Of a DNA stretch of 64,000 nucleotides, positions 1 to 64,000 are shown in pieces. Origin of the DNA: Gordonibacter sp. 28C (GTDB lineage: Bacteria; Actinomycetota; Coriobacteriia; Coriobacteriales; Eggerthellaceae). A program made the position numbers and the translations under genes. A model generated the notes under the pieces. It did not search any database. It saw only the letters and a program-made list of their open reading frames with translations, and had not been told where the DNA came from. Where the stretch lies: the NCBI RefSeq assembly GCF_003339845.1, contig NZ_PPTR01000016.1, positions 1-64,000 on the forward strand, read 5' to 3'. How positions within the stretch are numbered: the stretch's first letter is position 1; every line of letters starts with the position of its first letter.

Positions 1-148
1 CCTTCCGTGCGTGTGGCAACCTGGCCGGCTGCCGGTTTTATACGACACGACCATTGTCGGCCCCGATCCGCGGAAAATCAAAGACGGCACGAGCAAGGGG
101 CTCCCAATGCTCTACTCATATCGTCTTCCTCAACCCCATGCAAAACCC

Positions 149-994
149 CTAATACGTCGGCATAACGCCGAAGGCGGCCAGGTACGCCAAACCCAGAACG
201 GCGATGTGCAGCGGATAGTAGGCGTAGAAGAACCACTTCATGGGCAATCCTCGCCGCCCTCGATAGAAGTAGAGCAGAGGAATGGTGAGCGTGCATCCCA
301 CGATCGGGTAGAGCGCGAAGGGGAGCAGCGACCAGTCTCCCGCCGCCGAAACGCCGTTCGCAAGGGATGAGAGCAGGGGAAGCCCGTCGGCCACCGCGAC
401 CAGCAGCACGGGGGTCGCCACCGAACCGAGCGGCGTCCTCAGCCAGGCCGGCGCGAAATCGCTCCGGACACGCTCGTCAACGCGCGCTGCCGGGCCTTGC
501 TGGGTTCCCGCGCCCAGCACCTTGAACAGGAATATCATCACCACGCCGACGAACCCCCAATTGCATACAAGGCTCGCGCACAGGGCCCCTGCGAAAAGAA
601 CCCAGAACAGGGCACGGTTCGTCACGTGGTCGTAGGCGTACAGCACGCCCAACCCTATGAGCAGCGTGAACAGCACGTTGGCGTCGCTCGCCAAAAACAA
701 CGCGTAGGGAACTTGGGACACCAGGGCGAACACGCCCAGCCGTAAGGCGTATTTCCTCACGTTCGACGTGTGGCGGTACCCTTCCACCAGCAGGAAAGCC
801 ATGACGGGGAAGGTGAGCCCGCCCGCCGCGTACAGCAGGCAGCGCGCCTCGAAGGGCAGCTGGGCGTCAAAGAGGTAGGCGGCGTGGTTCGCCGTCATGC
901 CGACGATGGCCACCACCTTGAGCGCGAACGACGACAAGCCGCCCGCTCGGCCGCGCGTCTGTCCGACTGCCTTGTCCTGCCCGCTGTCCGCCAT
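149..994 (-). CDS. TraX-family integral membrane protein
   Basis: Polytopic membrane protein of about 281 residues with six or seven hydrophobic segments. The opening (LKVVAIVGMTANHAAYLF) and the closing (YYPLHIAVLGLAYLAAFG) match the TraX family, named after the F-plasmid pilin N-acetyltransferase; most chromosomal members have no known substrate. I placed the start at the ATG at 994 (MADSGQDK) because the longer frame to 1084 adds a basic, low-complexity N-terminus with no ribosome-binding site. No conjugation genes lie nearby, so a role in pilin acetylation is not supported, although a type IV pilus locus lies 28 kb away. It is divergent from the CPBP protease gene, about 100 bp apart. The family call is good; the function is unknown. 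Confidence 0.72.
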   Translation of the reverse strand: MADSGQDKAVGQTRGRAGGLSSFALKVVAIVGMTANHAAYLFDAQLPFEARCLLYAAGGLTFPVMAFLLVEGYRHTSNVRKYALRLGVFALVSQVPYALFLASDANVLFTLLIGLGVLYAYDHVTNRALFWVLFAGALCASLVCNWGFVGVVMIFLFKVLGAGTQQGPAARVDERVRSDFAPAWLRTPLGSVATPVLLVAVADGLPLLSSLANGVSAAGDWSLLPFALYPIVGCTLTIPLLYFYRGRRGLPMKWFFYAYYPLHIAVLGLAYLAAFGVMPTY

Positions 995-1088
995 CGACTT
1001 TTCGCTTTCTCGTCCGGTCTGCGCACGTTCCGCTGTCTGAGCAAGCCGGCGCGCGTCGTGGGATCGCGCACGCTGGCGAGGCATCGAT

Positions 1089-1094
1089 TATACT
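1089..1094 (+). promoter_or_regulatory. -10 box giving a probable leaderless mRNA
   Basis: TATACT lies 6 nt before the ATG at 1101, so transcription would start at or next to the start codon. No Shine-Dalgarno sequence is present. The same arrangement recurs before several other genes here. Confidence 0.45.
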
Positions 1095-1100
1095 GCATGC

Positions 1101-1952
1101 ATGAGACTGCGAAACATCCGGAACAGCCATCCTCTCGCCTACGCCGCCGCAGCTTGCGCGTTGGCGGTGATTTGCTTCAATGTGGTGCCGGTGGACGCGC
1201 TCGATCCGTTGACGGCCTCGCTTTCCCAAACGGTCCTCGCCGCGCTCTGCATGTTCGGCGTCTTGGCGGCGTTCGATCCCTCTTCGTTGAAGGGCCGCCG
1301 ACAGGGAAGCGCGAGCATTTCGCCTTTTCCGCTCGCGTGCGGAGCATTGCTGTTCATGGCCTTGGCGGCCGGCATCGTCTCGGCACTGCTTTTGCCGCCA
1401 GGCGGCCTAGGGGAAGGTCCTCGACACTCGCTCGATCCGGCGGCTTCGCCGGAGGAGGTCGCCTTGTTCCTCCTGCTCTGCCTCGCCACCGGCGCGTTCG
1501 AAGAGGCGCTGTTTCGCGGCATCGTGTTCAAAGGGTTCGCCGCCGCGCTGGCGAAAGAGGGCCGCAACCGTCCGGTTCTGGTCGCCGCCTTGGTGCAGGC
1601 CCTTGTGTTCGGCCTGCTGCACGTGACGGCCTCGACCTCTCTCGCGCCTGCGGCCTCGGGCGCCGTCGCCGCCGCCCAAACGGCGGCCAAGCCCCTGCAA
1701 GCCGCGCTGTTCGGTTTCGTCATGGCCGGCGTGTTCGCGCGCACGGGCAGCCTCTGGCTGCTCGTCGGCGTGCACGCGGCGTTCAACGCGCTGTCCGAGG
1801 CGCCGCTGTTCGTGTTGACGGGCTCCCTTCCCTCGACCTATATCACAGGCCAGCCTGCCGACCTGGCCGTTCTCCTTGCAACCACCGTGCTGCTCGTTCC
1901 CTTGGCCGTCAGCGCCGCGCGTTTTCTCAAGCGAACCGACCATCAAGGCTGA
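1101..1952 (+). CDS. CPBP-family intramembrane metalloprotease
   Basis: 283-residue membrane protein of the CPBP (CAAX protease/Abi, Rce1-like) family. The three active-site motifs are visible in order: EEALFRG (about residues 135-141), FGLLH (about 170-174) and HAAFNAL (about 222-228); these supply the catalytic glutamates and metal-binding histidine/asparagine residues. About eight hydrophobic segments surround them. Bacterial members can process peptides, act in bacteriocin self-immunity or serve as scaffolds; nothing in the neighbourhood picks one of these. The start is the ATG at 1101, which appears leaderless. A long antisense frame across this gene is a composition shadow. The family is secure; the substrate is unknown. 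Confidence 0.85.
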   Translation: MRLRNIRNSHPLAYAAAACALAVICFNVVPVDALDPLTASLSQTVLAALCMFGVLAAFDPSSLKGRRQGSASISPFPLACGALLFMALAAGIVSALLLPPGGLGEGPRHSLDPAASPEEVALFLLLCLATGAFEEALFRGIVFKGFAAALAKEGRNRPVLVAALVQALVFGLLHVTASTSLAPAASGAVAAAQTAAKPLQAALFGFVMAGVFARTGSLWLLVGVHAAFNALSEAPLFVLTGSLPSTYITGQPADLAVLLATTVLLVPLAVSAARFLKRTDHQG

Positions 1953-2138
1953 ACGCCGCTCGTCTCGCGCCGCATGATCGCGCACCGGGCGCTCGGCCGT
2001 GCAAGCGCGTGCATTCTGTGACGCGCCTTCCCGCTGTGCGGCTTTCCACGGCGACGTGGTACCATATCCTCTCGGCAAACGAACGCGCGAACGCGCCATG
2101 ATTGCGAACGCGCCACGACAACGATCCTGCGGGGAGCT

Positions 2139-2696
2139 ATGAACCGGACGGAAGCACTGCGCATCTTGGGACTCGACGAGGATGCCACCCTCGACGACAT
2201 CAAGGCGGCTTACAAGGAGACTGCGCAGATACTGCATCCCGACCGCTTCGCCACCAACAAGAAGCTTCAGGACCGCGCCACCGAGCAGTTCAAGAACCTG
2301 CAGGAAGCCTACGAGTACCTGACGAGCGGCAAGGGATCGCGCACGAAGGCGGCCCGCGCCGCGTCCGCCAGCCGCGCCTACGCGCCCACCAGCGAGCTGG
2401 AGGCGCGCCTTGCCGGCATCGCCGCCGCGCGCACGCAGTTGGTGCGCCAGCGCGACGTGGTGTACGACGAGCGCCGCAACGGGCTGGCCATGGCCGGCAT
2501 CGGCGCGGTGGTGGCCATCCTGTTCCGCAAGCCGGGCCCCCTGCTCATCCTGGCCACGGCCGGCATCACGGCTGTGGTGTGGGGCGTCATCCAAGCGGTG
2601 GGGGCGCAGCGCACCCTCTCCACGTTGAGCGAGCACATCGACGAGCTCAACGCCGAGCGCCGGCGGTTGGAAAGCGAGTTGGAAGACCTCGAGTAA
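2139..2696 (+). CDS. J-domain protein with C-terminal membrane hairpin
   Basis: 185-residue protein. Residues about 1-65 form a DnaJ domain with the catalytic HPD motif (ILHPDRF), which stimulates an Hsp70 (DnaK) ATPase. A charged linker follows, then two adjacent hydrophobic stretches (about residues 119-155), and the protein ends in a short acidic/basic coiled segment. It lacks the Gly/Phe region and zinc fingers of classical DnaJ, so it is a specialised, probably membrane-tethered J protein that recruits DnaK to a local client. The SD GGGGAGCT precedes the ATG. It sits 80 bp before typA on the same strand. The client is unknown. Confidence 0.8.
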
Positions 2697-2776
2697 CGGC
2701 CGCGCGCCCTGATCGAGCGCCAAGGAGACTACGCGGCCGCGCGCCGCGCAACCTATACGAGAAAAGAAGGAACAGC

Positions 2777-4588
<1,812 letters not shown>

Positions 4589-4624
4589 GCGGGTTTTGCA
4601 TAACGCCTGCGCAGTTGATTGTCG

Positions 4625-4654
4625 AACGCCCTCCCGCTCGCGGGAGGGCGTTTT
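4625..4654 (+). terminator. Rho-independent terminator of typA
   Basis: A perfect 10-bp GC stem (CGCCCTCCCG / CGGGAGGGCG) with a CTCG loop, followed by TTTT. Confidence 0.88.
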
Positions 4655-4808
4655 CACGTTCGGCCCTATCGTCCGTGCTTCGTGAAGCGAAAGTGGGCAT
4701 ATTGTGCATCGCCGAGGGCGCAATTGCCGTGTGTGCGAAAATACCGCTCAGTAACTTACATCATGCTTCGGCTGCCTTGGCGGCCTGCATGTTCGAGGGA
4801 AGGGTCCT

Positions 4809-6119
4809 ATGAAAACAGCGAACATCATGAAGGCCGTGTGCGTCGCCGGATTGGCGGCCACGTGCGTCTGGGGTTTGGCGGCGTGCTCTTCGGCCAACGC
4901 GAACGGTCTGACCGGAGGCGTGGCGGCCACGGTCAACGGATCGGAAATCGCCGAGGACGACGTCACCAACATGATTCAGGGCATCCGCTCGCAGATGGGC
5001 ATGGAGGGCGAAGACGAATGGGGCCAGTGGCTTGCCGACAACGCCATGACTCCCGAGTCGGTCCGCGAGCAGATGATCGACTCGTTCGTGCAGCAAGAGC
5101 TCATCAAGCAGGGCGCGAAGGAGAAGAACATCAGCGTTGACAGCTCCGAGATCGACGAAATCGTGAACACGATGAAGGCCAACTACGAAAACGACGAGAA
5201 ATGGTCCGCGGCGTTGGAGCAGGCGAACTTCACCGAGGACTCCTACCGCGAGAACATCGAGAACCAACTGCTTCAGAAGAAACTGACCGAGTCGTTCGCC
5301 AGCGACGAGGAGCCCAGCCAGGAAGACCTGCTGCAGTACGCGCAGATGTACGCCTCCGCCTACGACGGCGCGAAGCGCTCGTCCCATATCCTGTTCGACA
5401 GCGGCGACGAGGCCACGGCCCAGAGCGTGCTCGACCAGATCAACAGCGGCGAGCTCGACTTCGCCGAGGCGGCCAAGCAGTACTCCAAGGACAACGACAA
5501 CGGCAACGGCGGCAGCGCCGCGAAGGGCGGCGACGTGGGTTGGGACAAGCTGAACAGCTTCGTCACTGAATACACCGATGCCCTCAGCGGCCTTGAGAAG
5601 GACCAAGTCAGCGGTTTGGTGACGAGCGATTACGGCATCCACATCATCAAGTGCACCGACGTGTTCAACGCGCCGAAGGCCGCCGGCGAGGACGGCACCG
5701 AAACGGTGACCATCACCAGCACCGACCAGATACCCTCCGAGTTCTTGGACAGCATCAAGGCGTCCCTCAAGCAGCAGAAGCAGAACGAGGCGGCGCAGAC
5801 GTGGTTCTCCGAGTACAAGGAAGCGGCCGACATCGTCATCAACCCGATGCCGCAGGGTCTGCCCTACGCGGTCGACATGTCGAAGTACACGCCGGCCGAA
5901 GGCTCCACGGGCGCAACCCAGAACGCCACCGACGGTACCGACAGCGGCAACGGCACCGACAACTCCGACGACGCCGGTAACGCCGGTGACTCCGGCGACA
6001 ACGCCGAAGGGTCGACCGACGGCACTGGCGACAACGCGTCCGGCGACAACGCCAATTCGAGCGACCAGCCCGCCGAGGGCGGCGACGCTGCGAACCAGCA
6101 GCCCGCCGAGGCTGCGTAA
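4809..6119 (+). CDS. Parvulin-type peptidyl-prolyl isomerase lipoprotein (PrsA/SurA-like)
   Basis: 436-residue exported foldase. The N-terminus is a lipoprotein signal with lipobox LAAC (Cys at about residue 26), so it should be anchored on the outer face of the cytoplasmic membrane. A SurA-N-like helical chaperone region (about 35-190) leads into one rotamase domain (about 195-285; SHILF at its start and DYGIHIIK at its end). The last 75 residues are low-complexity Asp/Gly/Asn/Thr, probably a flexible wall-spanning tail. Monoderm homologues (PrsA) help secreted proteins fold after Sec export. The SD is AGGGTCCT before the ATG. It is transcribed alone, with a hairpin terminator 40 bp downstream. 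Confidence 0.9.
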   Translation: MKTANIMKAVCVAGLAATCVWGLAACSSANANGLTGGVAATVNGSEIAEDDVTNMIQGIRSQMGMEGEDEWGQWLADNAMTPESVREQMIDSFVQQELIKQGAKEKNISVDSSEIDEIVNTMKANYENDEKWSAALEQANFTEDSYRENIENQLLQKKLTESFASDEEPSQEDLLQYAQMYASAYDGAKRSSHILFDSGDEATAQSVLDQINSGELDFAEAAKQYSKDNDNGNGGSAAKGGDVGWDKLNSFVTEYTDALSGLEKDQVSGLVTSDYGIHIIKCTDVFNAPKAAGEDGTETVTITSTDQIPSEFLDSIKASLKQQKQNEAAQTWFSEYKEAADIVINPMPQGLPYAVDMSKYTPAEGSTGATQNATDGTDSGNGTDNSDDAGNAGDSGDNAEGSTDGTGDNASGDNANSSDQPAEGGDAANQQPAEAA

Positions 6120-6129
6120 ACCGGCGCGG

Positions 6130-6984
6130 GTGGCGTTCGGAACGGCAACGAGCGAAACGAAAGCGGCTGCGGGTTCCCTGCAGCCGCTTTCTTCTGCGCC
6201 CTTTCTCCAGCTGCGCAACGCGGTGGTCAGACGCGCCGGTCGCGCGATCCTGTCGGTCGATGCGTTCGACCTCGCCCAGGGCGAGAACATCGCCCTGCTC
6301 GGTCCGAACGGGTCGGGCAAGTCCACGTTCGTGAAACTCATCACGCGCGAGATGCTGCCGTTGCATCGGGACGAACCTCCCGTGCTGTTCAAAGGGCGCG
6401 ATCGGGCGACCCTTGCCGAGGTCAAGCGGTGCCTCGGCGTGGTGTCGTCCACCATGCAAGATCAAATGACGGTGCACTTGCCGGCGGTGGACGTGGTGGC
6501 CGGCGGCTTGTTCGGCTCTCTCGGCGTCCTGCCGAGCGTCGATGCCGTCGAAGCCGATGCCGCCCGCGCCCGCGCGCGCGACACCATGGACCTGCTCGGC
6601 ATCGCAGACTTGTCCGACCGCGACGTCATGACGCTGTCGACCGGTCAAGCGCGTCGAGCGCTCATCGCTCGGGCGCTCGTACACGACCCCGAGACGCTTG
6701 TGTTCGACGAGCCGTGCACGGGGCTCGACCCCGAGGGCATGTACTACGTGCGCCGGAGCATGCGCACGTTGGCCCAGGCGGGGAAGTCCATCGTGCTGGT
6801 GACGCATTACCCCGAGGACGTCATCCCCGAGATCGGCCGTCTCGTGCTCATCAAGAACGGCACCGTGTTCGCCGACGGCCCGAAGGAGTGCTTGCTCGCT
6901 GACGATTCCATGAGCGAGCTGTTCGACGTCCCCTTGAAAATTAATCGATCCGGCCCCTATTATTCGCTTGTGAGCGCCTATTAG
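6130..6984 (+). CDS. ABC transporter ATP-binding protein without a permease partner
   Basis: Single nucleotide-binding domain. Walker A is GPNGSGKST, the Q-loop region is SSTMQDQM, the signature is LSTGQARRAL, Walker B is TLVFDEPCTGLD, and the switch is VTHYPED. The signature LSTGQ (not LSGGQ) resembles ModF-like or iron-chelate-type ATPases. No permease or binding protein is adjacent, so it may pair with a distant transporter or be a soluble ABC protein. The start is uncertain. GTG at 6130 is the first sensible in-frame start after the preceding gene, but it places the upstream gene's terminator hairpin inside the coding region. CTG 6178 or GTG 6223 would avoid that at the cost of the first strand. 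A longer frame from 5986 overlaps the foldase and is rejected. Confidence 0.75.
   Translation: MAFGTATSETKAAAGSLQPLSSAPFLQLRNAVVRRAGRAILSVDAFDLAQGENIALLGPNGSGKSTFVKLITREMLPLHRDEPPVLFKGRDRATLAEVKRCLGVVSSTMQDQMTVHLPAVDVVAGGLFGSLGVLPSVDAVEADAARARARDTMDLLGIADLSDRDVMTLSTGQARRALIARALVHDPETLVFDEPCTGLDPEGMYYVRRSMRTLAQAGKSIVLVTHYPEDVIPEIGRLVLIKNGTVFADGPKECLLADDSMSELFDVPLKINRSGPYYSLVSAY
6161..6194 (+). terminator. Rho-independent terminator after the foldase gene
   Basis: A perfect 10-bp stem AAGCGGCTGC / GCAGCCGCTT with a 9-nt loop and a TCTTCT tail. It lies at or inside the 5' end of the ABC ATPase frame, so it could also attenuate that gene. Confidence 0.7.
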
Positions 6985-7049
6985 CTGTTGTATACTACGT
7001 AGCTGCTGCACGTTCGCGCACAGCGCGAGCATGCGCGTTTCAACGATGC

Positions 7050-7140
<91 letters not shown>

Positions 7141-7235
7141 TTTGAATTCCAACGACCGGTTTGTCCGGTCGAGAGCGCACCGCCGGAGTTCGGCGCGTGC
7201 CGGTCGGCGAGAACCAAGCCGGCCGCATCCCATGC

Positions 7236-7328
7236 GGAGGGGTGGCAGAGTGGTTGAATGCGGCGGTCTCGAAAACCGTTTTACCCGTAACCCGGGTAAC
7301 GAGGGTTCGAATCCCTCCTCCTCCGCCA
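7236..7328 (+). tRNA. tRNA-Ser (anticodon CGA)
   Basis: 93 nt including encoded CCA. Acceptor GGAGGGG pairs with CTCCTCC. The anticodon loop is CTCGAAA with anticodon CGA. The long variable arm has an ACCCG/CGGGT stem, and the T-arm contains GGTTCGAATCC. It follows tRNA-Ser(GGA) by 95 bp and probably shares its transcript. Confidence 0.95.
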
Positions 7329-7337
7329 GCAAAAAAT

Positions 7338-7366
7338 CCCCTCCCGGTAACGACCGGGAGGGGTGT
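7338..7366 (+). terminator. Terminator of the tRNA-Ser pair
   Basis: A perfect 11-bp stem CCCCTCCCGGT / ACCGGGAGGGG with an AACG loop, followed by TGTTT. Confidence 0.85.
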
Positions 7367-7643
7367 TTCAGAGCTAAAAAGCCATGTAGAAGCCGTAATA
7401 ACGAAAACGGATGATGGATATCTCCTGATCTAATCGAACATGGTGATGACCCAACGCCCCTTTTTAGAACTCCTTGGTACTCGACGACTCCGTGCTCCTT
7501 CAGCTCGTCGATCCCCTTCGAACCGTCGAAAAGTAATATCCAAACCTCAGTTGTCGGTTTGGAAGCTCCTTAGAGCCACCGAATCGCCCACGTTGCTAGA
7601 ACCAGTAATGTCAAAAGTAGTACAAATACGCTATACTTTTGGC
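7367..7643. other. Gene-free lower-GC stretch with possible coding debris
   Basis: No intact gene is seen. On the minus strand, about 7455-7560 can be read as protein-like sequence (LLFDGSKGIDELKEHGVVEY) without a start or a recognisable family, which suggests decayed coding DNA. A -10 box TATACT at 7632-7637 lies 6 nt before the ATG of the AbiEi-like remnant. Confidence 0.35.
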
Positions 7644-7785
7644 ATGACAAAGATCGACGACATATACGATGCAGTGGACGATTTCGGGCTCATCACCTCC
7701 GCAGAGGCCAAAGGGCTCGGCGATGCGCCTAGGGTATATAACGCGGAGCGAGCAGCAAGAAATCATGAAGGAGCTCGAGGCATGA
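7644..7785 (+). pseudogene. Remnant of an AbiEi-like (type IV TA) antitoxin gene fused to another gene's tail
   Basis: From the ATG at 7644 the first 25 residues (MTKIDDIYDAVDDFGLITSA) resemble the N-terminal helix-turn-helix start of AbiEi-family type IV antitoxins. After AKGLG the frame turns to nonsense. In the +1 frame, 7723-7785 encodes a natural-looking C-terminus (LGYITRSEQQEIMKELEA, stop). The simplest reading is an internal deletion that removed most of one or two genes and joined two ends in different frames. The promoter box 7632-7637 is still intact. It lies between the tRNA-Ser pair and the helicase gene. The AbiEi assignment rests on a short stretch. Confidence 0.5.
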
Positions 7786-7829
7786 AGAAAAGGCCGAGCA
7801 GTATGCGCCAATTTGCTTCCAGTCCTTTT

Positions 7830-10697
7830 TTATTCCGAGGACATATGCCAAGGTTCTTCGTCGGTTCTAATCGCAACCGATAGCGCTTCTCGATCTGCGA
7901 GGTATCGCTCCGAGCCCGTGCCGGCTTTCAGCGCGTTTTCGAGGGCTTTGCGAATCATGGTTTTCGCTTCTTTCAATTCCTCGTTCGTGCGGATGACAAC
8001 TTGGGGGATCTGCGCCTTTCGGAGGATGCCGCTTTTGGTTTTGTCTCGGCGAATCTGCTCTTTCCTGTCGTGGTGAGAGCCGTTGATTTCGAACTCCAGG
8101 ACGAAGCTTTTGTCGATCGTGCGGTAGAAGATGAAATCGGCGTGGGCGGTGGTGTTGATGAACCGAAGCTCCTCGGTATCGAAGAGCTCAAGGTGCGTGA
8201 ATATCTGCTTGAGGGGATAGTTGCGGATGTAACCGATCTGCGACGTTGCGTCCATGCTTTCGAGCGCTTCGTCGACGAGTTCGCAGGTGCGCGCTTCGGA
8301 ATACTCATCGTGTTCGTCGAACCCGTGATCAACAAGGTAAGCTTTGCGCTCCTCCTTCATGCACGGGTACACCAAATCGAACGCAGAGCATACGTCGGAT
8401 TGGCGCGTTTCTCCTCCATGGTATTCGATGTAGCGTTTAAGATCGGTAATGTTGCCGACCGCTTCGACTACTTTCGGCGCGGCTATCAGGCAGAAGAAAT
8501 CTTTAGCGCGCGACACGGCAACATTGACCAAGTTCGGGTTGTCGATGAAGGGGTTTGGCGCATTGGATCGCGTGACGAATACGATGGCGGATTTTTCGCG
8601 TCCTTGGAACTTATGGGCGGTGGCAACCGTGACTCCGTCAGGACGTTCTTCTTGCCCGTGCTTCATCCCGTCGACTTGGTTGCAGTAAGGGCTGACGACG
8701 CCGATTTGCTCCGTCTTGAAGCGCTTCTTCAAACCGGGAAGCACTTCTTGTTCGAACGCCCCTGCTTGCACGCGGTTGAAGTCTGCCCTACGATCGTAAT
8801 TCAAATCCTTGCTGATATTGCACGAAAGCACTTCCGAAGCCTCACGCCCCTTGCTGTCGGACATGATGATCAGCTCGCCATCGTAGAACTGCTGGTTGCA
8901 GAAGCCGATTATGTCCGGATGGCAGCGATAGTGCTCTCTGAGAAGCGTCCCGGGGGCTTGGAGCCCTGCCTGGTCTTTGCATGCGTTGAGGCAGTCGAGA
9001 AGGCTGTTGTCGACGAAGCTGTATCGCCGGGGCAAGCCGGATGGGCGGAAGAGAGGCCTCGCCCTGCGCGCCTCTTCTTTATCAATCACGCAAGGCAGCT
9101 GCTTCGAGTCTCCCACGACGACGGCATTTTTCGCTGCGGCGAGCGCTAAGAAACCGGTGACGAGGTCCGCCTGGGAGCTTTCGTCGATGATGACGTAGTC
9201 GAACAGGTCTCCCTGCCTTCCTATTTGGTTCCTTGCCGCGTTCGTGGTGCTGGTGATGATCGGGTACTCCGCGCGAAACGCAAAAGGCTCGTCCCAGGGA
9301 TTGTCGAAATGCGGCCTGCCGCTTCGCAGTCTTTTGGCATACCGCTCGTACAGCTTGGCTTCGAAAAGCCGCTTTGATTTGGAAGTGATGTCTTCGAGGC
9401 GCCCCTCGCCCCGGTGCATTTTGATATAGGTCTTGTGGCCTTTGATGACAGCCTTGCACTCTTCGATTTGAGCTTCGAACAGTATGCGATTGAGATTGAT
9501 TTCCGTATCGACCGTGACATGGTCGAAGTCATGCCAAGTCCCGATTCCCCAGGCCCAGACAATTCTCGCCCTTTCAGCGAATGCCAGTTCCCCTTCGTTT
9601 GCAGAGAGGGTGCCGACGAGGTCGCGCGCGGTTCGTATGCGCTTGGAAGTTGATCGCCGCCTTCGCCTCAACGATTGCGTGACGTTGCTTTCCATGAAGC
9701 GCGTATACTCCAGTTCAAGGTCTTGGAGCCGTGCTTCTTGTTTCGCCAGGTCTTGTTTGCGCGTGTATAAGTCTCGTGCGACGATGGTGTTCTTGCGAAT
9801 CGATTCGCCGAGTGCCGCCTGCTTCTTTTTCGAGAGCGACCATTCTGCTAGAACCGGCGGGTACGCTCGCTCCTGGTTTTTGACGAACGCCGTGACGTTG
9901 TCGCGACGGCCGAGAAGGGCGACGATGAATCCGAAGCCTTCCTTGCTCAGCTTGTCGAAAACGTTTTTCGTCGCTTCGTTGTTCGGTGAAGTGACAAGGA
10001 CCGTTTTGTCCTGCATGATCAAATTGGCGATGATATTGAGGATGGTTTGGGTTTTTCCAGTTCCGGGAGGGCCTTCGATGAGGCTTAGTTGGCTGGACAG
10101 GGCTTTGTCGATTGCCTCCATCTGGCTGAGATTAGAGCCAAAGGGGTAGATGATCGTTTCGGGTGCCATGCGAAGGGGTGCGGCTTTCTCGGGGTGCGCC
10201 ATGCGATCGGCCGGCGTTCCTTCGAGGAACCTGAGTCGCCCGAATTGCCGGGGGAGGTATTCGCGTATGTCTTCGTTCGGTGTGTCGGGTTTGGTGGCTT
10301 CTGCCACTGATGCGAGGTAGCGTACCAAGCTGCTGCTCAACGCGCTCTCTTTCTTCTCGATATCTGAAGGGAGGTACACCTTGGCGTATGTCTTTCCGCT
10401 GCTTGCCGTCGAGATGACTTCGTAGCGTGTTCCGAACGCGCAATTTTGAGAGCTCAATCGATGCAGCTCGACCGCGTAATCAAGTGGTTTTCCTTCGGCG
10501 AGCAAGAAGATCCCCTCGAGGGAAAGGCTCTCGCTCTTCACGAAGGCGACGTTTTCCGAACGGTAGCGGAACAGTTCCTTTCGTGGATCAAATGAAACCA
10601 GGAACTTGCCTTGTTGATCGCGTCCGCAGATACGGGCGTCGTTCGTCCGGTCTCTGAAGTCTTCGCCCTTGTTGCGAAGAAACAATCGGTCGGCCAT
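7830..10697 (-). CDS. SF1 (Upf1-like) DNA/RNA helicase with C-terminal DUF2726-like nuclease domain
   Basis: About 955 residues. An N-terminal region of unknown fold (1-190) is followed by a split AAA_11/AAA_12 helicase core. Walker A is EGPPGTGKT (about 204-212), a coiled insertion spans about 290-380, motif II is VIIDESSQAD, motif III is VGDSKQLP, motif IV is REHYRCHP, motif V is TAHKFQGREKS and motif VI is NVAVSRAKD. The last 200 residues end in a DUF2726-like, restriction-endonuclease-like segment (VLEFEINGSHHD ... RRDKTKSGIL). Such helicase-nuclease proteins are common in defence islands and DNA repair. The ATG at 10697 has AAAGGG at -12, whereas the ATG at 10724 has no SD. GC content is lower than in the flanking genes. 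The helicase call is firm; a defence role is inference. Confidence 0.85.
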   Translation of the reverse strand: MADRLFLRNKGEDFRDRTNDARICGRDQQGKFLVSFDPRKELFRYRSENVAFVKSESLSLEGIFLLAEGKPLDYAVELHRLSSQNCAFGTRYEVISTASSGKTYAKVYLPSDIEKKESALSSSLVRYLASVAEATKPDTPNEDIREYLPRQFGRLRFLEGTPADRMAHPEKAAPLRMAPETIIYPFGSNLSQMEAIDKALSSQLSLIEGPPGTGKTQTILNIIANLIMQDKTVLVTSPNNEATKNVFDKLSKEGFGFIVALLGRRDNVTAFVKNQERAYPPVLAEWSLSKKKQAALGESIRKNTIVARDLYTRKQDLAKQEARLQDLELEYTRFMESNVTQSLRRRRRSTSKRIRTARDLVGTLSANEGELAFAERARIVWAWGIGTWHDFDHVTVDTEINLNRILFEAQIEECKAVIKGHKTYIKMHRGEGRLEDITSKSKRLFEAKLYERYAKRLRSGRPHFDNPWDEPFAFRAEYPIITSTTNAARNQIGRQGDLFDYVIIDESSQADLVTGFLALAAAKNAVVVGDSKQLPCVIDKEEARRARPLFRPSGLPRRYSFVDNSLLDCLNACKDQAGLQAPGTLLREHYRCHPDIIGFCNQQFYDGELIIMSDSKGREASEVLSCNISKDLNYDRRADFNRVQAGAFEQEVLPGLKKRFKTEQIGVVSPYCNQVDGMKHGQEERPDGVTVATAHKFQGREKSAIVFVTRSNAPNPFIDNPNLVNVAVSRAKDFFCLIAAPKVVEAVGNITDLKRYIEYHGGETRQSDVCSAFDLVYPCMKEERKAYLVDHGFDEHDEYSEARTCELVDEALESMDATSQIGYIRNYPLKQIFTHLELFDTEELRFINTTAHADFIFYRTIDKSFVLEFEINGSHHDRKEQIRRDKTKSGILRKAQIPQVVIRTNEELKEAKTMIRKALENALKAGTGSERYLADREALSVAIRTDEEPWHMSSE

Positions 10698-10791
10698 ACC
10701 GGGCCCTTTCGGACGACTCCTCATATTTAATGACGATAGTAATTATATACTACAGTCGAGATCGTTATTTCGCTGCGGAAGGACTGCCGGG

Positions 10792-11355
10792 ATGGATGGT
10801 TATTTGTTCTTGGATGTTGAATGGGCCGACGCGAAACGGCACATATGCTCGATTGCCTACCAGAGGACGAATTACGACGGAGACCTTCTCGACAGCTGCT
10901 ATCAGCTGGTGAACCCCTTGTGCGACTTCGATCCCATGACGCAGCGGGTTCACGGGATAACCGAGGAAATGGTGGCGCACGAGCCGACGTTCGACGTCGT
11001 GTGGAACGAGGCGCTCGGGGGGCTGGTCGAGTCGAATGTGGTGGTCGCGCATTGCGCCAAGACGGCGGACTGCCCCGCCATCTATCGGAGTCTGGAATAC
11101 GTTGAGATAGAAATGCCCGAGCTCCTCTACATCGACACGGGCGAGATGGCCAAGCGTGTGCTTGGTGGTCGGAAGTTCGGGTTGTCGATCTGTTGCGACC
11201 GCTACGGCATCTCTCTCGACCGGCATCACGATGCGCTGTGCGACACGAATGCCTGCCGAGAGTTGTTCTGGCGGCTTGCAGAAGAGACCGAAGTGCCCGC
11301 ACCGAGACCGTACGTGTTCGGAGGCGGCTCGGGTAGGAGCAGGGGGCGATGGTAA
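10792..11355 (+). CDS. DnaQ-like DEDDh 3'-5' exonuclease
   Basis: 187-residue stand-alone exonuclease domain of the RNase T/DNA polymerase III epsilon superfamily. Exo I is FLDVEWA (DxE), Exo II lies in AHCAKTADCPA, and Exo III is HHDALCDTNAC with the HxxxxD pair. The start is the ATG at 10792 with GGAAGGA upstream; the longer frame to 10669 runs through the divergent promoter and into the helicase gene. It is divergent from the helicase (95 bp between starts) and shares its base composition, so the two may act together on nucleic acid ends. The C-terminus is a short Gly/Ser/Arg tail. Substrate polarity and target are not visible. Confidence 0.85.
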   Translation: MDGYLFLDVEWADAKRHICSIAYQRTNYDGDLLDSCYQLVNPLCDFDPMTQRVHGITEEMVAHEPTFDVVWNEALGGLVESNVVVAHCAKTADCPAIYRSLEYVEIEMPELLYIDTGEMAKRVLGGRKFGLSICCDRYGISLDRHHDALCDTNACRELFWRLAEETEVPAPRPYVFGGGSGRSRGRW

Positions 11356-11370
11356 AAGGTCGCAACGGCA

Positions 11371-11398
11371 AAAGATGAGACGGCCTCCTCTCATCTTT
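11371..11398 (+). terminator. Terminator after the DEDDh exonuclease
   Basis: A perfect 10-bp stem AAAGATGAGA / TCTCATCTTT with an 8-nt loop; the T-run is within the 3' arm. Confidence 0.7.
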
Positions 11399-11426
11399 AT
11401 GCCTTCTTAACCCGTCATCCCTCACC

Positions 11427-11441
11427 TTAACGGTGCGTTAA
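11427..11441. promoter_or_regulatory. Palindrome upstream of kdp, possible operator
   Basis: TTAACG-GTG-CGTTAA, 6-bp arms with a 3-nt spacer, 75 bp before kdpF. It is a candidate regulator site for the kdp operon; no regulator gene is adjacent. Confidence 0.35.
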
Positions 11442-11515
11442 TCCGCGCTTCTTTATCGTCTACCTAGCTTGCAAAAGGCGCCGCCGCGGCGGCTAGGAAA
11501 CGAGGAAGGAAGACG

Positions 11516-11608
11516 ATGGACATCGTAACCGGCGTCGTCGGAGGGTTGAGCGCTGTAGTCGTGCTCTACCTTTTCGTGGTGTTGCTGAAGGGGGGCGATG
11601 GGCGGTGA
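11516..11608 (+). CDS. kdpF: KdpF-like small subunit of the K+ pump
   Basis: 30-residue single-span peptide (MDIVTGVVGGLSAVVVLYLF, then [10 protein letters not shown]). Position, size and one transmembrane helix match KdpF, a lipid-like stabiliser of the KdpFABC complex. GAGGAAGGAAG precedes the ATG. The stop overlaps the kdpA GTG by 3 nt (GTGA), implying translational coupling. Confidence 0.75.
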   Translation: MDIVTGVVGGLSAVVVLYLFVVLLKGGDGR

Positions 11609-13380
11609 CGGACGAACTGCTCGAGTACGGGGTCTACCTCGCATTGCTCGTGGCCCTCGCCATACCCCTGTCGGCCTATATCAACAAGGTCATGGCCGGC
11701 GAGAAAACCGTTTTCACGCGCGTTCTCGTTCCTGTCGAGAACGTCGTTTACCGGTGCATACGCGTCGATAAGAACGAGGACATGGGCTGGAAGAGGTACT
11801 TGGTCAGCGCCCTCGCCTTCTCGGCGGTGTCGCTGGCGGGGCTGTTCGCCATACTCATGTTGCAGGGGCTTTTGCCGCTCAACCCGGAAGGTCTGCCCGG
11901 TCTTTCGTGGGATCTGGCGTTCAACACCGCCGTCAGCTTCGTGACGAACACGAACTGGCAGGCGTACAGCGGCGAATCGGCGTTGAGCTACTTCTCGCAG
12001 GCGCTCGGTTTGACCGTGCAGAACTTCGTGACGCCGGCGGTGGGCATCGCCGTGCTGTTCGCGCTGTTCCGCGGCATGGTGAGCGAAGGGCATCCGGGTC
12101 TGGGCAACTTCTTCGTCGACGTGACGCGGGCGACGCTGTTCGTGCTCATCCCCCTCGCCCTCGTGGTGACGGTGGTGAACGTGTGGCAAGGGTCCCCGCA
12201 GAACATCAACGACTACGAGACGGTGCAGCTGTTGGAGCCGGTTGGCGTGGACGAGGCGGGCAACATCGTCGACGCGGACGACCCCGCCGCCGTCGAGACG
12301 ATCGACCAGGCCACGGTTCCCATGGGCCCGCAGGCCAGCCAGGTTGCCATCAAGCAGCTCGGCACGAACGGCGGCGGCTACAACGGCGTGAACTCGGCAA
12401 GCGCGCTGGAGAACCCCACGCCTCTGTCCAACCTCATCCAGTGCTTGTCGCTGCTGCTCATACCCGTGGCCTGCGTGTTCAGCTTCGGGCGCTTCGTCGC
12501 CGACCGGCGCCAGGGGCGCGCGGTGTTCGCGGCCATGTTCATCTTGCTGCTGGCGGCCTTGGTGACGATAGCCGTGTTCGAGCAGATGGGCACGCCCCAG
12601 CTCGCGGCCGACGGCCAAGTGTACATGGGGCTCGACGGCCAGTCCGGCGGCAACATGGAAGGCAAGGAAACGCGCTTCGGCGTGACCGACTCGTCGCTGT
12701 GGGCCGCGTTCACCACGGCGGCTTCGAACGGCTCGGTCAACGCGATGCACGATAGCTTCACGCCCATCGGCGGCATGGTGCCCATCATCTTGATGGCGCT
12801 GGGCGAAGTGGTGTTCGGCGGCGTGGGCTGCGGTTTGTACGGCATGCTGGGCTTCGTCATCCTCACGGTGTTCATCGCCGGGCTCATGGTGGGCCGCACG
12901 CCCGAGTACCTGGGCAAGAAGATCTCCCCGAAGGAAATGCGCATGGCCGTTATCCTGTGCATCACCACGCCGCTGCTCATCTTGGCGGGCGCGGGCGTCA
13001 TGAGCTTCGATCCGGCCACCGTGGACAGCCTGAACAACCCCGGTATGCACGGATTCTCGGAAGTGCTGTACGCGGCGACGTCCGCCGGCGGCAACAACGG
13101 TTCGGCCTTCGCCGGTTTCAACGCCAACACGCCCCTGATCAACATGGTGCTGGGATTGGAGATGCTGGCGAACCGCTTCGTTCCCATCGTGGCCGTGTGC
13201 GTGCTGGCCGGCAGCCTGTGCACGCGTCCCAAGGTGGCCACGAGCGCCGGAACGCTTTCCACCAGCAACGCGATGTTCGTGTTCCTGCTCGTTCTCATGG
13301 TGCTGCTGGTCGGCGCGCTGACCATGTTCCCGGCGCTCGCGCTGGGTCCGGTCGCCGAGCAACTGACGATGGTTCTGTAG
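11605..13380 (+). CDS. kdpA: Potassium-transporting ATPase subunit A (channel-like)
   Basis: 591-residue K+-selective subunit of the KdpFABC high-affinity pump, derived from the SKT channel superfamily. The four selectivity-filter/pore repeats are visible: [32 protein letters not shown], the loop near [12 protein letters not shown], and [23 protein letters not shown] is also a KdpA hallmark. About ten membrane spans. The GTG start overlaps the kdpF stop. The filter region reads GGGYNGVNS rather than the more usual GGGFFNANS, a modest variation seen in actinobacterial members. kdpB follows after 19 bp. Confidence 0.97.
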
Positions 13381-13399
13381 AGGGGCGGGCGAGAGAAAG

Positions 13400-15508
13400 A
13401 TGACGACAACTGCAATGAAAAACACTGCCATGAGCTCGCTCGCGAAGCGCGCGGTGCTCGACGCGTTCACGAAGCTCGCCCCGCGCGAGCAAGCCAAGAA
13501 CCCCGTCATGCTGATGGTCTACCTATCGGCCATCCTGACGCTTGCCCTGTTCGTCCTGTCGCTGTTCGGCATCGCCGACGCGGCGCCCGGCTTCATTCTG
13601 GCCATCTCGGCGGTGCTGTGGCTCACCGTGCTGTTCGCGAACTTCGCGGAAGCGCTCGCCGAGGGCCGCGGCAAGGCCCAGGCCGATTCGCTGCGCGCCG
13701 CCAAGCGCGACGTGCCCGCGCACAAGCTCAACGAGGGGCTGGTGGCGAAAGGGCACCATGCCGACGATCCGGCGGAGTTCTTCCGCCTGCAGGCCGAAGA
13801 GGTGAACTCGGCCATTTTGAAGAAGAAGGACCTGTTCTTCGTGGCGGCGGGCGAGCAGATTCCCGCCGACGGCGAGATAGAGCTCGGTGCCGCGTCGGTG
13901 GACGAGAGCGCCATCACCGGCGAGTCGGCCCCGGTCATCCGGGAATCCGGCGGAGACCGCTCAGCCGTCACGGGCGGCACCACGGTGCTGTCCGACTGGC
14001 TGGTCGTGCGCGTGACCGCCGACGCAGGGCACAGCTTCCTCGACCAGATGATCGCCATGGTGGAGTCGGCCGCGCGCAAGAAGACGCCCAACGAGATCGC
14101 GCTCGAGATACTGCTCGTGGCGCTCACCATCGTGTTCCTCGTCGTGTCCGTTTCTCTGTTCGCGTTCAGCGGTTTCGGGGCGAACCAAGAGGGCATCGCG
14201 AACCCCACCACCATCACCTCGCTCGTGGCGCTGTTCGTGTGCTTGGCGCCCACCACCATCGGCGCGCTGCTCTCCGCCATCGGCATCGCCGGCATGAGCC
14301 GCCTCAACCAGGCGAACGTGCTGGCGATGAGCGGCCGCGCCGTGGAGGCCGCCGGCGACGTCGACGTGCTGCTGCTGGACAAGACGGGCACCATCACGTT
14401 GGGCAACCGCCAAGCCGCCGAGTTCATCCCGGTGGACGGCGCCTCCGAGGAGGAGCTCGCCGACGCCGCGCAGCTCGCCAGCCTGACCGACGAGACGCCC
14501 GAGGGGCGCAGTATCGTGGTGCTGGCGAAGGAGCGCTTCGACATACGCGCCCGCGAGCTTGAAGATTCCGGCATGGAGAGCATCCCATTCACGGCCCAGA
14601 CGCGCATGAGCGGCGTGGACTTCGAGGGCCACGAGATTCGGAAGGGGGCGGCCGATGCCGTCAAGGATTATGTGGAGTCGCACGGCGGCGCGTACAGCGC
14701 TCAGTGCGCCGGAGTCGTTGAGGATGTCGCGCGCGCAGGCGGCACTCCGCTGCTCGTTGCTCGCGATCATCGTATTCTGGGCGTCGTTCATCTGAAGGAC
14801 ATCGTGAAGCAGGGGATCAAGGAGAACTTCGCCGACCTGCGCACCATGGGCATAAAAACCGTCATGATAACGGGCGACAACCCCCTGACCGCGGCGGCCA
14901 TCGCGGCCGAGGCCGGCGTGGACGACTTCATCGCCGAGGCCACGCCCGAGACGAAGCTCGAAGCCATCCGCCAGTACCAGGCCGAGGGGCACATGGTGGC
15001 CATGACGGGCGACGGCACGAACGACGCGCCCGCGCTCGCCCAGGCCGACGTGGCCGTGGCCATGAACAGCGGCACGCAGGCGGCGAAGGAAGCCGGCAAC
15101 ATGGTGGACCTGGACTCGTCGCCCACGAAGCTCATCGACATCGTGCGCATCGGCAAGCAGCTCCTCATGACGCGCGGCAGTCTGACCACGTTTTCCATCG
15201 CCAACGATCTGGCGAAGTACTTCGCCATCGTCCCGGCGCTGTTCGTGCCGCTGTATCCCCAGCTCGAGGCGCTCAACGTCATGCACCTCACGAGTCCGCT
15301 CACGGCCATCTTGTCGGCGATCATCTACAACGCCCTCATCATCGTGGCGCTCATCCCGTTGGCGCTGAAGGGCGTGAAGTACCGCGAAGCGACTTCCCAG
15401 AGCCTGCTCGGCCGCAACCTGCTGGTGTACGGGTTGGGCGGCATCGTCCTGCCGTTCGCAGCTATCAAACTGCTCGACATGGCGTTGACGGCGATGGGCG
15501 TTGCGTAG
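13400..15508 (+). CDS. kdpB: Potassium-transporting P-type ATPase subunit B
   Basis: 702-residue catalytic subunit that hydrolyses ATP to drive K+ uptake. The actuator loop TGES, phosphorylation motif DKTGTIT, nucleotide-binding [10 protein letters not shown] region, and hinge [20 protein letters not shown] are all intact. Membrane helices lie around residues 35-80, 225-290 and at the C-terminus. Length is typical for KdpB (about 680-700). The annotated ATG at 13400 is used; an ATG five codons later is also possible. It forms part of the kdpFABC operon, normally induced by K+ limitation or osmotic stress. Confidence 0.97.
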
Positions 15509-15623
15509 CTATCAGGGTTGGCCGCAGGCGGTCAGGGCGATTATGCGGGAGGACGTCGCGCGCGGCGCTCTCCCGACCTGGCGCGAGGTAAGCGCCACGG
15601 GAACCAACGAAAGGACGAATGAT

Positions 15624-16226
15624 ATGAAACAGGCGAGAACATGGGGGAGCGCGGCGCTGTTATTCCTGGTGACGACGGTGCTGTGCGGCGTGCTGTACAC
15701 CGCCGCGTGCACGGGTATCGCCCAGCTGGCCTTCCCTTACCAGGCCAACGGCTCCATCATCGAAGTCGACGGCACGAAGTACGGAAGCGAGCTGGTGGGC
15801 CAGCAATTCTCCGACGACGACCATATGTGGGGCCGCGTGATGAGCCCCAGCACCGGCACGTTCACCGACGCCGAGGGCAACGACATTCTGTGGTACGGCG
15901 CTTCGAACCTGAGTCCGGCCGGCGACGACTTCGCGAACGCGGTGCAGGATCGCATCGACCAGATCCACGCGGCGCATCCCGAAAAGGGCGACGAGCCCAT
16001 CCCCAGCGACCTGGTGACGAATTCCGGTAGCGGCTTCGACCCCCACATATCCCCGGCTGCCGCCGAGTACCAGGTGGAGCGCTTGGCGAAGAACACCGGC
16101 AAAAGCGTGTCGGAGATCCGCGACATCGTCGAGCGCTGCACCGAGCAGCCACAGCTCGGCATTCTCGGCGAGGCCCGCGTGAACGTGCTCAAAGTGAACC
16201 TCATGCTCGACGGCATCTTGCAGTAG
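15624..16226 (+). CDS. kdpC: Potassium-transporting ATPase subunit C
   Basis: 200-residue subunit with one N-terminal membrane helix (about 10-30) and an extracytoplasmic domain (GSELVGQQFSDDDHMWGR near residues 60-80; DPHISPAAAEYQ; EARVNVLKVNLML at the end), all typical of KdpC, which assembles with KdpB. The ATG at 15624 has AAAGGACGAATGAT upstream; the frame extending to 15501 overlaps kdpB and lacks a signal. The usual sensor kinase/regulator genes kdpDE do not follow; the next gene is an unrelated acidic protein. Confidence 0.95.
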   Translation: MKQARTWGSAALLFLVTTVLCGVLYTAACTGIAQLAFPYQANGSIIEVDGTKYGSELVGQQFSDDDHMWGRVMSPSTGTFTDAEGNDILWYGASNLSPAGDDFANAVQDRIDQIHAAHPEKGDEPIPSDLVTNSGSGFDPHISPAAAEYQVERLAKNTGKSVSEIRDIVERCTEQPQLGILGEARVNVLKVNLMLDGILQ

Positions 16227-16329
16227 CGGGCTGTCGGCGCGTCGATATCTGAAGATACGCCGAATAACCCCGCTGCGGCGAGGGATGGCGGGCTCGAAAG
16301 CCCTACACTGATCGGCAACGGAAAAAAGA

Positions 16330-16378
16330 GGGCTGGCAGAACGTTCGCGCACGGACGCGCGAAAACCGTCTGCCGGCC
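16330..16378 (+). other. Long 5' UTR hairpin before the acidic hypothetical gene
   Basis: An imperfect GC-rich stem (GGCTGGCAGA with TCTGCCGGCC, then inner GTTCGCGC / GCGCGAAAAC) lies just before the SD GAAAGGAC. A -10-like TACACT lies at 16303-16308. It could insulate or regulate the downstream gene. Confidence 0.4.
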
Positions 16379-16396
16379 GGTTGAAAGGACATGGCC

Positions 16397-16921
16397 ATGG
16401 CCGATCGTGTGGTGGAGAGCTCGGACGTCGAAGTCCCCGAGATCCCCGAGATTTTGGAAAAGGTGCTGCTCTTCACGCTTGAAGAGGCGAAAGAGAAGAT
16501 GACGCAGGGTGCCGACGTGGTGCCCTTCACCGCGCTCGTGGTGAAGGAGAACTTGTTCCTGGAGAACCATCCGGGAGAATCGGCCGAGGAGTGCTTCGGC
16601 TTCGCTCGCCACACGGTGGAAAACGCGCGCGGCGCCGAGGCGTACGCGTTGTGCTACGACGGCTACGTCGAGGTCGACGACGAGACGAAGGACGCCATCA
16701 TCGCCGAGGGCGGCATCCCCGGCGAGGACGAGGGCGTGGCCGTGGGCTACCTCTACACCATGAACGACGAGGGCGCGCCCACGTTCGAGCCCGAGCCGGC
16801 CTATATCGGCGAGGCTCCGAACTTCATGAGCGGCCTCAAGGAAGCCGACCAGTACGACGAGGAAGAGATCGACGAGAAGTACCTCGACGACGAAGACGTC
16901 GAGGACGAAGCCGCCGAATAG
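16397..16921 (+). CDS. Acidic hypothetical protein
   Basis: 174 residues, strongly acidic, with a C-terminal tail of about 30 residues that is almost entirely Asp/Glu (YDEEEIDEKYLDDEDVED). The folded part (about 15-140) contains FTALVVKENLFLENHPGES and looks like a small cytosolic alpha/beta protein. No signal peptide or membrane helix. I do not recognise a characterised family. The second ATG (16397) is preferred because AAAGGAC is spaced correctly from it; the ATG at 16391 is too close. It is monocistronic, with its own terminator at 17001. Confidence 0.7.
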   Translation: MADRVVESSDVEVPEIPEILEKVLLFTLEEAKEKMTQGADVVPFTALVVKENLFLENHPGESAEECFGFARHTVENARGAEAYALCYDGYVEVDDETKDAIIAEGGIPGEDEGVAVGYLYTMNDEGAPTFEPEPAYIGEAPNFMSGLKEADQYDEEEIDEKYLDDEDVEDEAAE

Positions 16922-17000
16922 CCCTGCGTTTCGGGCGTTCGAGCTTTGGCACGTCGTGCGCCTGGTGGCGCACGTTCTGCGAGCGCACTCAAATGGATCA

Positions 17001-17034
17001 ACGAACCGGCCGCCTTTAGCGCCGGTTCGTTCTT
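17001..17034 (+). terminator. Rho-independent terminator
   Basis: A perfect 10-bp stem ACGAACCGGC / GCCGGTTCGT around a 10-nt loop, followed by TCTTTCT. It closes the acidic hypothetical gene. Confidence 0.85.
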
Positions 17035-17472
17035 TCTAAGGCTGCTCGTCGCGGCGGAGTTGGATTTCCGCACGGTTTCCGTCGGTTTCGCGTTGGACGC
17101 GTGTTGGAACGGGACGGTCGTTTTGCAAGAACCGTGCAAGGTCGAGCAGGTTTTTATACGGTTGGATTACGGTCGCCCGGCAAGGTCGCGTTGCTATACT
17201 TCGAGGCGGAAAGAGTTCGGCGGACGAACGGGATGCAGGAAGCGAAGGGAGCTAGAAAGCTCGAAACGATCCGGCCGCGAAAGCCGGAAACCCTCAGGAC
17301 GCAAGAGCCGTCTGGCGCGCGCAAACATGGTGAAAGCATGTGCGCACAGGTGACAAATCAAGTTTTCCTTGTGGCCGACGAGGGCCTTTGTTAGAATAGG
17401 CAAGCTAATCCTGCTCCGGGTTAACTGCCTTCACCAGCCCCGGAGCCGCTAAAGACCAAAGGAGGTGAGCTG
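17035..17472 (+). promoter_or_regulatory. Promoter and leader region of the rpsF-ssb-rpsR-rplI operon
   Basis: No convincing gene in 438 bp. A promoter fits TTGTGG (17369-17374), 17 bp, TAGAAT (17392-17397). A second -10-like TATACT lies at 17195-17200. The transcript would begin with a hairpin, GCTCCGGG (17413-17420) pairing with CCCGGAGC (17439-17446), just before the SD AAAGGAGGTGAG. Many bacteria have an S6:S18-binding leader here that autoregulates rpsF; this hairpin is a candidate, but I cannot confirm the conserved CCG bulge. Confidence 0.5.
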
Positions 17473-17766
17473 ATGAAGGCTTATGAATTGCTGTTTTTTG
17501 TTGCGCCGTCTATCGACGAAGAATCCCGCGCCGCTGTTATGAAGCGTATTGAGACCACGATCGCCGAGGGCGAGGGTGTTGTCGACAACGTCGACAACTG
17601 GGGCAAGCGCAAACTCGCTTATGAGATCAACGGTCTGACCGACGGTGACTACACTCTCATCGATTTCCATGCTGATCCCGCTAACGTTGCTGAACTCGAC
17701 CGCGTTCTTCGCATCAATGACGCCGTTGTGCGCCATATGATCGTCAAGCGTACGGATCGCGACTAA
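17473..17766 (+). CDS. rpsF: 30S ribosomal protein S6
   Basis: 97-residue small-subunit protein that binds 16S rRNA together with S18. It starts with YELLFFVAPSIDEE, contains the family segment WGKRKLAYEINGLTDGDYTL and ends NDAVVRHMIVKRTDRD. The ideal SD AAAGGAGGTGAG precedes the ATG. Its codon choice includes more T-ending codons than its neighbours (gttgttgacaacgtc-like runs), as often found in ribosomal genes. First gene of the rpsF-ssb-rpsR-rplI operon. Confidence 0.97.
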   Translation: MKAYELLFFVAPSIDEESRAAVMKRIETTIAEGEGVVDNVDNWGKRKLAYEINGLTDGDYTLIDFHADPANVAELDRVLRINDAVVRHMIVKRTDRD

Positions 17767-17819
17767 GAGCACGTGGCATCGGGCGCGCGAGCGCCCCAGC
17801 ATGAGAAGAGGTAGGAAAC

Positions 17820-18272
17820 ATGAGCATTAACCGAGTTATCATCAGCGGAAACCTGACACGAGATCCCGAACTGCGCTCCACGGCAAGCGGATTGCCGGTG
17901 CTCGGCTTCGGCGTGGCCGTGAACGACCGTCGCAAGAACCAGCAGACCGGCGAGTGGGAGGACTATCCCAACTTCATCGACTGCACGATGTTCGGCGCTC
18001 GCGCCGAAAGCCTTTCCCGCTACCTCAACAAGGGCACGAAGGTGTCCATCGAGGGCAAGCTCCGCTGGAGCCAGTGGGAGCGCGAGGGCCAGAAGCGCAG
18101 CAAGATCGAGGTGATCGTCGACGAGCTCGAGTTCATGTCGAGCCGCAACAGCGATTCGTCGTCGTCCTACGGCGGCAACGCGGGCGGCTACGCCCCGGCT
18201 CCGGCACCTGTGGTGGCCGCGCCGGTGGTCGATGCCTCTTCTTCGGTCTACGATGAAGACATCCCGTTCTAA
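17820..18272 (+). CDS. ssb: Single-stranded DNA-binding protein
   Basis: 150 residues: an OB fold (about 1-108; [19 protein letters not shown] at the start, FIDCTMFG in the core), a Ser/Gly/Ala/Pro linker, and the acidic tip DEDIPF that recruits replication and repair partners such as DnaB loaders, RecO and PriA. SD AGAGGTAGG. It lies between the two mutually binding ribosomal proteins S6 and S18, the classical arrangement. Confidence 0.97.
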
Positions 18273-18295
18273 GCGAAACGAAAGAGGTTTGTGAA

Positions 18296-18556
18296 ATGTC
18301 CGATTACGCGAAGCAGCCGCGTCGCAAGTACTGCCAGTTCTGCAAGGACGAGGCGCAGTACGTCGACTACAAAGACACGCAAATGCTGCGCAAGTACGTT
18401 ACCGATCGCGGAAAGATCAAGCCGCGCCGTGTGACGGGTGCTTGCACCCAGCATCAGCGCGACGTCGCGAATGCCGTCAAGCGCGCCCGCGAGATGGCCT
18501 TGATGCCGTACGCGGTGCCCGCCGTCAGCGGCCGCGGCGATCGTCGCAGCCGTTAA
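18296..18556 (+). CDS. rpsR: 30S ribosomal protein S18
   Basis: 86 residues. Contains KYCQFCKDE (a CxxC pair, the zinc-type S18 signature), the core [17 protein letters not shown] and the [20 protein letters not shown] helix. The basic Arg/Gly tail is slightly longer than in the E. coli protein. SD AAAGAGG. Part of the S6/SSB/S18/L9 operon. Confidence 0.97.
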
Positions 18557-18571
18557 GGCGAAGGAGGAACC

Positions 18572-19120
18572 ATGAAAGTCATTCTGCTTCAGGAGTTGAA
18601 AGGCAAGGGCGGTGAAGGCGACGTCGTGGACGTGGCCCCCGGCTTTGCCAACAACTACCTGCTCCCCCAGAAGCTCGCCATCCTGGCGACCAAGGGAAAT
18701 CTCAAGCAGCTCGAGCAGCGCAAGCACAACATCGCCAAGCGCGAAGAGAACCGCGTTTCCGACGCCGAGAAGCTGAAGGCCGCCCTCGAGGGCACGGTCG
18801 TCAAGGTCGAGGCGAAGGTCGGCGAGGAGGGCCAGCTGTTCGGCTCCGTCACCGCCACGATGATCGCCGACGCCATCAAGGCCGCGACCGATCTCGATGT
18901 GGACAAGCGCCGCCTCGAGCTCGGCCATGCCATCAAGACGGCCGGCGAGCACGAGGTCGTGTACGCCATCTACCGCGACATCAAGACGTCCGTCAAGCTG
19001 TTCGTGGGCGATCCCAACGCCGAGGCTCCGGTCGAGGAAGAGGTTGTCGAGGAGATCGTCGAGGTCGTCGAAGAGGCCGAGGCTCCCGCCGAGGCTGCCG
19101 AAACGGCTGTCGAGGAATAA
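18572..19120 (+). CDS. rplI: 50S ribosomal protein L9
   Basis: 182 residues. The N-terminal RNA-binding domain (MKVILLQELKGKGGEGDVV, then APGFANNYLLPQKLA) and a long central helix lead to the C-terminal domain that contacts 23S rRNA. The last 35 residues are an acidic Val/Glu/Ala tail (VEEEVVEEIVEVVEEAEAP) absent from most L9 proteins, so the protein is about 30 residues longer than usual. SD GAAGGAGGAACC. Last gene before the operon terminator. Confidence 0.96.
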   Translation: MKVILLQELKGKGGEGDVVDVAPGFANNYLLPQKLAILATKGNLKQLEQRKHNIAKREENRVSDAEKLKAALEGTVVKVEAKVGEEGQLFGSVTATMIADAIKAATDLDVDKRRLELGHAIKTAGEHEVVYAIYRDIKTSVKLFVGDPNAEAPVEEEVVEEIVEVVEEAEAPAEAAETAVEE

Positions 19121-19124
19121 AAAC

Positions 19125-19212
19125 TTTTCCACAGGCGCATTTTGTGGAAACTGGGGAAAACCCCCTTTGCCCCGATGGTGGGCGAAGGGGGTTTTCCATT
19201 GCCTGTGGATAA
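19125..19212. promoter_or_regulatory. DnaA-box-like sites between rplI and dnaB
   Basis: Three sites resemble the DnaA box TTATCCACA: TTTTCCACA at 19125-19133, the reverse of GTTTCCACA at 19143-19151, and an exact match on the minus strand (TGTGGATAA) at 19204-19212. They flank the terminator hairpin and precede dnaB by about 150 bp. Confidence 0.5.
19155..19197 (+). terminator. Terminator of the rpsF operon
   Basis: A long, nearly perfect stem GGAAAACCCCCTTTGCCC / GGGCGAAGGGGGTTTTCC, with the T-run in the 3' arm. The A-run on the other arm would let it work in either direction. Confidence 0.88.
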
Positions 19213-19366
19213 CGTTTTCACCGCCTTTCGCTGGTAAAATTAAGCGTGACCTGCGGTAACACATGAGGTACTATGACGAGGGCGAGCGCTCGCGCGCGCG
19301 GAAACGCGCATGCGTCGCGCAGCCGCCGTATTTCCCCAGAAACACGAAGGAGCGCGAAGAACCATT

Positions 19367-20779
19367 ATGCCGGCAGCGAACCAAGCCCCCGCGGGGAACA
19401 CCGACTTCAACGACGGATCGGCGCCTCGGAACAAGCCGATGCCGCAGAACATCGAAGCCGAGAAATCCGTGCTGGCGGCCTGCATGCTCAACGCCGAGGC
19501 CGTGGAGGAGCTCATCTTGAAGCTCAAGCCGGAGTCGTTCTACCGTCCGGCTCACCGCATCATCTTCGAAGCCATCTGCGAGCTCAACACGCGCCGCATA
19601 CCCATCGACCAGATATCGCTGGCAGACAACCTGAACGCCACCGGCCAGCTGGAGGCCGTGGGCGGCAAGCCGTATTTGGTGGATCTGGCCGACAACACGT
19701 TCGCGCTCACGAACTGGCAGAACCACGCCGAGATCGTGAAGCGCACCGCCATCCTGCGCGAGCTCATCTACGCCGCCGCGTCCATCAACGCGCTGGCCTA
19801 CGATGCGCCCGACAACCTGGACGAAGTGGTGGAGGACGCCGAGAAAACGCTGTTCAACGTCACCGAGAAGCGCGTCTCGTCCACGTTCGCGAAGATGGAC
19901 ACCCTGCTCACCGAGGCGTTCGAGGAGATAACGAAGCTCGCCGAGCAGCAGAACCACATGGCCGGTGTGCCCACGGGCTTCAAAGACGCCGACGACCTGT
20001 TCCACGGCTTTCGCGGCGGCGACCTGGTCATCCTGGCCGCCCGTCCCGGCGTGGGCAAAACGTCGTTCGCGTTGAACCTGGCCGTGAACGCCGCGAAGTC
20101 GGGCGCGGCCGTCGCCTTCTTCTCCTTGGAAATGAGCGCGGGCCAGCTGGTTCAGCGTATCTTGTGCGCCGAGGCGCGCGTGAGCCTGTCGAAGATCCGC
20201 GCCGGCTTCATCTCCGAGGGCGACTGGGGGGCCATCGCCGACGCGTCGAACACGCTGTCGAAGCTGGACCTGTACATCGACGACTCGCCGGGCCTGTCCA
20301 TCCTCGAGGCCCGCGCCAAGGCACGCCGCGAACTGCGCCGCGCCGAGGGCAAGGGCCTCATCATCGTGGACTACCTGCAGCTCATGCAGCCGCCGTCCAC
20401 GCGCCGCGACGGCAACCGCGCCGTGGAGGTCGGTGAGATATCCCGAGGCCTCAAGGTTCTCGCGAAGGAAATGGACATGCCCGTCATCGCGCTGTCGCAG
20501 CTCTCGCGCGCCGTGGAGATGCGCGGCAAGAAGCGTCCGATGCTCTCCGACCTTCGCGAGTCCGGCTCCATCGAGCAGGACGCCGACATCGTCATGTTCA
20601 TCGACCGAAGCATGGACGAGACCGAGGCCGAGAGCGAGGACCGCCCGGATCTCGGACAGGCCGAGCTCATCGTGGCCAAGCACCGCAACGGTCCCACCCG
20701 CGACATTCCCCTGGCATTCAACCCGGAGTACACGCGCTTCATGGATTTCATCGACGATTCGCGCGCGGGCGGCTTCTAG
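19367..20779 (+). CDS. dnaB: Replicative DNA helicase DnaB
   Basis: 470-residue hexameric helicase that unwinds DNA at the replication fork. The N-terminal primase-interacting domain starts around MPQNIEAEKSVLAACML. The RecA-like core has Walker A RPGVGKTSFALN (about residues 226-237), the FFSLEMSAGQLVQR loop, Walker B LIIVDYLQLM, and the arginine-finger region SDLRESGSIEQDADIVMFIDR. The ATG at 19367 gives a normal family length; the 19-residue longer frame from 19310 has an Arg-rich N-terminus with a poor SD. DnaA-box-like sequences precede it. Confidence 0.95.
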   Translation: MPAANQAPAGNTDFNDGSAPRNKPMPQNIEAEKSVLAACMLNAEAVEELILKLKPESFYRPAHRIIFEAICELNTRRIPIDQISLADNLNATGQLEAVGGKPYLVDLADNTFALTNWQNHAEIVKRTAILRELIYAAASINALAYDAPDNLDEVVEDAEKTLFNVTEKRVSSTFAKMDTLLTEAFEEITKLAEQQNHMAGVPTGFKDADDLFHGFRGGDLVILAARPGVGKTSFALNLAVNAAKSGAAVAFFSLEMSAGQLVQRILCAEARVSLSKIRAGFISEGDWGAIADASNTLSKLDLYIDDSPGLSILEARAKARRELRRAEGKGLIIVDYLQLMQPPSTRRDGNRAVEVGEISRGLKVLAKEMDMPVIALSQLSRAVEMRGKKRPMLSDLRESGSIEQDADIVMFIDRSMDETEAESEDRPDLGQAELIVAKHRNGPTRDIPLAFNPEYTRFMDFIDDSRAGGF

Positions 20780-20805
20780 TCGCCCTTCGCGGGGCTCCCA
20801 CGCGC

Positions 20806-20811
20806 TACACT
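20806..20811 (+). promoter_or_regulatory. -10 box of yhaO-like gene, probably leaderless
   Basis: TACACT lies 7 nt before the ATG at 20819, and no SD is present. Confidence 0.4.
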
Positions 20812-20818
20812 GGTACGC

Positions 20819-22102
20819 ATGCGCAAGCGAATCACATTCATCCATGCGGCCGACCTCCATCTCGGCGCGCCGTTTCGCGGCCTGCGCGCCTTGTCGGACG
20901 CTTGGGCGAACCGGTTGCTCACCGCCATCCCCGAGGCGTACGACCGCGTGATCGACGCCGCCGTCAACCGTGCCGTCGACTTCGTGGTCATAGCGGGCGA
21001 CATCTTCGACGACGCCCGCGCGTCCTACGGCGACTACCTGCACTTCTTCGAGGGTTTGCGACGCCTGGACAAAGCGGGCATCCCCGCGTACCTGTGCACG
21101 GGCAACCACGACCCCTTCACGTCGTGGCAGCACGATTTCTTCGCGTTCCCTCAGAACACCGTCATGCTCCCCGCCGACAAGCCGGGTTTCGCGGCCTACC
21201 GCAAAGACGGCGAGACGCTGGCCCTCATCGGCGGGCGCGGCTACTACAACCAAACGTGGCCGGCCGACGAGGACATAGCGGAGGGCGTGACCCGCGCGGC
21301 CGCCGAGCAGGCGCTCGCGGATGCCGTGCCCGACGCCGCCCAAGCACCCTTCGCCGTGGGCCTTCTGCACACGGGGCTCGACTTGGACCCGGTCAAAGCG
21401 CCCACGAACCCTGCCGCGCTCATGCGCTCGGGCATGGACTACTGGGCGCTCGGCCACATACATATGAAGTACGCCCATCCCTCCTTCGACGACCCGCGCC
21501 TGGTGTTCTCGGGCTGTATCCAGGGTCGCGACATCAAGGAAACGGGAGCGCGCGGATGCTTCGCCGTCACGCTGGAGGAAGGCAAGCGGAACGAGGTCGA
21601 GTTCGTTCCCACGGCCAGCGTGGTGTGGCAGCGCATGGACGTCGACGTGGCCGACTGCGCGAACGTGGCCGACGTCACCGACAAGATCATGCGCGAGCTG
21701 TTCCGCGTGAACGGCAAGGCCCACTGCGAGGAGATGTGCGTGCGCGTCACGCTCACGGGTGCCACGCCGCTGCATGCGGTGTTCGCACGCCCCGGCGTGC
21801 TCGAAGACCTGCGCAAGCACATCAACGACGGCTACCCGTCGTTTTTCTGCGACGCGCTCGTCGACGCCACGCTGCGCCCGCGCGACGTGGAGGCCCTGCG
21901 TCGCGAAGGCCTGTTCCCCGCCGTGTTCCTGCAGGTGGCCGACGCCATGCGCGGCGACCGCGACGACGAGGTCGCCTTCCTCCAAGAGGAGTTCCTGCGC
22001 CGGAACATCCAGCTTCCCAGCGCCTACACGCGGCGCATCGACGAGCTGGCGGAAGACGCCGAGAACCTGGTGCTCGACCTGTTGAACAGGGGGGAGGAAT
22101 GA
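20819..22102 (+). CDS. yhaO: YhaO/SbcD-like DNA repair metallophosphoesterase
   Basis: 427 residues. The calcineurin-like phosphoesterase domain carries the metal-binding signature in order: DLHLG (residues about 12-16), GDIFDD (about 60-65), GNHDP (about 98-102), LLHTG, and GHIHM. The C-terminal 150 residues form a capping region ending in a helical tail. The family acts as an Mn2+-dependent nuclease partner of an SbcC/Rad50-like ATPase. The next gene, with which it overlaps by 4 nt (ATGA), is exactly such a protein (YhaN-like), so the two form a complex for DNA-end processing. Start at 20819; seemingly leaderless. Confidence 0.9.
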   Translation: MRKRITFIHAADLHLGAPFRGLRALSDAWANRLLTAIPEAYDRVIDAAVNRAVDFVVIAGDIFDDARASYGDYLHFFEGLRRLDKAGIPAYLCTGNHDPFTSWQHDFFAFPQNTVMLPADKPGFAAYRKDGETLALIGGRGYYNQTWPADEDIAEGVTRAAAEQALADAVPDAAQAPFAVGLLHTGLDLDPVKAPTNPAALMRSGMDYWALGHIHMKYAHPSFDDPRLVFSGCIQGRDIKETGARGCFAVTLEEGKRNEVEFVPTASVVWQRMDVDVADCANVADVTDKIMRELFRVNGKAHCEEMCVRVTLTGATPLHAVFARPGVLEDLRKHINDGYPSFFCDALVDATLRPRDVEALRREGLFPAVFLQVADAMRGDRDDEVAFLQEEFLRRNIQLPSAYTRRIDELAEDAENLVLDLLNRGEE

Positions 22103-24312
22103 CGGCCGAGCGCGGCGGCGCGCCGTTCCTCAAGCGCATCAAGATAACGAGCTTCGGGGCGTTCACCGACAAGGTGGTGGGCCCCTTCACGCCGAACCTC
22201 AACGTGGTGTTCGGAGAGAACGAGGCCGGCAAGTCCACGCTCGCCTCCTTCGCGGGCGGCGTGCTGTTCGGTTGGGAAGAGGCGCGCGGCGTGCGCAACA
22301 CCTACAAACCGAGGAACGCCGAGCGGGCGGGTTCCCTGTTCTTCGCGCCCCGCCCGGCGGACGCCGACGGATCCTTCGATCCCGACGACGAGCTCGTGCT
22401 CTCGCGCGTGAAGAACGTCGACGGCCTGCAGGGACCCGTCGAGCTGGTGGACGACATCGATCGGGAAACGTTCCAGACCATGTTCTCGCTCACGAGCGAC
22501 GAGCTGCGGTCCCTGCGCAACACCACCGACGTCACCGCGAAGCTGCTCACGGCCGGCTCGGGCACGGGGGCGAGCCCCGCGCATGCGCTGGCCGAGGTGC
22601 AGGCGCGCTTGAACGAGTACACGTCGAAGGCCGCCGGCATCGAGCACTCCATCGTGCGACTGGCCGCCGAGCAGGACGAGCTGCGCGCCCAGATGACCGC
22701 GGCGGCGGAAGAGGCGGAACGCTACAAAGCGCAAGACAAGGAGTTCCACGAGCTCGCTCCGCAGCGCGCGCAGCTGCTGGCCCGGTTGGACGCGCTCAAC
22801 ACGTCCATCGAGCAGCTGACGGCGCAGCGCGCGACCCTTGAGAAGCTGGACGCCCAGCGCGACGAGCTGCGTCGCCAGCGCGACGAGTTGCGCGAGGACG
22901 AAGCGGCCCTCGCGGCCGAGCATCGCGTGCGCGAGCAGATATCCGACCCCGCGCTCGTGTCGCTCGGCGCGGCCGACGAACGCGCGCTGCGCGACCGTAT
23001 CGACGCCTTGGCCGAAGAGCAGGCGAAATGCGCGCACAGCGTGGATCTGGCCAAGGAGAACTGCGCCACGTCCACCGCCGCCTACGAGGCGCTGCTCGAA
23101 ACCGACGACGTGCAGGCGAACGAGAAGCGGCGCAGCCAGCGCAGCGTGCAGGTGGGGCTGTCCATCGCGCTGCCGTTCGTGTTCGTGGCGGCGGGCATTC
23201 CGCTGTTCATCCACGGCCGCGAGATAACCAGCCTTTCGTTCACGGCGCTCGGCATAGGCTTGGTGGTGTTCGCCCTCATGCTGGCCGCCGCGGCGCTGGT
23301 CATGCTGTTCCGCCCCGACAAGGCCGCCGAGGCCCTGGAGGCCCGCAAGCAGGACGCGCAGTGGGTCATGCTGCAGGACAAGAAGAAGCTCGAAACGTGC
23401 CTCGCCGCACAAGCGCAGCTCTCCGCGCGCATCCGCGCGCAGCTGGACGCCGCCGGGCTGGTTGCCGCGCAAGGATCCCTCCGCAGCGCCCGGTCGCTCC
23501 TGTCCGAGGCCAAGGACGCCCGGGCCGAGGCGGGCCTGTTCCAACAGCGCCAGCAGGCCCTGATCTCGCGCTTGTCGGCCGTTGAGGAGAACCTGGCCGA
23601 CGTCGACCGCCAGCGCGCACGCATCATCGAGCGCGCCGGGCTTCACGACGATGCCACGGCGGCCGCCATCGAAGCCTCCATCGACCAGAAAACCAGGCAG
23701 CGCGCGGGCCTTCTGGAAACGAGCGAGAACCTGAACCGCCGCTACGGCGAGCTGAAGCAGGAGCTTTCCCAAGCCAAACGGGCGCACAGCTTCGACGAGA
23801 TCAAGCTGCGCTACCAGCAGGTGCGCACGCGCCAAGACGAGAGCGCGCAAGACTACGCCCGCCTGCTGCTGGCCCGGCGCATGCTGGAGGCCGCCATCGG
23901 CGCGTGGGAGAGCAAAAGCCAACCCGAGGTGTACCGCCAGGCCAGCCGCCTGCTCTCCCTTATGACCGACGGCCGTTGGGTCAAGGTGGCCATGACGCCG
24001 GAAGGCCGGTTGCAAGTGACCGACTCCGTGAAAACGGAACGCGAGCCGGTGCACCTGTCGCTGGGCACGTGCCAGCAGCTCTACCTGGCGCTGCGCATCG
24101 CGCTGCTCATGACGGCCGAGAACGTGGGCCGCTCCGTTCCCATCCTGGCCGACGACATCTTGGTGAACTTCGACGCCCGCCGCCGTTTGGGAGCCGCCCG
24201 CGCGTTGGCCGAGCTGGCCGTCACACGCCAGGTGATCTTGTTCACCTGCCATGAAGAAATAGTAGAGTCCATGCACTCGGTCGATCCAACGCTGAACGTG
24301 GTGGAACTGTAA
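22099..24312 (+). CDS. YhaN-like SMC/Rad50-type ATPase with a central membrane hairpin
   Basis: 737 residues, translationally coupled to the phosphoesterase gene. The N-terminal half-ATPase has Walker A GENEAGKST (about residues 38-46). Long Glu/Arg/Gln-rich coiled coils (about 175-340) are interrupted by two membrane spans (LSIALPFVFVAAGIPLF and GLVVFALMLAAAALVMLF, about 350-405). A second coiled region precedes the C-terminal half with signature LSLGTCQQLYLALRIALLM and Walker B SVPILADDILVNFD. This layout matches YhaN rather than SbcC, which has a zinc hook in place of the membrane hairpin. It should assemble with YhaO on DNA at the membrane. The start is the ATG at 22099; the longer frame to 20902 is a shadow of yhaO. 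Confidence 0.88.
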   Translation: MTAERGGAPFLKRIKITSFGAFTDKVVGPFTPNLNVVFGENEAGKSTLASFAGGVLFGWEEARGVRNTYKPRNAERAGSLFFAPRPADADGSFDPDDELVLSRVKNVDGLQGPVELVDDIDRETFQTMFSLTSDELRSLRNTTDVTAKLLTAGSGTGASPAHALAEVQARLNEYTSKAAGIEHSIVRLAAEQDELRAQMTAAAEEAERYKAQDKEFHELAPQRAQLLARLDALNTSIEQLTAQRATLEKLDAQRDELRRQRDELREDEAALAAEHRVREQISDPALVSLGAADERALRDRIDALAEEQAKCAHSVDLAKENCATSTAAYEALLETDDVQANEKRRSQRSVQVGLSIALPFVFVAAGIPLFIHGREITSLSFTALGIGLVVFALMLAAAALVMLFRPDKAAEALEARKQDAQWVMLQDKKKLETCLAAQAQLSARIRAQLDAAGLVAAQGSLRSARSLLSEAKDARAEAGLFQQRQQALISRLSAVEENLADVDRQRARIIERAGLHDDATAAAIEASIDQKTRQRAGLLETSENLNRRYGELKQELSQAKRAHSFDEIKLRYQQVRTRQDESAQDYARLLLARRMLEAAIGAWESKSQPEVYRQASRLLSLMTDGRWVKVAMTPEGRLQVTDSVKTEREPVHLSLGTCQQLYLALRIALLMTAENVGRSVPILADDILVNFDARRRLGAARALAELAVTRQVILFTCHEEIVESMHSVDPTLNVVEL

Positions 24313-24458
24313 TATAATCATGAACTTGCGGATAGGTTACGACAGCGTCCGCGACGCGACGGCAAGCGTCGCTGGGGCGCGCAGGCGGAAAGCGACCCGC
24401 AAAAGCTTCCGCGCAAGGCCCGACGCAACAGGCGCGGGCATGAAAGGATGCGAGCCAT

Positions 24459-25775
24459 ATGCCCAGCACGGTACTCGTCGGCGCCCAATGGGGAGACGAA
24501 GGCAAGGGTAAGATCACCGACCTGATAGCACGCGAGTACGATTACGTCGCGCGCCACCAAGGCGGCAACAACGCCGGCCACACGGTCATCCACGGCGACA
24601 AGAAGCTGGCCCTGCACCTTATGCCCTCCGGCGTCATGTACGAGAACGCGGTGCCCGTCATCGGCAACGGCGTGGTCATCGACCCCGGCGTGCTGGTGAA
24701 GGAGATGGCCCTGCTCGAGGCGGAGGGCGTTTCGTGCAAGCGCCTGAAGATCTCGTGCAACGCGCACATCATCATGCCGTACCATAAAGATTTCGACGGC
24801 GCCGACGAAAAGCGCCTGGGCGAGAACAAGATAGGCACCACGAAGCGCGGCATCGGCCCGTGCTATCAGGACAAGGCCGCCCGCAAGGGCATTCGCGTGC
24901 AGGATCTTCTGGACGAGAAGATCTTCCGCCTGAAGGTGGAGACGGCGCTGGCGCAGAAGAACCCCATCCTCGAGAAGATCTACGGCCTGCACACCTACAC
25001 GGTCGAGGAGATCTGCGAGGAGTACCTGCCCTACGCGCGCATCCTCAAGCCCTACATGGACGACACCACGCGCCTTCTGAACGAGGCGCTGCGCAACGGC
25101 AAGAGCATCCTGTTCGAAGGCGCCCAGGCCACGATGCTCGACATCGACCACGGCACGTACCCCTACGTCACGTCGTCCTCGTGCAGCGCGGGCGGCGCGG
25201 CCATCGGCACCGGCGTGGGGCCCAAAGCGTTCGACCGCGTGCTGGGCATCCAAAAAGCCTACATCACGCGCGTGGGCGAGGGCCCGTTCCCCACGGAGCA
25301 GCGCTATTCCGAAGACGGCGGCACCGGCGAGGAAGCCGAGGTCGGCGAGCTTCTGTGCCAGGTGGGCCACGAGTACGGCGTGACCACGGGGCGCAAGCGT
25401 CGCTGCGGCTGGTTCGACGCGGTCATCGCGCGCTACGCGGCCGAGGTCAACGGCCTCACCGACGTGGCGCTCACGAAGCTCGACGTGCTCTCGGCGTTCG
25501 ACACCATCAAAGTGTGCACGGCCTACGAGTACGAGGGCACGGTGTACGACTACTTCCCCATGCAGCAGAGCGTGCTGTTCCACGCGAAGCCCGTGTACGA
25601 GGAGCTGCCCGGCTGGAAGGACGTCGACATCTCGGAGTGCCGCACGTTCGAGGACCTGCCCGAGAACGCGCAGCGCTACGTGGAGTACCTGGAGAAGATC
25701 ACCGGCGTGCCCGTGAGCATCATCGCCGTGGGCCCCGACCGCGACCAAACCATCATGCGCGGCTGGGACAGATAG
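24459..25775 (+). CDS. purA: Adenylosuccinate synthetase
   Basis: 438 residues. Catalyses GTP-dependent ligation of aspartate to IMP, the first step from IMP to AMP. The P-loop QWGDEGKGK (residues about 10-18), the HQGGNNAGHTV strand, IGTTKRGIGPCYQDKAARKG, VTSSSCSAGGAAIGTGVGP, TTGRKRRCGWFD and TKLDVL are intact, and length is standard. The ATG at 24459 is preceded by GAAAGGATGCG. The 146 bp upstream hold no gene. purD follows after 12 bp, forming a purine operon. Confidence 0.97.
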   Translation: MPSTVLVGAQWGDEGKGKITDLIAREYDYVARHQGGNNAGHTVIHGDKKLALHLMPSGVMYENAVPVIGNGVVIDPGVLVKEMALLEAEGVSCKRLKISCNAHIIMPYHKDFDGADEKRLGENKIGTTKRGIGPCYQDKAARKGIRVQDLLDEKIFRLKVETALAQKNPILEKIYGLHTYTVEEICEEYLPYARILKPYMDDTTRLLNEALRNGKSILFEGAQATMLDIDHGTYPYVTSSSCSAGGAAIGTGVGPKAFDRVLGIQKAYITRVGEGPFPTEQRYSEDGGTGEEAEVGELLCQVGHEYGVTTGRKRRCGWFDAVIARYAAEVNGLTDVALTKLDVLSAFDTIKVCTAYEYEGTVYDYFPMQQSVLFHAKPVYEELPGWKDVDISECRTFEDLPENAQRYVEYLEKITGVPVSIIAVGPDRDQTIMRGWDR

Positions 25776-25787
25776 AAAGGAACGATT

Positions 25788-27077
25788 GTGAACATCTTGG
25801 TCTTGGGCGGCGGCGGCCGCGAACATGCCATCGCATGGGCGCTTGCGAAATCCCCGCGCACGGACAAGCTCTACGTGGCGCCGGGCAACGGCGGCACGGC
25901 CGACGTCGCCCGCAACGTGCCCGATCTGGCGGCGGAGGACGGCCGCGAGGTGCTCGCGTTCGCCGAGGAGCACGACATCGACCTCGTGGTGATAGGCCCC
26001 GAGGCTCCGCTCGTCGCCGGCGTGGCCGACGACCTGCGCGAGGCGGGCATCGCCGTGTTCGGCCCCGACGCGCAGGGAGCGCAGCTCGAGGGCAGCAAGA
26101 CGTTCAGCAAGCGCTTCATGGACGCCAACGGCATTCCCACCGCCCGCTACGGCAGCTTCGACGACCTCGAGGAGGCGCTGGGCTACCTGTCGGCGATGGA
26201 CGTCCCCGTCGTGGTGAAGGCCGACGGCCTGGCGGCGGGCAAGGGCGTCATCGTGGCCGAGGATAGGGAGACGGCGGAAGAGGCCGTGCGCTCCTGCTTC
26301 GACGGCGCGTTCGGCGAGGCCGGTTCCACCGTGGTCATCGAGGAGTGCCTCACCGGCCCCGAGTGCTCCATGCTGGCGTTCGTGAGCAACGGCAAGGCCC
26401 ACTGCATGGCTACGTCGCAGGACCACAAGCGCGCCTTCGACGGCGACCGCGGTCCGAACACGGGCGGCATGGGCGTGTACTCGCCGGTGCCCATCGTCAC
26501 GGCCGACGAGCTGGCGGCCATGCACGACATCATGGAGCGCTCCGCAGCCGCCACGGCCCGCGAGTTCGATCACGACTACCGCGGCGTGCTGTACGGCGGG
26601 TTCATGCTCACGCCCGAGGGCCCGAAGGTGCTGGAGTTCAACGCGCGCTTCGGCGACCCCGAGACGCAGGTGGTGCTGCCGCGCCTCGAGGCCGACCTGG
26701 TGGATATCGTGCTGGCCGTGGCCGAAGGCCGCCCCGACGACATCGACCTGCGCTGGAGCGAGCAGTGGGCCGTGTGCGTGGTGCTGGCCAGCGAGGGCTA
26801 CCCCGGCGCCTACGAGAAGGGCAAAGTCATCCTGGGCATCGAAGAGGCCGAGGAGCTGGACGGCGTGACGGTGTTCCATGCCGGCACGGCCCGCAACGCC
26901 GACGGCGAGCTGGTCACGGCCGGCGGCCGCGTGCTCAACGTGGTGGCCTTGGGCGACTCGTTCGACGACGCGCGCGAGAAGGCCTACGAGGCGTGCAACC
27001 TCATCAACTTCGAGGGCAAGCAGTACCGCACCGACATCGGCAAGAAAGCCGCCGCCGGTCGCGAGGCCTGGAACTAG
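25788..27077 (+). CDS. purD: Phosphoribosylamine-glycine ligase (GAR synthetase)
   Basis: 429 residues, ATP-grasp enzyme of de novo purine synthesis (step 2). The N-terminal Rossmann part begins NILVLGGGGREHAIAWAL. The ATP-grasp core includes VVVKADGLAAGKGV, TSQDHKRAFDGDRGPNTGG and EFNARFGDPETQVVLPRL. The GTG start at 25788 has AAAGGAACG upstream. It is co-transcribed with purA. A 31-bp inverted repeat follows 18 bp after the stop. Confidence 0.97.
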   Translation: MNILVLGGGGREHAIAWALAKSPRTDKLYVAPGNGGTADVARNVPDLAAEDGREVLAFAEEHDIDLVVIGPEAPLVAGVADDLREAGIAVFGPDAQGAQLEGSKTFSKRFMDANGIPTARYGSFDDLEEALGYLSAMDVPVVVKADGLAAGKGVIVAEDRETAEEAVRSCFDGAFGEAGSTVVIEECLTGPECSMLAFVSNGKAHCMATSQDHKRAFDGDRGPNTGGMGVYSPVPIVTADELAAMHDIMERSAAATAREFDHDYRGVLYGGFMLTPEGPKVLEFNARFGDPETQVVLPRLEADLVDIVLAVAEGRPDDIDLRWSEQWAVCVVLASEGYPGAYEKGKVILGIEEAEELDGVTVFHAGTARNADGELVTAGGRVLNVVALGDSFDDAREKAYEACNLINFEGKQYRTDIGKKAAAGREAWN

Positions 27078-27095
27078 ATTTACTCGCCGGTTGCC

Positions 27096-27205
27096 CCCGT
27101 AGGGACGATCTCCTGATCGCCCGTTCCGGCGCAGCCGGAAAAGCAACCGCGGGCCGCGTTTTCGCGCTGCGCGCGAACGGGCGATCAGGAGATCGCCCCT
27201 ACGGG
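27096..27205. repeat. Intergenic inverted-repeat element
   Basis: 31-bp arms (27096-27126 and 27175-27205) match at 30 positions when inverted, and are themselves built around CGATCTCCTGATCG. The interior has a smaller hairpin (TTCCGGC/GCCGGAA). It resembles the dispersed GTAGGGGCGAT-type palindromic elements found between genes in many gut bacteria. It may also end the purAD transcript. Confidence 0.7.
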
Positions 27206-27227
27206 TCGACTTAGGCGAGGAGTGGAA

Positions 27228-28655
27228 ATGCGGCCCGCCACGGGTTCTGAACAGGAAAGAGGCACATCCATCGTGTTATCCGAACGCATGCTCACCGCCG
27301 TGGTACGGCAGTGCACGAAGAACTACCTGAAGCTTCAGCCCACCGACGACGTGCGGGTTCCCGCGCCGAAGCCGGGGCAGAAGTACATGCTGTACATGCA
27401 CGTGCCGTTCTGCGAGCGCTTGTGCCCGTACTGCTCGTTCAACCGCTTTCCATTCGCGGAAGAGCGCGCCGTGCCGTACTTCGCCAGCATGCGCAAAGAG
27501 ATGATGATGCTGAAGGATCTGGGCTACGACTTCGAGAGCCTGTACGTGGGCGGCGGCACGCCCACCATCATGATCGACGAGCTGTGCGACACCATCGACT
27601 TGGCCAAGGAGACGTTCTCCATCAAGGAAGTGTCGAGCGAAACGAACCCGAACCACCTCATTCCCAGCTATCTGGACAAGCTGCAGGGCCGCGTGCAGCG
27701 CCTGAGCGTGGGCGTGCAGAGCTTCGACGACGGCCTGCTCAAGCAGATGGACCGTTACGACAAGTACGGCAGCGGCGCGGAGATCCTCGAGCGCATCGGC
27801 GAGGCCAGCCCCTACTTCACGTCGCTCAACGTAGACATGATATTCAACTTCCCCGCGCAGACCGAGGACATCCTCATCAACGACATCGAGCGCGTGGTGG
27901 AAAGCGGCACGAGCCAGACCACGTTCTACCCGCTCATGGCCAGTCCGAGCGTCGCGCGCCAGCTCGCCCGCACGGTGGGCCGGGTCGACTACACCCGCGA
28001 GCGGACGTACTACCGGATAATTGACGAGCTGCTGGCCGGCGGTGCCGACCCGCTGTTCGACCACGGCAGCGCCTGGACGTTCAACAAGCGCGGCACCGAC
28101 GCATCCCCCACCTGTCATCCTGAGCGGAGCGCGCAGCGCGGAGTCGAAGGATCCCCTGCGGCGTCAGCCGACGAACCTGCAGCCCCTCGCGCCATGATCG
28201 ACGAGTACGTGGTGGACTACGAGGAGTACCCCGCCATCGGATCCGGCGGCATCACGTATCTGGGCGAGAACCTGTACGTGAACACGTTCTCCGTCAACGA
28301 TTACAACGCCGCCATCGCGCAGGGCCGCATGTCGCTCATGGGCAAGACCACGTTCAGCAAGCACGACCGCATGCGCTACCGCTTCATGATGCAGCTGTTC
28401 GGCCTGCGCCTGGACAAGCGCCAGTTCGAGCAGGACTTCGGCTGCACGGTGGAGGCCGGCCTGCCCGTGGAGATGGCCTTCATGAAGGCGTCCGGCGCCT
28501 TCGAGCGCGACACGCGCGACGAGCTCACGCTCACGCCGAAGGGCCGCTACCTCATGGTGGTGATGATGCGCCAGTTCTTCATCGGCGTGAACAACCTGCG
28601 CGATCAAGCTCGCGCCGCCCTGGTTGGCGAGGAACGCGAGCTGATCTTCGGGTAG
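27228..28655 (+). CDS. Radical SAM coproporphyrinogen III oxidase-like (HemN/HemW family) protein
   Basis: About 475 residues. The radical SAM cluster motif is CERLCPYC (CxxxCxxC, about residues 62-69), followed by VGGGTPT, ETNPNHL, LSVGVQSFDD and NVDMIFNFPAQTE; the HemN_C-like winged domain ends at FFIGVNN. It could be a haem-pathway dehydrogenase or a HemW-type haem chaperone. Residues about 296-309 (CHPERSAQRGVEGS) are encoded by a dispersed repeat inserted in frame between two conserved blocks. The 3' end is repeated at 28870-28978. The start is uncertain: ATG 27228 has GAGGAG at good spacing, but GTG 27222 and GTG 27273 are possible. Confidence 0.85.
   Translation: MRPATGSEQERGTSIVLSERMLTAVVRQCTKNYLKLQPTDDVRVPAPKPGQKYMLYMHVPFCERLCPYCSFNRFPFAEERAVPYFASMRKEMMMLKDLGYDFESLYVGGGTPTIMIDELCDTIDLAKETFSIKEVSSETNPNHLIPSYLDKLQGRVQRLSVGVQSFDDGLLKQMDRYDKYGSGAEILERIGEASPYFTSLNVDMIFNFPAQTEDILINDIERVVESGTSQTTFYPLMASPSVARQLARTVGRVDYTRERTYYRIIDELLAGGADPLFDHGSAWTFNKRGTDASPTCHPERSAQRGVEGSPAASADEPAAPRAMIDEYVVDYEEYPAIGSGGITYLGENLYVNTFSVNDYNAAIAQGRMSLMGKTTFSKHDRMRYRFMMQLFGLRLDKRQFEQDFGCTVEAGLPVEMAFMKASGAFERDTRDELTLTPKGRYLMVVMMRQFFIGVNNLRDQARAALVGEERELIFG
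28114..28154 (+). repeat. Dispersed palindromic repeat inserted in frame in the radical SAM gene
   Basis: It has ends TGTCATCCTGAGCGGAG and GGAGTCGAAGGATCC around a CGCGC/GCGCG core. It encodes CHPERSAQRGVEGS and leaves the frame open. Related copies are at 36395, 36472, 40359, 50245 and 50293. Confidence 0.85.
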
Positions 28656-29094
28656 CGCTAAATTCGAGGTGTCCTGAAAGTGTAGAATGGAGGCAAGTAG
28701 CTAGGTTGCAAGCGTTGTATCAACGCGCAGCCTATTAGGCAATTCTAGAAAATTCACCTAACCCGTTTAGGAAAATGCACCCATTTAGGTATACAAAATG
28801 CAAATCGTTCGGTATGCAAGATGCAAGGAACACACTATGCAAGTTGCAAAAGCCACCACACTTGCCCTGCTACCTCATGGTGGTGATGATGCGCCAGTTC
28901 TTCATCGGCGTGAACAACCTGCGCGACCAAGCCCGCGCCGCCCTGGTGGGCGAGGAACGCGAGCTGATCTTCGGGTAGATCCTCGCGACCGCCTGCTTTC
29001 ATCGACTGTCGTCAAGCGCCTACATGCCAAGCGCTAGCATGCTGCTCCGACGTCTTTGTAAACGCGTTGCCATCCGTAAAAGAGAATCGAAAAG
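28656..29094. mobile_element. Scar of an integrated element: duplicated gene end flanking an AT-rich segment
   Basis: Positions 28870-28978 repeat the last 36 codons of the radical SAM gene (28547-28655) with only three silent third-base changes (gat/gac, gct/gcc, gtt/gtg). Between the copies lie about 215 bp of atypical AT-rich DNA. It carries TGCAA five times in 28799-28849 (and once at 28707), plus CCTAA/TTAGG motifs at 28757-28789. This is the layout of attL/attR around an element that targets a gene's 3' end and restores it, with short direct repeats like integrase arm sites. No integrase gene remains. No gene was seen in this stretch. Confidence 0.6.
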
Positions 29095-29140
29095 ATCACC
29101 CCGCTACCTGGGAATAAAAGGACAGAGGGGTGGTTTTTTG
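29095..29140 (+). terminator. Terminator-like hairpin upstream of the pilus locus
   Basis: ATCACCCC (29096-29103) pairs with GGGGTGGT (29128-29135), with a 24-nt loop and a run of six T. It lies about 110 bp before the first pilus gene. A -10-like TATAAG follows at 29143. Confidence 0.6.
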
Positions 29141-29250
29141 TTATAAGATATGGTCAAATACCTTTTGAGGGTGGCTTGGTCTCAATCGCTGCGAGATACT
29201 GGAATGTACGACTCGGGGCAACGTAACGAGAAGGGGTCGATATTTCACGC

Positions 29251-32200
29251 ATGGCAGCCCGCACAAAGCATAACGCCGGTTTCACGCTCGCCGAGCTTTT
29301 GATTGTAATTGCCATCATCCTCGTGCTTGCCGCCTTGGCAATCCCCTCGATCATCACCGCGCAGAACAACATGCGCATGATGGAACTCAACAACGCCGCC
29401 GAATCGATAGCCAACGCCGCTCAAACGCAAATGACCGCGAAAAAGGTGGCGGGCACGTGGCTATCGACCATCGAGAAGGGCGGCACGGGTACCGATGCCA
29501 AAAACGTGAAGTACCCGCGTGCCAAGAACTTGCCCGCAGACATGCCGTCGGATACCTACTACATGATCGCTGCCGAAGCGCGGAATAGCGGCATCGTTCC
29601 GAGCTTGTCCATTGACGACTCGGTGCGCAATGCCGATTACATCATCGAATTCACTGCATCGACCGCCAACGTGGTGAGCGTGTTCTACACCGACGGCAAG
29701 TCGGGCTTCTTTGGCAGTGCTCCATCAAACACGGACGCGGCGCAGCAGTACTACACAGGCGAAAACTTACGCGACCAAGCTGCCCGTATGGCGAACAACC
29801 CTATGATCGGCTATTACCAAGGGACACCCTCGGGAGCCACGAACGCGGTCGCCCTCGAGAATCCGGTAATCTGGGTTGGCGACAAGGGCAAAGGCCAGGG
29901 ACTTCTTTTCGTGCTCGATCAGAACCTCGATGACCATGTGGCGTGGAGCACGAAGACTGAACTGACGCTCACGAAGACAGAAAAGAACGGAAGCGAGGTG
30001 TCGTTCACCGTCACCGGTCTGAGCGATGCTGCGACTTCGGGTTCGATGATCATGGTGTCGGCAACGATTGACGGCGCTACGGTCTCACGTCCCTACACCG
30101 GTGGAGCTGCCAGCAGTTCCATCCTTCAGCGTCTGGATCGGAGTGGCGCTGCTTCTGGGAAAGCGTACGCGTTCGATTTGAATGCGCTCGTCCGCGCGGT
30201 GCGTGCTGACGGCTCGGACGACGGCAAGAAGCTGATGGGCGTTTTGGACAAATTCGCCGTTAAAGACAGCGTTCGCGTGGATGCGAGGGTGGAGTCAACC
30301 AATCACCCAAGCATCGCCGCCACGGCAACTGCCAACATCGAATGGCCCGCTTCGGTAGCAAAGCTGGCTTTGTACGTGACCAACCCTTCGTCCAAACAGG
30401 TGGGGGGTCAGGCAGAACACGTTACGGGATTCTATACCGACCCAGTGGTCCACGCGGTCGATCAGGAAGGCAAGGACGCAGTGACGCCCGCTGCAGTTGA
30501 AGAGCTCGCAAACAACGAAATCAAAGAATCTACGATAAACGATGCGCTCATTAAAGAGAATCCACAGGCGGGAACCCAATTCTACACCGGTGGATGGGTT
30601 GGCATGGGCGAGGCAGCCTCCTCTCTTGCATCGTTGAAGGCGACTGCTGGCTCATACGAAATCAACGGTACTGCGCATCAGTACCAAGTATGGGAGCTTT
30701 GGGTTAAGCAGAAGAAAGGCGACTATACGCGCGTGGGGTATATGCGCAACAACGAGTGGGAATGGTATTCGAATTATTCCGAGCTCGAGGACTGCCTGAC
30801 ATGGCATAAGGCGGACGGCACTGTGATTGCGGGTGATATTGCCGGCCAAAACGCCGAAAACATAGTTGCGATAACGGTCAACGCGGCGCAACTCCAAGAC
30901 CTTGTCGCAAAAAACACCGTCGACCTTGCCGACGACACGGGAAGCGTGGAGATGTATGTGCGAACTGCGCCTAAATCGACCGAGGTGCAGGATTATTTCA
31001 ACATGATGGCGAAAGGCAAGACTCTCGATGACAACTTCCTTAGCGGCGCGAGCGAAAGTGCCTCGCGTCGTGTGGAAGAACCGGCTTCCGAAACCGCTCG
31101 GAAAGCTTTTGAAAAAGAATTCGGCGCATCGTCTTCCGACGTCTCGTGGACGGTGAGTAGCGCAAAGACTGACGACGGTTATAAACAAGCGAACGTGTAT
31201 CTCTCGGAAGGTGCAAACGTTCGCGTCTATTACTCTGTTTCTCCCGGTATCGGTTTTGACAATATAAAGAATTACAGCAGCGATATGGCTACCGTGCTGA
31301 AGGGAGTGCGCAGCACCCAGATGACCAACGTGGCGTTATGGTTGTATCGGGGGAATTCCATGGATGATCTTGAGCCGATGCCGGCCGCACGGTCGATAGG
31401 CACCCAAGACGATCCTTTTACGTGTAGGTACAGTACTTCGGCGGGCAATAAATACGATTTCAAAATCACCAATCAAGAAGATCGTCGCTTTTATCGCGTT
31501 TTGACATACGAAACTAAAAGCGGCAAAGTGGCTTCTCAATATGTGCCTCATATCGAGGCCTCGAACGAAAACGTGGCGACTATTGCGGCTGCGAACAACT
31601 ATGCTGATGATGATTATGCGTATATGTTCTCTCATTGGACGACATCCGATACAACGAATGGTGCACCACTCGAAGTTCCTGCAGCAGGCAAGGTGGGCGA
31701 CTACCCCACTCTGGCCATGCAGGGCACCACGCTTTCCGCTGTGTATCAACGGCAAAAAAAGAGCGTAGGACTTATGTATTTAGAGTTCGATAGCGCAGAC
31801 GGACTTACGGGTTGGTTCGGATATCTTGGCGATGAGGCGGACGATGATGTGGTGCCTCATTTGCCCAATGGAAACGAAATAGCCAGCTGGGGCTACTATG
31901 TAGTAGTGCCGTCAGGTGCGGCGGCTCCTACGGCCGTTGCGGGGTCGCCTAAGGTTTCTTCCCCGGGCATTTCAATTGATTTGAATGGTATCGGCTATGA
32001 TGCCTATTACATCGATGTGCCGAGGAACAACGGACAGCAAAGAGGCTCGACCAAGATGTTGACATATACTAGCGCTAATGAGTTCTGGACGAAAACGTCC
32101 ACGTTCTCATGCAATCTAAACTTTGCTGCGGCAATTTCAAAAGGCTCGGAAGAAGCTTTAAAAGGCCCGGAAGATGCTTCAAAGTGGGGCAAATCGGAAA

Positions 32201-33198
32201 GCACATCATGGGTCGTACGTCATGCCTCCCAATTCATTGGGACATTGGCAACTTACCAAGTTCAGCGAAGCTACATGAGTGATATCTTTTCGCAAACGCA
32301 CGATATTGACATGGCGGACTATAAAGATCTCGCCGCTTCCAAGTATGTCGATCCTTTCTCCGGTTCGTACGACGGAAACAACTACGCTATTCGTAACTTT
32401 TATCAAACTTTGCAAAACTACTATGTTGGAGGTACCGTAGAAGGCAACCTTCGCGGAACGGGCTTGTTTGCCCAAGTAAAAGGAACGCCCGACAAACATG
32501 CGGTGCTGAAAAACATACGCTTGGTTTCCGAGGAAAACGGCAACTATGCTTTTCCGCAGGCAGGCGCCACTAGCGGCTTCAATGGGTCGTCTGACACCTT
32601 GGGTCTGTTGGTGGGAGCTATGTATTACTGCGACGTTTCTAACTGCAGCATCGAGGGCAACAATTTGACCGTTTCCATTTTGTACGGAAGCGGTCCGTTC
32701 GGCTGGGGTTGTCTGGTGGGAAGTGCGTACAACTCAACAATCACAGGGTCGGTCGTGAGAGGCGTTACCTTTACGGGAGACAGGTTCGGCACCAACGGCA
32801 ATTGGGGAAACACCGCTACCGTGACGGTGGGCGGTCTTGTTGGTCGAGCCCAAGATTCCACTATCGAAAAATGCAAAGTCGACTCGATTGACGTTGGCAT
32901 GAACACCACGCACTCTGTTGTGAATAGCAATACTAGCATGGTGGTTTGCGGTGGTCTTGCTGGTGCTATCTATGGAGATACGACGATCGAGCAATGTTCA
33001 GTTGACACCGTGAACCTTCTTCTACCCAAAGTTCAAGTGACGGTGACGGAAAAAGAAAAGTACCTATCGTTTATGGGCGGCGTTACCGGATTAAAATCAG
33101 TATCTTCCACTTTGGATTGCACTTTCGGTGAAGTGTTCATTAAAGGAGAAGGGTTTGATTCTATTCCCGTAACGGAGCCGTATGGGGAAGAACGATGA
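29251..33198 (+). CDS. Giant type IV pilin-like protein, probable pilus-tip adhesin
   Basis: 1315 residues with a class III signal: AG|FTLAELLIVIAIILVLAALAIP (cleavage after Gly10, Glu at mature +5). It should enter the pilus through a normal pilin helix but carries over 1250 extra residues outside. These are Ser/Thr/Asp-rich and beta-like, and near the C-terminus (about 1100-1290) contain GLUG-like repeats (GGLVGRAQDSTIEKCKV, GGLAGAIYGDTTIEQCSV). Such proteins sit at the pilus tip and bind surfaces or host glycans; that role is inference. GC is lower than in neighbouring genes, which suggests diversification or transfer. Its stop overlaps the next start (ATGA). No clear SD precedes the ATG at 29251. 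Confidence 0.8.
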   Translation: MAARTKHNAGFTLAELLIVIAIILVLAALAIPSIITAQNNMRMMELNNAAESIANAAQTQMTAKKVAGTWLSTIEKGGTGTDAKNVKYPRAKNLPADMPSDTYYMIAAEARNSGIVPSLSIDDSVRNADYIIEFTASTANVVSVFYTDGKSGFFGSAPSNTDAAQQYYTGENLRDQAARMANNPMIGYYQGTPSGATNAVALENPVIWVGDKGKGQGLLFVLDQNLDDHVAWSTKTELTLTKTEKNGSEVSFTVTGLSDAATSGSMIMVSATIDGATVSRPYTGGAASSSILQRLDRSGAASGKAYAFDLNALVRAVRADGSDDGKKLMGVLDKFAVKDSVRVDARVESTNHPSIAATATANIEWPASVAKLALYVTNPSSKQVGGQAEHVTGFYTDPVVHAVDQEGKDAVTPAAVEELANNEIKESTINDALIKENPQAGTQFYTGGWVGMGEAASSLASLKATAGSYEINGTAHQYQVWELWVKQKKGDYTRVGYMRNNEWEWYSNYSELEDCLTWHKADGTVIAGDIAGQNAENIVAITVNAAQLQDLVAKNTVDLADDTGSVEMYVRTAPKSTEVQDYFNMMAKGKTLDDNFLSGASESASRRVEEPASETARKAFEKEFGASSSDVSWTVSSAKTDDGYKQANVYLSEGANVRVYYSVSPGIGFDNIKNYSSDMATVLKGVRSTQMTNVALWLYRGNSMDDLEPMPAARSIGTQDDPFTCRYSTSAGNKYDFKITNQEDRRFYRVLTYETKSGKVASQYVPHIEASNENVATIAAANNYADDDYAYMFSHWTTSDTTNGAPLEVPAAGKVGDYPTLAMQGTTLSAVYQRQKKSVGLMYLEFDSADGLTGWFGYLGDEADDDVVPHLPNGNEIASWGYYVVVPSGAAAPTAVAGSPKVSSPGISIDLNGIGYDAYYIDVPRNNGQQRGSTKMLTYTSANEFWTKTSTFSCNLNFAAAISKGSEEALKGPEDASKWGKSESTSWVVRHASQFIGTLATYQVQRSYMSDIFSQTHDIDMADYKDLAASKYVDPFSGSYDGNNYAIRNFYQTLQNYYVGGTVEGNLRGTGLFAQVKGTPDKHAVLKNIRLVSEENGNYAFPQAGATSGFNGSSDTLGLLVGAMYYCDVSNCSIEGNNLTVSILYGSGPFGWGCLVGSAYNSTITGSVVRGVTFTGDRFGTNGNWGNTATVTVGGLVGRAQDSTIEKCKVDSIDVGMNTTHSVVNSNTSMVVCGGLAGAIYGDTTIEQCSVDTVNLLLPKVQVTVTEKEKYLSFMGGVTGLKSVSSTLDCTFGEVFIKGEGFDSIPVTEPYGEER

Positions 33199-33809
33199 TG
33201 CGGCGCTTGGTTGCAAGCAAGCTTCGTGACACCTCCGGGGCCTCTATTATTATCGCGTTGGTGTTTTTCCTCATATGTGCCATTGTTGGGTCGGTGGTGG
33301 TTACGGCGGCTTCGGTGCAGGCCAAGGCGGTAGTCACTCATCAGGAGTTGCAGCAGGACGAGTTCACCGTGAGCTCGGCGGCGCAGCTCGTGGGGAGCGA
33401 CTTGGCCTCGGCTCGCTTGAGTGTGAGCTACGAAGGCAATGCGGCAACGCTTACTTTTGCAGAAGGTGGGCAGCCTTTCGCATCGGAGTTTTGGAAAGAG
33501 CATGGTGCTGACATTCTCGCTATGCGCAACGGCACGGACGCATCGCTGACCTACAGCGGTCTCACGATTTCCGTGAACAACACCGGTAGCGACGGGACGT
33601 ACACGTTCGACGACGTCCACGGCTCTGTGACTGTGGACCGGGACCTCAACATCACCGTCGCCTTGACCCTCTCGTCCGATGCGACCACCGCCTCGTCGTA
33701 TGACACGACCGTGCTGGTGCAGTGCATTCCCACGTACAACGTGCAGGGGAAGCTGACCCATTTCGAGTACGAGCAGCCGGTCATCAAAAAGACGGGAGCC
33801 GCCGCATGA
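33195..33809 (+). CDS. Minor pilin-like protein (PilX/GspK type)
   Basis: 204 residues. A short basic leader and SG|ASIIIALVFFLICAIVG form one N-terminal membrane helix. The position +5 Glu of true pilins is missing, as in GspK/PilX-type subunits that cap the pseudopilus tip. The remainder is a small beta-rich extracellular domain (EGGQPFASEF, TVLVQCIPTYNV). It overlaps both neighbours by 4 nt. A complex with the next two pilin-like proteins and the giant pilin at the tip is likely from the gene order. Confidence 0.75.
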   Translation: MMRRLVASKLRDTSGASIIIALVFFLICAIVGSVVVTAASVQAKAVVTHQELQQDEFTVSSAAQLVGSDLASARLSVSYEGNAATLTFAEGGQPFASEFWKEHGADILAMRNGTDASLTYSGLTISVNNTGSDGTYTFDDVHGSVTVDRDLNITVALTLSSDATTASSYDTTVLVQCIPTYNVQGKLTHFEYEQPVIKKTGAAA

Positions 33810-34147
33810 AAGGCTTCCGCGACGCGCTGAAAAGAAAGTGGCGCAGCCAAGAGGGCGATACGCTCATCGAGACGCTCACGGCCATCCTCATTGCTGCACT
33901 CGGCGCTACGGCGCTGGCCACTATGGTCATAGCGTCGGTCAACATGACCGCCACGACCGAGCGCGCGTTGCACACGGTATACCAAGAGGAAAGCTCCGTG
34001 TTCGAAAACTCTTCTGTTGTCGGGGGCAGTGCAACCATCAAAATGTCCGGTATTTCCGTTTCTCCAAGCGTGAACGTATACGCCTCCGACAACGGAATGT
34101 TCCACCGGTACGAACCACAGCCAAACGCCAACGGCGGCCAACAATGA
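33806..34147 (+). CDS. Minor pilin-like protein (PilV/GspI type)
   Basis: 113 residues. The class III signal QEG|DTLIETLTAILIAALGATALATM keeps the Glu at +5 but begins the mature chain with Asp instead of Phe/Met. The small globular part is about 75 residues. The ATG at 33806 overlaps the previous stop; the longer frame from 33722 lies inside the previous gene. Probably part of the priming tip complex. Confidence 0.75.
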   Translation: MKGFRDALKRKWRSQEGDTLIETLTAILIAALGATALATMVIASVNMTATTERALHTVYQEESSVFENSSVVGGSATIKMSGISVSPSVNVYASDNGMFHRYEPQPNANGGQQ

Positions 34148-34686
34148 AGCGCCTTCCTCCGCACAACAATCCGCCCGCGCACCTCTGCGCCTTCGCCCGT
34201 ATCCGCTTGCGTCTGCGCGATACGCGCGGGTTCATGCTGGGCGAGCAGCTGGTCAGCGTCATCTTCATCGGGCTGTTGTGCGTGGTCGTGTCCGCGGGAA
34301 TCGGCGCGGCCATGAGCGCCTATGCGAACATCACCATGAAAACGCGCGCCGACACGATGCTGACGCAAGCCGTGGAACTCGTGTCCGATGAGCTGACGTA
34401 TGCGTTGGATGCCGAGGATGGCGTCCAAGAGGACGGCAGAGAGCTCTATTTCACCAGCGCCACGCTCCGCTCGGAGGGTGTCTTGCAAACGAACGAGGCG
34501 GGCATTTGGCTTAACGCTGACAGCGGACAGTATCTTCTAGCTCCAACCCAAAATGGCCTCGCGCCCCGTCTCGCAAGCCTTGCCTACGACGAAGACACCG
34601 GCCTCTGGACCTTCCATTTAACCATAAGCTCAGGCGATACCGTGCTCGCTGAAACCACGATGACCGTGAAAAGGATAGGATCGTAA
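34144..34686 (+). CDS. Minor pilin-like protein (PilW/GspJ type)
   Basis: 180 residues. A long basic leader of about 30 residues precedes RG|FMLGEQLVSVIFIGLLCVVV (Glu at +5), followed by a helix and a beta-rich domain (RELYFTSATLRSEG, ANSGQ-like turns, WTFHLTISSGDTV). The ATG at 34144 overlaps the previous stop by 4 nt; the upstream extension is a shadow. pilB follows directly with no gap. Confidence 0.75.
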   Translation: MKRLPPHNNPPAHLCAFARIRLRLRDTRGFMLGEQLVSVIFIGLLCVVVSAGIGAAMSAYANITMKTRADTMLTQAVELVSDELTYALDAEDGVQEDGRELYFTSATLRSEGVLQTNEAGIWLNADSGQYLLAPTQNGLAPRLASLAYDEDTGLWTFHLTISSGDTVLAETTMTVKRIGS

Positions 34687-36387
34687 ATGGCATACAAGCG
34701 CTTGGGAGACGTGCTGACCGATGCGGGGCTCATCACCGATGAGCAGCTGGGGCACGCGCTCGCGCAACAGAAGGAATCGAAGCGGCGCCTCGGCGACGAG
34801 CTCATCGCCGAGGGCGTCATCACGGAGGCCGAGCTCATCGAGGCGCTGCAGATGCAGCTGGGCATCGAGTTCGTCGACCTCTCGCAGATAGACCTCGACC
34901 CCGAGATGAGCCGCGTCGTGTCGAAGAACGTGGCGCGCCAGTACAACGTCGTGCCGGTGCGCACCACGCCCGAAGACGTGTACCTGGCCATGAGCGATCC
35001 GCTCAACTTCATGGCCATCGAAGCCGTGAAGAACGCCACGCGCAAACGCGTCGTCCCCATGGTGGCCACGGGCGATTCGGTCATGCGCGCCATCATGACG
35101 CTCTACGGCAACGAGGGCGCCGCCCGCGCCATCGAGGAGATGAAGCGCGACGCCCGCGCAGCCGGAACCGACGATGCGGGGTCGTTCCAAACCTCCACGC
35201 TGGGCGACGACGCCGACGCGCAATCCGCTCCCACGGTGCGCCTGGTGAACAGCATCATCGAGCGCGCCGCCACCGAGCGCGCCAGCGACATCCACCTGGA
35301 GCCGCGCGAGCTGGACCTGCATGTGCGTATGCGCATCGACGGCGTGCTGCGCACCATCCTCACCGTGCCGAAGGAGCTGCAGGCGTCCGTCATCTCGCGT
35401 CTGAAGATCATGGGCGGCATGAACACGTCCGAGCGCCGCGTGCCGCAGGACGGCCGCGCGAACATCCGCCTGAAGAAGCAGGACATCGACCTGCGCATCA
35501 ACACGCTGCCCACCATCCACGGCGAGACGGTGGTCATCCGCCTGCTCGACAAGAACGAGTCGCTGTTCGACCCCAAGGGCATCGGCCTCGCGGGCGGCAA
35601 CCTGGAGAAGTACAACCGCCTCATCCACGCGAACAACGGCATGGTGCTCATCGTGGGCCCCACCGGGTCGGGCAAGAGCTCCACCATGTACACGATGATC
35701 CGCGAGCTGAACAACGACTCCGTGAACCTCGTCACGCTGGAAGACCCCGTGGAGTACAACATCGATGGCGCGAACCAGGTGCAGATCAACGAGAAGACGG
35801 GCATGACGTTCGCCAGCGGCCTGCGCGCCATCCTGCGCCAGGACCCCGACATCGTGGCCGTGGGCGAGATCCGCGACGGCGAGACGGCCGAGATAGCCAT
35901 GCGCGCCGCCATCACCGGCCACTTGGTGCTCTCGACCGTGCACACGTTCGACGCGGCCTCCACCATCGACCGCCTGGTCGACATCGGCGTGGAGCCCTAC
36001 CTCATCGCCAGCGGCGTGCGCGGCATCATCTCCCAGCGCCTCGTGCGTCTGGTGTGCCCGCACTGCCGCGAGGAGTACGCGCCGGACCCGGAGGAGTTCG
36101 AGGCGATCGGCATGGCGTACGACCCGAACGCGAAGTTCTACCGCGGCGAAGGCTGCCCCATGTGCTTCGGCACCGGCTATCGCGGACGCACGGGCGTGTT
36201 CGAGATCCTGGTGCTCGACCGCGCTCTGCGCGCCCGCATCACGGGCGGCGCCACGCGCGAGGAGCTGCAAACCGCCATCGAGCAATCGGGGTCGTACCAT
36301 ACGATGGGCGACAGCTGCCGCGAGCTCGTGCTGCACGGCGTGACCACCGTCGAAGAAGCGCGCAAGACCATCACGGCGCTGGAGTAA
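34687..36387 (+). CDS. pilB: Type IV pilus extension ATPase PilB
   Basis: 566-residue hexameric motor that powers pilin polymerisation. The N-terminal MshEN/GspE_N domain (about 1-150; LGDVLTDAGLITDEQL and LGDELIAEGVITEAEL are two MshEN-type repeats that often bind c-di-GMP) precedes the ATPase. Walker A is GPTGSGKSS (about 322-330), the Asp box is LVTLEDPVEY, Walker B is DPDIVAVGEIRD, and a zinc site is made by CPHC and CPMC. Its start is 1 nt after the preceding stop region. Length is normal. The MshEN repeats and the nearby diguanylate cyclase make c-di-GMP control plausible. Confidence 0.96.
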   Translation: MAYKRLGDVLTDAGLITDEQLGHALAQQKESKRRLGDELIAEGVITEAELIEALQMQLGIEFVDLSQIDLDPEMSRVVSKNVARQYNVVPVRTTPEDVYLAMSDPLNFMAIEAVKNATRKRVVPMVATGDSVMRAIMTLYGNEGAARAIEEMKRDARAAGTDDAGSFQTSTLGDDADAQSAPTVRLVNSIIERAATERASDIHLEPRELDLHVRMRIDGVLRTILTVPKELQASVISRLKIMGGMNTSERRVPQDGRANIRLKKQDIDLRINTLPTIHGETVVIRLLDKNESLFDPKGIGLAGGNLEKYNRLIHANNGMVLIVGPTGSGKSSTMYTMIRELNNDSVNLVTLEDPVEYNIDGANQVQINEKTGMTFASGLRAILRQDPDIVAVGEIRDGETAEIAMRAAITGHLVLSTVHTFDAASTIDRLVDIGVEPYLIASGVRGIISQRLVRLVCPHCREEYAPDPEEFEAIGMAYDPNAKFYRGEGCPMCFGTGYRGRTGVFEILVLDRALRARITGGATREELQTAIEQSGSYHTMGDSCRELVLHGVTTVEEARKTITALE

Positions 36388-36394
36388 AAGGCGA

Positions 36395-36506
36395 GATCCT
36401 TCGACTCCGCGCTACGCGCTCCGCTCAGGATGACAGGCAGGTTGCCATTCGAGCGAAGAAGCGCCCCTGGTTGTCATCCTGAGCGAGCGAAGCGAGTCGA
36501 AGGATC
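36395..36506. repeat. Two opposed copies of the dispersed repeat between pilB and pilT
   Basis: An inverted copy at 36395-36435 and a direct, shorter copy at 36472-36506 face each other and could fold into a large hairpin in the pilB-pilT intergenic transcript. The second copy has the core GAGCGAGCGAAGCGAGTCG. Confidence 0.8.
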
Positions 36507-36529
36507 TCTCGAAGAAGAAGGACCGCAAC

Positions 36530-37585
36530 ATGAACATCGAACAACTCATCTCCCATGCGCACGATGCGAACGCATCCGACGTGCACCTGGTGTGCGGCCT
36601 GCCGGTAAAGTTCCGCGTGAACGGGCATTTGGTGAACGCGGGCGTCGACGGCGACGCGCCGCTCACGCACGAAGCGTGCGAGCATTTGGCGCGCGACCTG
36701 GCCGGTCAGGATTACGCCCACATCGAGCGCAGCGGCGAGCTCGACCGCGCCGACACCATCGCCGGCGTCCGCGTGCGCATCAACCTGTTCCGCCAGCAGG
36801 GCCATGTAAGCGCCGCCTTGCGCCTGCTGTCCGACGTCATCCCGCCGCTCGAGACGCTCGGCCTGCCCCCCGCCGTCATGGACTTCCCGAAGATCCAGCG
36901 CGGCATCGTAGTGGTGACGGGCGAAACGGGCAGCGGCAAATCCACCACGCTCGCCGCTCTCATCGACACCATCAACCACACGCGCGCCGAGAACATCATC
37001 ACCATGGAAGACCCCATCGAGTACATCTACACGCCCGACCGCTCCATCATCTCCCAGCGCGAGATCGGCCAGGACACGGAAAGCTACCACAACGCCCTGC
37101 GCGCCGTGCTGCGCGAAGACCCCGACATCATCCTCATCGGCGAGATGCGCGACCTCGACACCATCCAAACGGCGCTCACCGCCGCCGAGACGGGTCACTT
37201 CGTGCTGGCCACGCTGCACACGAAGAGCGCCGCCGACTCCATCGACCGCATGGTGGACGTGTTCCCCGAGGGGCTGCAGCGCCAGATCCGCATGCAGATA
37301 TCCACCACGCTGGTGGCGGTGCTGTCCCAGCAGCTGCTGCCCAGCCGCGACGGCCAGGGCCGCGCGCTGGCGTGCGAGCTCATGATGGTGACGCCCGCTA
37401 TTCGCAACCTCATCCGCGAAGGAAAGACGCCGCAGATCCAAAGCTCGCTGGCCACGTCGGCCGCCGCAGGCAGCGTCACTATGGACAACGCGCTGCTGAA
37501 CCTGTACCGCAACCGCGCCATCGACGCGCAAACGGCGCTCGAGGCGGCCCATGACCTCGACTATGTGAGAAAGAACGTTCGCTGA
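36530..37585 (+). CDS. pilT: Type IV pilus retraction ATPase PilT
   Basis: 351 residues. An N-terminal PAS-like domain with ASDVHLVCGLPVKFRVNG leads into the ATPase: Walker A GETGSGKST (about residues 131-139), Asp box TMEDPIEY, Walker B DPDIILIGEMRD, His box TGHFVLATLHTKSA, and the C-terminal AIRNLIREGK(T) helix typical of PilT. PilT depolymerises pili and drives twitching. SD GAAGAAGGACC before the ATG. The last base of its stop overlaps the ATG of pilC. Confidence 0.95.
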   Translation: MNIEQLISHAHDANASDVHLVCGLPVKFRVNGHLVNAGVDGDAPLTHEACEHLARDLAGQDYAHIERSGELDRADTIAGVRVRINLFRQQGHVSAALRLLSDVIPPLETLGLPPAVMDFPKIQRGIVVVTGETGSGKSTTLAALIDTINHTRAENIITMEDPIEYIYTPDRSIISQREIGQDTESYHNALRAVLREDPDIILIGEMRDLDTIQTALTAAETGHFVLATLHTKSAADSIDRMVDVFPEGLQRQIRMQISTTLVAVLSQQLLPSRDGQGRALACELMMVTPAIRNLIREGKTPQIQSSLATSAAAGSVTMDNALLNLYRNRAIDAQTALEAAHDLDYVRKNVR

Positions 37586-38793
37586 TGCCCACTTTCACCT
37601 ACACCGGACTATCCGACGCGGGCGAGAAGATCACCGGCGTCGTGGAGGCCTACGACGAGATCGAGGCCATGGAGCAGGCGCGCGACCTGTGCCGCATCGT
37701 GCAGAGCGTCAAGGAGGTGCGCGAGAGCAAGAACCTGCTCAACGTGAACATAACGAAGCCGCGCGCCAAGCCGAAGCAGCTCGCCATCATGTGCTCGCAG
37801 TTCGCCATCATCTTGCAGGCGGGGCTCTCCATCGCCCGCGCCGTGTCGCTGGTGGCCGACCAAACCACCGACAAGTACCTGCATCAGATACTGGCCGACG
37901 TGGCCACCGACGTGGCGAGCGGTCACGGGCTGGCCGACAGCTTCGAGAACAAGGGCCCCGAGCTGCCGCGCGTGTTCGTGGAAACCGTGCGCGCCGGCGA
38001 GGAGAGCGGGCACCTGCCCGAGAGCTTCACGCGCCTGCACAAGTACTACGACAAGCGCGCGAAAGTGGGCGCGAAGGTGGCCAGTGCGCTCACGTACCCC
38101 ATCTTCGTGCTGATCATCGCCGTGGTGGTGGTGGCCGTGATGATGGTCATGGTCATTCCCGCCATCGCGGGCATGGTGTCGTCGCTGGGCACCGACATGC
38201 CGGCCATCACTCAATTTTTGATTGACGCTTCCAACTGGATGTCGGCGAACTGGCTCATCTTGCTGGTGGTGCTGGTGTTGGTTGTGGTGGGCGCGCGGCT
38301 GTACAGCAAGACCGAGGCGGGCAAGACGATGCTCGCCAAGGCGAAGCTGAAGATGCCGGTGCTGGGCGTGGTAGGCGAGTTCTCCGGCGCCTCCCAGTTT
38401 GCGAACACCATGTCGACGCTTATCGCAGCCGGTTTGCCCATGACGCGCGCCGTGGCGGTGACCGGGCGCGTGCTGGGCAACTACGTGCTATCACGCGAGG
38501 TGGGACGCATGGAATCGGGTTTAGAGGAGGGCCGCACGCTGGGCGAGTGTATGGAGCAATGCCGGTACTTTCCGCGCACGCTCGTGGAGATGTGCGCCGT
38601 GGGCGAGCAGACCGGAGAATTGGAAGCAACGTTGGAAACCATGGGCGAGTTCTACGACAGCGAGACGCAGCGCGTGACCGACCGCGCCTTGTCGCTCATG
38701 GAGCCCGCGCTGCTGGTGCTCATGGCGCTGTTCGCAGGGTTCATCGTCATAGCGCTTTACCTGCCGTTATTCACTATGTACGCGAACATGTAG
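37585..38793 (+). CDS. pilC: Type IV pilus inner-membrane platform protein PilC
   Basis: 402 residues with two GspF/PilC domains (about 60-185 and 265-390), each a helical cytoplasmic bundle followed by membrane spans. Conserved stretches include FAIILQAGLSIARAVSLV, ETVRAGEESGHLPE, SALTYPIFVLIIAVVVV and MCAVGEQTGELEATL. PilC couples PilB/PilT rotation to pilin movement in the membrane. It overlaps pilT by 1 nt. Confidence 0.95.
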   Translation: MPTFTYTGLSDAGEKITGVVEAYDEIEAMEQARDLCRIVQSVKEVRESKNLLNVNITKPRAKPKQLAIMCSQFAIILQAGLSIARAVSLVADQTTDKYLHQILADVATDVASGHGLADSFENKGPELPRVFVETVRAGEESGHLPESFTRLHKYYDKRAKVGAKVASALTYPIFVLIIAVVVVAVMMVMVIPAIAGMVSSLGTDMPAITQFLIDASNWMSANWLILLVVLVLVVVGARLYSKTEAGKTMLAKAKLKMPVLGVVGEFSGASQFANTMSTLIAAGLPMTRAVAVTGRVLGNYVLSREVGRMESGLEEGRTLGECMEQCRYFPRTLVEMCAVGEQTGELEATLETMGEFYDSETQRVTDRALSLMEPALLVLMALFAGFIVIALYLPLFTMYANM

Positions 38794-38900
38794 GCGGTTA
38801 TGCTACCGGGGGTGTGTTAAATGGTGTATCATCGTGCACACTGTGAAGAGGTCCGAGTTCTGACGGCGCAGGGCTGTCGGAGAAAGAAAGGAAAGTAATC

Positions 38901-39329
38901 GTGAAGGAAATGATCAAGAGGGTGAGAGAGGAAAAGGGCGGCTTCACGCTGGCCGAGCTGCTGATCGTCGTGGCGATCATCCTCGTGTTGGTGGCTGTTG
39001 CTGTTCCGGTGTTTTCAGGAGCCATGGACAGCGCGAACGCCTCAACCGATGAGGCAAATATTCGTTCTGGTTATGCACAGGCGCAGGTGTTTACAATGAC
39101 CAAGGAAGACGATGCGGGTACGAAGATAGCAAATAATGCCAAATATTATTTGACTACCGATGCCGAGCTTTCGACTGACGCTACGAAGGCGTACGAGACT
39201 AAGGGTACCAGCGCCAAAGTAACCGACAAGCCTTCTTATTTACCTGAATGGACAGCGAGCAAGAAGATCGTCTATACGTTTACTGTAAGTGACAAGGGCG
39301 ACATCACGGTGGCGGTAGCAGCTGAGTAG
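38901..39329 (+). CDS. pilA: Major type IV pilin PilA
   Basis: 142 residues. The class III signal GG|FTLAELLIVVAIILVLVAVAVP is cut after Gly14, leaving Phe1 and Glu5. The mature protein of about 128 residues is the size of a major subunit. It has no cysteine pair, unlike many Gram-negative pilins. Codon use is less GC-biased than in neighbouring genes (aatatt, caaata), common for surface-exposed variable proteins. GTG start with GAAAGGAAAG upstream. It has its own 107-bp leader (possible -10 TATCAT at 38826-38831), so it is probably transcribed more strongly than the motor genes. Confidence 0.9.
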   Translation: MKEMIKRVREEKGGFTLAELLIVVAIILVLVAVAVPVFSGAMDSANASTDEANIRSGYAQAQVFTMTKEDDAGTKIANNAKYYLTTDAELSTDATKAYETKGTSAKVTDKPSYLPEWTASKKIVYTFTVSDKGDITVAVAAE

Positions 39330-39342
39330 CAAGTAGCAAAAA

Positions 39343-40332
39343 TTGCTCCTCCCGCTCAACATCTTCACCCCCATGCAAGCGGCGATCCTCATCGGGATCG
39401 CCGCTTTGCTCGGTGCGGTCATGGGCAGCTTTATCAACTGCTTGGCTTGGCGTGTTGCCAACGGTGAAAGCGTGTTCAAAGGTCGCAGCCATTGCACGAG
39501 CTGCGGGCATGCGCTCGGGGTGCTCGATCTCGTTCCCATCGTGTCGTGGCTCGCGTTGCGCGGCCACTGTCGGCACTGCGGGCAGCGCGTCAGCTCGCGC
39601 TACGTGGTGGTCGAGGCGCTCATGGCCGTGCTGTTCGTCGCGCTGCTCGTCGTGTACGGTGTGGGCGTACCTTGGCTGGCTTACGCGGCGCTCGCCTGCA
39701 TCCTCATGGGGGCGGCGCTCGTCGACCTGGACACGTTCACCATCCCCAACGGCTTCGTGGTGGCGGCGATCGTCGTGTGGCTGCTCATGATGGCCGCGTC
39801 GGCCGCAGGGGCCGTGGCTTGGCCCCTGGTGCCCGAAGGCGCGCGCGTCGCCTCGTCCTCTGCGGTCGTCGACGTGCTCATGGCTGGCGGGACCCCCGAG
39901 AAAGCTGTGTCGATGTTCGGCGTGGGAACCATGTTCGTTCCTTTGGTGGGCGCGGGCGGGCTGGCTGGCCTGCTCGACGGGCTCGCCGGGGCGGTGCTGG
40001 TGGGCGGCGGCATCCTGTTGTTCTCGCTCGCGTTCGACGCGGTCACGGGCAAAACGTCGCTCGGCGGTGGCGACGTGAAGCTGCTATTCGCCGTCGGGCT
40101 GTTCCTCGGCGTGGCCCTGTCGCTGCTGAACCTGCTGGTAGCTTGCGTGCTGGGCCTGGTGTTCGCCGCGGTTCGCCTGCGATCGCCGCAGGGAGATGCG
40201 GGGGCGCAGGACGGTGGCGACGGTTCGCCCGGTACCAAAGCCTTCCCTTTCGGACCGGCCATCGCCGCGGCCGCCATGCTCACGGTGCTCGGCGGCCCCT
40301 TCGTCCTCACCTGGTACGTCGGGCTTTTCTAG
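39343..40332 (+). CDS. pilD: Prepilin peptidase (leader peptidase/N-methyltransferase)
   Basis: 329-residue A24 aspartic protease. The N-terminal methyltransferase-type region has two CxxC pairs (CTSCGH, CRHCGQ). Catalytic aspartates sit in LVDLDTFTIPNG and in the second motif GGGDVKLL. About seven membrane spans; the loop between the motifs is longer than usual (about 60 extra residues). It cleaves the Gly|Phe bonds of all five pilin-like proteins here. The start is uncertain: TTG 39343 or ATG 39373, neither with a good SD. Confidence 0.92.
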   Translation: MLLPLNIFTPMQAAILIGIAALLGAVMGSFINCLAWRVANGESVFKGRSHCTSCGHALGVLDLVPIVSWLALRGHCRHCGQRVSSRYVVVEALMAVLFVALLVVYGVGVPWLAYAALACILMGAALVDLDTFTIPNGFVVAAIVVWLLMMAASAAGAVAWPLVPEGARVASSSAVVDVLMAGGTPEKAVSMFGVGTMFVPLVGAGGLAGLLDGLAGAVLVGGGILLFSLAFDAVTGKTSLGGGDVKLLFAVGLFLGVALSLLNLLVACVLGLVFAAVRLRSPQGDAGAQDGGDGSPGTKAFPFGPAIAAAAMLTVLGGPFVLTWYVGLF

Positions 40333-40358
40333 CGTTGGTTCTGTCGTCTCTCCTCCCT

Positions 40359-40403
40359 GTCATCCTGAGCGGAGGCGGCGCAGCCGCCGCAGTCGAAGGA
40401 TCC
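40359..40403. repeat. Dispersed palindromic repeat between pilD and pilM
   Basis: Same ends as the 28114 copy (TGTCATCCTGAGCGGAG ... AGTCGAAGGATCC) with a different core, GCGGCGCAGCCGCC. No gene lies in 40333-40540 apart from this repeat and the pilM ribosome-binding site GAAAGGAC. Confidence 0.85.
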
Positions 40404-40540
40404 CGTGCGGTGTCAACAGGAAGCGCACATGAGCTTCTTTTGATGAGTGCGGCCCCTTGATGCAACAACGGCGCGATATTCGCTGGTGAATGATATAAAC
40501 TGTCCCTAAAGGGAATGCGGGATCGAAAGGACTTCTCCGC

Positions 40541-41533
40541 ATGGGTAAAACGTACACGGGGGTCGACATCGGCAACGCGAGCGTGAAGCTGGCGGTGTGC
40601 GATGGCGACGTCGTTAGAACCATCGTGGTCGAGGCTTTGCCGGAAGGGCTGATGGCCGAAGGCCGGCTCATCAGCTTCGACGCCATGGCCGATTTCATCA
40701 AGTCGTTGGTGAAGCGCACGGGCGGCATTGCGAAGGACGCGGCGATCGTGCTGTCGGCGGCCGACTGCCTGGTGCGTCGGCTTTCCGTTCCCGCCATGAC
40801 GGAGAAGGAGCTCGAACTGAACCTCCCTTACGAGTTCCGCGACTACATCGCCCAGGGCAAAGACCGCTACTACTACGATTACGCCGTGCTGGCCACGCGC
40901 CTCGATTCCGAAGGCGTGCCGGAGAGCATGGACCTGCTGGCCGCCGCCACCATGAAGCAGACGGTGGACGACTACCTGGAGATGTTCCGTCGCGCCGGCA
41001 TGCGCCTGCGCATAGCGACGCCTGCGGCTGCGGCCTTCCAGAACCTGGTGGGCGGCAACCCGCGCGCGCTCGCCAACTGCTGCGTCGTCGACTTCGCGCA
41101 CACGGGCACCAAGCTGCACTTCTTCGCGGACGGCGCCTACGACGTCACACGCGTCATCGACATCGGCGGTGCCGACATCGATCAGGCCATCGCCGCCGAG
41201 CGCGGCGTGGACGTGCACGTGGCGAACGGCTACAAGCTGGCCGATTACGAAGGCGTGCAGCAAAGCGCCGCGGCCTTCGAGGTGTACGAGTCCATCGCGG
41301 TGGAGATAGGCCGCGCGCTCAACTTCTACGGCTTCAACAACCCCGACACCAACGTCGAGGTGGCGTACTGCTGCGGCGGCGGGTCGTCGCTGCAGCCGCT
41401 GGTGAACGCGGTGGCGGCCCATCTCGACATCGAGCTGCGGTCCATCGCCGACATCATGCCCGACGCGAGCGGCGACGACGATCTGCGCGCGCAATGCCCC
41501 GGTGCCGTGGGCGCGACCATGAAGGCCAGGTGA
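40541..41533 (+). CDS. pilM: Type IV pilus assembly protein PilM (actin-like ATPase)
   Basis: 330 residues, FtsA/actin fold: phosphate 1 motif VDIGNASVKLAV at the start, SVPAMTEKELELNLPYEF in subdomain 1C, phosphate 2 CCVVDFAHTGTKLHFF, and adenosine motif VAYCCGGGSSLQPLV near the end. PilM is the cytosolic ring protein that grips the N-terminus of PilN. It overlaps pilN by 4 nt. Confidence 0.92.
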   Translation: MGKTYTGVDIGNASVKLAVCDGDVVRTIVVEALPEGLMAEGRLISFDAMADFIKSLVKRTGGIAKDAAIVLSAADCLVRRLSVPAMTEKELELNLPYEFRDYIAQGKDRYYYDYAVLATRLDSEGVPESMDLLAAATMKQTVDDYLEMFRRAGMRLRIATPAAAAFQNLVGGNPRALANCCVVDFAHTGTKLHFFADGAYDVTRVIDIGGADIDQAIAAERGVDVHVANGYKLADYEGVQQSAAAFEVYESIAVEIGRALNFYGFNNPDTNVEVAYCCGGGSSLQPLVNAVAAHLDIELRSIADIMPDASGDDDLRAQCPGAVGATMKAR

Positions 41534-42303
41534 TCGCAGTGGTCGATCTCAACCAGAACATATCGTTCGGCTCGTTCGGACGCAAAGGGGAAAGCGGCGC
41601 TGCCGCGCCGGACCCTGGAGCGCCGAAAGGCGCTCCAGGGTCCGGCCGCCGCGCTTCGCGCGGCGGCCGGAGCAAGGTCGTGTACCCCTCCAAAACAACC
41701 ATCAACCTGGTCAAGCAGGAAGCCGCTCAGAGCAGCATAGCCGTGCAAGTGGGCTTGTTCCTGGTCGTCGTCGTGCTCATCGGCGTGTTCGCGAAGTTCG
41801 CCGTGGTGGACCCGCTTGCGAGCGGTCTCGACAGCTCAGCGCAGGTCTCGGCCACCCAAGCGCAGCTCAACGAGTTGGTAGCTGCGAACGAGAACTACGC
41901 TGCCCTCAACGAGACGTACGCGCGCTACGTGGTAACGGGCCTGACGGACGACGAGCTGAGTCTGGCCGACCGCAACGCGCTGCTCGACCTCATCCGGTCG
42001 AACCTCATGTCCGTGGGGTACCTGTCGTCGGTCAAGGTGGTGGGCAACACCGTGACGGCGACGTGCTTGGGCGTCGACCTTACGGAGGTGTCGCGCCTGG
42101 TGGAGCGGCTCGAATCCGACAGCCGCGTGTCGCACGTCACCGTTTCCACGGCCCAGGGCAAAGACGATGCGGGAACGTCGGCGACCATCGAAGTCACGCT
42201 CAAGGATGCGCTCGAGACGGAAACCGAAGCGGCCGCCAACGGGGCCGCGACTGGTGCGGCCGGAACGACGGCGGGAGAGGGGGCCGGCAATGGCGCGGCG
42301 TAG
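41530..42303 (+). CDS. pilN: Type IV pilus assembly protein PilN
   Basis: 257 residues. The short cytosolic N-terminus (VVDLNQNISFG; the DLN-type motif that binds PilM) is followed by one membrane helix (VQVGLFLVVVVLIGVFAKF, about 77-96), a coiled coil and an extracytoplasmic ferredoxin-like domain. Residues about 27-47 (PDPGAPKGAPGSGRRASRGG) are encoded by two perfect hairpins and look like a repeat insertion between the PilM-binding motif and the membrane helix. GTG 41530 overlaps the pilM stop (GTGA). The Ala/Gly/Thr tail is low complexity. Confidence 0.85.
   Translation: MIAVVDLNQNISFGSFGRKGESGAAAPDPGAPKGAPGSGRRASRGGRSKVVYPSKTTINLVKQEAAQSSIAVQVGLFLVVVVLIGVFAKFAVVDPLASGLDSSAQVSATQAQLNELVAANENYAALNETYARYVVTGLTDDELSLADRNALLDLIRSNLMSVGYLSSVKVVGNTVTATCLGVDLTEVSRLVERLESDSRVSHVTVSTAQGKDDAGTSATIEVTLKDALETETEAAANGAATGAAGTTAGEGAGNGAA
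41608..41670. repeat. Pair of perfect hairpins inside pilN
   Basis: A 17-bp stem (41608-41624 with 41629-41645, GAAA loop) directly abuts a 13-bp stem (41642-41654 with 41658-41670, TTC loop). The length is a multiple of three, so pilN remains open. Confidence 0.85.
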
Positions 42304-42892
42304 CATGTTGAACCGGTCTTTCTCCACGCGCGAGAAAGTGCTCATGTTGGTGTTGGCGGTGTTGCTCGTGGCGGCATGCTACTATTTCCTCGTTATCAAA
42401 AACGTGGCCGACACGAAGCTCGAAAACGATCTGCAGCTGCAGGAGATACAGCAGCAGATAGACACGCAAACGGCGCTGGCCATGGCGCGCACGCGCATGG
42501 AAGGCGAGCTGGAGAAGCTCGGCGACGTGAACAAGCTTCCCGTGGTGGCCACGTACGACAATATCCGCAACGAGCTCGACGAGTTGAACGCGCTGCTTGC
42601 GGGCGTGGGCACCTACGACGTGAAGTTCGGCCAGCCCGAGCTCGAGGGCGAGCTGGTGCGCCGCCCCGTCACCATAACGTACACCGTGCCGAGCTACGAT
42701 GCGGCGCTCGGCATCGTGCAGTCGCTTCAGAACGGCTCGTATCGCTGCGACATAACCGACTTCACCCTCACCGGCAAGATGCTCGCCGACGGCAGCATCG
42801 AAAGCGTGAACGCCACGCTCGACGTCACCTATTTCGAAACGACGAGGGGCGCCTCGAACCTCAGCGGATTGGCGGAGGCCAAAGCCTCGTAG
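42290..42892 (+). CDS. pilO: Type IV pilus assembly protein PilO
   Basis: 200 residues: a short cytosolic start (MARRSMLNRSFSTREKVLM), one membrane helix (about 17-37), a coiled coil (LQLQEIQQQIDTQTALAMAR) and a ferredoxin-like periplasmic-type domain. PilO pairs with PilN to align the platform. It overlaps pilN by 14 nt, with GGGAGAGGGGG as SD. It ends the pilus operon; no pilQ secretin is present, as expected for a monoderm cell envelope. Confidence 0.85.
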   Translation: MARRSMLNRSFSTREKVLMLVLAVLLVAACYYFLVIKNVADTKLENDLQLQEIQQQIDTQTALAMARTRMEGELEKLGDVNKLPVVATYDNIRNELDELNALLAGVGTYDVKFGQPELEGELVRRPVTITYTVPSYDAALGIVQSLQNGSYRCDITDFTLTGKMLADGSIESVNATLDVTYFETTRGASNLSGLAEAKAS

Positions 42893-43046
42893 GCGGGAGG
42901 GTCGCCCTTCTGGAGCGAGGCTTTGGCCGATCTTCGCGAAAGGCGACCCCGTCTCCCGAGGCGGCGATTGCACCGCGCGTCCGACCTGCGAAAGCATGCC
43001 TTGTCGATGGACCCCGCTTCGGAATTGCGGACGTTTTCGTGCCCCG
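42893..43046. other. Convergent intergenic region with a long stem
   Basis: GGGTCGCC (42899-42906) pairs with GGCGACCC (42942-42949) inside a weaker outer CGGGAG/CTCCCG stem. It separates pilO from the convergent diguanylate cyclase and may stop both transcripts; neither side has a strong T-run. Confidence 0.4.
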
Positions 43047-45593
43047 CTACTTGCCCGCGACCTTCTCTATCACGAACCGGTCCTTGCCCTCGTTCTTCGC
43101 GCGGTAGAGGGCGTTGTCGGCTTGCTGGTAGGCGCTGCGATACGAGGCGGACGCGCCTTTCAGCTCTACGCCGCCGATGCTGAGCGTGACCGAGTGCTTC
43201 GCGTCGTCTTGGTCGACGAACGCCACGCCTTCGCCGATGATGCGCGCACACCGTTCGACCAGCTGGTCGTGGTCGATGGATCCGTTCAGGCACACGGCGA
43301 ACTCGTCGCCGCCCAAGCGTCCGATCAGATCGTTCGGACGGAAGGCGCCCCGCAGGGTTTCCGCCGTCTTTCGCAGCGCTCCGTCGCCCGCCAAGTGGCC
43401 GTAGGTGTCGTTCACGCTCTTGAAGTCGTCCGCGTCGATGATGAGCAGCGCCCCGGCCTTGCCATTTGAAAGAAGCTCGCCGGCGCGCTCCCGGAACGTC
43501 TCCCAGTTCAGCAATCCGGTGAGGCCGTCGTGATGCGCGCGCTTGGAAAGGTCCATGCGCTCGCGTACTTCGTCGTCGATGCGGACGACTTTCCCGATAA
43601 CCGAGATGGGCCGTCCCGCGTCGTCCGTCACCAGGTTCGAAATGACGCGGAGCCATCCGTCTTCGCCATTGGCGAACTTGTACGGCAGGTCGGTCGCCAG
43701 ACGGCTGGGGGACGTGAACGCGTCGAGCATCTCCGGGTCGGAGCTGGAGGCGATCTGCGCATGGGCGTGGTGGAGGATGCGGTACGAACCGTCTTCTGAC
43801 TGCTCGCTGTTCGGAATCTCGGCGATAACGTTGGGGCCTTTCGGGTTCGACAGGATCAGCGTGTCGTTTTCCATGGAGTACTCGAAAAGCTGCTCGTTCG
43901 TCAAGCCGTACAGCTTCTGGAAGCGGCGGTTCTCCTCGCGCATGCGCTGCCCGGCGCGCGTGCGGGTTCGCAGGTACAGGGCCAGCAACACGATGACGAC
44001 CATCAGAAGGGTGATGCATCCCAACGCGATTTCGAGCAGGTGATCTTGCACGAACAGGCTCACCTGCTCGCTTTGGTCGATGAGCGCGTTGTCGTACATG
44101 ATGGAGTCCCGTTGCTCCGAAGGCAATCCGCGGACGAGCTTGTCCACCACGAGCAGCAATTCCGGCTCCACCGGGCGCACGAAGCCGAACGCGGTCGTGC
44201 TGGCGCTGGTGGATTCCGGCAGGGTGAGCACGTTGCCCAGATTGCCGATGCTCGTGTAGTACGGAGCCGTGTACGTGTTTGCGTACGTGTAGTCCGCCTC
44301 TCCGTCGTTCACGGCTTCGAGGCAGGCTTCGAGCGTGTCGTACACCACGATGTTGCCCCTGCTCTTGGCGAGGGATGAGAGCTCCCAGGGAACGGCGAGC
44401 TTCTTGGTGGGGAACTCGTCGGGGTTGATGAACTTGTTGTACACGATGAGCGTCGAGGCGGTGAGGTAGGGGGCGGAAAGCGACAGGTCGAGGCTTTCGG
44501 AAACGTGGTAGTTCGCGTCGATGCCGCCCACCATATCCACGTCGGCCGCTTTGATGGCCGCCGCCATGTCGTCGGATCGCTCGAGCTGGACTATCTCGAA
44601 CTTCAAGCCGGCCTCGTTCGACAGATAGTCCAGCACGCCGCGCGTCACGCCCTTGAGCTCCCCTGATGCGGGGTCGAAGGATTGGACGGGCTGCTTGTCC
44701 GACAGGACGCCCACGCGCAGCGGCCGGTGGTTTCGGGCGAACGCCAGCTCGTCTTCCGTCAGCGTGTAGTTCTCGTTCGATTCCATGAAGTACTTGCTGC
44801 GCAGGGTGTTCTGCAGCGTCGGGTCGCTCTCGTTGATGCGGGCTATGGTCGCGTCGAGCTCGTCGATGATCTCGCGCTGCCCGTGCGGCGCGACGAAGAA
44901 GTAGGGCCGAGCGGCGAACCAAGCCGCCATGTTGAACCCGTCGTGAATGTTCACGTCGACGTCGAGGAGCGCGTCGGCCTCGCCGGAGAGCGTGCGGCTT
45001 TGCATCTCCGCGAACGACGAGCACTCCACGGTTTCGAGTTTCAGGTTGTTCTGGTCGCAGAAGTACATCAGCTCCTCGCGGCGTTGCTTGGCGCTCTGGT
45101 ACAGCGCGACGCGCAGCGTGCCGCGCGTGATCAGGTTCGTTTGCGTGAGCGTGCCGTTGTCTGGAGCGAACAGCGCGGTGTGGGCCATGCCGTAGCTGTT
45201 TTGGGGGTACTCGTACATCTCAGCGAGCTGCGCGCTGTACACCATGGTGCCCTCAAGGTCCACGTCGCCGTTGTCGAGCATGTCCAGAAGGGCCAAAGCG
45301 CGCTCGTCGTCGGTTTCGCCAGGCGCTTCGACGAACTCGTAGGTCCATCCGGTGTACTGGGCGACATGGACGAGGTAATCGTAGGTGTAACCGCTGAACG
45401 AGCCGTCGTCGTTGCGCTCGATCATGCCCTTCAAGTCGATGTACCCCACCTTCACCACGCGCTGCTGCGCGGGTGCGGAACCAGAGGCGGTTTCGGTCGT
45501 TTGGGCGAAAGCTCGACTGGCTTCGACGCCGGGGAGCGCGGGAGCGAGGGCGAGCATACATGCCAAAAGCATGGCGATCGCAGACCGCGTCAT
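43047..45593 (-). CDS. Membrane diguanylate cyclase with two extracellular solute-binding (SBP_3) sensor domains
   Basis: 848 residues. A signal peptide (about 1-31) precedes two tandem bacterial type-3 solute-binding domains (about 45-290 and 295-535; the first begins KVGYIDLKGMIE and the second LRVGVLSDKQPVQSF). One membrane helix follows (about 553-577), then a PAS-like region (about 590-685) and a GGDEF domain with active site RLGGDEFAV and an inhibitory I-site RPND five residues upstream. It should make c-di-GMP in response to an extracellular amino acid-like ligand. It is convergent with the pilus operon, and PilB there has MshEN repeats, so pilus control is a reasonable inference. A minus-strand -10-like box lies at 45695-45700. 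Confidence 0.9.
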   Translation of the reverse strand: MTRSAIAMLLACMLALAPALPGVEASRAFAQTTETASGSAPAQQRVVKVGYIDLKGMIERNDDGSFSGYTYDYLVHVAQYTGWTYEFVEAPGETDDERALALLDMLDNGDVDLEGTMVYSAQLAEMYEYPQNSYGMAHTALFAPDNGTLTQTNLITRGTLRVALYQSAKQRREELMYFCDQNNLKLETVECSSFAEMQSRTLSGEADALLDVDVNIHDGFNMAAWFAARPYFFVAPHGQREIIDELDATIARINESDPTLQNTLRSKYFMESNENYTLTEDELAFARNHRPLRVGVLSDKQPVQSFDPASGELKGVTRGVLDYLSNEAGLKFEIVQLERSDDMAAAIKAADVDMVGGIDANYHVSESLDLSLSAPYLTASTLIVYNKFINPDEFPTKKLAVPWELSSLAKSRGNIVVYDTLEACLEAVNDGEADYTYANTYTAPYYTSIGNLGNVLTLPESTSASTTAFGFVRPVEPELLLVVDKLVRGLPSEQRDSIMYDNALIDQSEQVSLFVQDHLLEIALGCITLLMVVIVLLALYLRTRTRAGQRMREENRRFQKLYGLTNEQLFEYSMENDTLILSNPKGPNVIAEIPNSEQSEDGSYRILHHAHAQIASSSDPEMLDAFTSPSRLATDLPYKFANGEDGWLRVISNLVTDDAGRPISVIGKVVRIDDEVRERMDLSKRAHHDGLTGLLNWETFRERAGELLSNGKAGALLIIDADDFKSVNDTYGHLAGDGALRKTAETLRGAFRPNDLIGRLGGDEFAVCLNGSIDHDQLVERCARIIGEGVAFVDQDDAKHSVTLSIGGVELKGASASYRSAYQQADNALYRAKNEGKDRFVIEKVAGK

Positions 45594-45917
45594 GGCGGTC
45601 GAATGTGACGATCGGAACCGGCTTATGGCTATTACCCCCTCAGCGAAATGCGCGAACCCCTATGGCCCGTTTCAATTCGAAGCACATGAAAGTGATTATA
45701 ACTCCCCCCTGTTGATGATACCGACGGCGCAACAGATATCGGTTGATTCAATGTTTTGCTGGATGCGCGATGCTCCCGCTCGTCGCCTGCCGCCCGGCTC
45801 GAAACGGCGGCGTTGCGCATGGTCAGCGAAAAAGCTGAGGGAAATGCGGCGCGTTCGCTTGACCCCGACGCGGGCGACCGGTACAATATCGTTCCACGTC
45901 CTCACGGACGCCTATGT
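45594..45917. promoter_or_regulatory. Divergent promoter region: diguanylate cyclase (-) and tRNA-Phe (+)
   Basis: No gene seen. A strong plus promoter is TTGACC (45859-45864), 17 bp, TACAAT (45882-45887), 30 bp before tRNA-Phe. A minus -10-like TATAAT is at 45700-45695, giving about 95 nt of 5' UTR for the cyclase. Confidence 0.6.
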
Positions 45918-45993
<76 letters not shown>

Positions 45994-46000
45994 CGCTATC

Positions 46001-46038
46001 AAAAGCGCCCCGCGAACCAATGGCTCGCGGGGCGCTTT
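46001..46038 (+). terminator. Terminator of tRNA-Phe
   Basis: A perfect 15-bp stem AAAAGCGCCCCGCGA / TCGCGGGGCGCTTTT with an 8-nt loop; bidirectional in appearance. Confidence 0.88.
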
Positions 46039-46113
46039 TCGCTTGTGCCTTCGGTTCGGGGGCTATAGGCCAAAGCGTGTATCTGGTAGCTAGTTTCGGG
46101 TACAATGCTCCCC

Positions 46114-46503
46114 ATGAAAAAGAGAATCGGAAAGATCATCGTTCCCGGCGACGCCAACGTTTGGCCGCACGAGCAGAAGACGGCGCAGGCGCTCGCCCGC
46201 GCAGGCTTCGATGTGGAGTTCGTCAAGAAGAGCGACGAGCCCTACGCGACTTCGGCCGACGCGCTGATCGACGGGAAGATGTGGGAGATGAAATCACCGA
46301 CGGCATCGAGTATCAAGGCCGTCGAGCGCAATCTGAAGCGCGCGCGGTGGCAGTCGGGCAACATCGTCTTCGACTCCCGGCGTATGAAGGGCGTCCCCGA
46401 TGCCGCGATAGAGCGCGAGCTTCGAAAGTGGTCGTCGGAACTCGGCGGGGTGACGCACGTGCTTTTCGTGAACCGTCACGGCGCTGTCATTGACATAAAG
46501 TAG
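46114..46503 (+). CDS. Orphan CdiA C-terminal-type (tRNA nuclease-like) protein
   Basis: About 129 residues. The layout, HEQKTAQALARAGFDVEFV, then DALIDGKMWEMKSP, an Arg-rich helix and a final GGVTHVLFVNR strand, resembles CdiA C-terminal nuclease domains (tRNA nucleases) that also occur as free-standing phage or chromosomal proteins. WEMKSP supplies an ExK-type active site downstream of an Asp. No carrier protein, signal peptide or clear immunity gene is adjacent. A -10 box TACAAT (46101-46106) lies 7 nt before this ATG, so the mRNA is probably leaderless and begins here, not at the ATG at 46105. The target is unknown. Confidence 0.6.
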   Translation: MKKRIGKIIVPGDANVWPHEQKTAQALARAGFDVEFVKKSDEPYATSADALIDGKMWEMKSPTASSIKAVERNLKRARWQSGNIVFDSRRMKGVPDAAIERELRKWSSELGGVTHVLFVNRHGAVIDIK

Positions 46504-46608
46504 AGCGGCGAATATAGTATGAATTGCTAAGCGCCCGAACGGTACGCAGTTACCTCCCTCGGGCGTTTTGCATTGCCCCGGCAGCGTCGTGATGCCGAGA
46601 GGTGCAGG

Positions 46609-46785
46609 CTACGCCGTCTGGGCGCCGGAAGCGGCGTCGTCGTCCTCTTCCACGCGGCCGCGGATCTTCTTCACGGTGCGGCCGAGCATGCCGCCGAGCT
46701 TGGGGAGGTTCTTGGGGCCGAAGATAATGAGCACGACCGCAAGGATCAGGATCAGTTCGGGCAGTCCCATGCCGAAGATTTTCAT
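46609..46785 (-). CDS. tatA: Sec-independent protein translocase subunit TatA
   Basis: 58 residues. The N-terminal membrane helix LPELILILAVVLIIFGP ends in the FGPKNLPKLGG motif that marks TatA/TatB, followed by an amphipathic helix and a short acidic tail. It forms the twin-arginine pore that exports folded, often cofactor-containing, proteins. SD AAAGGGGCGG before the ATG at 46785. tatC is not adjacent. It is divergent from a TetR gene, with palindromic sites overlapping its promoter region. Confidence 0.92.
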   Translation of the reverse strand: MKIFGMGLPELILILAVVLIIFGPKNLPKLGGMLGRTVKKIRGRVEEDDDAASGAQTA

Positions 46786-46917
46786 TTGTCCGCCCCTTTC
46801 GCGGTCGATCGCACTTGAGCATCCTTGGTTTTCGCGCGATACGGGGTGCCGACGCGTTTGGCGCGGGCCTGGCGGGCCCGCATGCCGTCGCTCCTCGCAT
46901 GCGCATGTCGTTTCCAA

Positions 46918-46995
46918 TAGTATAGCAGCCATAATTTTATAGTGACTATAAAATTGATGCAAATAAATAGTTGCATCGCAAAACTTCCGTATAAT
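46918..46995. promoter_or_regulatory. tatA/tetR divergent promoters with two palindromic operators
   Basis: AATTTTATAG-TGA-CTATAAAATT (46933-46955) is a perfect 10-bp inverted repeat. GATGCAA-N8-TTGCATC (46956-46977) directly follows. A minus -10 TATACT (46923-46918) for tatA puts its -35 region inside the first palindrome; a plus -10 TATAAT (46990-46995) for tetR puts its -35 region over the second. Confidence 0.6.
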
Positions 46996-47037
46996 GCAGG
47001 AAAAGCGCGAACGATCCGAGAAGGGGAGGGCCAAGGC

Positions 47038-47703
47038 ATGGCCAAGCCGAACCAGGCGAGCAACGTGCCGACGGGAACTGCCGATGAGGCTCCGGTGGAA
47101 TCCTTGCGCGAGCGGAAGCGCCGCGAGACGCGTGCCGCCATCGAGCATGCGGCCATCTCGCTGGTGGACGAGCTGGGCTACGACAACGTGACCGTGTCCA
47201 TGATCAGCGAGCGCGCGGTGGTGTCGCAGGGCACGTTCTTCAACTACTTTCCCACGAAGGACGCCGCCATCGTGGGGTTGGGCCCCGTGAACCTCGATCC
47301 AGCCGCCGTCCACGCCGCTTACGACCGCCTTGCGCCCGCCACGCCTTACCACGCCACGCTCATGCTCTTCCTGAAGGTGGTGCGCGACTTGGACTGGACC
47401 AGCGAGATCGCCGCCATGCGCGCCCGCCTGGTGGCCCAGACGCCTGCGCTCATGAAGCTGTTCTTAGATGCCACGTTCGGGTTTGTGGCCGACTTCCGCA
47501 GCATCCTCGCCGCGTACCTTGAACGGCATCCCGAGATCCGCACCTGCGCCGACGATCTCACGGCCGCCGAGGAGGCGAACCTGGTGGTGGCGCAGGCGCT
47601 CGAGGCGGCCAAGTTCGCGCTCGCCCGAACGGCGGCCGACCCCGGCGCCCCGTTCCCCGAAGCCGCCGATGTGGAAGCCGTCGTCAGGAGGATCGTGGGG
47701 TAA
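47038..47703 (+). CDS. TetR-family transcriptional regulator
   Basis: 221 residues. The N-terminal TetR helix-turn-helix (about 25-72) reads RETRAAIEHAAISLVDELGY, then VSMISERAVVSQGTFFNYFPTKDA, typical of the family. The C-terminal ligand domain is unassigned. The ATG at 47038 follows AAGGGGAGGG; the longer frame from 46942 would begin inside the palindrome and is rejected. It probably represses itself and perhaps tatA through the palindromes at 46933-46977. The ligand is unknown. Confidence 0.88.
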   Translation: MAKPNQASNVPTGTADEAPVESLRERKRRETRAAIEHAAISLVDELGYDNVTVSMISERAVVSQGTFFNYFPTKDAAIVGLGPVNLDPAAVHAAYDRLAPATPYHATLMLFLKVVRDLDWTSEIAAMRARLVAQTPALMKLFLDATFGFVADFRSILAAYLERHPEIRTCADDLTAAEEANLVVAQALEAAKFALARTAADPGAPFPEAADVEAVVRRIVG

Positions 47704-47832
47704 GGCGCATCTCCTGCGTGAAAATGCGCGCATGAGCAAGCGCGGGCTTTCCGAAACCCGTACAATAGGGAATTGCGAATGGAAAGGTGCGCTTCGCCGC
47801 AGTCGGCGCGTCTCTTAGACGAAGGAGATCGT

Positions 47833-48303
47833 ATGTCCTGTGAACAGAAGAACCCGGTCATCGGCATCATCATGGGCTCCGAGAGCGACATGCCCGCCAT
47901 GGAGCCGTGCATGAAGCAGCTCGACGAATTCGGCGTGCCCTACGAGGTGAAGGTGGCCAGCGCCCACCGCAAGCCGACCGAGGTGCACGACTGGGCCAGC
48001 ACGGCCCACGAGCGCGGCATCCGCGTGATCATCGCGGCCGCGGGCAAGGCGGCCCATCTGGGCGGCGTCGTGGCGGCCTATACGCCCAACCCGGTTATCA
48101 CCGTGCCCATGAAGACGAGCGACCTGGGCGGTTTGGATTCGCTGCTGTCCATGGTGCAGATGCCCTCCGGCGTGCCGGTGGCGTGCGTGGCCATCAACGG
48201 CGCGAAGAACGCCGCCATCCTGGCCGTGCAGATCATGGGCACGGGCTGCGACGGCGCCCGCCAGAAGATCATCGACTTCAAGAAGGCCATGGCCGAGGCG
48301 TAG
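47833..48303 (+). CDS. purE: N5-carboxyaminoimidazole ribonucleotide mutase (PurE, class I)
   Basis: 156 residues. Contains the substrate loop [18 protein letters not shown] with the catalytic His, and [17 protein letters not shown]. It moves the carboxyl group of N5-CAIR to give CAIR in de novo purine synthesis. SD GAAGGAGATC before the ATG; the 20-residue extension to 47773 is rejected. No purK is adjacent. It lies 39 bp before iorA, though a metabolic link is not evident. Confidence 0.95.
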
Positions 48304-48342
48304 ATCGGCTACCGGGGGCGAGAGACGGGACAGGCAAGAAGC

Positions 48343-50364
48343 ATGACGAAGAAACTGCTGATGGGAAACGAGGCGTTCGCGCATGCGGCGCTCGAAGCGG
48401 GCGTGCGCGTGGTGGCGGGCTATCCGGGCACGCCGTCGTCCGAGCTCATCGAGACGGTGGCGAAGCTGCACGCGTCCGGCGCGGCGCGCGGCGTTCACGT
48501 GGAGTGGTCGACGAACGAGAAAAGCGCGCTCGAGCTGCTGGCCGGCGCGTCCTATACCGGCGCGCGTTGCCTGTTCACCTGCAAGCAGGTCGGCCTCAAC
48601 GTGGCCAGCGACCCGCTCATGAGCCTGAACTACGTGGGCGTGAAGGGGGGCACGGTGCTGTTCGTGGCCGACGACCCGGGTCCCATCTCGTCGCAGACCG
48701 AGCAGGACACCCGCCGCTTCGCGGCCTTCGCGAAGATGCCCGTGCTCGACCCGTCCACGCCCGACGAGGGTTTCGCCATGATGAGGGCCGCGTTCGACCT
48801 GTCCGAGCGCTACCACACGCCCGTCATCGTGCGTCCCACCACGCGCATCAACCACGCGTCCACGTTCTTCGAGGTGGCCGACGCTACCGATGCGCGGCCC
48901 GTGCCCGACGAGGGTTTCGAGCGCGACCCGAAGTGGATCATCTTCCCGCGCCGCGCCTACCAGGCGCACGGCGAGATCAACGAGCGGCTTGCGCAGATCG
49001 CGCGCGACTTCGCGCACGAGCCCGCCCTTGCTGCGTTCAACCCGATGGTTGAAGGCGGTGCGACGAGCGAGGGCACGCCGCGTCTGGGCATCGTGGCCGG
49101 CGGCGTATCGGCGGCCTACGCCCGCGAGGCGCTGCGCATGGTGGAGACTCGCGCGGCCGAGCACGGCATCGAAGTGCCGGCCTACCGTTTTTGGCAGGTG
49201 GGCACGCCGTTCCCGTTCCCCGAGGACGCCGCCGCGCGCTTCGCCGAGGGCCTGGAGCAGGTGCTCGTGCTGGAAGAACTCGACCACGTGCTGGAGGACG
49301 AACTGCTCAAGCACGCCGGGCGTGCGCACGCGCCCTATCAGGTGAAGGGCAAGCTCACCGGCGACGCGCGCGATCGCGGCGAGAACGACGTGGACGACGT
49401 CGCCGCCCGCTTGGCGCGGTTCCTGGGCGTGGCCGAGGCGGCTGCGGCCGGCGAGCCCCTGGCGTACGACACCGCGGACGACCCGCTGCCGGTGCGGCCG
49501 CCCGTGCTGTGCGCCGGCTGCCCCCATCGCGGCAGCTTCTACGCGGTGAAGCGCGCGCTGGGCAAGGCACCCGCCGTGCTGTGCGGCGACATCGGCTGTT
49601 ACACGCTGGGCAACGCCATGCCGCTCGATGCGGTGGACACGTGCCTGTGCATGGGCGCGGGCATCACCATGGCGCAGGGCTTTGCCGTGGCCGAGCCGCA
49701 CAAGAAGCACGTGTCGTTCGTGGGCGACTCCACGTTCTTCGCCAGCGGCCTGCCGGGCATCGTGAACGCCGTGTACAACGGCCACGATATAACCGTGTGC
49801 GTGCTGGACAACGCCACCACAGCCATGACCGGCTCGCAGCCGCACCCCGGCACCGGGGTCACGCTCATGGGCCCGAAGCGCGAGCCCGTTTCCATCGAGC
49901 GCGTGCTGGAGGCCGTGGGCTTCGGCTGCATCGTGCACGCCGACCCGCTCGACCTCGAAGGCTCCGTCGCGGCGGCGAAGGAGGCGCTCGACTACGAGGG
50001 CCCCTCGGCCGTTCTGTTCGAGTCGCCGTGCGTGCAGCTGGTGAAGCCGGGCGCTCCCGCGACCGTCGACGCCGACGCGTGCACGGGCTGCAAGAAGTGC
50101 ATCACCGAGATCGGCTGCCCCGGCATCGGCTTCGACGCCGACGCGCGCGGGCCGAAGAGCCGCGAGCGCGGCCAGGCGTTCGTCGACGCCAGCCTGTGCA
50201 ACGGCTGCGGCCTGTGCACGCAGGTGTGTCCCTTCGACGCGCTCTGTCATCCTGAGCGGAGCGCGCAGCGCGGAGTCGAAGGATCTCGCCCAGGATCCTT
50301 CGACTCCGGCGGCAATGCCGCCTCCGCTCAGGATGACAAGTTGGAAAGGGGTTCCCATGCGTAA
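48343..50364 (+). CDS. iorA: Indolepyruvate:ferredoxin oxidoreductase alpha subunit
   Basis: 673 residues. Oxidatively decarboxylates indole-, phenyl- and hydroxyphenylpyruvate to aryl-acetyl-CoA, reducing ferredoxin. The pyrimidine domain starts MGNEAFAHAALEAGVRVVAGYPG; the TPP-binding half has GDIGCYTLGNAMP and VGDSTFFASGLPG. The ferredoxin-like end has CTGCKKCITEIGCPG and CNGCGLCTQVCPFDAL, sites for two 4Fe-4S clusters. IorA normally stops near there. In this protein the last 39 residues (CHPERSAQRGVEGS onward) come from two opposed copies of a dispersed repeat. It overlaps iorB by 8 nt. Confidence 0.95.
   Translation: MTKKLLMGNEAFAHAALEAGVRVVAGYPGTPSSELIETVAKLHASGAARGVHVEWSTNEKSALELLAGASYTGARCLFTCKQVGLNVASDPLMSLNYVGVKGGTVLFVADDPGPISSQTEQDTRRFAAFAKMPVLDPSTPDEGFAMMRAAFDLSERYHTPVIVRPTTRINHASTFFEVADATDARPVPDEGFERDPKWIIFPRRAYQAHGEINERLAQIARDFAHEPALAAFNPMVEGGATSEGTPRLGIVAGGVSAAYAREALRMVETRAAEHGIEVPAYRFWQVGTPFPFPEDAAARFAEGLEQVLVLEELDHVLEDELLKHAGRAHAPYQVKGKLTGDARDRGENDVDDVAARLARFLGVAEAAAAGEPLAYDTADDPLPVRPPVLCAGCPHRGSFYAVKRALGKAPAVLCGDIGCYTLGNAMPLDAVDTCLCMGAGITMAQGFAVAEPHKKHVSFVGDSTFFASGLPGIVNAVYNGHDITVCVLDNATTAMTGSQPHPGTGVTLMGPKREPVSIERVLEAVGFGCIVHADPLDLEGSVAAAKEALDYEGPSAVLFESPCVQLVKPGAPATVDADACTGCKKCITEIGCPGIGFDADARGPKSRERGQAFVDASLCNGCGLCTQVCPFDALCHPERSAQRGVEGSRPGSFDSGGNAASAQDDKLERGSHA
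50245..50338. repeat. Opposed pair of dispersed repeats forming the IorA C-terminus
   Basis: A direct copy at 50245-50285 and an inverted copy at 50293-50338 lie 7 bp apart and end 19 bp before the iorB start. They code for the last residues of iorA and could fold into a long hairpin just upstream of the iorB ribosome-binding site. Confidence 0.88.
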
Positions 50365-50968
50365 CGTTCTGCTTGCCGGCGTGGGCGGTCAGGGGACCGT
50401 GCTCGCGGCCAAGGTTCTGGCCCAAGCCGCCCAGAGCAAGGGGTGGAAGGTGCGCACGGCCGAGACCATCGGCATGGCGCAGCGCGGCGGCAACGTGGTG
50501 TCGCATGTGCGCATGGGGGATCGCGGCGAGGACGTGTTCGCCCCGCTGCTGGCCGAGCGCTCGGCCGACCTCGTCATCGCGTTCGAGCCGGCCGAAGCCG
50601 CGCGCGTGCTGCCGTTCCTCGCCCCCGAAGGCGTGCTGGTCACGGCAACGACGGCGCTCCAGCCCGTCACGGCCGCGTTGGCGGCGAAGCCCTATCGGGC
50701 CTCCGCCATCGTGCGTCGTCTCGAAAGCCAGCTGGCGGACACGGCCGCAACGTTCGTGGCCGTTGACGACGCTGCGCTCACCGAGCGCGTGGGAAGCCGC
50801 AAGGTGCTCAACACGGTGCTGCTCGCCAGCGCATTGGCCGCCGGGCATATCGAGCTCGACCTAGACGATTTGCGCAGCGCCGTCGAGGTGTGCGTCAAGC
50901 CCCGCTTCGTCGCTCTCAACCTGGCCGCGATCGACGAGGTGGCCGCTTCCTGTCGACAAGGCTCGTAA
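50357..50968 (+). CDS. iorB: Indolepyruvate:ferredoxin oxidoreductase beta subunit
   Basis: 203 residues of the pyruvate-ferredoxin oxidoreductase gamma-type fold: MRNVLLAGVGGQGTVLAAKV, then ETIGMAQRGGNVVSHVR, and DRG/VLVTATTALQPV in the middle. It pairs with IorA. The ATG at 50357 has GGAAAGGGG upstream, placed just after the repeat hairpin. Followed 168 bp later by a diguanylate cyclase and then paaK. Confidence 0.94.
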   Translation: MRNVLLAGVGGQGTVLAAKVLAQAAQSKGWKVRTAETIGMAQRGGNVVSHVRMGDRGEDVFAPLLAERSADLVIAFEPAEAARVLPFLAPEGVLVTATTALQPVTAALAAKPYRASAIVRRLESQLADTAATFVAVDDAALTERVGSRKVLNTVLLASALAAGHIELDLDDLRSAVEVCVKPRFVALNLAAIDEVAASCRQGS

Positions 50969-51035
50969 CGCAGGCAACGCGCCCTTTCCGCCTCTTAATC
51001 AACACCCCCTCCGATGCTAATCGAGAGGGGATGCT

Positions 51036-51041
51036 GGTATA
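51036..51041 (+). promoter_or_regulatory. -10 box of the SnoaL-GGDEF gene
   Basis: TATACT preceded by TGG, about 95 nt before the ATG at 51137. It supports transcription separate from iorAB. Confidence 0.4.
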
Positions 51042-51136
51042 CTGATGAGATTGAAGCATCGGTTGAAATTCCAAGGGAAAGAGCTCGGTGCGCAGCGAAG
51101 ATTTCGGGTGTTCCCTGGGTCGAAAGCGAGGCGGCA

Positions 51137-52123
51137 ATGCGGCAGGAAATGGATCGTGCGTGGCTCGACCAAGCGGTTCAAATGACGCAAGCGCTGTGGC
51201 GCGCCTATGTCATCGAGCCCTCGGACGAAGGCCTCCAGCTCATTCTCTCATCCCTTGACCCTGGCGAGCTTTCCCTCATCGGCACGGGCAAGCACGAGTT
51301 CTACGTCGATTTCGACTCGTTCATCCAGGGATACCAAAACGACCAGGCGGAGTCGCAGGGCATCACGTTCGAGATACTCGACGAGTACTACGAGGCGCGC
51401 CAGCTCGGCTCTGACTCGTGCATCGTGTTCGGCACGCTGTGGGTTCGCGAGAAAGCCGACCAACCCAAACCGCTGCTCGTGGAGATGGACACGCGTTTCA
51501 CCCTGGCGTTTCGCCGCGAGGGCGACCGGTGGCTGGTCACGCACCTGCACCACTCCATGCCGAACGCCGATCAGCAGCGCGACGAGTACTACCCCAAAAC
51601 CGTCACCGAGCAGGCGAACGCCGCACTCAAGTACTCCAAGGCGCTGGAGCGCCGGGCCGAGCTCGACTCCATGACCGAGCTGCTGAACCACGCGGCGTTC
51701 GAGAAGTACGTGGCGTCGGAGCTTATCGACGGCGGCGCGGGCAGCGCGTTCTTCATGATCGACCTCGATTACTTCAAAACGGTGAACGACACGCTGGGAC
51801 ACCCCGAGGGCGACCGGGTCATCCGGGAGTTCGCCGACGTGCTGGGGCAGGTGTTCGCGCGCGACGCGCTGCTCGGCCGGCTGGGCGGCGACGAGTTCGC
51901 CGTGTTCACCACGTGCGAGGTTTCGGTCGAAGAGGCGGAGGCCAAAGCGCAGGAGCTCATCGATTGCTGGAAAGGGCGTTCGCAGGGCAGGCCGGTGCGT
52001 TTGGGATGCTCGGTGGGCATCGTGCGGGCCGTTCGCGGCGACACGTTCTACGATCTGTACCGAGCGGCTGACGGGGCGCTGTACGAAAGCAAGCGTGGGG
52101 GCAGGGGCAGGTTCAGCTGGTAG
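51137..52123 (+). CDS. Cytosolic diguanylate cyclase with N-terminal SnoaL-like domain
   Basis: 328 residues. Residues about 10-155 look like a SnoaL/NTF2-like cone fold (RWLVTHLHHSMPN at its end), a possible small-ligand sensor. A short linker helix precedes the GGDEF domain: FMIDLDYFKTVNDTLGHPEGD, active site LGRLGGDEFAVF, and a C-terminal AADGALYESKRGGR. There is no membrane helix. The I-site RxxD is absent (ARDA at that position), so product inhibition may be lost. The ATG at 51137 follows GAGGCGG; the longer frame begins upstream of the promoter and is rejected. Confidence 0.85.
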   Translation: MRQEMDRAWLDQAVQMTQALWRAYVIEPSDEGLQLILSSLDPGELSLIGTGKHEFYVDFDSFIQGYQNDQAESQGITFEILDEYYEARQLGSDSCIVFGTLWVREKADQPKPLLVEMDTRFTLAFRREGDRWLVTHLHHSMPNADQQRDEYYPKTVTEQANAALKYSKALERRAELDSMTELLNHAAFEKYVASELIDGGAGSAFFMIDLDYFKTVNDTLGHPEGDRVIREFADVLGQVFARDALLGRLGGDEFAVFTTCEVSVEEAEAKAQELIDCWKGRSQGRPVRLGCSVGIVRAVRGDTFYDLYRAADGALYESKRGGRGRFSW

Positions 52124-52360
52124 GCGTCGCCGCCGGCTTCGCGCCGTCTTTTATGCCCCGTCATCCTGAAAAACCGCTCTTGTTTCTTTGCTTTCTCCGC
52201 GTGTTCGCCTAAAATGAACGTATGGAATTCGCATCCGACATCCTCTCCACCCCAGCCGTGGTTTCGGCGGGGCGATGGCTTTAGCTTCAAGACTCGCGCT
52301 TGGCGGGCTTGAAGCATCTTTGCACCCGGTAGAAGACCATCGTCTGAGAAGAGGATCACC

Positions 52361-53596
52361 ATGCAGATCACCAACGATCAGTTCGCGCTTATCAAAGACC
52401 AGTTCAAAACCCTGAAAGAGCGTTCGCCGTTCTACGCCATGAAGTTCGAGGGCATCGACCTTGCCGACGTGCAAACCCAGGAAGACTTCGAGAAGCTGCC
52501 GTTCTCCGAGAAGGACGACCTGCGCCGCGTGTATCCGCTGGGCCTGCAGGCCGTGCCCGACGAGGAGGTCGTGCGCATCCACTCGTCCTCGGGCACTACG
52601 GGCACGCCGGTCATCATCCCCTACACGCAGCAGGACGTCACCGACTGGGCCATCCAGTTCGCGCGCTGCTACGAGATGGCGGGCATCACGAACCGCGACC
52701 GCATCCAGATCACGCCGGGCTACGGCCTGTGGACGGCGGGCATCGGCTTCCAGCTGGGCGCCGAGCGCCTGGGCGCCATGGCCATCCCCATGGGGCCGGG
52801 CAACACCGAGAAGCAGCTGCGCATGATGCAGGACCTGAAGTCCACCGTGCTGTGCGCCACCAGCTCCTACGCGCTGCTTCTGGCCGAAGCCATCGCCGAG
52901 CAGGGCATCGGCGACAATATCTGCCTGCGCAAGGGCGTCATCGGATCCGAGCGCTGGGGCGACAAGATGCGCAAGCGCATTGCCGACGAGCTGGGGGTGG
53001 AGCTGTACGACATCTACGGCCTGACCGAGATATACGGTCCCGGCATCGGCATCTCGTGCGACGAGCACAACGGCATGCACATCTGGGACGACTACGTGTA
53101 CTGCGAGATCGTCGATCCCAAGACGGGCAAGAACGTGCCCGACGGCGAGTCGGGAGAGCTGGTCATCACCACGCTGCGCAAGCAGGGCGCGCCGCTCATC
53201 CGCTACCGCACGCACGACCTCACGCGCATCCTGCCCGGCGACTGCGCCTGCGGATCGCACCATCCGCGCATCGACATCCTCATCGGCCGCACCGACGACA
53301 TGGTGAAGGTGAAGGGCGTGAACATGTTCCCCGCGCAGATCGAGGAGGTCATCCGCTTCACCGACGGCGCCTCGTCGGAGTACCAGGTGATGATCGACCA
53401 CCTGTTCGGCAAGGACATACTCACGGTGTTCTTCGAAACCGAGGCCACCGGCGAGGATAAGAAGAAGGTCGAGGAGGAGCTCGCGTTCATCTTCAAGGGC
53501 AAGATCGGCTGCACGCCGGTCGCCAAGGGCGTCGCCATCGGCGAGCTGCCCCGTTCCGAGAAGAAGACCCAGCGCATTTTCGACAACCGCTACTAA
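52361..53596 (+). CDS. paaK: Phenylacetate-CoA ligase
   Basis: 411 residues of the adenylate-forming family. Has the P-loop SSSGTTGTPVI (about 83-93), YGLTEIYGPGIG, the hinge YRTHDLTRIL and the CoA/lysine domain GRTDDMVKVKGVNMFPAQIEE. Interconverts aryl acids and aryl-CoA. Archaeal and anaerobic bacterial genomes often pair it with iorAB, where it can recover ATP from phenylacetyl- or indoleacetyl-CoA; the same linkage here supports aromatic amino acid fermentation. SD GAAGAGGATC. A hairpin at 53618 follows the stop. Confidence 0.93.
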   Translation: MQITNDQFALIKDQFKTLKERSPFYAMKFEGIDLADVQTQEDFEKLPFSEKDDLRRVYPLGLQAVPDEEVVRIHSSSGTTGTPVIIPYTQQDVTDWAIQFARCYEMAGITNRDRIQITPGYGLWTAGIGFQLGAERLGAMAIPMGPGNTEKQLRMMQDLKSTVLCATSSYALLLAEAIAEQGIGDNICLRKGVIGSERWGDKMRKRIADELGVELYDIYGLTEIYGPGIGISCDEHNGMHIWDDYVYCEIVDPKTGKNVPDGESGELVITTLRKQGAPLIRYRTHDLTRILPGDCACGSHHPRIDILIGRTDDMVKVKGVNMFPAQIEEVIRFTDGASSEYQVMIDHLFGKDILTVFFETEATGEDKKKVEEELAFIFKGKIGCTPVAKGVAIGELPRSEKKTQRIFDNRY

Positions 53597-53617
53597 AACG
53601 CCATTCAACAGCCATTC

Positions 53618-53652
53618 GAGCGCCCGTCGCCCTTCAAAGGCGGCGGGCGCTC
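53618..53652 (+). terminator. Terminator-like hairpin after paaK
   Basis: A 14-bp stem GAGCGCCCGTCGCC / GGCGGCGGGCGCTC with one G-T pair and a 7-nt loop; the T-run is poor. Confidence 0.55.
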
Positions 53653-53755
53653 GTGCTTCGTGGCGAGGTGCGTCGCCGTTTTTCGATGAGCCGAAAAGGT
53701 AATCGATACATCGCAGGCAACGACATCACCGAATTAAAAAAATGCCTCCGTGCGG

Positions 53756-53771
53756 TGTTTCACGTGAAACA
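53756..53771. promoter_or_regulatory. parS: parS chromosome-segregation site (ParB binding)
   Basis: TGTTTCACGTGAAACA is a perfect 16-bp palindrome matching the bacterial parS consensus TGTTNCACGTGAAACA. It lies in the intergenic region between paaK and the symporter leader. ParB loads here and spreads to organise the origin domain. One copy was seen in this window. Confidence 0.92.
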
Positions 53772-53829
53772 TTCGTTCGCTATCAGGCGATTTGCAAACT
53801 TTTTGCATTGCGCCGACGCTCCACTGTGG

Positions 53830-54309
53830 TAAAGTAGTCGCATGAATTCCGCGAAGGGACATATGGCCGTCGAGCAGCGCTGGCGCTTCGAGCTGGCCGT
53901 TGCGGCCGCGTGGCGCTCCTTCGCTCCCCGGTCTTCCGAATCTTTGGCCCCGTTCGCTTCGGGTCGTGCGGCTTCGTCCAACGAGGCTTCCGCTTACCGG
54001 GCCCTTCCTTACTATTCCTACCGATACCTCTAGCACATGGGTTTGCCCGTGGTGTTGCGTCGTGTCGGGCTCCGGCATAGCGCGCCCGTAGCAGGCAAAG
54101 TCATGTGCGCCTTGGAAGTTCCGTCGCTCTGCCGAGCTGCGGAACTTGCCGACGCTGCGAGCTGCTGCAGCGCCGATCCTCGGCTCTTTCATGCTTGCCC
54201 TCACGTGTGAAAGCACGTTCGGCCGCATGACAAGCCGATTATCGACACCGCAGCAGCTCTCGCTGACGTTGGTTCGACCTGCAAGTAAACGAACCAGAAG
54301 GATTCTCTC
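53830..54309 (+). promoter_or_regulatory. Structured leader region of the sodium:solute symporter gene
   Basis: A -10-like TAAAGT (53830-53835) starts a 470-nt leader. After the leader ORF (stop 54031-54033) come CACATG..TTTGCC (54034-54047) pairing with GGCAAA..CATGTG (54094-54107) around an inner CGGGC/GCCCG. Next is a near-perfect hairpin AAGTTCCG-GCTC / GAGC-CGGAACTT (54116-54147), then CGCTGC/GCAGCG (54153-54172). No T-run terminator is seen; the symporter SD is AGAAGGATT. Confidence 0.5.
53842..54033 (+). CDS. Putative tyrosine-rich leader peptide
   Basis: 63 codons from a leaderless ATG at 53842, or 56 from the ATG at 53863, which has a good SD (GAAGGGAC). The end reads AYRALPYYSYRYL with five Tyr in the last twelve codons, and the stop is immediately followed by a long RNA stem. 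The rest is Ala/Ser/Arg-rich and unlike any family I know. This is the form expected of a leader peptide that senses aromatic aminoacyl-tRNA supply. Translation and regulation are inference; it could be a chance frame. Confidence 0.4.
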   Translation: MNSAKGHMAVEQRWRFELAVAAAWRSFAPRSSESLAPFASGRAASSNEASAYRALPYYSYRYL

Positions 54310-55854
54310 ATGATCGAAAAAATATGCATGGTGCTCATCTTCGTGGGCGTGGCGGTGGGCGTGGGCATTTACTGCCGACGACACACCGGCACCGTCGACG
54401 GCTTCATCTTGGGCGGGCGCAACGTGGGGCCATGGCTTTCGGCGTTCGCGTTCGGCACGAGCTACTTCTCCGCCGTCATCTTCGTGGGTTACGCCGGCCA
54501 GTTCGGGTGGAAGTACGGCGTGGCCGCCACGTGGATCGGCATCGGCAACGCCATTTTGGGCAGCCTGCTGGCCTGGTGGGTGCTCGGCCCGCGCACGCGC
54601 GAGATGACGCACCGCCTGGGCGCGTCCACGATGCCCGAGTTCTTCGGCGCGCGCTATCAGTCGAAGGGTTTGCGCATCGCGGCCGCGGCCATCATATTCG
54701 TGTTCCTCATTCCGTACACGGCCAGCGTGTACAACGGCCTGTCGCGCCTGTTCGGCATGGCGTTCGGGCTGCCGTACGAGTGGTGCGTCATCGGCATGGC
54801 CGTCATCACCTGCATCTACGTGGTGCTGGGCGGCTACATGGCCACCGTCATGAACGATTTCATCCAGGGCATCGTCATGCTGTTGGGCATCGTGGCCGTT
54901 ATCGTGGCGGTGCTCGTGAACAACGGCGGCTTCACGGAGGCCATCACCACGCTCTCGCTCATCCCGGCCGAAGGCTCCGAGATGGCCGGGCCCTTCGTGA
55001 GTTTCTTCGGGCCGAACCTGCCCGACCTCATAGGCGTCATCATCCTCACCAGCCTGGGCACGTGGGGCCTGCCGCAGATGGTGCAGAAATTCTACGCCAT
55101 CAAAAGCGGCCCGGCCATCAAGCAGGGCGCCATCATCTCCACGGTGTTCGCCATGATCGTGGCGGGCGGCAGCTACTTTTTGGGCGGCTTCGGGCGGCTG
55201 TACGGCGGCCAGGTTGAGATGACCGCGGCCGGCACGCCGGTGTACGACTCCATCATCCCCACCATGCTGTCCACGCTGCCCGACCTGCTCATCGGCATCG
55301 TCATCGTGCTGGTGCTGAGCGCGTCCATGTCCACGCTGTCGTCGCTCGTGCTCACATCGTCGTCCACGCTCACGCTCGACCTCATCAAGGACAACCTGGT
55401 GAAGAACATGAGCGAGAAGAGGCAGCTCTCCTACATGCGCGTGCTGCTGGTGGTGTTCATCATCATCTCGGCCGTGCTCGCGCTCGTGCAGTACAATTCG
55501 TCCATCACGTTCATCGCGCAGCTCATGTCCATCTCGTGGGGCGCGCTGGCCGGCTCGTTCCTCGGCCCGTTCTTCTGGGGGCTGTTCTCCAAGCGCATCT
55601 CGCGTCCGGCCGTGTGGGCCAGCTTCATCGTGGGCGTGGGGCTGACCACGGGCAACATGATCTCCGGGTTCTTCGGTGCGCCGTTCATCGCCAGCCCCAT
55701 CAACTGCGGCGCCATCGCCATGGTGCTGTCGCTGGTCATCGTGCCGCTGGTGAGCCTGGTAACCAAGCGCGTTGATTTCGAAGTCGATCCGCCCCGCGTC
55801 GAGGGCGCCATCGACCGCGAGTACGAAATGGAGCTGGAAGAAGAGGACGCGTAA
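54310..55854 (+). CDS. Sodium:solute symporter (SSS family)
   Basis: 514 residues with about 13 membrane helices in the LeuT/SSS fold. Recognisable: GGRNVGPWLSAFAFGTSYFSA near the start, STMPEFFGARY, VVLGGYMATVMNDFIQG, GTWGLPQMVQKFYAIK, and SASMSTLSSLVLTSSSTLTLDL (helix 8 with Ser/Thr Na+ ligands). It is close in type to PutP/acetate symporters, but the substrate is not readable. The nearby aromatic-acid genes and the tyrosine-rich leader ORF make an aromatic or carboxylic substrate a guess worth testing. SD AGAAGGATT. It is convergent, 12 bp from the LytR_C gene. Confidence 0.9.
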   Translation: MIEKICMVLIFVGVAVGVGIYCRRHTGTVDGFILGGRNVGPWLSAFAFGTSYFSAVIFVGYAGQFGWKYGVAATWIGIGNAILGSLLAWWVLGPRTREMTHRLGASTMPEFFGARYQSKGLRIAAAAIIFVFLIPYTASVYNGLSRLFGMAFGLPYEWCVIGMAVITCIYVVLGGYMATVMNDFIQGIVMLLGIVAVIVAVLVNNGGFTEAITTLSLIPAEGSEMAGPFVSFFGPNLPDLIGVIILTSLGTWGLPQMVQKFYAIKSGPAIKQGAIISTVFAMIVAGGSYFLGGFGRLYGGQVEMTAAGTPVYDSIIPTMLSTLPDLLIGIVIVLVLSASMSTLSSLVLTSSSTLTLDLIKDNLVKNMSEKRQLSYMRVLLVVFIIISAVLALVQYNSSITFIAQLMSISWGALAGSFLGPFFWGLFSKRISRPAVWASFIVGVGLTTGNMISGFFGAPFIASPINCGAIAMVLSLVIVPLVSLVTKRVDFEVDPPRVEGAIDREYEMELEEEDA

Positions 55855-55866
55855 AAACACGCTCGA

Positions 55867-56541
55867 TCAGAGCGCAGGCCACACCAAAAGTTCGCGCGAG
55901 TACATGTTGATGGGAGCCACGGCAACGAGGATGTCGCTGTCGAACTGGTTGTATTTGTTGGGTGCCGCTTCCTCCACCCATTCGATGCCCAGTTCCTCGG
56001 CGATGGCGAACGCGTCGGCGGCCAGCGATTCGCCTCGATACACGACGAGCGCCACTGGATAGTCGAAAGACGCGACGTGGCGCACGTCGTAGCCTTCGTC
56101 GACGAGGGTCGCGGTCATAGAGCCGGCCAGCTCTTCGGATCGCGTGTTCGCTTGTACGATGATCGAGACGCCGCTGCGGTCCTCTACGCGCGGACCGTCG
56201 GCTTCGGGCGGCCGTGAGCCGTCGTCCAGGCGTGGCGTCACATGCTCGGCCGGTTTTTTTGCTTGCGCGTACTGATCGTCGATGGCGTTCGGGCTCGTTG
56301 AAGACGGAGCGTCGCCACCGCTCGGCACGGCGGCGTTCGCGGCGTTCGTTTCGGGCGTCTCGATCGGCTGGTCGGACGCGGCCGGCATGCTGTCGGCTGC
56401 CTGCTCCTTCGGCGCGTTGCTCGCGCATCCGGCGAGAAGCGCGCCCAGCAGGCAAAACGCGGCAAGCAGCAAAAAGGTTCCGAGTATCGTTGCGGAGCTA
56501 GCGAAGGGACTGCGGTTCGATCGGTTGCGGCTGAGGGGCAT
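55867..56541 (-). CDS. LytR C-terminal-domain lipoprotein
   Basis: 224 residues. A basic start and hydrophobic segment end in a lipobox (LLAGC, Cys at about residue 38), so it is probably surface-anchored. A disordered Ala/Ser/Pro/Glu linker (about 40-135) is followed by a LytR_C domain (about 140-222; VSIIVQANTRSEELAG, VALVVYRGESLAADAFAIAEEL), the C-terminal module of LCP proteins that attach glycopolymers to the wall. The LCP catalytic domain is absent, so it is a partner or sensor rather than the ligase. ATG 56541 with AGAGGTGA. Confidence 0.78.
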   Translation of the reverse strand: MPLSRNRSNRSPFASSATILGTFLLLAAFCLLGALLAGCASNAPKEQAADSMPAASDQPIETPETNAANAAVPSGGDAPSSTSPNAIDDQYAQAKKPAEHVTPRLDDGSRPPEADGPRVEDRSGVSIIVQANTRSEELAGSMTATLVDEGYDVRHVASFDYPVALVVYRGESLAADAFAIAEELGIEWVEEAAPNKYNQFDSDILVAVAPINMYSRELLVWPAL

Positions 56542-56679
56542 GGCTATCACCTCTGTTGGTTGGACCGATGGCTTCTTCCCCAGTATGCGCTTCGACAGGG
56601 AGGAATGCACGCGCGTTTCTCCCCGTTGGTGTTAAAAGAACAATTTTGTGACAGCGGTGCGCGAACGCTATACTGTCGG

Positions 56680-56718
56680 ATGACGATCTCGCACCTCTTG
56701 TCGAAGGCATTTGCATGA
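56680..56718 (+). CDS. Possible 12-codon upstream ORF coupled to the ydcF-like gene
   Basis: A -10 box TATACT (56669-56674) lies 5 nt before an ATG that encodes MTISHLLSKAFA. Its TGA overlaps the downstream ATG at 56715 (ATGA). It could couple initiation of the main gene; there is no direct evidence of translation. Confidence 0.3.
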   Translation: MTISHLLSKAFA

Positions 56719-57716
56719 TCTTCCAGCTCGTCCTCATATACTTTCCCGCGCTGGTGTTCGGCTTTCTGTTCGTGCGCAATTACTGCAAGGAGCCGCGGCA
56801 GTTCCGCAACGCGCTGTACTTCCTGCTGCTTTGCTTGTTCGCGTTCTGCGGCCTGTCCATCCAGTTCGACGCGCCGGGGCTCGTGCTCTTGGGCTTGGCC
56901 GCCATCCCGTTCGGCACGGTGGCGCTGGTGGCGTTCTTGCTGGCGAACACCGTAGTGGTGGTGAAGCGGGAGGGGTTCTCGCTCGCGCATGCGCTGCCGG
57001 GGCTGTTCGCGCTGCTCATCGTGGCGGTGTGCGTTGCCATGCCGGTGTTCGTGATGCTGCAGGCGCCGCCCGCTGTGCTGCTGCTGTCCCTGTTGGTGGT
57101 CATGGAGGGCTCGTACGTGGCGTTCACGTTCGCAGCGCTGCTGCTGTACTCGTGGTTGTACCGGCGTCTCCCGAAACGCCGCGACTACGATTACATCGTG
57201 GTGCACGGCGCGGGCTTGCAGGGCACGCGCCCCACGCCGCTTCTGGCCGCGCGGCTCGACAAGGGCGTCGAGTTGTGGAAGGCGGGCGGCAGCCGTGCGC
57301 TCATCGTGGCGTCGGGCGGGCAGGGTGTCGACGAGCAGGTTTCAGAGGCTCAGGCCATGCGCGACTACCTGGTGGGCGAGCGCGGGGTTCCGGCAGATGC
57401 CGTCATCATGGAAGACCGATCCACCACCACCATGGAGAACCTGCGCAACAGCAAGGCCATCATGGACGCGCGTTCCGGTGCGAACGCCTACCGCGCGGCC
57501 GTGGTCACGAGCGACTACCACGTGTTCCGCACGGCCGAGTACGCCCACAAGATCGGCCTTGCCGCCGACGGCGTGGGCAGCAAGACGGCGCGCTATTACT
57601 GGCCCACGGCCTTCATCCGCGAGTACGTGGCCGTGAGCGCGGCGCACAAATGGCCGTTCGCCGTCGTCTTCGCCTTGTGGCTGGTGCCTGCGGCCATCGC
57701 CCTGTTCCAGATATAG
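56715..57716 (+). CDS. YdcF/ElyC (DUF218) family membrane protein
   Basis: 333 residues. Four or five N-terminal membrane helices (about 1-140) precede a DUF218 domain (about 155-300): YIVVHGAGLQG, RALIVASGGQG, DRSTTTMENLRNSK and VVTSDYHVFRTAEYA, the last two being family hallmarks. A final helix ends the chain. E. coli ElyC acts in envelope biogenesis at the lipid-carrier level; the adjacent LytR_C gene fits an envelope role. The domain may bind a nucleotide or sugar-lipid. GAAGG precedes the ATG. Confidence 0.85.
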   Translation: MIFQLVLIYFPALVFGFLFVRNYCKEPRQFRNALYFLLLCLFAFCGLSIQFDAPGLVLLGLAAIPFGTVALVAFLLANTVVVVKREGFSLAHALPGLFALLIVAVCVAMPVFVMLQAPPAVLLLSLLVVMEGSYVAFTFAALLLYSWLYRRLPKRRDYDYIVVHGAGLQGTRPTPLLAARLDKGVELWKAGGSRALIVASGGQGVDEQVSEAQAMRDYLVGERGVPADAVIMEDRSTTTMENLRNSKAIMDARSGANAYRAAVVTSDYHVFRTAEYAHKIGLAADGVGSKTARYYWPTAFIREYVAVSAAHKWPFAVVFALWLVPAAIALFQI

Positions 57717-57936
57717 CCGATTGCGCGGTCGCCGTCGGTCCGACGGGTTTCGCGCGGCTTTGCACGGAGACGGCCGCGTCCCGGCTTTCGGGCGCCCCCG
57801 GTTCCCCTGTGCCCGAAATGGCGCAAAACGCCGTGTCTTTGCTGCTCGCACGCTTCATATACCGTATACTAGGGCGCATAATTCGGCGTTGGGGTCATCG
57901 ACGCCCATGGATCCGGTGCGACTAAAGGGGACGCAT

Positions 57937-59592
57937 ATGGAAGGTTTCGACCTTATCAGCACGGGCGTGTGGTCCATCATTCCGCCCATTCTAGCGCTGG
58001 GGCTGGCGCTCATCACGAAGGAGGTGTACTCCTCGCTCGCCATCGGCGTGTTCACCGGCATGGTGATCTACCAGTTCAGCCTGAACGGCGCGGGCGCGGA
58101 GCAGCTGGTGGACTCGTTCACCATGGTGCCGCAGATGATGGCCGAGCAGATTGCCGGCAACGGGGCGCTGCTTTTGTTCCTTGCGTTGTTGGGGGCGCTC
58201 GTGGTGGTCATAGCCGGCGCGGGCGGGTCGCGCGCGTACGGCGAGTGGGTGGCCACGCACATCAAGAACGCGAAGATGGCGCAGATCCTCACGGCGGTGC
58301 TGGGCATCATCATCTTCGTGGACGACTACTTCAACTGCCTCACGGTGGGCGCGGTCATGCGCCCGGTCACCGACCGCTTCCACATCAGCCATGAGAAGCT
58401 GGCGTGGATCATCGACTCCACGGCGGCGCCCATCTGCATCATCGCGCCCGTGTCGTCGTGGGCCGTGGCCGTGGGCGGCTACCTGGGCGAAGGCGGCTTC
58501 ACCACGTTCGTGCAGTCCATCCCGTACAACTTCTACGCGCTGCTTACCATCGTGTTCGTGTTCTTCATGTGCGCCACGAAGAAGGACTTCGGCCCCATGC
58601 GCGTGGCCGAGGCCGAGGTGCAGCAACCGGCCGAGCAGCAGCATCGCATTCCGCCGAAGGAGAGCGCGCTCGAAGCCATGTCCATGGTGGGCATATCCGA
58701 CCCCGACGCGGCCGACCAGCTGCCGCTGAACATGGACACCGTCATCGCCGAAGAGGACGAGCTCGACGAGGCCGCCCAGGTTGCCGTCGAGGAGTTCAAG
58801 GGCATGGCCATTTCCGAGAAGGGGCGGGTGTTCGACCTTATCGTGCCCATCGTGGTGCTCATCATCTTCTCCATCCTGGGCATGCTGTACGCGGGCGGGT
58901 TCTTCAAGGGCGTGGATTTCTCCACTGCCGTGGGCGAGAATCCCGTGTTCGGCCTGTGCATCGGCGTGTGCGTGGCCCTGGTGGTGGCCGCCATCATGTT
59001 CCTGCCGCGCAAGCTCATGACGCTGTCGGGCTACATGGACGGCATCGCCGAGGGCGTGCGATCCATGGTGGGCGCCATCATGATCTTGGTGCTGGCGTGG
59101 AGTTTGGGCGGCACGTGCCGCTACCTGCTGGGCACGGGCGAGTTCGTGAGCGGGTTCTTGAACGGCATCGGCGTGGGGTTGGCGTTGCTGCCGGCCGTGA
59201 TTTTCGTGGTGGCCGCGTTCATCGGCTTCGCCATGGGAACGTCGTGGGGCACTATCGCACTCATCCTGCCCATCGTCATCGGCGTGTTCCCGGCCGAAGA
59301 CCCGCTGTTCCTGGTGGCCATCGGCGCCACGCTGGGCGGTGCGGTGTACGGCGACCACGTGTCGCCCATTTCCGACACCACCATCCTGTCGTCGGCCGGC
59401 GCGCAGTGCAACCATCTGCGCCACGTGGCCACGCAGCTGCCCTATGCGTCGACGGTGGCCGTGACCTGCCTGGTGGGCTACCTCATCGCCGGTTTCACGG
59501 GCAACCCGTGGATTTCGCTTGCAGTGGGCGTCGTGCTCATGGTGGCCGCCGTGCTGGTGCTGAACAAGTCGAAGTACGGGACGGCGAAATAG
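57937..59592 (+). CDS. NhaC-family Na+/H+ antiporter
   Basis: 551 residues with about 12 membrane helices. Typical family stretches: IVFVDDYFNCLTVGAVMRPVTDR (about 127-150, the conserved Asp pair), STAAPICIIAPVSSWA, and near the C-terminus GTSWGTIALILPI and GDHVSPISDTTILSSAGA. A large acidic cytosolic loop (about 225-295) separates the halves and may sense pH. SD CTAAAGGGGACG. -10 TATACT at about 57862-57867. Ends with a strong terminator. Substrate assignment (Na+ or an organic acid pair such as malate/lactate) is not certain in this family. Confidence 0.87.
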   Translation: MEGFDLISTGVWSIIPPILALGLALITKEVYSSLAIGVFTGMVIYQFSLNGAGAEQLVDSFTMVPQMMAEQIAGNGALLLFLALLGALVVVIAGAGGSRAYGEWVATHIKNAKMAQILTAVLGIIIFVDDYFNCLTVGAVMRPVTDRFHISHEKLAWIIDSTAAPICIIAPVSSWAVAVGGYLGEGGFTTFVQSIPYNFYALLTIVFVFFMCATKKDFGPMRVAEAEVQQPAEQQHRIPPKESALEAMSMVGISDPDAADQLPLNMDTVIAEEDELDEAAQVAVEEFKGMAISEKGRVFDLIVPIVVLIIFSILGMLYAGGFFKGVDFSTAVGENPVFGLCIGVCVALVVAAIMFLPRKLMTLSGYMDGIAEGVRSMVGAIMILVLAWSLGGTCRYLLGTGEFVSGFLNGIGVGLALLPAVIFVVAAFIGFAMGTSWGTIALILPIVIGVFPAEDPLFLVAIGATLGGAVYGDHVSPISDTTILSSAGAQCNHLRHVATQLPYASTVAVTCLVGYLIAGFTGNPWISLAVGVVLMVAAVLVLNKSKYGTAK

Positions 59593-59632
59593 CGCGGGCT
59601 TGCATGTTCGGTATCGCGCATGGCGAACAGGG

Positions 59633-59675
59633 GGCGTCGGCCTTGCCTACGGGCGGCCGACGCCTCTTTCTTTTC
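59633..59675 (+). terminator. Terminator of the NhaC-family gene
   Basis: A perfect 10-bp stem GGCGTCGGCC / GGCCGACGCC with a 12-nt loop and TCTTTCTTTT tail. Confidence 0.9.
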
Positions 59676-59698
59676 CGAAACGTGCCCGACGGCGCGAT

Positions 59699-60322
59699 TC
59701 ACGCGCTCACGATATGCGGCAGCGGACGATCGTGCGGCTCGCACGGGACGGCGTCCGCGCGCTGTTCGTCGAACGCCACGCCCACGATGAGCGCGTCGTC
59801 CCGCAAGCATGGCAGCAGGCGGTCGTAGTTGCCGCCGCCGTAGCCCAGGCGGTTACCCGCATCGTCGAACGCCACAAGCGGCACCACCACCGCATCGAGT
59901 TCGGAGGGGTCGGCCTCCTCGTAGCCTTTCTCGGCGAGCTCTCTGCGAATCAGGCAGCGCAGCGGAGAGTTCAGAAAGTCCTCCCGTGCGCTGTCGTAGC
60001 GATCGGGGGGTACGAGATACAACGCCATGCGGCTTTCGGCACCCGGCTCGTCGCGCACCATGCAGGGAAAGCAAGGAATCCAGCCTCGAGAAAACACATC
60101 TTCAACAAATAGTTGCAAGTCTACCTCGCTGCGCATGGCGGCGTACACCGCAACGCGCGGTTCCCGCCCTTCGCGCGTCGCAGCGAAGGGCCGCTGCAGT
60201 GCTTCGACCGTCAAGGCTGTGACCTTCGCGCACACGTTTGCGCTCTTGCGGGCGCGTGTTTGCTTGCTCAGCGCGTCGCGCTGAGCAAGTTTGGTTGCGC
60301 GCAAGTTCGTCTTCTCGTCCAT
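59699..60322 (-). CDS. 5-formyltetrahydrofolate cyclo-ligase
   Basis: 207 residues. Contains the N-terminal basic ATP-site region (RATKLAQRDALS), VAVYAAMRSEVD, VVPLVAFDDAGNRLGYGGGNYDRLLP (the Mg-ATP loop; the family norm is GGGYYDR, so one Tyr is Asn here) and VGVAFDEQ. It salvages 5-formyl-THF to 5,10-methenyl-THF. A minus -10 TATACT (60334-60329) lies 6 nt before the ATG and no SD is visible, so the mRNA is probably leaderless. Convergent with the NhaC-family gene. Confidence 0.92.
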   Translation of the reverse strand: MDEKTNLRATKLAQRDALSKQTRARKSANVCAKVTALTVEALQRPFAATREGREPRVAVYAAMRSEVDLQLFVEDVFSRGWIPCFPCMVRDEPGAESRMALYLVPPDRYDSAREDFLNSPLRCLIRRELAEKGYEEADPSELDAVVVPLVAFDDAGNRLGYGGGNYDRLLPCLRDDALIVGVAFDEQRADAVPCEPHDRPLPHIVSA

Positions 60323-60672
60323 GCGGCCAGTATATCATTCCGGCAACGCCGCAGGCGCCGAGCGGCCCCGCAGTGCCTGCGCAGTTATCAACAGTCGATA
60401 ACTGCAGGTCAAGATTGCGTAGACGTAACCGTTTCCATTCGATTTGCTATGCAAACGGCTCAATGACCTTGCTATAATCGTTCTGCTTTCGGTACACTCA
60501 AAACGTCCTGGATTGCTCTGCCAACGCCAGAGCGGAACTGTCGGAAAGGCGCTGTTTCACGGCGTCTTTTGTGTTATCAAGGACAAAGTAAAGTGACCGA
60601 CTTATATATATGTAAGCAGCTCATCGGATGCTGGCAATGTAATGCCGATGCAGCAGCGAGTTAGGAGACAAC
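60323..60672. promoter_or_regulatory. Divergent region between cyclo-ligase and Rrf2 gene
   Basis: No gene seen. GCAGTTATC-N7-GATAACTGC (60381-60405) is a perfect 9-bp inverted repeat, possibly an operator. A plus -10 TATAAT (60473-60478) is followed by a GCTCTG/CAGAGC hairpin (60514-60532) and a stem AAAGGCGC / GCGTCTTT (60545-60569) that could end a short RNA. A further hairpin CATCGG/CCGATG (60622-60650) lies just before the SD TTAGGAGAC. Confidence 0.45.
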
Positions 60673-61146
60673 GTGCAATTCAAGGCATCGACGGACTATG
60701 GCATGCGCGCCATCCTGTACCTGGCCGCACAGGGTACCACGTGCTCCTCGAAAGACATCGCGCAAGACATGTCCATACCACGCGATTATCTTATACAGCT
60801 GGCCCAGTTGCTGCGCAACGCCGGCCTCATCGAGGCGCGGCCGGGCAAGCACGGCGGTTACCGGCTGGCCAAGGAACCGTCTGACATCACCGTGCTGCAG
60901 ATCATGTCGGCGCTCGAAGAGGACGCGAAGGCGTCCACCCGCGCCAAGCGCTCGTCGCGCAAAGGCGGCGCCATGGTGCAGGGCGTCAAGCAAACCTATC
61001 AGCTTATCGAGGAGAGCTTCGACGCTTACTTGGACAGCCTGACCATCGAGATGATGCTCGAAAGCGTGAAGAACGGCGACAACCGCCGCACGTTTTTGGC
61101 CGAACGCCTCGAAGACGAAGGCAAGCGCCTCGCCCAAACCGCCTAA
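60673..61146 (+). CDS. Rrf2-family transcriptional regulator
   Basis: 157 residues. The winged helix (about 1-85) shows the family order: MQFKASTDYGMRAILYLA, SKDIAQDMSIPRDYLIQLAQLL, and GLIEARPGKHGGYRLAKEP. Fe-S members such as IscR and NsrR carry a three-Cys cluster in the loop that follows; here that loop is RAKRSSRKGGAM with no Cys, so this is a non-cluster Rrf2 protein. GTG start with TTAGGAGAC. The regulated genes may include its own and the divergent folate gene. Confidence 0.88.
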   Translation: MQFKASTDYGMRAILYLAAQGTTCSSKDIAQDMSIPRDYLIQLAQLLRNAGLIEARPGKHGGYRLAKEPSDITVLQIMSALEEDAKASTRAKRSSRKGGAMVQGVKQTYQLIEESFDAYLDSLTIEMMLESVKNGDNRRTFLAERLEDEGKRLAQTA

Positions 61147-61218
61147 CCTGCGGAAGCGCGCCCGGTCGGCGAAGGGCGGAGCCCGCCCAACTTCAGCCGC
61201 AGCGCGTTTCTGCCGTCG

Positions 61219-62607
61219 CTAGCCAATGCCCAATACCTGCATGACCAGCAGCGCAGCCGTGAGCACCGTCACGATGCCCACCGTCACCCAAATGAGCACG
61301 CGCGACACCGGTCGCGAACGGTACTTCCCCATGATGCGCTTGTCGGCCGATATGATGGCCATGAACACCAGCAACACGGGCAGTATGATGCCGTTCACGA
61401 ACTGCGCCGTGAGCATGACCCCCATAAGGTCGATCCCCGGAATGAGCACCACGATCGCCGAGAAGGCGATGACGAACGTGAAGATACTCTTGAACAGCGG
61501 CGCTTCCTTCCATTTGAACGACACGCCCGCTTCCCAGCCGAACGCCTCGCAAATCACGAACGACGTGGTGAGCGGCAGCACGCACGCCGCCAGAAACGAC
61601 GCCGCGATGAGGCCGATGGCGAACAGCGCCTCGGCGTAGTGCCCTGCGAACGGCGCGAGGGCCTTGGCGGCGTCGGCGGCCGATTCGATCTCGATGCCCT
61701 GCGGGAACAGCACCGCGCCGGTGGTCACGATGATGAACCACGCTACGAGGCACGCGGCGATGGTGCCCGCCACCACATCCACCTTCTGCGAGAAGAAGTC
61801 CTTCACGCTCACGCCCTTCTCCACCACGTTGCTCTGGTTGAAGAACATCATCCACGGGGCGATGGTCGTGCCTATCATGGCTATGACGAGCGACACGAAG
61901 CTCTGGTCCTGCACGACGTGCGGCACCACGGTGCTGGTGAGGGCCTCGTCCCAGTTCGGATCCGCCATGAACGCGGCCACGATGTACGTGACGAACACGA
62001 GCGACAGGATAAGGAACACCTTCTCCACGCGCTTGTAGCTGCCGCCCACCACCAAAAGCCACACGGCGACGGCGGCCACGGGCACGGCCAGGTACTTCGA
62101 CACGCCGAACATCTCCATGCCGCTGGCGATGCCGGCGAATTCCGAGAACGTGGTGGCCACGTTGCCCACGAGCAGGGCCAGCATGGCCAGCGCGGTGAGC
62201 CGGATGCCGAACCGCTCGCGGATGAGCGCGGCGAAGCCCTTGCCCGTGACGGCGCCCATGCGTGCCGCCGTCATCTGCACCACGATGAGCAGCACGCACA
62301 TGATGGGAATGACCCAAAGCGTGGCGAAGCCGAACTTCGCGCCCACGGTGGAGTACGTGGATATGCCGCCGGCGTCGTTGCCGGCCATGGCCGTGACGAT
62401 GCCGGGGCCCAGCGCCGCCAGCAGAAGCCAGAGCTTGCTCGGCTTCTTCGGCTGCTCGAGCGGCTCCGCCTGGTTGTCGGCGAGGGCGATCCCGGTTTCG
62501 GGCTCCGTCGTGGCCTCGGGGCCTATCTGGCCGGTTTTGAAGCTGCCCCATTCGCGCCTGCGCTTGCCGCCCTCGGTTTTGCGCGCGTCGCTGTTCTTCA
62601 CCATCAT
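61219..62607 (-). CDS. NRAMP-related magnesium transporter (NRMT type)
   Basis: 462 residues, 11 helices, SLC11/NRAMP fold after a soluble N-terminus of about 55 residues. The ion site differs from classical Mn/Fe transporters: helix 1 reads MAGNDAGG instead of DPGN, and helix 6 reads TIAPWMMFFNQS instead of the MPH motif, so the soft methionine ligand is replaced by Ala and the His by Trp. These are the hallmarks of NRMT proteins. The characterised member, EleNRMT, is from Eggerthella lenta and transports hydrated Mg2+ and Mn2+ without proton coupling. SD GGAAGGTAG. It starts 4 bp after the stop of the MgtE-like gene. Confidence 0.9.
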   Translation of the reverse strand: MMVKNSDARKTEGGKRRREWGSFKTGQIGPEATTEPETGIALADNQAEPLEQPKKPSKLWLLLAALGPGIVTAMAGNDAGGISTYSTVGAKFGFATLWVIPIMCVLLIVVQMTAARMGAVTGKGFAALIRERFGIRLTALAMLALLVGNVATTFSEFAGIASGMEMFGVSKYLAVPVAAVAVWLLVVGGSYKRVEKVFLILSLVFVTYIVAAFMADPNWDEALTSTVVPHVVQDQSFVSLVIAMIGTTIAPWMMFFNQSNVVEKGVSVKDFFSQKVDVVAGTIAACLVAWFIIVTTGAVLFPQGIEIESAADAAKALAPFAGHYAEALFAIGLIAASFLAACVLPLTTSFVICEAFGWEAGVSFKWKEAPLFKSIFTFVIAFSAIVVLIPGIDLMGVMLTAQFVNGIILPVLLVFMAIISADKRIMGKYRSRPVSRVLIWVTVGIVTVLTAALLVMQVLGIG

Positions 62608-62611
62608 GGCG

Positions 62612-63964
62612 CTACCTTCCGGTGTAGCCGATTACTTGCAGCAGCACCAGCGTGTACAGGCCCAGGAACAGCAGCGAGGCCAGCACGATGCCCACTGCCT
62701 TGAGGGCGGTGGCCTTCGTCTTGTCGCCGCTCACGTCCTCCTCGATGGCGTCCCAGGCGTCGTCGACCGTGACGATGCCCAGCAGCATGTTGTGCTCGTC
62801 CACCACCGGCATGGCGGGCAACTCGTATTTGAAGATGTCGGCCGCCACGTCCTCTTCGGTTTCGTCGGGCGTCGCGGAGATCACGTCGTCGTACATGACG
62901 TCGCCCACGGGCTTCGCGTCGTCGGTGAGCACGAGGGTGCGCAGCGATAGAACGCCTTCGAACTCGTCGTATTCGTTGAGCACGTAGACGTAATGCACGG
63001 TGGGGTGGTCTTCGGGCAGCTCGCGCAGCACCTCGATGGTCTGGCCCACCGTGTCGGTGGCGTGCACGGCCACGAACTGCGTAGTCATCATGCCGCCGGC
63101 TGTGCCGTCCTTGTAGCCCAAAAGCCGGCGGATCTCGGTGGCGTCCTCCACGCCCATGAGGCGCAGCAGCGTCTCGGCCTTCTCGTAGGACAGGTCGCGC
63201 ACGATGTCGGCCGCGTCGTCCGGGTCCATGTTGCCCAAAAGGCCGGCGGCGCGGGCGTCGTCCAGATCCTCGATGAAGTCGGCTTGGTACTCGTCCTCCA
63301 TCTCGGAGATGGCCTCGGTGGCCTGCGCCTCGTCCAGGTGTTGGAACACGTTGGCGCGCTGTTGCGGGTCCAGCTGCTCCAGGATGTCGGCCACGTCGGC
63401 GGGATGCAGTTCGTCCAGGCGCTTGTGCGTCACGGAAAGCTGCACTTCGGACAGGTCGCGGTCGAGCAGGTCCATGTAGTTCCAGGCGATGATCTGCTCG
63501 TCGATCTTCTTGTTGAACACCTTCGCCACGGAAACAACGGCGCGCTCGAGCCAAGGGGCAAGCCCGCGCAGGATGCCGCGAATGCCCACCTCGGCGCCCA
63601 GCAGGCGCAGCTGCGTGCCCGAAATGGACAGCTTCAGATCGTTCACGCGCACGACCTTCAGGCCCTGCGTGTCCACGATCTGGCGGTTCAGCAAGTCGCG
63701 AGCGAGCAGCACCTCGTCGGGCTGCAGATAGCTGAAGCGGATGTCGTGCGCTTCCACCGTGAGCGTGATGCCCTCGTCGTCGAATTCGTCGACGTACTTG
63801 CGCCACGAGATCATGAACGGGACCTTGCCGGGCCCCTGGAAGGCCAGGCTCGTGATGCGGGGAAACACCTCGCCGGTGGAGATGGCCAAGTCGGAGATCG
63901 TGCCGATCTTCTCGCCGGATGCATCGACGACGGGTTTCCCCATTATTTGAGAGAGATAGAGCAT
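62612..63964 (-). CDS. PRC-barrel/MgtE-N/CBS-domain protein, probable Mg2+ sensor for the adjacent transporter
   Basis: 450 residues. Order: a PRC-barrel-like start (GKPVVDASGEKIGTISDLA), linker, MgtE_N superhelical domain (about 190-300; LHPADVADILEQLDPQQRANV), two CBS domains (about 305-425), and one or two C-terminal hydrophobic segments (VLASLLFLGLYTLVLLQVI). This is the cytosolic Mg2+-sensing half of MgtE without its transport domain. In operon with the NRAMP-related Mg transporter, it could act as a separate gating subunit or sensor. The ATG at 63964 follows AAGGGAAAC; the ATG at 63991 is also in the window. Confidence 0.85.
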   Translation of the reverse strand: MLYLSQIMGKPVVDASGEKIGTISDLAISTGEVFPRITSLAFQGPGKVPFMISWRKYVDEFDDEGITLTVEAHDIRFSYLQPDEVLLARDLLNRQIVDTQGLKVVRVNDLKLSISGTQLRLLGAEVGIRGILRGLAPWLERAVVSVAKVFNKKIDEQIIAWNYMDLLDRDLSEVQLSVTHKRLDELHPADVADILEQLDPQQRANVFQHLDEAQATEAISEMEDEYQADFIEDLDDARAAGLLGNMDPDDAADIVRDLSYEKAETLLRLMGVEDATEIRRLLGYKDGTAGGMMTTQFVAVHATDTVGQTIEVLRELPEDHPTVHYVYVLNEYDEFEGVLSLRTLVLTDDAKPVGDVMYDDVISATPDETEEDVAADIFKYELPAMPVVDEHNMLLGIVTVDDAWDAIEEDVSGDKTKATALKAVGIVLASLLFLGLYTLVLLQVIGYTGR

Positions 63965-64000
63965 GTTGGTTTCCCTTGCCGTCAGGCCCATGACCGGCGC

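Follow-up and report, generated by a model that had tools for sequence, protein, structure and literature searches.

The right end of the window (the whole 64,000-nucleotide stretch of the Gordonibacter sp. 28C contig that was analysed) carries a gene for an Nramp-related Mg2+ transporter (NRMT), which starts 4 bp downstream of a same-strand gene for a protein resembling the cytosolic sensor of the MgtE-type Mg2+ channel; both open reading frames lie at the coordinates given in the preliminary description, on the minus strand. The question raised by this locus is what a sensor detached from its channel does beside a transporter of an unrelated family. The features that bear on the answer are collected in Table 1.

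Table 1 Features of the NRMT–sensor locus and the evidence for each of them
Feature	Position	Strand	Evidence
NRMT, Nramp-related Mg2+ transporter, 462 aa	61219..62607	minus	PF01566, E=2e-84; 817 bits to EleNRMT (PDB 7QIA)
Helix-1 ion-site motif NDAGG (N77-D78-A79-G80-G81)	62365..62379	minus	Sequence; replaces DPGN
Helix-6 ion-site motif APW (A250-P251-W252)	61852..61860	minus	Sequence; replaces MPH
Detached MgtE-type sensor, 459-aa ORF; probable start at ATG M10, position 63964 (450 aa)	62612..63991	minus	
PRC barrel 1, residues 9-79	63755..63967	minus	PF05239, E=5e-11
PRC-like barrel 2, residues ~88-170	63482..63730	minus	hhalign to PRC barrel 1, P=1.8e-5; beta-rich in the model
MgtE_N, residues 195-295	63107..63409	minus	PF03448, E=1.6e-28
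CBS domain pair, residues ~300-415	62747..63094	minus	PF00571, two stretches
Unbroken helix 409-454, equivalent to the plug helix and continuing as one TM helix	62630..62767	minus	AlphaFold model, hydropathy

Neither the pairing nor the idea of feedback is new, both having been published by Shin et al. (2014; PLoS Genet, PMC4072509). In that study, most NrmT genes adjoin one that encodes the cytoplasmic part of MgtE, and cytoplasmic feedback by this MgtE fragment is put forward as speculation. The fragment was dispensable for transport, Ca_c0685 transporting without the sensor, and co-expression of the Acidobacterium capsulatum NrmT with its fragment gave no better Mg2+ rescue; both results are compatible with a negative regulator. 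At the same time, the A. capsulatum NrmT resembled a Mn2+ transporter although the fragment was present, which counts against a Mg2+ brake. The window shares with these pairs the adjacent same-strand genes and the MgtE cytosolic homologue, and its partner differs in having a tandem PRC module and, at the C terminus, a single membrane helix. An upstream M-box riboswitch accompanies only part of the group, and no RF00380 match was obtained in the whole genome of the window at E ≤ 1. Our literature searches returned no later paper taking up the MgtE fragment and none in which PRC-barrel and MgtE are mentioned together. What is added here comprises linkage counts, a series of partner architectures, a fusion of the sensor to the ATPase MgtA and an NRMT subclade with the motif DDPAG in which the sensor is truncated or lost; the apparently pore-dead five-helix relatives and the MgtA fusion are not described in the available part of Shin et al. 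(2014), and the fusion was found nowhere else in the literature searched.

By its sequence, the window transporter is a close ortholog of EleNRMT from Eggerthella lenta (PDB 7QIA; eLife 2022, PMC8806188), with which it shares the family, a very similar sequence and identical ion-site residues. The preliminary description had recognised an NRMT from NDAGG and APW, and this identification is borne out by the structure and profile matches in Table 1; moreover, NDAGG is common to all 80 named related NRMTs. EleNRMT is reported to transport Mg2+ without proton coupling, and we propose by analogy that the window transporter facilitates passive Mg2+ uptake. In the same article EleNRMT is expressed and works alone, including in liposomes, without a sensor; the protein was studied by itself, and no operon, CBS domain or gene neighbour is named in the text searched. 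A gene for an Rrf2-family regulator (60673-61146, plus strand) is convergent with the NRMT gene. This gene was considered as a member of the system and set aside, being located within ~400 bp of the NRMT gene in only ~32 of the 80 related loci.

The partner protein had been described as a PRC-MgtE_N-CBS protein without the MgtE channel. The domains and the missing channel stood, a Pfam profile search giving no match to the channel domain PF01769 in the sensor, but a second PRC barrel and the C-terminal membrane helix had been overlooked, and the full architecture is PRC-PRC-MgtE_N-CBS-CBS followed by one membrane helix. The gene end at 63964 in the same description implies a start at M10, which is the probable start because the sequences of orthologs and of the MgtA fusion also start at this point. 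The sensor matches the cytosolic domain of the channel TtMgtE at 1e-35, its closest solved structures are MgtE cytosolic domains, and its score of 173.6 bits lies below the NCBIfam mgtE cut-off of 232.75. In the AlphaFold model (mean pLDDT 90, pTM 0.58), helix 409-454 joins the CBS pair to the membrane, and MgtE_N together with the CBS pair superposes on the Mg2+-bound TtMgtE structure 2zy9 with an rmsd of 2.0 Å over 238 columns (Foldseek). The window sensor thus has in common with this channel MgtE_N, the CBS pair, the Mg2+-site acids and the position of the plug helix, and it differs in the addition of two PRC barrels and in having one membrane helix instead of the five-helix channel domain with Asp432. 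Note that the sensor was the sole MgtE_N protein of the genome in a family search, so the genome has no full MgtE channel; it carries two CorA genes.

The residues through which Mg2+ closes TtMgtE are largely retained. According to NMR and electrophysiology (PMC5882242), mutating Mg4 (D91/D247), Mg5 (D226/D250) or Mg6 (D95) abolishes Mg2+-induced closure of TtMgtE, and mutation of any of the sites Mg2-Mg7 blocks the closed state. Residue mapping places Mg4 at D258/D411 of the window sensor, Mg5 at E390/D414, Mg6 at D262 and Mg7 (TtMgtE E59) at E226, so that all six closure positions (E59, D91, D95, D226, D247 and D250 of TtMgtE) are acidic; additionally, TtMgtE D234 corresponds to D398, and the Mg3 site is kept (D423). 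The Mg2 site is absent, TtMgtE E258 being replaced by G422, and this counts against a Mg2+ brake.

Conservation of the gene pair across NRMT-bearing genomes had been set beforehand as a test of the proposal, and the pair was found to be conserved. Among 396 evenly drawn Actinomycetota genomes, a full-length sensor was present in 36 of the 36 NRMT-bearing Coriobacteriia genomes, and the two Eggerthellaceae genomes without NRMT lacked the sensor too. The sensor was found at 78 of the 80 named Eggerthellaceae/Coriobacteriia loci, the upstream DNA of the other two having been lost to a contig end. For a wider comparison, 122 Nramp-type proteins at Actinomycetota loci were divided into a Mg type, without the helix-1 proline (xDAGG-like), and a proline type (xDPxG), and a sensor or PRC gene located ≤1 kb from the Nramp gene on the same strand was counted as a partner. 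Such a partner accompanied 98 of 101 untruncated Mg-type NRMTs versus 3 of 14 proline-type proteins (Fisher P=1.7e-10, ignoring shared ancestry). Of the partners counted, 23 are PRC-only and incapable of sensing Mg2+ by themselves, which counts against a Mg2+ brake. In the tree, the SPY/DPSG Nramps, all of them without a partner, are separated from the partnered proteins.

Whole-genome searches covered Actinomycetota, and other phyla were represented by plasmids and by Shin et al. (2014). Nine annotated plasmid loci came from Bacillota, Pseudomonadota and Actinomycetota, and in eight of them the sensor gene lay up- or downstream of an Nramp gene, with pairs in either gene order from Alicyclobacillus, Citrobacter, Arthrobacter, Pseudarthrobacter, Cellulomonas, Leifsonia, Mycolicibacterium and Rhodococcus. 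Genes for ArsR/SmtB regulators occur near the plasmid pairs of Citrobacter freundii (pPSV, L243), Cellulomonas (L247) and Arthrobacter (L242), and genes for heavy-metal ATPases near the first two; two of these three plasmids are typed as conjugative. On a Tsukamurella plasmid (L245:3489-5302), a gene for a soluble PRC-MgtE_N-CBS protein overlaps that of a DUF1003 membrane protein with no Nramp gene adjoining, an exception that counts against the proposed brake on NRMT and makes the DUF1003 protein a possible further partner of the sensor. Within the NRMTs, a nested subclade with a Mn-like site (DDPAG) has a sensor cut before the CBS domains (L094, L096) or no sensor (L043, L044, L097), as would be expected if the sensor serves Mg2+; the loss was probably a single evolutionary event. 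The subclade is a natural experiment in which keeping the sensor can be set against metal specificity. Candidate NRMT-sensor fusions, seen as long frames at L027 (838 aa), L036, L037 and L038, were rejected as GC-rich read-through with no second Pfam domain.

Beside NRMT genes, the partner takes four forms: soluble, single-helix, five-helix and tandem-PRC only. The soluble form is PRC2-MgtE_N-CBS2 with no membrane helix; the same module with one helix is the form of Eggerthellaceae, including the window; and in the five-helix form it is followed by a membrane domain homologous to the MgtE channel. One five-helix partner (L055) matches TIGR00400 nearly end to end at 2e-109 and TtMgtE 2yvx at 5e-81, and the model of another (L050), of moderate confidence, aligns with full-length 2zy9 over 445 columns. 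Fifty-four five-helix proteins, 39 from NRMT-type loci and 15 standalone, were compared with 20 true MgtEs of the same phylum. The pore residue Asp432 was found in 0 of the 54 and in all 20 true MgtEs; its column is an alignment gap in about half of the five-helix proteins, and within this part of TM5 an acidic residue of any kind was present in 1 of 54 versus 20 of 20. Gln333 was likewise kept in a single five-helix protein versus every true MgtE, and Gly328 was absent from all 54, which nevertheless all retain the plug acids E255, E258 and D259. From their sequences, the five-helix partners look like pore-dead MgtE proteins retained as regulators. In the NRMT tree, the single-helix Eggerthellaceae branch nests among five-helix Coriobacteriia, which suggests that the C-terminal helix of the window sensor is probably a remnant of MgtE TM1, the order of events being deduced from this nesting.

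The tandem-PRC-only genes encode ~200 aa (192-218 aa) without MgtE_N or CBS and occur at f18 loci (e.g., L057, L065 and L087); at L064, L073, L074 and L077, such a gene lies on one side of the NRMT gene and a five-helix sensor on the other. The standalone five-helix proteins (L209-L223) have the PRC-MgtE_N-CBS module, lack the pore Asp and are encoded away from NRMT. That they partner another transporter was considered and rejected: the conserved adjoining gene, present in a conserved cluster at several of these loci, is that of a D-Ala-D-Ala carboxypeptidase.

An independent association of the module with Mg2+ import was provided by two 1318-residue proteins from two families of Actinomycetota (L207:781-4734 and L206:1093-5046, both on the minus strand), which are 87% identical. 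Residues 2-410 are a sensor, 51-52% identical to that of the window, and residues 436-1317 make up an entire Mg2+-translocating P-type ATPase, which scores 1099 and 1077 bits against TIGR01524 and has the motifs DKTGT, TGES and GDGIND. A start codon with a ribosome-binding-like sequence precedes the first PRC barrel, and there is no stop between the parts. Two of the 31 genomes of their class carry the fusion. In these two related genomes the PRC-MgtE_N-CBS module is N-terminal to an MgtA/MgtB ATPase, a transporter unrelated to NRMT; the fusion lies outside the window. Judged from sequence, it is the strongest evidence that the module may act on Mg2+ importers in general.

The partner could instead be an assembly, stability or localisation factor whose PRC barrels keep NRMT in place within the membrane or within a cluster, Mg2+ sensing being vestigial or serving another purpose. 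PRC-only partners in one branch, without MgtE_N or CBS, speak for such a role, since they make the PRC part the common denominator of all partners. However, at the four loci named above a full five-helix sensor is present alongside the PRC-only gene, the f18 genomes retain a full sensor elsewhere, the Mg2+-site residues are strongly conserved, and EleNRMT needs no partner for expression or activity (PMC8806188); we therefore regard this role as unlikely. Less probable still is a main ligand other than Mg2+, either Mn2+ or a nucleotide such as ATP bound by the CBS pair, by which NRMT would be tuned to the energy state or to a different metal. CBS pairs do bind nucleotides, TtMgtE has been solved with ATP (5x9g, 5x9h), and the Mn2+-transporter-like behaviour of the A. 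capsulatum NrmT with its fragment (Shin et al. 2014) points the same way, but the window sensor retains the Mg2+-site acids of MgtE, a Mg2+ ATPase carries the module as a fusion, and the sensor is cut or lost in the subclade with the Mn-like site.

That the pair is just an old neighbourhood kept by inheritance, the two proteins having no mutual action, seems very improbable. Most relatives of the window belong to one lineage, Coriobacteriia, and the linkage counts therefore overstate independence; nevertheless, the linkage holds between phyla, on plasmids and where the gene order is inverted, it excludes proline-type Nramps, and, independently, the MgtA fusion connects the module with Mg2+ import.

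A two-part Mg2+ uptake system, in which an MgtE-type sensor would shut NRMT at high cytosolic Mg2+, is the likely explanation of the locus. The partner would be an MgtE-type channel reduced to its cytosolic Mg2+ sensor by loss of the pore, with the remaining helix tethering it to the membrane. It would bind NRMT from the cytosolic side, most likely via the tandem PRC barrels; docking through them is the simplest reading because the PRC tandem is found in every partner type, even the sensor-less one. At low cytosolic Mg2+, MgtE_N and the CBS pair would be relaxed and NRMT would cycle freely. Once Mg2+ is high, the sites in common with MgtE would fill and the module would compact, and the rigid CBS-plug-membrane helix would pass this compaction to NRMT, stopping transport. 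We infer the physical binding, the PRC docking, the sign of the effect and dimerisation. Such a Mg2+-dependent brake would answer a sensible need, since EleNRMT is not proton-coupled (PMC8806188), and the action of the sensor on an unrelated transporter, as the preliminary description had suggested, gains support from the MgtA fusion and the retained Mg2+-site residues. With about even chances, PRC-PRC-MgtE_N-CBS may be a portable Mg2+-feedback subunit that has been used on three unrelated importers (MgtE, the neighbouring NRMT and the fused MgtA), with PRC as the docking adaptor and with pore-dead MgtEs surviving in a purely regulatory role and shrinking step by step to the single-helix form of the window.

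In the literature found, there is no demonstration of how cells keep passive import by NRMT from overloading them. A conserved partner with the Mg2+ sites of MgtE is the obvious candidate for the brake, and the structure and assays of EleNRMT, the best-studied NRMT, were obtained in the absence of this partner. The MgtA fusion offers a single-protein version in which the regulatory effect could be measured directly, and, together with the pseudo-channel series, it makes the proposal of 2014 testable.
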